From Nitrososphaerales archaeon (GTDB taxonomy: Archaea > Thermoproteota > Nitrososphaeria > Nitrososphaerales > Gagatemarchaeaceae), in contig JASHVX010000010.1 of the NCBI GenBank assembly GCA_030044375.1, positions 1 to 12,473 on the forward strand: a DNA stretch of 12,473 nt, given 5' to 3'. The position numbers were made by a program, and so were the translations under genes. Positions 1-12,473 of the stretch are shown in pieces. The notes under the pieces are model-generated. The model ran no database searches. It saw only the letters and a program-made list of their open reading frames with translations, and was not told the origin of the DNA. The stretch's first letter is position 1. Every line of letters begins with the position of its first letter.

Positions 1-580
1 CACCACCATGGCGCTCGCCAAGGCAGGCGTCCCTACGCCCAAGACCGTCGTGGCCCTCTCGTCTGACTCTGTGGACAAGGCTGCGGGCAGGGTCCGCTTC
101 CCGCTCGTGTTGAAGCCGTTCACAGGTAGTTGGGGCAGGATGGTCAGCATCGCGAAGGACAGCGACTCGTTGACCTCACTCGTCGAAATGCGGGAGGAGA
201 TCCACAACCCGCTCGAGCACATGTACTATCTGCAGGAGTTCGTGCGCAGGCCTCCGCGCGACATCAGGGCGATAGTCACCGGAGACGAGATAGCCGCATG
301 CGTCTTCCGCAACGCGGCCAAGGGCGACTGGAGGACCAACGTGGCCAGGGGCGGCACAACCAAGGCCTTCAAGCCGAGCCCGAGCCTGGTAGAGACGGTG
401 CTGGACGCGGCCGAGGCTGTCGGCGGGGGCGTACTGGGGGTCGACGTGATGGAGTCTCAGGGAGGGTACGTCGTCCACGAGGTGAACAACACCGTCGAGT
501 TCAAGGGCGCCCAGTCGGCGACCGAGGGCAGCATCGCGGCCAAGATCGTCTCCTACGCCGTGCGGAGCCTCAAGAAATGA
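1..580 (+). CDS. argX: ATP-grasp LysW ligase, 5'-truncated by window edge; probably glutamate--LysW ligase (ArgX type)
   Basis: This is the C-terminal 192 residues of a RimK-like ATP-grasp ligase that joins an amino acid to the C-terminal glutamate of LysW. The frame is open through base 2, and the codons before ATG 8 (Thr-Thr) fit the family's ...TTLALAKAGVPTP stretch, so ATG 8 is internal and the start lies outside the window. Visible ATP-grasp motifs are LVLKPFTGSWGRM, YYLQEFVRRPPRD, DWRTNVARGG and the metal-binding end HEVNNTVEFK. It is a clear paralogue of the ligase at 4277-5128; both contain YYLQEFVRRPPRD. Its tail (EFKGAQSAT...) lacks the GVDIPG stretch found in that copy and, as I recall it, in Thermus LysX, so I infer the glutamate-using ArgX role. 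The swap (LysX here, ArgX there) is possible. The stop overlaps the lysY start as ATGA. Confidence 0.8.
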   Translation, partial: TTMALAKAGVPTPKTVVALSSDSVDKAAGRVRFPLVLKPFTGSWGRMVSIAKDSDSLTSLVEMREEIHNPLEHMYYLQEFVRRPPRDIRAIVTGDEIAACVFRNAAKGDWRTNVARGGTTKAFKPSPSLVETVLDAAEAVGGGVLGVDVMESQGGYVVHEVNNTVEFKGAQSATEGSIAAKIVSYAVRSLKK

Positions 581-1638
581 AGGTCGCGGTCATGGGCGCC
601 TCCGGCTATGTCGGTGGAGAGCTCCTCAGGCTCTTGCTGCAGCACCCGAAGGCGGACCTCGCCGCCGCCTTCTCGAAGAGGCACAGTGGCGAGTACCTGT
701 TCAGGGTCCATCCGAACCTCAGAGGCGTCACGGAGGCGAAGTTCGCCGCATACGCTGAGCCCGCAAGGATCGCCGACTCCGCGGATGTGGTCTTCACTGC
801 CTTGCCCCACGGAGAGTCTGTCAAGGTGGTCCCCTCGCTCGCGGAGACTGGAGTGAAGGTGGTCGACGTCAGCGCAGACTTCCGGCTCAAGGACGCGTCG
901 AAGTACAGGACGTGGTACGGATACGACCACCCCGCGCCTGAGGTCCTCAAGGACTTCGTCTACGCGGTCCCTGAGCTGAACAGAGAGGAGATCAGGAGGA
1001 CCGCCCTGGCCGCCTCGCCCGGCTGCACCGCGATAACCTCTATCCTCGCGCTCGCGCCTCTGCTTTCAGAACACTCGCTGGGGGTCGACAGGGAACACAT
1101 AGTGGTCGACGCCAAGGTCGGCTCGTCGGGCTCCGGCGGGAAGGCCTCTCTCTCGACGCACTTCTCAGAGCGCTATGGCGTGGTCAGGCCCTACAAGCCT
1201 GCGGGGCACAGGCACTCCGCCGAGATAGAGCAGGTACTGGCCGGCGTCTGCGGAGAGGAGGTCAGCGTCTCCATGTCCGCCCACGCGGTCAACATGGTCC
1301 GCGGGATACTCTCCACGTGCCACGTCTTCGTCCAGGGCTCGCCGAACCCGGTAGACATCTGGAAGGCGTATCGCAGGGTCTATCAGGGCTCGTACTTCGT
1401 ACGCCTTGTCAGAGACAAGGAGGGCCCGTTCCGCCTCCCCGACCCCAAGCTAGTCGTAGGCTCGAACTTCTGCGACGTGGGGTTCGAGCTCGAAGGCAGG
1501 ACGAAGAGGGTGGTCGCGTTCGGCGCCACGGACAACCTGATGAAGGGAGCGGCGGGGAACGCAGTGCAGACGATGAACCTGATGTGCGGGCTGGACGAGA
1601 GGGAGGGCCTGAACTACGCGCCCCTGCACCCGGTGTAG
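577..1638 (+). CDS. lysY: LysW-L-2-aminoadipate/LysW-glutamyl 6(5)-phosphate reductase (N-acetyl-glutamyl-phosphate reductase family)
   Basis: This 353-residue protein is of normal length for ArgC/LysY. It reduces the acyl phosphate on LysW-bound aminoadipate (or glutamate) to the semialdehyde with NADPH. The N-terminus has the dinucleotide-binding motif GASGYVGGELLRLL (residues 7-20). The catalytic cysteine is Cys150 in SPGCTAIT, and the family histidine is His211 in the PAGHRHSAEIEQ stretch. KVGSSGSGGKAS (about 180-191) is also typical. Start: ATG 577 overlaps the upstream stop as ATGA and has GGAG at 564-567, nine bases upstream. The frame is open further upstream, but that part has no homology and overlaps the ligase. 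It is the third cytoplasmic step of the LysW pathway and is probably bifunctional for lysine and arginine, as only one reductase is present beside two ligases. Confidence 0.95.
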   Translation: MKVAVMGASGYVGGELLRLLLQHPKADLAAAFSKRHSGEYLFRVHPNLRGVTEAKFAAYAEPARIADSADVVFTALPHGESVKVVPSLAETGVKVVDVSADFRLKDASKYRTWYGYDHPAPEVLKDFVYAVPELNREEIRRTALAASPGCTAITSILALAPLLSEHSLGVDREHIVVDAKVGSSGSGGKASLSTHFSERYGVVRPYKPAGHRHSAEIEQVLAGVCGEEVSVSMSAHAVNMVRGILSTCHVFVQGSPNPVDIWKAYRRVYQGSYFVRLVRDKEGPFRLPDPKLVVGSNFCDVGFELEGRTKRVVAFGATDNLMKGAAGNAVQTMNLMCGLDEREGLNYAPLHPV

Positions 1639-1641
1639 CAG

Positions 1642-2445
1642 ATGAGACTCGTAGTGAAGATTGGGGGGAGCCTGCTCGTCGGCGGAGTCCCCAAGGCCAT
1701 AGTCGAGGACGCAGCCGCGCGCGCAGCCTCGGACCAGCTCGTCCTCGTCCACGGCGGCGGGGGCTTGGTCACGGACATGGCCCAGAAGCTGGGCAAGGAA
1801 CAGCGCTTCATCACCTCGCCGGATGGGATCAGGAGCCGGTACACGGACAGGGAGACCGCGGAGATATACACGATGGTGATGAGCGGCCTCGTGTCCAAGA
1901 GGCTCGTCGCCGCGCTCGCGGAGAAAGGGACGAGGGTGGTCTCCTTGACCGGTATGGACGGGGCCCTCTTCCAAGCCGCCCGAAAGAAGAAGCTCGTCGC
2001 TGTCGACGAAAGAGGCCGAAGGATGCTCATCGACGGTGGTTACACCGGGCGCGTGCGGCAGGTAGACTCGGCCCTGCTCGAGCTGCTCCTCGTCAACGGC
2101 TACCTGCCGCTGGTCTCCCCGGTGGCAATCAGCGAGGAGTGCGAGCCTCTGAACATCGACGGCGACAGGGCCGCGGCCAGCGCCGCCGCAGCTCTGAAGG
2201 CCGACGCGATAGTCTTCCTGACGAACGTGGACGGGCTCATGATGGACGGGAAGCTGGTACCCACGCTAAGCGCCGCCAAGGCCAAGGCGCTGCTCCCTTC
2301 AATCGGCCCCGGCATGCAAAAGAAGGTGATGGCCTCCGTCGAATGCGTGGAGGGGGGCGTCGCCGAGGCGGTCATCTGCTCCGGGTCGACGAAAGGCCCG
2401 ATAGGAGCCGCGCTCAGGCACGACAACTGCACGGTGATATCATGA
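1642..2445 (+). CDS. lysZ: LysW-aminoadipate/LysW-glutamate kinase (amino acid kinase family)
   Basis: This 267-residue amino acid kinase phosphorylates the side-chain carboxylate of LysW-bound aminoadipate (or glutamate) with ATP, the step before LysY. Motifs in order: VVKIGGSLL (4-12, with Lys6), VHGGGG (36-41), SRYTDRETAE (65-74), NIDGDRAAA (171-179), FLTNVDGL (192-199) and GPGMQKKV (222-229). These match ArgB/LysZ, and the length fits. It starts three bases after the lysY stop; a GGTG at 1632-1635 is the likely ribosome binding site. Its stop overlaps lysJ as ATGA, so translation is probably coupled. An acetylglutamate kinase (ArgB) of a classical arginine pathway is the alternative by sequence alone, but lysW and two LysW ligases next door favour LysZ. 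Confidence 0.94.
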   Translation: MRLVVKIGGSLLVGGVPKAIVEDAAARAASDQLVLVHGGGGLVTDMAQKLGKEQRFITSPDGIRSRYTDRETAEIYTMVMSGLVSKRLVAALAEKGTRVVSLTGMDGALFQAARKKKLVAVDERGRRMLIDGGYTGRVRQVDSALLELLLVNGYLPLVSPVAISEECEPLNIDGDRAAASAAAALKADAIVFLTNVDGLMMDGKLVPTLSAAKAKALLPSIGPGMQKKVMASVECVEGGVAEAVICSGSTKGPIGAALRHDNCTVIS

Positions 2446-3632
2446 CAGCGACAACCGAGACAGAGGACGCGCACGGCTCATCGTCGTTCCAGAAGTTCCC
2501 GCTCACGCTGGTGCGGGGGAGTGGCGCCGTCGTATGGGACGACAGGGGGAAGGAGTACGTCGACTTCATGGCGGGCTACGGGGTAGCGATCATAGGCCAC
2601 TCCAATCCGGCGGTCGTGAACGCTGTCTCAAAGCAGGCGGCCGACCTCATAACGTGTCACGGCTCGTTCTACAACGACGCGCGCTCCTCCTTCCTCGAGA
2701 AGCTCACCGCGGCCACGCCCAAGGGGCTCGAAAGGGCGGTGCTCACCAACAGCGGCGCCGAGTCCGTGGAAGCCGCCATCAAGCTCGCCCGCAAACACAC
2801 CGGCCGCTCAAAGATAGTGTCGATGAAGGGCGGCTTCCACGGCAAGACCTATGGCGCGCTCTCAGCGACCTGGAACAAGAAGTACAGGGAGCCCTTCGAG
2901 CCGCTCGTCCCCGGCTTCGAGTTCGCCGACTACGGGGACCTCTCTTCGCTGGCGAAGTGCGTCACTCAGGAGACGGCCGCCGTCATAGCGGAGCCGATAC
3001 AGGGAGAGACAGGCATCATAGTGCCACCCGACGACTACCTAAGGGGGGCCAAGGAGCTCTGCGACCGCGCAGGTGCGCTCCTGATCCTAGATGAGATCCA
3101 GACGGGCCTGGGGAGGACAGGGAAGATGTGGGCCTCGGAGCACTGGGGCGTCGTCCCCGACATCATGACAGTGGCCAAGGGCATCGGGGGCGGCGTCCCC
3201 CTCGGAGCCGCGGTCGCGAGGGCCGACATCGTCTCGTCTCTGCAGAAGGGGGAGCACACGAGCACCTTCGCCGGGAATCCTCTCGCATGCGCGGCCGGAG
3301 CCGCGACCCTCGACTTCATCAAGCAGGTCAACCTTCCCGGGATGGCCGCGGCCAAGGGGACGGCCCTGGCCCAGGGCCTGGGGAAGATCGCGCGCGAGCA
3401 CAGGGTTGCGAGAGAGGTCAGAGGCATGGGGATGATGCTGGCGCTCGAGCTGAGGATAGACATCCAGCGCCTGCTCTCAAGGGCGATGTCGGACGGGGCC
3501 ATCTTCGGCTACTCGGGGAGGAACACCGTAAGGCTCCTACCTCCCGTGGTCGCAACAGAGGACCAGACACGGCGCGGCCTTGAAATCCTGGCTCGCGCAG
3601 TCGACGCGGAGGAGAAGGCGCATGCCGGATAA
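2442..3632 (+). CDS. lysJ: LysW-lysine/ornithine semialdehyde aminotransferase (class III PLP)
   Basis: This 396-residue class III aminotransferase converts LysW-bound aminoadipate semialdehyde to LysW-lysine (or glutamate semialdehyde to LysW-ornithine) using glutamate. Visible family features are [20 protein letters not shown] (about 102-121), [11 protein letters not shown] (130-140), AEPIQGETG (183-191), [12 protein letters not shown] (216-227, Asp217 contacting the PLP ring) and [13 protein letters not shown], where Lys246 is the Schiff-base lysine. [12 protein letters not shown] (272-283) and NTVRLLPP (361-368) are also typical. Start: ATG 2442 overlaps the lysZ stop and lies just after GGTGAT (2433-2438). 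The frame is open far upstream, but that part is antiphase to lysZ and has no aminotransferase sequence. The 3' end overlaps the regulator gene by 11 bases. Confidence 0.95.
3608..3614 (+). promoter_or_regulatory. Ribosome binding site of lysM, decides the start
   Basis: GGAGGAG lies seven bases before ATG 3622, inside the end of lysJ. It supports 3622 over the in-frame ATG 3580, which would add a basic, non-conserved 14-residue extension. Confidence 0.75.
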
Positions 3633-4038
3633 GACTGACGAGCTCATAATCCGTCTACTATCAGCGAACTCCAGAGCCTCGAACACGGAGATCGCCCAGA
3701 AGCTCAACATGTCAGAATCTGCGGTGCGGAGGAGGATTGGCAACCTCGTGAAGTCCGGGCGGATCAGGAAGTTCACCCTCGACGTCGACGACGCCAACTC
3801 GAGCAGCGCCATAACCTGGGTTTCGGTGAACCCTTCAGTCCCCACCTCGGACGTGAGCCAGAAGATAAAGGGCGTACCAGGCGTCGTGGTCGTCTACGAG
3901 ACTGCGGGCCAGTTCGACATAGCCGTCGTGCTGCAAGGTGCGAACGTCGTCGAGCTCAACAGGTCTGTAGAAGGAATCCGCAGAATCGGTGGCGTAATAA
4001 GCACAAGCACAGCGATGGTCTTGCGCACCATTCGCTGA
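3622..4038 (+). CDS. lysM: Lrp/AsnC-family transcriptional regulator, LysM-like
   Basis: This 138-residue protein has the two-part Lrp/AsnC layout. An N-terminal winged helix-turn-helix (about 5-52) contains SNTEIAQKLNMSESAVRRRI (20-39) followed by the wing VKSGRIRKFTLDVD. A RAM ligand-sensing/oligomerisation domain follows (about 62-138), with the GQFDIAVVLQG strand at 96-106. The length is a little under the usual 140-160. It overlaps lysJ by 11 bases and sits directly before the lysW promoter. In Sulfolobus solfataricus the Lrp-like LysM holds the same position beside lysW and controls lysine biosynthesis, so I infer a local regulator of this cluster responding to lysine or a related amino acid. 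Orthology to LysM rests on position and family, not on a computed tree. Confidence 0.85.
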   Translation: MPDKTDELIIRLLSANSRASNTEIAQKLNMSESAVRRRIGNLVKSGRIRKFTLDVDDANSSSAITWVSVNPSVPTSDVSQKIKGVPGVVVVYETAGQFDIAVVLQGANVVELNRSVEGIRRIGGVISTSTAMVLRTIR

Positions 4039-4044
4039 TTACGC

Positions 4045-4055
4045 ACGATTATCGT
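4045..4055 (+). promoter_or_regulatory. 11-bp dyad at the lysW promoter, candidate operator
   Basis: ACGAT-T-ATCGT is a perfect inverted repeat about a single central base. It covers the expected BRE position and touches the TATA-like element at 4053-4060. Lrp-family regulators bind dyad sites at promoters, and the adjacent gene encodes one, so this is a plausible LysM operator. The site is short and chance occurrence cannot be excluded. Confidence 0.4.
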
Positions 4056-4060
4056 TAAAT
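4053..4060 (+). promoter_or_regulatory. TATA-box promoter for lysW-lysX-lysK
   Basis: CGTTAAAT in the 45-base gap after lysM is AT-rich in an otherwise GC-rich context. Archaeal transcription begins roughly 25-27 bases downstream of the box centre, which predicts a start near 4082-4086. The mRNA would then be leaderless from ATG 4084, or carry a short leader with the GGGAGG site before ATG 4102. Confidence 0.55.
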
Positions 4061-4085
4061 CCTCCCCGCTGCTCCCTGTTACCAT

Positions 4086-4091
4086 GGGAGG
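4086..4091 (+). promoter_or_regulatory. Ribosome binding site of lysW (for ATG 4102)
   Basis: GGGAGG lies ten bases before ATG 4102 and supports that start over ATG 4084. The ATG at 4084 ends within this motif and could only be used in a leaderless way. Confidence 0.5.
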
Positions 4092-4101
4092 CACGTCACC
4101 G

Positions 4102-4272
4102 ATGAACTGCCCCGAGTGCGACTGCCAGATTCCCATCCCCAACGACGCGATTCAGGGCGAGCTGGTCTCCTGCAAGGACTGCGGGACCTCGTACGAGCTC
4201 GTGAGGGAGCCCGGCTCCAACCTCTTTTCGATGCGGGCGGCCGAGCTAGAGCAGGAAGACTGGGGAGAGTAG
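4102..4272 (+). CDS. lysW: LysW amino-group carrier protein
   Basis: LysW is the small acidic carrier whose C-terminal glutamate accepts aminoadipate or glutamate, protecting the amino group and presenting the substrate to LysZ, LysY, LysJ and LysK. From ATG 4102 it is 56 residues, close to the Thermus protein's 54. It has a zinc-finger-like pair of Cys motifs, CPEC (Cys3, Cys6) and CKDC (Cys24, Cys27). It ends in the diagnostic EDWGE, with Glu56 as attachment point. An extra Cys8 lies next to the first motif. An in-frame ATG at 4084 would give 62 residues with the prefix MGGTSP. I prefer 4102 for its GGGAGG site and for family length, but 4084 fits a leaderless transcript. The next gene, lysX, begins five bases after the stop. 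Confidence 0.93.
   Translation: MNCPECDCQIPIPNDAIQGELVSCKDCGTSYELVREPGSNLFSMRAAELEQEDWGE
4262..4267 (+). promoter_or_regulatory. Ribosome binding site supporting a non-canonical lysX start
   Basis: GGGGAG, within the last codons of lysW, is nine bases before ACG 4277. This is the normal spacing for a start codon, yet none of ATG, GTG or TTG occurs there in the lysX frame. Confidence 0.5.
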
Positions 4273-4276
4273 TCGG

Positions 4277-5128
4277 ACGCCGTCCTTCAGCCTCCTCTAC
4301 GACACCATCAGGTGGGAGGAGAAAGCAATCGTCGCCGCCGGCGAGAAGGCCGGAGTAGGCGTCAACCTCGTCGACTCGAAGGATCTGGTCGTGGACCTAG
4401 CCGGCCCGGGCCTGCCGCTGCCAGACGAAGACGTCCTCCAAAGGTGCGTCAGTTACTTCAGGAACGTCCACTCGACTGCGGCCTTGGAGTCTGCCGGCCA
4501 CTCCGTGGTCAACTCCTTCCGCACAGCCTGGGTCTGCGGCAACAAGCTCTTCGGCAGCCTCGCCTTGGTCAGGGCGCGCATCCCCACGCCCCACACCAAG
4601 CTCGCGCTTGACGAGGGATCCGCAGTGGAGGCGATCAGGTCGCTCGGCTATCCGGCCGTCCTGAAGCCCGTGGTCGGAAGCTGGGGGCGGCTCGCCGCGC
4701 TCGTCAAGGACGAGGACTCGGCGAGGGCGATAATCGAAGACAGGGAGAGCATGTTCCCGCTTTACCAGGTCTACTACCTCCAGGAGTTCGTACGGAGGCC
4801 CCCCAGGGACCTGAGGACCTTCGTAATCGGCGGGGAGACCGTGGCCGCAATCTATCGGATATCCGGCGGATCTGACTGGAGGACCAACACGGCCCGCGGC
4901 GGGAAGGCGGAGCCTTGCGCGATCACCGAGGAGCTGGACGACCTTTCTGTCAAGGCCGCAGACGCCGTCGAGGGCGAGATAGTCGGCGTCGACATCATGG
5001 AGTCAGACGGCGGGCTCCTGGTCCACGAGGTCAACAACACCACCGAGTTCAAGAACACGGTGCCTGCGACCGGGGTCGACATCCCAGGCTTAATAGTGAA
5101 GTACATGGCCCAGAAAGCAAAGCGATGA
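4277..5128 (+). CDS. lysX: Alpha-aminoadipate--LysW ligase (ATP-grasp), apparent ACG start
   Basis: LysX uses ATP to link the alpha-amino group of aminoadipate to the C-terminal Glu of LysW. Counted from ACG 4277 the protein has 283 residues, near the family's roughly 280. The N-terminal segment SLLYDTIRWEEKA (5-17) matches the LysX opening (Thermus: AILYDRIRPDE..., recalled). VLQRCVSYFRNVHSTAALES (53-72) follows. The ATP-grasp motifs are VLKPVVGSWGR (128-138), YYLQEFVRRPPRD (166-178), DWRTNTARGG (200-209) and HEVNNTTEFKN (250-260). GVDIPG (266-271) is the feature that makes me call it LysX. Oddity: between the last in-frame stop (TAG 4247) and GTG 4391 there is no ATG, GTG or TTG. A start at GTG 4391 would remove 38 conserved residues. 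ACG 4277 has GGGGAG nine bases upstream. Either a near-cognate start or an ATG-to-ACG error explains this. The stop overlaps lysK as ATGA. Confidence 0.85.
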   Translation, partial: TPSFSLLYDTIRWEEKAIVAAGEKAGVGVNLVDSKDLVVDLAGPGLPLPDEDVLQRCVSYFRNVHSTAALESAGHSVVNSFRTAWVCGNKLFGSLALVRARIPTPHTKLALDEGSAVEAIRSLGYPAVLKPVVGSWGRLAALVKDEDSARAIIEDRESMFPLYQVYYLQEFVRRPPRDLRTFVIGGETVAAIYRISGGSDWRTNTARGGKAEPCAITEELDDLSVKAADAVEGEIVGVDIMESDGGLLVHEVNNTTEFKNTVPATGVDIPGLIVKYMAQKAKR

Positions 5129-6234
5129 AGACGATCGGCGACGAAAGCGCCGTCGACCTCCTGACCGACTCTGTGAAGATCTACTCGCCGACGGGGGATG
5201 AGGGGGCGGTCTCGGGGTTCTTCTCGGACTGGATGAGGAAGGCAGGCTTCCGTCACGTCAAGACCGACGGGGCGGGCAACGCCATCGGTTCGGCGGGGAG
5301 AGGCGAGAACAGCGTGCTTCTCTGCGGCCACATCGACACCGTGCCGGGAAGGATCCCCGTCAAGCTGACGGGCGGCCGCCTGGCGGGGCGAGGTTCGGTG
5401 GACGCGAAGTCACCCATGTGCTCGATGCTCATGGCGGCTAGGCGCTTCCTTGACGACCCCTCTCTGGCACTGACGGTGGTGGGAGCCACCGCAGAGGAGG
5501 GGGACGGGAGGGGCATCTCGAGCCTCACGGCCGACCCGTCGAACTACAGGTTCGCCGTCTTCGGGGAACCGGGCGGGGCAGGGAGGGTCACGGTCGGATA
5601 CAGGGGGAGGGTGACGTTGGAGGTCTCAGTCACCACAGGCGGCGGCCACGCGGGTTCGTCGTGGGCTCACATGAGCGCCTTCGAGGAGGCCTCTGACATC
5701 GTCGCCCGTCTGAAGGAGTACGAGCGGACCCACTCACTCGCGAACGACCACTACCACTCAGTCTCAGTATCGACCACTCTGTTCCGGGCCGGCGAGTATC
5801 ACAACGTCGTCCCGGCGCGGGCCAGCTTCACGTGCGACGTCAGGGTCCCGCCTGGCTCCAGCTGTTCCCGGGTCAGAAGAGACATCTCGGCCGTGCTCCG
5901 TGCCTATTCGAGGTCAGGCCGCGCGCGCGTCGAACACAGCTTCGGCGAGTCGACCAGCCCGTACGAGGCGTCCCCTTCCTCCCTCCTGGTGAGGGCCTTC
6001 CAGAGAGCGATCCTTCTCACGCTGAAGTCGCGGCCCGTCCTGCTCAAGAAGACGGGGACCGGCGACATGAACACCTTCGCGGCGATGAAGAATTCAGAGT
6101 GCGTCACCTACGGTCCGGGCGACGCCAGCCTCTCCCATACAGGGAAGGAGTCGGTCGAGATAGACGATTACCTCAGGAGCATAGCCGTGCTCGCCGAAGC
6201 TCTCACCCAAGTCAGGCAGCTCTCATCCGGCTGA
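5125..6234 (+). CDS. lysK: LysW-lysine/ornithine carboxypeptidase (M20 metallopeptidase)
   Basis: This 369-residue M20-family zinc hydrolase cleaves finished lysine (or ornithine) from the LysW C-terminus, the last step of the pathway. Metal-site motifs in order: CGHIDTVPG (67-75; His69, with Asp71 behind it), GRGSVDAKSP (88-97; Asp93 bridging), ATAEEGDGRG (121-130; general base Glu124 and ligand Glu125), FGEPGG (146-151; Glu148) and SLSHTGKE (335-342; His338). The GGGHAGS stretch (172-178) marks the lid/dimerisation domain. TGTGDMNTFA (310-319) is typical of LysK/ArgE/DapE relatives. ATG 5125 overlaps the lysX stop. The frame is open upstream but antiphase to lysX. It closes the lysW transcription unit; a new promoter follows directly after its stop. 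Confidence 0.94.
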   Translation: MKTIGDESAVDLLTDSVKIYSPTGDEGAVSGFFSDWMRKAGFRHVKTDGAGNAIGSAGRGENSVLLCGHIDTVPGRIPVKLTGGRLAGRGSVDAKSPMCSMLMAARRFLDDPSLALTVVGATAEEGDGRGISSLTADPSNYRFAVFGEPGGAGRVTVGYRGRVTLEVSVTTGGGHAGSSWAHMSAFEEASDIVARLKEYERTHSLANDHYHSVSVSTTLFRAGEYHNVVPARASFTCDVRVPPGSSCSRVRRDISAVLRAYSRSGRARVEHSFGESTSPYEASPSSLLVRAFQRAILLTLKSRPVLLKKTGTGDMNTFAAMKNSECVTYGPGDASLSHTGKESVEIDDYLRSIAVLAEALTQVRQLSSG

Positions 6235-6236
6235 AG

Positions 6237-6245
6237 ATTTAATTA
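6237..6245 (+). promoter_or_regulatory. TATA-box promoter of the ATP synthase cluster
   Basis: ATTTAATTA lies just after the lysK stop in the 52-base gap. Its distance rule predicts transcription starting near 6267, giving a leader of about 11 bases to TTG 6278 or 20 bases to ATG 6287. It separates the amino-acid cluster from the ATP synthase genes. Confidence 0.55.
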
Positions 6246-6286
6246 CGGAAAGCCGAGGCAGACGCAAGAGACTCCGCTTGGCTTCT

Positions 6287-6607
6287 ATGGTCGAGAGCAC
6301 CATCAAGGCGCTCGTTGAATTCGAGACCGAGCTGGATGGCATAAAGGCGGAGGTCTTGGCTTCCAAGAAGAGGATGGTCCAGGACGCCACTGACCTCGCG
6401 GAGTCGGCGAGGTCAAAGGCCGTCGCGAAGGCGCAGTCGCAGGCCTCCGAAATGCTCGTCAGGGCTCGCTCGGAGGCAGAAGCCGGGGCCAAGTCGATAG
6501 GTGAGAAGGGCGCTGCTTCGTTGAAGTCGCTCGAGTCGTCAATCTCGAAGAGGAAGTCCAAGGCTACGGAGTCCGTAGTGGCGAGCCTGTTGGGTGAGAA
6601 GCAGTGA
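6287..6607 (+). CDS. ahaH: A-type ATP synthase subunit H (coiled-coil peripheral stalk)
   Basis: This 106-residue protein is almost entirely predicted helix/coiled coil, rich in Ala, Glu, Lys and Ser (for example ASKKRMVQDATDLAESARSK). In archaeal ATP synthases subunit H pairs with subunit E to form the peripheral stalk linking the catalytic head to the membrane part. Assignment rests on its size, composition and position as first gene of an ATP synthase cluster, as coiled coils carry little family-specific signal. Start: ATG 6287 is taken; an in-frame TTG at 6278 would add Met-Ala-Ser and sits closer to the predicted transcription start. Neither has a clear ribosome binding site. The stop overlaps subunit F as GTGA. 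Confidence 0.75.
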   Translation: MVESTIKALVEFETELDGIKAEVLASKKRMVQDATDLAESARSKAVAKAQSQASEMLVRARSEAEAGAKSIGEKGAASLKSLESSISKRKSKATESVVASLLGEKQ

Positions 6608-6900
6608 GAGTCGTCGCTGTCGGAGGTAAGGCGTTCGTGACAGGGTTCGTCCTCTCGGGCGTCAGCGGGCAGTACGCCTCCACTCCGGCCGAGGCCCTCA
6701 GCGTGGTCCAGAAGCTGGTTGCCGACCCCAAGGTCGGGCTGATAATGGTGAGCGACGAGGTCGCGAAGCCGCTCGCCTCGCAGCTGACGGCCATCCGCGC
6801 TCAGAGGGCCACGCCCCTGATCTATGAGGTCCCCGGGCCCGGGAGCAAGAAGGAGAAGGTCGACTACCGGGCGATGCTGAGGAGCATCCTGGGAGTCTGA
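6604..6900 (+). CDS. atpF: A-type ATP synthase subunit F (central stalk)
   Basis: This 98-residue protein has the subunit F layout. An N-terminal strand (VVAVGGKAF) leads into the FVTGFVLSGV region. STPAEALSVVQKLVADPKVG (26-45) and GLIMVSDEVA (45-54) form the CheY-like fold. The characteristic P-x-IYEVPGPGSKK stretch lies near the C-terminus. Subunit F binds subunit D in the rotating central stalk. The start is GTG 6604, overlapping the subunit H stop and preceded at six bases by GGGTGA (6592-6597). In many archaeal clusters F lies after C and before A; here it lies between H and E. Confidence 0.88.
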   Translation: MRVVAVGGKAFVTGFVLSGVSGQYASTPAEALSVVQKLVADPKVGLIMVSDEVAKPLASQLTAIRAQRATPLIYEVPGPGSKKEKVDYRAMLRSILGV

Positions 6901-6907
6901 CAGTCGC

Positions 6908-7504
6908 ATGAGCAACCCAGCGGAGGACACACTGGAGAAGGTCTCCGGCGAATTCGAAGCCGAGATGCTCTCCGAGCTCCAGGCAGGCCGGGATCAGGCG
7001 TTGTCGGCGCTCGAGGCCGCAAAGCGAGAGACGAGGGCCGAGGTCGCCAAGGTCCTCGAAGCGGGCGCCAAGCAGGCAGAGGCACTGAAGCGGCAGATCA
7101 TAGGAGCCGCGGAGCTGGAGGCGCGCAACTCCCAGTTGAAGGCTGTAGAGAGCGCGGTCGTCGACGTCTTCGAGGCCGCGACCAGAGAGCTCCGGGAGGG
7201 CGCCGGAGCCAGGTACGAGAAGGCGCTCGCAGGCCTCGTCGACGAAGGAGTCGGGATCATAGGGCCGAAGTCAAGGGTCTACTGCCGGAGCAAGGACCGC
7301 AAGGCCGTTTCGGCCGCGCTCCGCGGCCACGGTGAGGGCCAGTCCAAACCGGTCCTCGAAGAGAAGGAGATCGAAACGATAGGAGGTGTTGTCATGACGT
7401 CGGCCGACGGGTCGGTAAGGTTCGACAACACCTTCGAGGCCAGGCTCGAAAGGATGAGGCCGACGCTCCGCATGCAGGCCTCGGCCATCCTGACTGGAAC
7501 CTAG
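6908..7504 (+). CDS. atpE: A-type ATP synthase subunit E (peripheral stalk)
   Basis: This 198-residue protein has the normal length and two-part form of subunit E. A long N-terminal helix (about 1-95, Ala/Glu/Lys/Arg-rich) pairs with subunit H. A globular C-terminal domain contains IGGVVMTSADGSVRFDNTFE (about 156-175) followed by ARLERMRP, the family signature. The domain contacts the top of the A3B3 head. ATG 6908 starts seven bases after subunit F; the ribosome binding site is weak (GGGAG at 6890-6894 is rather far). A 70-base gap with its own promoter follows before atpA. Confidence 0.92.
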   Translation: MSNPAEDTLEKVSGEFEAEMLSELQAGRDQALSALEAAKRETRAEVAKVLEAGAKQAEALKRQIIGAAELEARNSQLKAVESAVVDVFEAATRELREGAGARYEKALAGLVDEGVGIIGPKSRVYCRSKDRKAVSAALRGHGEGQSKPVLEEKEIETIGGVVMTSADGSVRFDNTFEARLERMRPTLRMQASAILTGT

Positions 7505-7519
7505 AAACTCGAGCCGGAC

Positions 7520-7530
7520 CGGTGACACCG
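7520..7530 (+). repeat. 11-bp inverted repeat upstream of the atpA TATA box
   Basis: CGGTG-A-CACCG is a perfect dyad with a one-base centre, six bases before the AT-rich element. It has the same 5-1-5 geometry as the dyad at the lysW promoter, though a different sequence. It may be a regulator site. Confidence 0.35.
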
Positions 7531-7536
7531 ACCAAG

Positions 7537-7544
7537 AATTATAA
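7537..7544 (+). promoter_or_regulatory. Internal TATA-box promoter for atpA-atpB-atpD
   Basis: AATTATAA in the gap between atpE and atpA is a good archaeal TATA box. The predicted transcription start is near 7567, only about eight bases before the TTG start of atpA, so the transcript would be nearly leaderless. No purine-rich ribosome binding site is visible. Confidence 0.55.
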
Positions 7545-7546
7545 GC

Positions 7547-7560
7547 CCTCTCGCGAGAGG
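7547..7560 (+). repeat. 14-bp perfect palindrome between TATA box and start of atpA
   Basis: CCTCTCGCGAGAGG is fully self-complementary and lies between the TATA box and the expected transcription start, where a bound repressor would block polymerase. It would be at most marginally inside the transcript, so an operator is more likely than an RNA hairpin. Confidence 0.5.
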
Positions 7561-7574
7561 TCGCCCAATTCGCT

Positions 7575-10500
7575 TTGGCAGTCAAGGGACGCATCGAGTG
7601 GATTTCAGGTCCCGCGGTCAAGGCTTCCGGGATGTCCGCCGCGAAGATGTACGAGGTGACGCAGGTCGGCGAGGAGAAGCTCGTCGGCGAGGTCATAAAG
7701 CTCACGGGCGACATCGCATTCGTCCAGGTCTACGAGTCTACGAGCGGACTCCGACCAGGAGAGCCTGTCCTCGGGACCGGTCAGCCATTGTCGACGACGC
7801 TCGGCCCTGGCATGATAGGGACCATCTACGACGGCCTGCAGAGGCCTCTTGACGTCATAGCGAAGAAGGCAGGCGCGTTCATCACAAGGGGCGTCTCGGC
7901 GAACTCCATCCCGTTCGACAAGGAGTGGGCTTTCACGCCTTCCGTGAAGAAGGGGGACGACATCGAGGGCGGAAGCATAATCGGCACCGTCCCAGAGACG
8001 CCGCTCATAGAGCACAGGGTGCTCGCTCCGCCGGCAGTTCCAAAGGCGAAGGTCAAGGAAGTGAAGAAGGCAGGGAACTACAGGATAGACGAGACAGTGG
8101 TCGAAGCCGAAGACAAGGCCGGTAAGAAGTACGAGCTGATGCTCCACCACAGGTGGCCCGTCAGGACTCCAAGGCCGATACGCGAGAGGCTCGACCCTGA
8201 GATTCCGCTAATGACAGGTCAGAGGGTCTTGGACTCGTTCTTCCCGATGGCCAAGGGGGGGACCGGTGCGATCCCCGGCGCCTTCGGGACTGGTAAGTGC
8301 GTCCCAGCTGGCACCCCGGTGATGCTCTCCGACGGTCACCTCGTCCCCATCGAGGAGCTCTATGCGACCTTCGCTGGCCCGGAGGACGACGCTGGCGGAG
8401 AGTCGTTCATCCCGGCAAGGGGGGTCGCCATCATGGCCTTCGACGGGTCCTCGATGGTAGAGCAGGAGATATCGCACGTCTACAGAGGCAGGACCGGCAG
8501 TCTCGTCAACATCCGCACGTCGAGCGGCAGGTCGACGACCATCACGCCCGCTCACAAGCTGTTCCGTTTCAGGTCCGACGGCAGGTTCGAGGAGACGCCT
8601 GCCGCCGAGTTGAGCGTCGGCGACTACATCGCCCTCCCTAGGAGAATCTCGATTAGAGGGGCGCTCCAAGCGATAGACCCGTACTCGGTCGAAGGGCGGG
8701 TGACGGAGGCCCAGGTCATAGACGCGGTCAGAGAGACGATACGCCGACAAGCGAAGGTCCATGGGTCGATCAAAGCACTCTCCCACGCGCTGGGAATCTC
8801 GGAAGTCGTGGTCCGCGGCTACCTCAACGGCCCCAACAGGCCCTCGACCTCGTTCGTTTCGAAGATCTACGAATCGGCCGGCTTGGAGAGGCCAACGCTC
8901 TCCTCGGTCGGAACTGAAAGGAGCAGTGGCAGCGTGAGGATGCCTGCGGAGATGAACGAGGACTTCGCCGAGTTCCTCGGCCTGCTGCTCTCAGACGGGA
9001 TGGTCGCCGGAAGGGAGGTCCGCTTCTTCAACAACGACCCACAGCTCTTGCGGCGGTTCGGTTCGCTCACAGAGACGCTCTTCGGCCTCAAGGCGGTGCC
9101 AAAGCGCTTCAACACGGTAGACGGGCTATCTGTCAGGAGCGTCGTCGTCATACGTCTGCTCAGGAAACTAGGCTTCCCGGCAGGCCACAAGTCCCGCACA
9201 GCCATCGTGCCCTCGGCCATCATGAGGTCTCCAGACGCCGTCATCGGAGCTTTCATCCGAGGCTACTACATGGGCGACGGCTCATTCAGCCAAGGGACTC
9301 TCGAGATAGCATCCGAGTCGCCGGTCCTCATTGACGGGATGTGCTATCTTCTCAGCCGGCTGGGAGTCCTCTATTCGATAATGGGAGGGAAGCGCAGCGG
9401 TCGTAGGCTTATCGTAAGCAGTGTCAAGGAGCTGCGAAACTTCCTAGAGAGGACGGGAGTGCAACACGCATACGGAGGAGCCAGAAAAGTATCTTCGATC
9501 GTAGACCACGCTTCGAAAGACTGGACAAGCCAGACACGAGACGTCGTCCCGCTGGACGCCAACCTCCTCAGGTCAGGGTTCAACCCAAGGGATGTGGAGA
9601 ACTATGTCCGTGGCGGGGAAAGGCTAGGCATCTCGAAGTTCCAGGAACTGGTCAGGCTCGGCGGGCGGTCAGAAGCCATCGCAGGAAGGATGGCTGAGCT
9701 TGCGCAGGCCCTCGAAGTCGTCTTCGTTGACAGGATAGAACAGGCAGAGGTCCTCGAAGGCGCGCAGACGGTCTACGACATAACCGTGCCAGATTACCAC
9801 AACTTCGTCGGAGGCTACCAGCCGATTCTTCTGCACAACACCGTCACCCTACACAGCGTGGCAAAGTGGGCTGACGCGAAGGTCGTCTTCCACATAGGCT
9901 GCGGCGAGAGAGGCAACGAGATGACCGAGGTCCTCGTCGAGTTCCCTGAGCTGATAGACCCGAAGAGCGGCCGCCCCCTCATGGAGAGGACCATCCTGAT
10001 CGCGAACGTCAGCAACATGCCCGTAGCCGCGAGGGAGGCTAGCATCTACACTGGGGTCACCATGGCCGAGTACTACAGGGACATGGGCTACGACACCGTG
10101 CTCGTCGCTGACTCGACAAGCCGCTGGGCAGAAGCCCTGCGCGAGATAAGCGGAAGGCTCGAAGAGATGCCCGCAGAGGAGGGTTACCCGTCATACCTGG
10201 CTTCCAGGCTCGCCGAGTTCTACGAGCGGGCAGGCAGGGTCGACCTCATAGGGACGCCTTCGAGGACAGGCTCCATAACACTGATTGGCGCGGTGTCTCC
10301 GGCCGGCGGCGACTTCACGGAGCCGGTGACGTCTCAGACGATCAGGTTCGTCAGGACCTTCTGGTCGCTCGACGCCAGGCTCGCGTACTCGCGGCACTAT
10401 CCTTCCATCAACTGGATGAGCTCCTACTCTGGCTACATCGAGTCGGTCAGCAAGTGGTGGAACGAGAGGGTCGACAAGGAGTGGCTCAGCATAAGGGCCG

Positions 10501-10904
10501 ACGCCTATTCCATCTTGCAGCGCGAGGACGCCCTGAAAGAGATAGTCAGGCTCCTAGGGCCCGAAGCGCTCCCAGACGAGGAGAAGCTGATACTGGACGT
10601 CGCGAGGATGATTCAGATAGGGTTCCTGCAGCAGAACGCGTACGACGACACCGACGCCTACTGCAGCCCACAGAAGCAGTTCATGATGATGAGGATGTTC
10701 GTCCAGTACCACGAGGAGGCCCTGAGGGCGCTGAGGGGAGGCGTGCCCCTGGCGAAGATACGCGGGATGCAGGTCATAGCGCCGATGCTCAGGGCGAAGT
10801 TCGCCATCAAGAGCGAAGACCTCGGCAAGCTGGAGGCGCTCGGCAAGCAGATGATGGACGAGTTCTCAAGCCTATCGAAGCCCATTGAGGCGGCCGCCAC
10901 ATGA
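7575..10904 (+). CDS. atpA: A-type ATP synthase catalytic subunit A, intein-containing precursor
   Basis: This 1109-codon frame encodes the catalytic A subunit split by an intein; removing 514 residues leaves 595, normal for the family. The N-extein (1-241) has the beta-barrel opening ([16 protein letters not shown]), the [13 protein letters not shown] segment, the A-subunit-specific non-homologous region (about 115-190) and the first part of Walker A, GAFGTGK. The C-extein resumes with Thr ([10 protein letters not shown]), so the spliced P-loop reads GAFGTGKT. Further on are [13 protein letters not shown], the Walker B region [16 protein letters not shown] (Asp near residue 332 of the spliced protein) and [19 protein letters not shown]. 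The start is TTG 7575: conserved sequence begins just downstream and the next in-frame ATG would lose it. The stop overlaps atpB as ATGA. The intein needs to splice for ATP hydrolysis or synthesis. Confidence 0.96.
8298..9839 (+). mobile_element. 514-residue intein with LAGLIDADG homing endonuclease in the AtpA P-loop (VMA-b type site)
   Basis: The insert begins at Cys242 of the precursor (intein Cys1) and ends at an Asn, before extein Thr+1. Splicing blocks: [15 protein letters not shown] (1-14); [11 protein letters not shown] (77-86, with the T-x-x-H pair Thr83/His86); [16 protein letters not shown] (492-506); G, PILLHN (509-514), with penultimate His and terminal Asn. The endonuclease lies at about 220-395. 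Its first LAGLIDADG-like motif is FLGLLLSDG (Asp233); a block D-like [16 protein letters not shown] follows (290-305), then the second motif [12 protein letters not shown] (Asp327). All key residues for splicing and both acidic residues for cleavage are present, so splicing and homing are predicted to be intact. The site, between Lys and Thr of Walker A, is where Thermoplasma and Pyrococcus VMA inteins sit; those I recall are shorter (about 170-380 residues). Confidence 0.95.
8706..8882 (+). other. Putative helix-turn-helix segment inside the intein
   Basis: Intein residues 137-195, between the first splicing half and the endonuclease, look like a small helical DNA-binding domain. A helix [20 protein letters not shown] precedes [20 protein letters not shown], which reads as a helix-turn-helix resembling XRE-like motifs. 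[18 protein letters not shown] completes it. It could add sequence recognition to the homing endonuclease. The call is by eye only. Confidence 0.5.
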
Positions 10905-12313
10905 GCCGGTCTTCATCTGGGCTGGAATACAGCAAGGTAGCCGAGATCAGGGGACCGCTGCTCGTCGTCGACGGAGTTGACAAGGCCGCCTTCGACGAAC
11001 TTGTCGAGATCGAGGACAGCGAGGGGAAGAGGAGGCTCGCAAGGGTGCTCGAGACAGGGTTCGGCAAGGCCGTCGTCCAGGTCTTCGAAGGCACCTCCGG
11101 CCTATCGGTGAGCGGGACGAAGGCTCGCTTCCTCGGCAGGACGATGCAGCTTCCGGTCTCAGACCAGCTCCTTGGAAGGGTCTTCGATGGCCTCGGCAGG
11201 CCGCTCGACGGGCTCCCTGAACCCGTCGCGAAGAGCTTCCTCGACGTGAACGGCGCGCCTCTGAACCCAGAGAGGAGGGAGTATCCCACCGACCTGATCC
11301 AGACGGGCGTCTCCGTCATCGACGGAATGCTGACGCTCGTCAGGGGCCAGAAGCTCCCGATCTTCTCGGGCGCGGGGATGCCCCACAACAGGCTCGCGGC
11401 CCAGGTCGCGAGGCAGGCCACTGTGGTGGGCGAAGGCGAGGAGTTCGCCGTCGTGTTCGCCGCGGTCGGCGTGTCGAGCAGCGACGCCACCTTCTTCCAG
11501 AGGACGCTGGCCGAGTCGGGCGCCATCAGGAGGAGCATCCTCTACCTAAACTTGGCCGACGACCCGGCCATCGAGAGGATCATCACGCCGCGCGTAGCCC
11601 TGACAGCGGCCGAGTATCTGGCCTTCGAGCTCCACATGCACGTGCTGGTCATAATCACGGACATCACCAACTACTGCGAAGCGCTCAGAGAGATATCGGC
11701 CGCGCGAGAGGAGGTTCCCGGAAGGAAGGGCTTCCCCGGGTACCTTTACACCGACCTCGCCATGAACTACGAGAGGGCGGGCAGGATCAAAGGGATGAAG
11801 GGGAGCATCACACAGATGCCTATGCTGACCATGCCCAGCGACGACGTCACCCACCCGATACCCGACCTGACGGGCTACATCACCGAGGGCCAGGTCTTCC
11901 TCTCTCGCGAGCTCTTCAGGAAGGGCATCTACCCTCCCGTCTACGTCCTCTCCAGCCTCAGCAGGCTGATGGGCCCCGCGCTGGGCCACGTCATCAAGGA
12001 AGGCAAGGCGCGCCCCGACCACCAGCAGGTCGGCAACCAGCTCTACAACGCCTACGCGAGGGCCATCGAGCTCCGCGCGCTCGCAGAGATCGTGGGCAAG
12101 TCGGGCCTCACAGGCTCTGACCTCAAGTACATCACCTTCGGCGACGAGTTCGAGCAGAAGTTCCTCAACCAGGGGTACGACGAGAACAGGACCTTCGAGG
12201 ACACGCTCAGGATAGCGTGGGAGACGCTCTCCATCCTCCCCCAGAGCGAGCTCACCAACATCAAGGAAGAGTTCATCCAGAAGTACTACGTGAAAGACAG
12301 ACAGGCAGGCTGA
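10901..12313 (+). CDS. atpB: A-type ATP synthase regulatory subunit B (non-catalytic)
   Basis: This 470-residue protein alternates with subunit A in the A3B3 head and carries the non-catalytic nucleotide sites. The opening [18 protein letters not shown] (10-27) is the beta-barrel domain, followed by [16 protein letters not shown] and [13 protein letters not shown] (92-104). At the Walker A place it has [13 protein letters not shown] (156-168), which lacks GKT as expected for B. Other signatures are [32 protein letters not shown], and [14 protein letters not shown] followed by [19 protein letters not shown] 10901 overlaps the atpA stop, with GAGG ten bases upstream. The length is normal and no insert is present. 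Confidence 0.97.
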
Positions 12314-12323
12314 AGGGAGACAG

Positions 12324-12473
12324 ATGTCGGTAGCCTCAGGCTCGAACGTCCTCCCGACGAAGATCGAGCTCATCAGCACTCGCAGGCGACTTCAGACCGC
12401 CGTGAGGGTCAAGAACGTCCTCGACGACAAGCGCGACGTCCCCCTCAAGCGCCTCGACGAGATGATCCAGCAG
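12324..12473 (+). CDS. atpD: A-type ATP synthase subunit D, 3' end beyond the window
   Basis: The first 50 codons of subunit D, the coiled-coil rotor shaft in the A3B3 head. The opening NVLPTKIELISTRRRLQTAV matches the family's V-x-PTK-x-x-L start. The helix then continues as VKNVLDDKRDVPLKRLDEM to the window edge. ATG 12324 follows the atpB stop by ten bases, with GGGAG at 12315-12319 as ribosome binding site. The frame is open to the last base. Confidence 0.9.
   Translation, partial: MSVASGSNVLPTKIELISTRRRLQTAVRVKNVLDDKRDVPLKRLDEMIQQ

Follow-up and report, generated by a model that had tools for sequence, protein, structure and literature searches.

A VMA-b intein with a predicted helix-turn-helix-like module in the ATP synthase subunit A gene of a Nitrososphaerales archaeon

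The window, that is, the whole stretch of 12,473 nucleotides analysed here, contains a gene for subunit A of the A-type ATP synthase whose P-loop is split by a long in-frame insert. This locus raises the question of what the insert is, what it would do to the catalytic subunit, and by which route it reached this gene. Our study identifies the insert as a VMA-b (vma-1b) intein, both by its site and by its grouping in an unrooted tree, where a branch with support of 100/96 separates 30 VMA-b rows from six IF-2, four RadA and one helicase intein. Table 1 includes the features of the window and the basis on which each of them was placed.

Table 1. Features of the window, with positions counted from its first nucleotide.
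Feature	Positions	Strand	Basis or remark
RimK-like ligase	2-580		cut off by contig end
ArgC/LysY	577-1638
LysZ-type kinase	1642-2445
ArgD/LysJ-type transaminase	2439-3632
LysM-like regulator	3622-4038		below model cut-off
LysW-like carrier	4084-4272		below model cut-off
Second RimK-like ligase, LysX	4391-5128
LysK-type hydrolase	5101-6234
Subunit E-like frame	6908-7504		upstream of subunit A; top model does not reach its cut-off
A-type ATP synthase subunit A precursor, intein included	7575-10904	+	1109 aa; TTG taken as start codon
N-extein, P-loop GAFGTGK at its end	7575-8297	+	matches empty same-genus genes up to residue 241
Intein, VMA-b site, 514 aa	8298-9839	+	Pfam, NCBIfam, PDB match, motif check
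HINT splicing domain, N part, residues 1-118 (approximate boundary)	8298-8651	+	NCBIfam, motifs, predicted structure
Cys1 codon	8298-8300	+
T83 codon	8544-8546	+
H86 codon	8553-8555	+
Helix-turn-helix-like (XRE/Cro-C1) module, four helices, residues 138-194	8709-8879	+	predicted structure, sub-cut-off HTH_3
Two-repeat LAGLIDADG endonuclease domain, residues 216-394 (approximate boundary)	8943-9479	+	Pfam, motifs, predicted structure
D233 codon	8994-8996	+
D327 codon	9276-9278	+
C-side accessory helical module, residues 395-471 (approximate boundary)	9480-9710	+	predicted structure, 7qss alignment
HINT splicing domain, C part, residues 472-514	9711-9839	+	H513-N514 at 9834-9839
C-extein, Thr+1 (TVTLH) to stop codon	9840-10904	+	frame, Pfam, junction check
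Frame reading like subunit B	10901-12313		downstream of subunit A; putative

Identity and domains of the insert

The precursor is encoded in a single frame free of internal stops, its exteins carry the Pfam domains ATP-synt_ab, ATP-synt_ab_Xtn, ATP-synt_VA_C and ATP-synt_ab_N, and its best NCBIfam model is PRK14698 (1000.8 bits, cut-off 1238). A scripted check of the junctions places the split between the Lys and Thr of the P-loop (GAFGTGK/TVTLH), and the VMA-b site has been described as lying between Lys240 and Thr241 of the Pyrococcus horikoshii subunit A (PMC2814812, PMC8966425). The same papers document the site in Pyrococcus and Thermococcus, and for Thermoplasma the titles of a reference and of a PDB entry do so, in line with the original prediction, which had named Thermoplasma and Pyrococcus relatives and had suspected a different archaeal lineage as host; the close relatives of the window intein are indeed labelled Nitrososphaerales (P0004 and P0027) and Thaumarchaeota (P0006). 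Two small frames also lie upstream of the subunit A gene, and a LysW-dependent lysine/arginine biosynthesis cluster (2-6234) immediately precedes the ATP synthase genes.

Class 1 inteins are characterized by Cys or Ser at position 1, a T-x-x-H in block B, and a C-terminal His-Asn followed by Cys, Ser or Thr. By script, the window intein has Cys1, T83-P-A-H86 as its sole T-x-x-H, H513-N514 and Thr at +1, as well as the endonuclease residues D233 and D327, one in each LAGLIDADG-like motif. All of these residues stand where the original prediction had put them, and its coordinates and uninterrupted frame of 514 residues were exact. The search with intein models that it had proposed gave matches above cut-off for Pfam Intein_splicing (PF14890; residues 9-514, E 3.8e-20, 72.7 bits against 35.8), NCBIfam intein_Nterm (TIGR01445; residues 1-89, 42.9 bits against 24.5) and intein_Cterm (TIGR01443; residues 492-514, 29.9 bits against 15.6); Pfam LAGLIDADG_3 (PF14528, E 7.5e-15) matches in two stretches of the intein, and the best match among solved structures is the TliVMA intein (7qss, E 1.5e-46). 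Because the Pfam, NCBIfam and PDB matches are this strong, the identity of the intein is not a matter of chance. By its residues and family models it apparently belongs to class 1, for which autocatalytic splicing is predicted.

The predicted structure of the intein is confident, with only seven of 514 residues at pLDDT 50-70 and none lower. HINT-N is connected to the endonuclease by about 95 residues in which four helices are predicted with confidence (138-155, 158-165, 169-177 and 184-194). HTH_3 matches residues 150-190 below its cut-off (E 0.0033, 17.9 bits against 23), two relatives exceed the cut-off of a model in the same place (P0005, HTH_3, 26.2 against 23; P0025, HTH_31, 29.0 against 27), and no helix-turn-helix model matches in five of the eight relatives checked. 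When the module 138-194 was compared with known folds, many of the top rows belonged to the XRE/Cro-C1 fold with modest scores, and the region is occupied in 76 of the 77 other VMA-b inteins. The extra length relative to the solved VMA-b inteins comes mainly from an insertion of about 87 residues ahead of the endonuclease, with the helix-turn-helix-like module inside it.

Relatives, occupied genes and the history of the intein

A protein search with the intein, in which only the 7992 best word-sharing candidates were scored, returned 87 proteins at E <= 0.001 including the window's own. Subunit A precursors make up 81 of them, and both junctions could be seen in 78, again with the window's own. 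Where labels are given, they read Nitrososphaerales, Thaumarchaeota, Njordarchaeales, Odinarchaeia, halobacterial genera and Euryarchaeota. The original prediction had taken the window intein to be larger than known VMA-b inteins, which holds against the solved ones (376 and 429 aa) but not within its own clade, where 514 residues is normal; size alone is ruled out as the mark of an unusual intein, since 77 of the 78 span 494-539 residues, the remaining one having 397. Cys1, T83, H86, H513 and N514 are identical in all 78, whereas the two endonuclease positions are both acidic in 64, and 14 lack an acidic residue at one or both; splicing residues that do not vary, together with an endonuclease that is occasionally lost, are what the homing cycle predicts. 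Two of these inteins, P0039 and P0044, have both acidic residues replaced (G/R and C/R) and combine a long intein branch with short extein branches, a pattern that is endonuclease decay.

Special attention was given to the genus of the host, where 28 of 31 genomes match the N-extein, G124 only weakly and over a stretch without the P-loop. Among 13 genes 80-100% identical to the N-extein, three carry the intein (in G000, the host genome, G077 and G091) and ten are empty. A further 17 genes are 48-52% identical, of which 16 were read, 15 being empty and one occupied (G097, contig C91). This last gene (L064, 48%) shows a same-site intein start, GGFGTGK/CVLPETR, and the other subunit A gene of its genome (L048) is empty. 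In a sample of 300 genomes from the order, the frames among the matches listed, besides those of the three occupied genomes, measure 313-647 residues, the shortest of them partial; further full-length same-site intein matches in the order come from G064 (46%) and G021 (42%). The host genome, an assembly of 166 contigs that is 72% complete, yielded one subunit A gene. In the order, several genomes (e.g., G042, G057 and G074) have two matches each at E <= 1e-30, so a single cell can apparently carry two such genes. The presence of alleles with and without the intein in a single genus, outside the hyperthermophiles that supplied the solved VMA-b structures, offers a natural setting for homing tests.

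The comparison of intein and extein trees that the original prediction had called for reveals a strong conflict. Eight precursors with GPFGSGK/TVxQQQ exteins (P0027, P0029, P0031, P0032, P0034, P0035, P0036 and P0040) fall in the intein tree within a 40-row clade that also holds the 27 rows around the window (100*), whereas in the extein tree they stand in a 29-row branch with halobacterial rows (SH-aLRT 88). AU tests reject the 40-row clade on the extein data (p-AU 0.0005) and the 29-row clade on the intein data (p-AU 0.0002), and the 40-row clade is kept (99*) after four long rows are dropped and the TliVMA and PhoVMA stretches added. Because the two trees conflict this strongly, with rejection in both directions, these results support horizontal spread of the family, in which VMA-b inteins would have passed between two deep types of ATPase. 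Of the eight precursors, P0027 (labelled Nitrososphaerales archaeon) and P0034 (apparently from G064, contig C44) can be linked to the order of the host. Well-supported conflicts also occur within the 27-row set around the window, P0017 pairing with P0019 in the extein tree and P0019 with P0022 in the intein tree.

The horizontal spread proposed in the original prediction thus stands for the family but not as a recent event for the copy in the window (P0001), whose sister in both trees is the G077 gene (P0002). The two share 78% of their intein residues and 89-91% of their extein residues. The dS values, 0.82 for the intein and 1.12 and 1.00 for the exteins, are high and approximate under the Nei-Gojobori method and give no sign of the intein having arrived after the split from G077. 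Omega between the two is 0.16 for the intein (0.10-0.21 for its separate parts) and 0.06-0.07 for the exteins; against G091 the helix-turn-helix part has omega 0.28 and HINT-C is saturated. Base composition likewise gives no clear sign of recent arrival when the intein is compared with its exteins (GC3 of 0.77 against 0.79 for the N-extein and 0.85 for the C-extein, in a window of 63% GC). At the level of the genus, two changes are required for the occupied state, and a group made up of the three occupied genes withstands the test on DNA (p 0.117), but protein data reject it (p 0.013). In one of the 27 rows around the window (P0011), the 20 residues directly after the intein are 53% identical to its kin and the next 280 residues 92%, a patch that we suspect to be a co-conversion tract from its look.

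It has been reported that ATPase operons themselves are horizontally transferred in Thaumarchaeota (PMC6863869, PMC10640624), an exchange linked to acid and pressure adaptation (PMC6863869), and that the Gagatemarchaeaceae have a GC content of 54-62% and an A/V split (PMC10640624); the 63% GC of the window tentatively points to a link with this family. The main texts of these two papers do not contain the word "intein", and our text search of the literature returned no paper combining intein, Nitrososphaer and ATP synthase. From their placement beside Halobacteria we infer that the eight precursors are the "V-type" of these reports, and the intein/extein conflict bears on the exchange of ATPase operons in Thaumarchaeota. 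A tentative extension, which we regard as possible but somewhat short of probable, is that a VMA-b clade whose endonuclease is flanked on both sides by DNA-binding modules crossed between the anciently diverged A-type and V-type-like ATPases inside Nitrososphaeria, after V-type operons had arrived by transfer. If this were true, the intein would bear witness to a cell that once held both operons, and the N-side helix-turn-helix might enable targets as unlike as GAFGTGK/TVTLH and GPFGSGK/TVSQQQ.

Proposed function and competing readings

Judged from its sequence features, the insert is very probably a full-length, splicing-competent VMA-b intein with a homing endonuclease, a selfish element. 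The precursor would be made as a single chain with the intein within its P-loop, and Cys1, the block B Thr and His, His513-Asn514 and Thr+1 would perform ordinary class 1 protein splicing. The 514 residues would be excised and Lys joined to Thr, which would complete the Walker A loop and hence the catalytic subunit, the spliced product carrying the junction GAFGTGKTVTLH. The two-repeat LAGLIDADG endonuclease would cleave other, intein-free subunit A genes at their P-loop codons, and repair of the break would copy the intein in; the helix-turn-helix-like module before it and the helical module after it probably make extra DNA contacts, and the element would persist because its loss must be precise. 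Since the intein sits between the P-loop Lys and Thr, splicing should be needed for a working P-loop, and the dependence of the ATP synthase on splicing that the original prediction had proposed is consistent with this position and with the one subunit A gene of the 72%-complete genome.

It is important to consider that splicing could be intact in an intein whose endonuclease is already dead, as expected late in the homing cycle, and that such an intein would persist from the rarity of precise loss. The 14 relatives lacking an acidic residue and the published inactive case at the same site, PhoVMA (PMC8966425), lend this some weight; the window intein, however, keeps both D233 and D327, its endonuclease domain has an omega of 0.15 against G077 and 0.13 against G091 in an intact frame, and its structure is predicted with confidence almost throughout, and we consider this reading unlikely. 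The original prediction had also proposed that the intein could act as a post-translational switch of the ATP synthase; it would then be kept because splicing depends on temperature, redox state or salt. With the intein in the catalytic loop, an inactive precursor is expected, and conditional splicing has been described for other inteins, such as that of P. horikoshii RadA (PMC5790916), but nothing in the sequence points to a switch, and a genus in which three same-type genes are occupied and ten are empty is unexpected for a useful one. A redox switch through a second cysteine was ruled out, given that the only extra one, C349, is Cys in just six of the 78 inteins. We therefore hold the switch to be very improbable.

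Vertical inheritance with frequent loss, the tree conflict being a long-branch artefact or the result of ATPase gene transfer, seems quite unlikely to us. It would fit the agreement of both trees on P0001 and P0002, the genus-level grouping that DNA does not reject, the reported mobility of ATPase operons (PMC6863869, PMC10640624), the several long rows in the trees and the support of 88 for the extein branch tested. Transfer of an operon, however, carries extein and intein jointly and alone makes no tree disagreement, neither the eight GPFGSGK rows nor the 27 rows around the window are among the long rows listed, and both the persistence of the 40-row clade without four long rows and the AU rejections in both directions argue against it. 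Finally, the fragmented and incomplete host assembly (166 contigs, 72%) might suggest a sequencing or assembly artefact, or a pseudogene; this has a negligible probability, as same-junction relatives at 78%, 66% and 63% identity occur on other contigs, the frame has no stop and dN/dS is low.

Comparison with known inteins

PI-TkoII (PI-PkoII, 2cw7), of 537 aa, interrupts another host gene, that of DNA polymerase, at another site, and is 21% identical to the window intein. In six genomes of the host's archaeal family, aIF5B/IF-2-like genes carry inteins of 522-523 aa (L008-L012 and L014; L015 is partial) that are also inserted after the P-loop Lys, at GHVDSGK/T or, in L010, GHTDAGK/T. These share 25-27% similarity with the window intein over nearly its whole length, and recent mutual copying between the IF-2 and VMA-b inteins of this family was ruled out by their separate clades (100/96). 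The host genome has a second P-loop intein of 499 aa in a RadA-like gene (L002, L003 and L068; G000, contig C118, about 3217-4713; GEFGSGK/C...HN/SQ), and two further C-terminal intein-like ends below the family cut-off (C47, 2288-2395, minus strand; C96, 551-673, plus strand). A scan of a contig collection with the intein gave two weak matches, in other genes of a woesearchaeote and a paceibacterote contig.

At the VMA-b site itself, the other inteins of about 515 aa (among P0002-P0081) share site and length class with that of the window at identities of up to 78%. PhoVMA (P. horikoshii, 7qst), of 376 aa, has an endonuclease reported as degenerate (PMC8966425), whereas both endonuclease aspartates are present in the window intein. 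TliVMA (Thermococcus litoralis, 7qss/7qsu), of 429 aa, is about 85 residues shorter; the phmmer stretches end at residues 118 (window) and 127 (7qss) and resume at 205 and 138, leaving about 10 residues in TliVMA against about 86, with the helical module, here. In the TliVMA-type architecture an unstructured loop of 28-32 residues leads from HINT-N to the endonuclease (PMC8966425), in contrast to the helical connection of about 95 residues in the window intein. An accessory module between endonuclease and HINT-C is kept (helices from 396 to 471), and it is for the accessory domain of TliVMA that the question of a widened target range has been raised (PMC8966425). The helix-turn-helix-like module ahead of the endonuclease bears on how inteins widen that range. 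The window intein is thus a further copy of a known kind, with an added module that the solved VMA-b inteins do not have.
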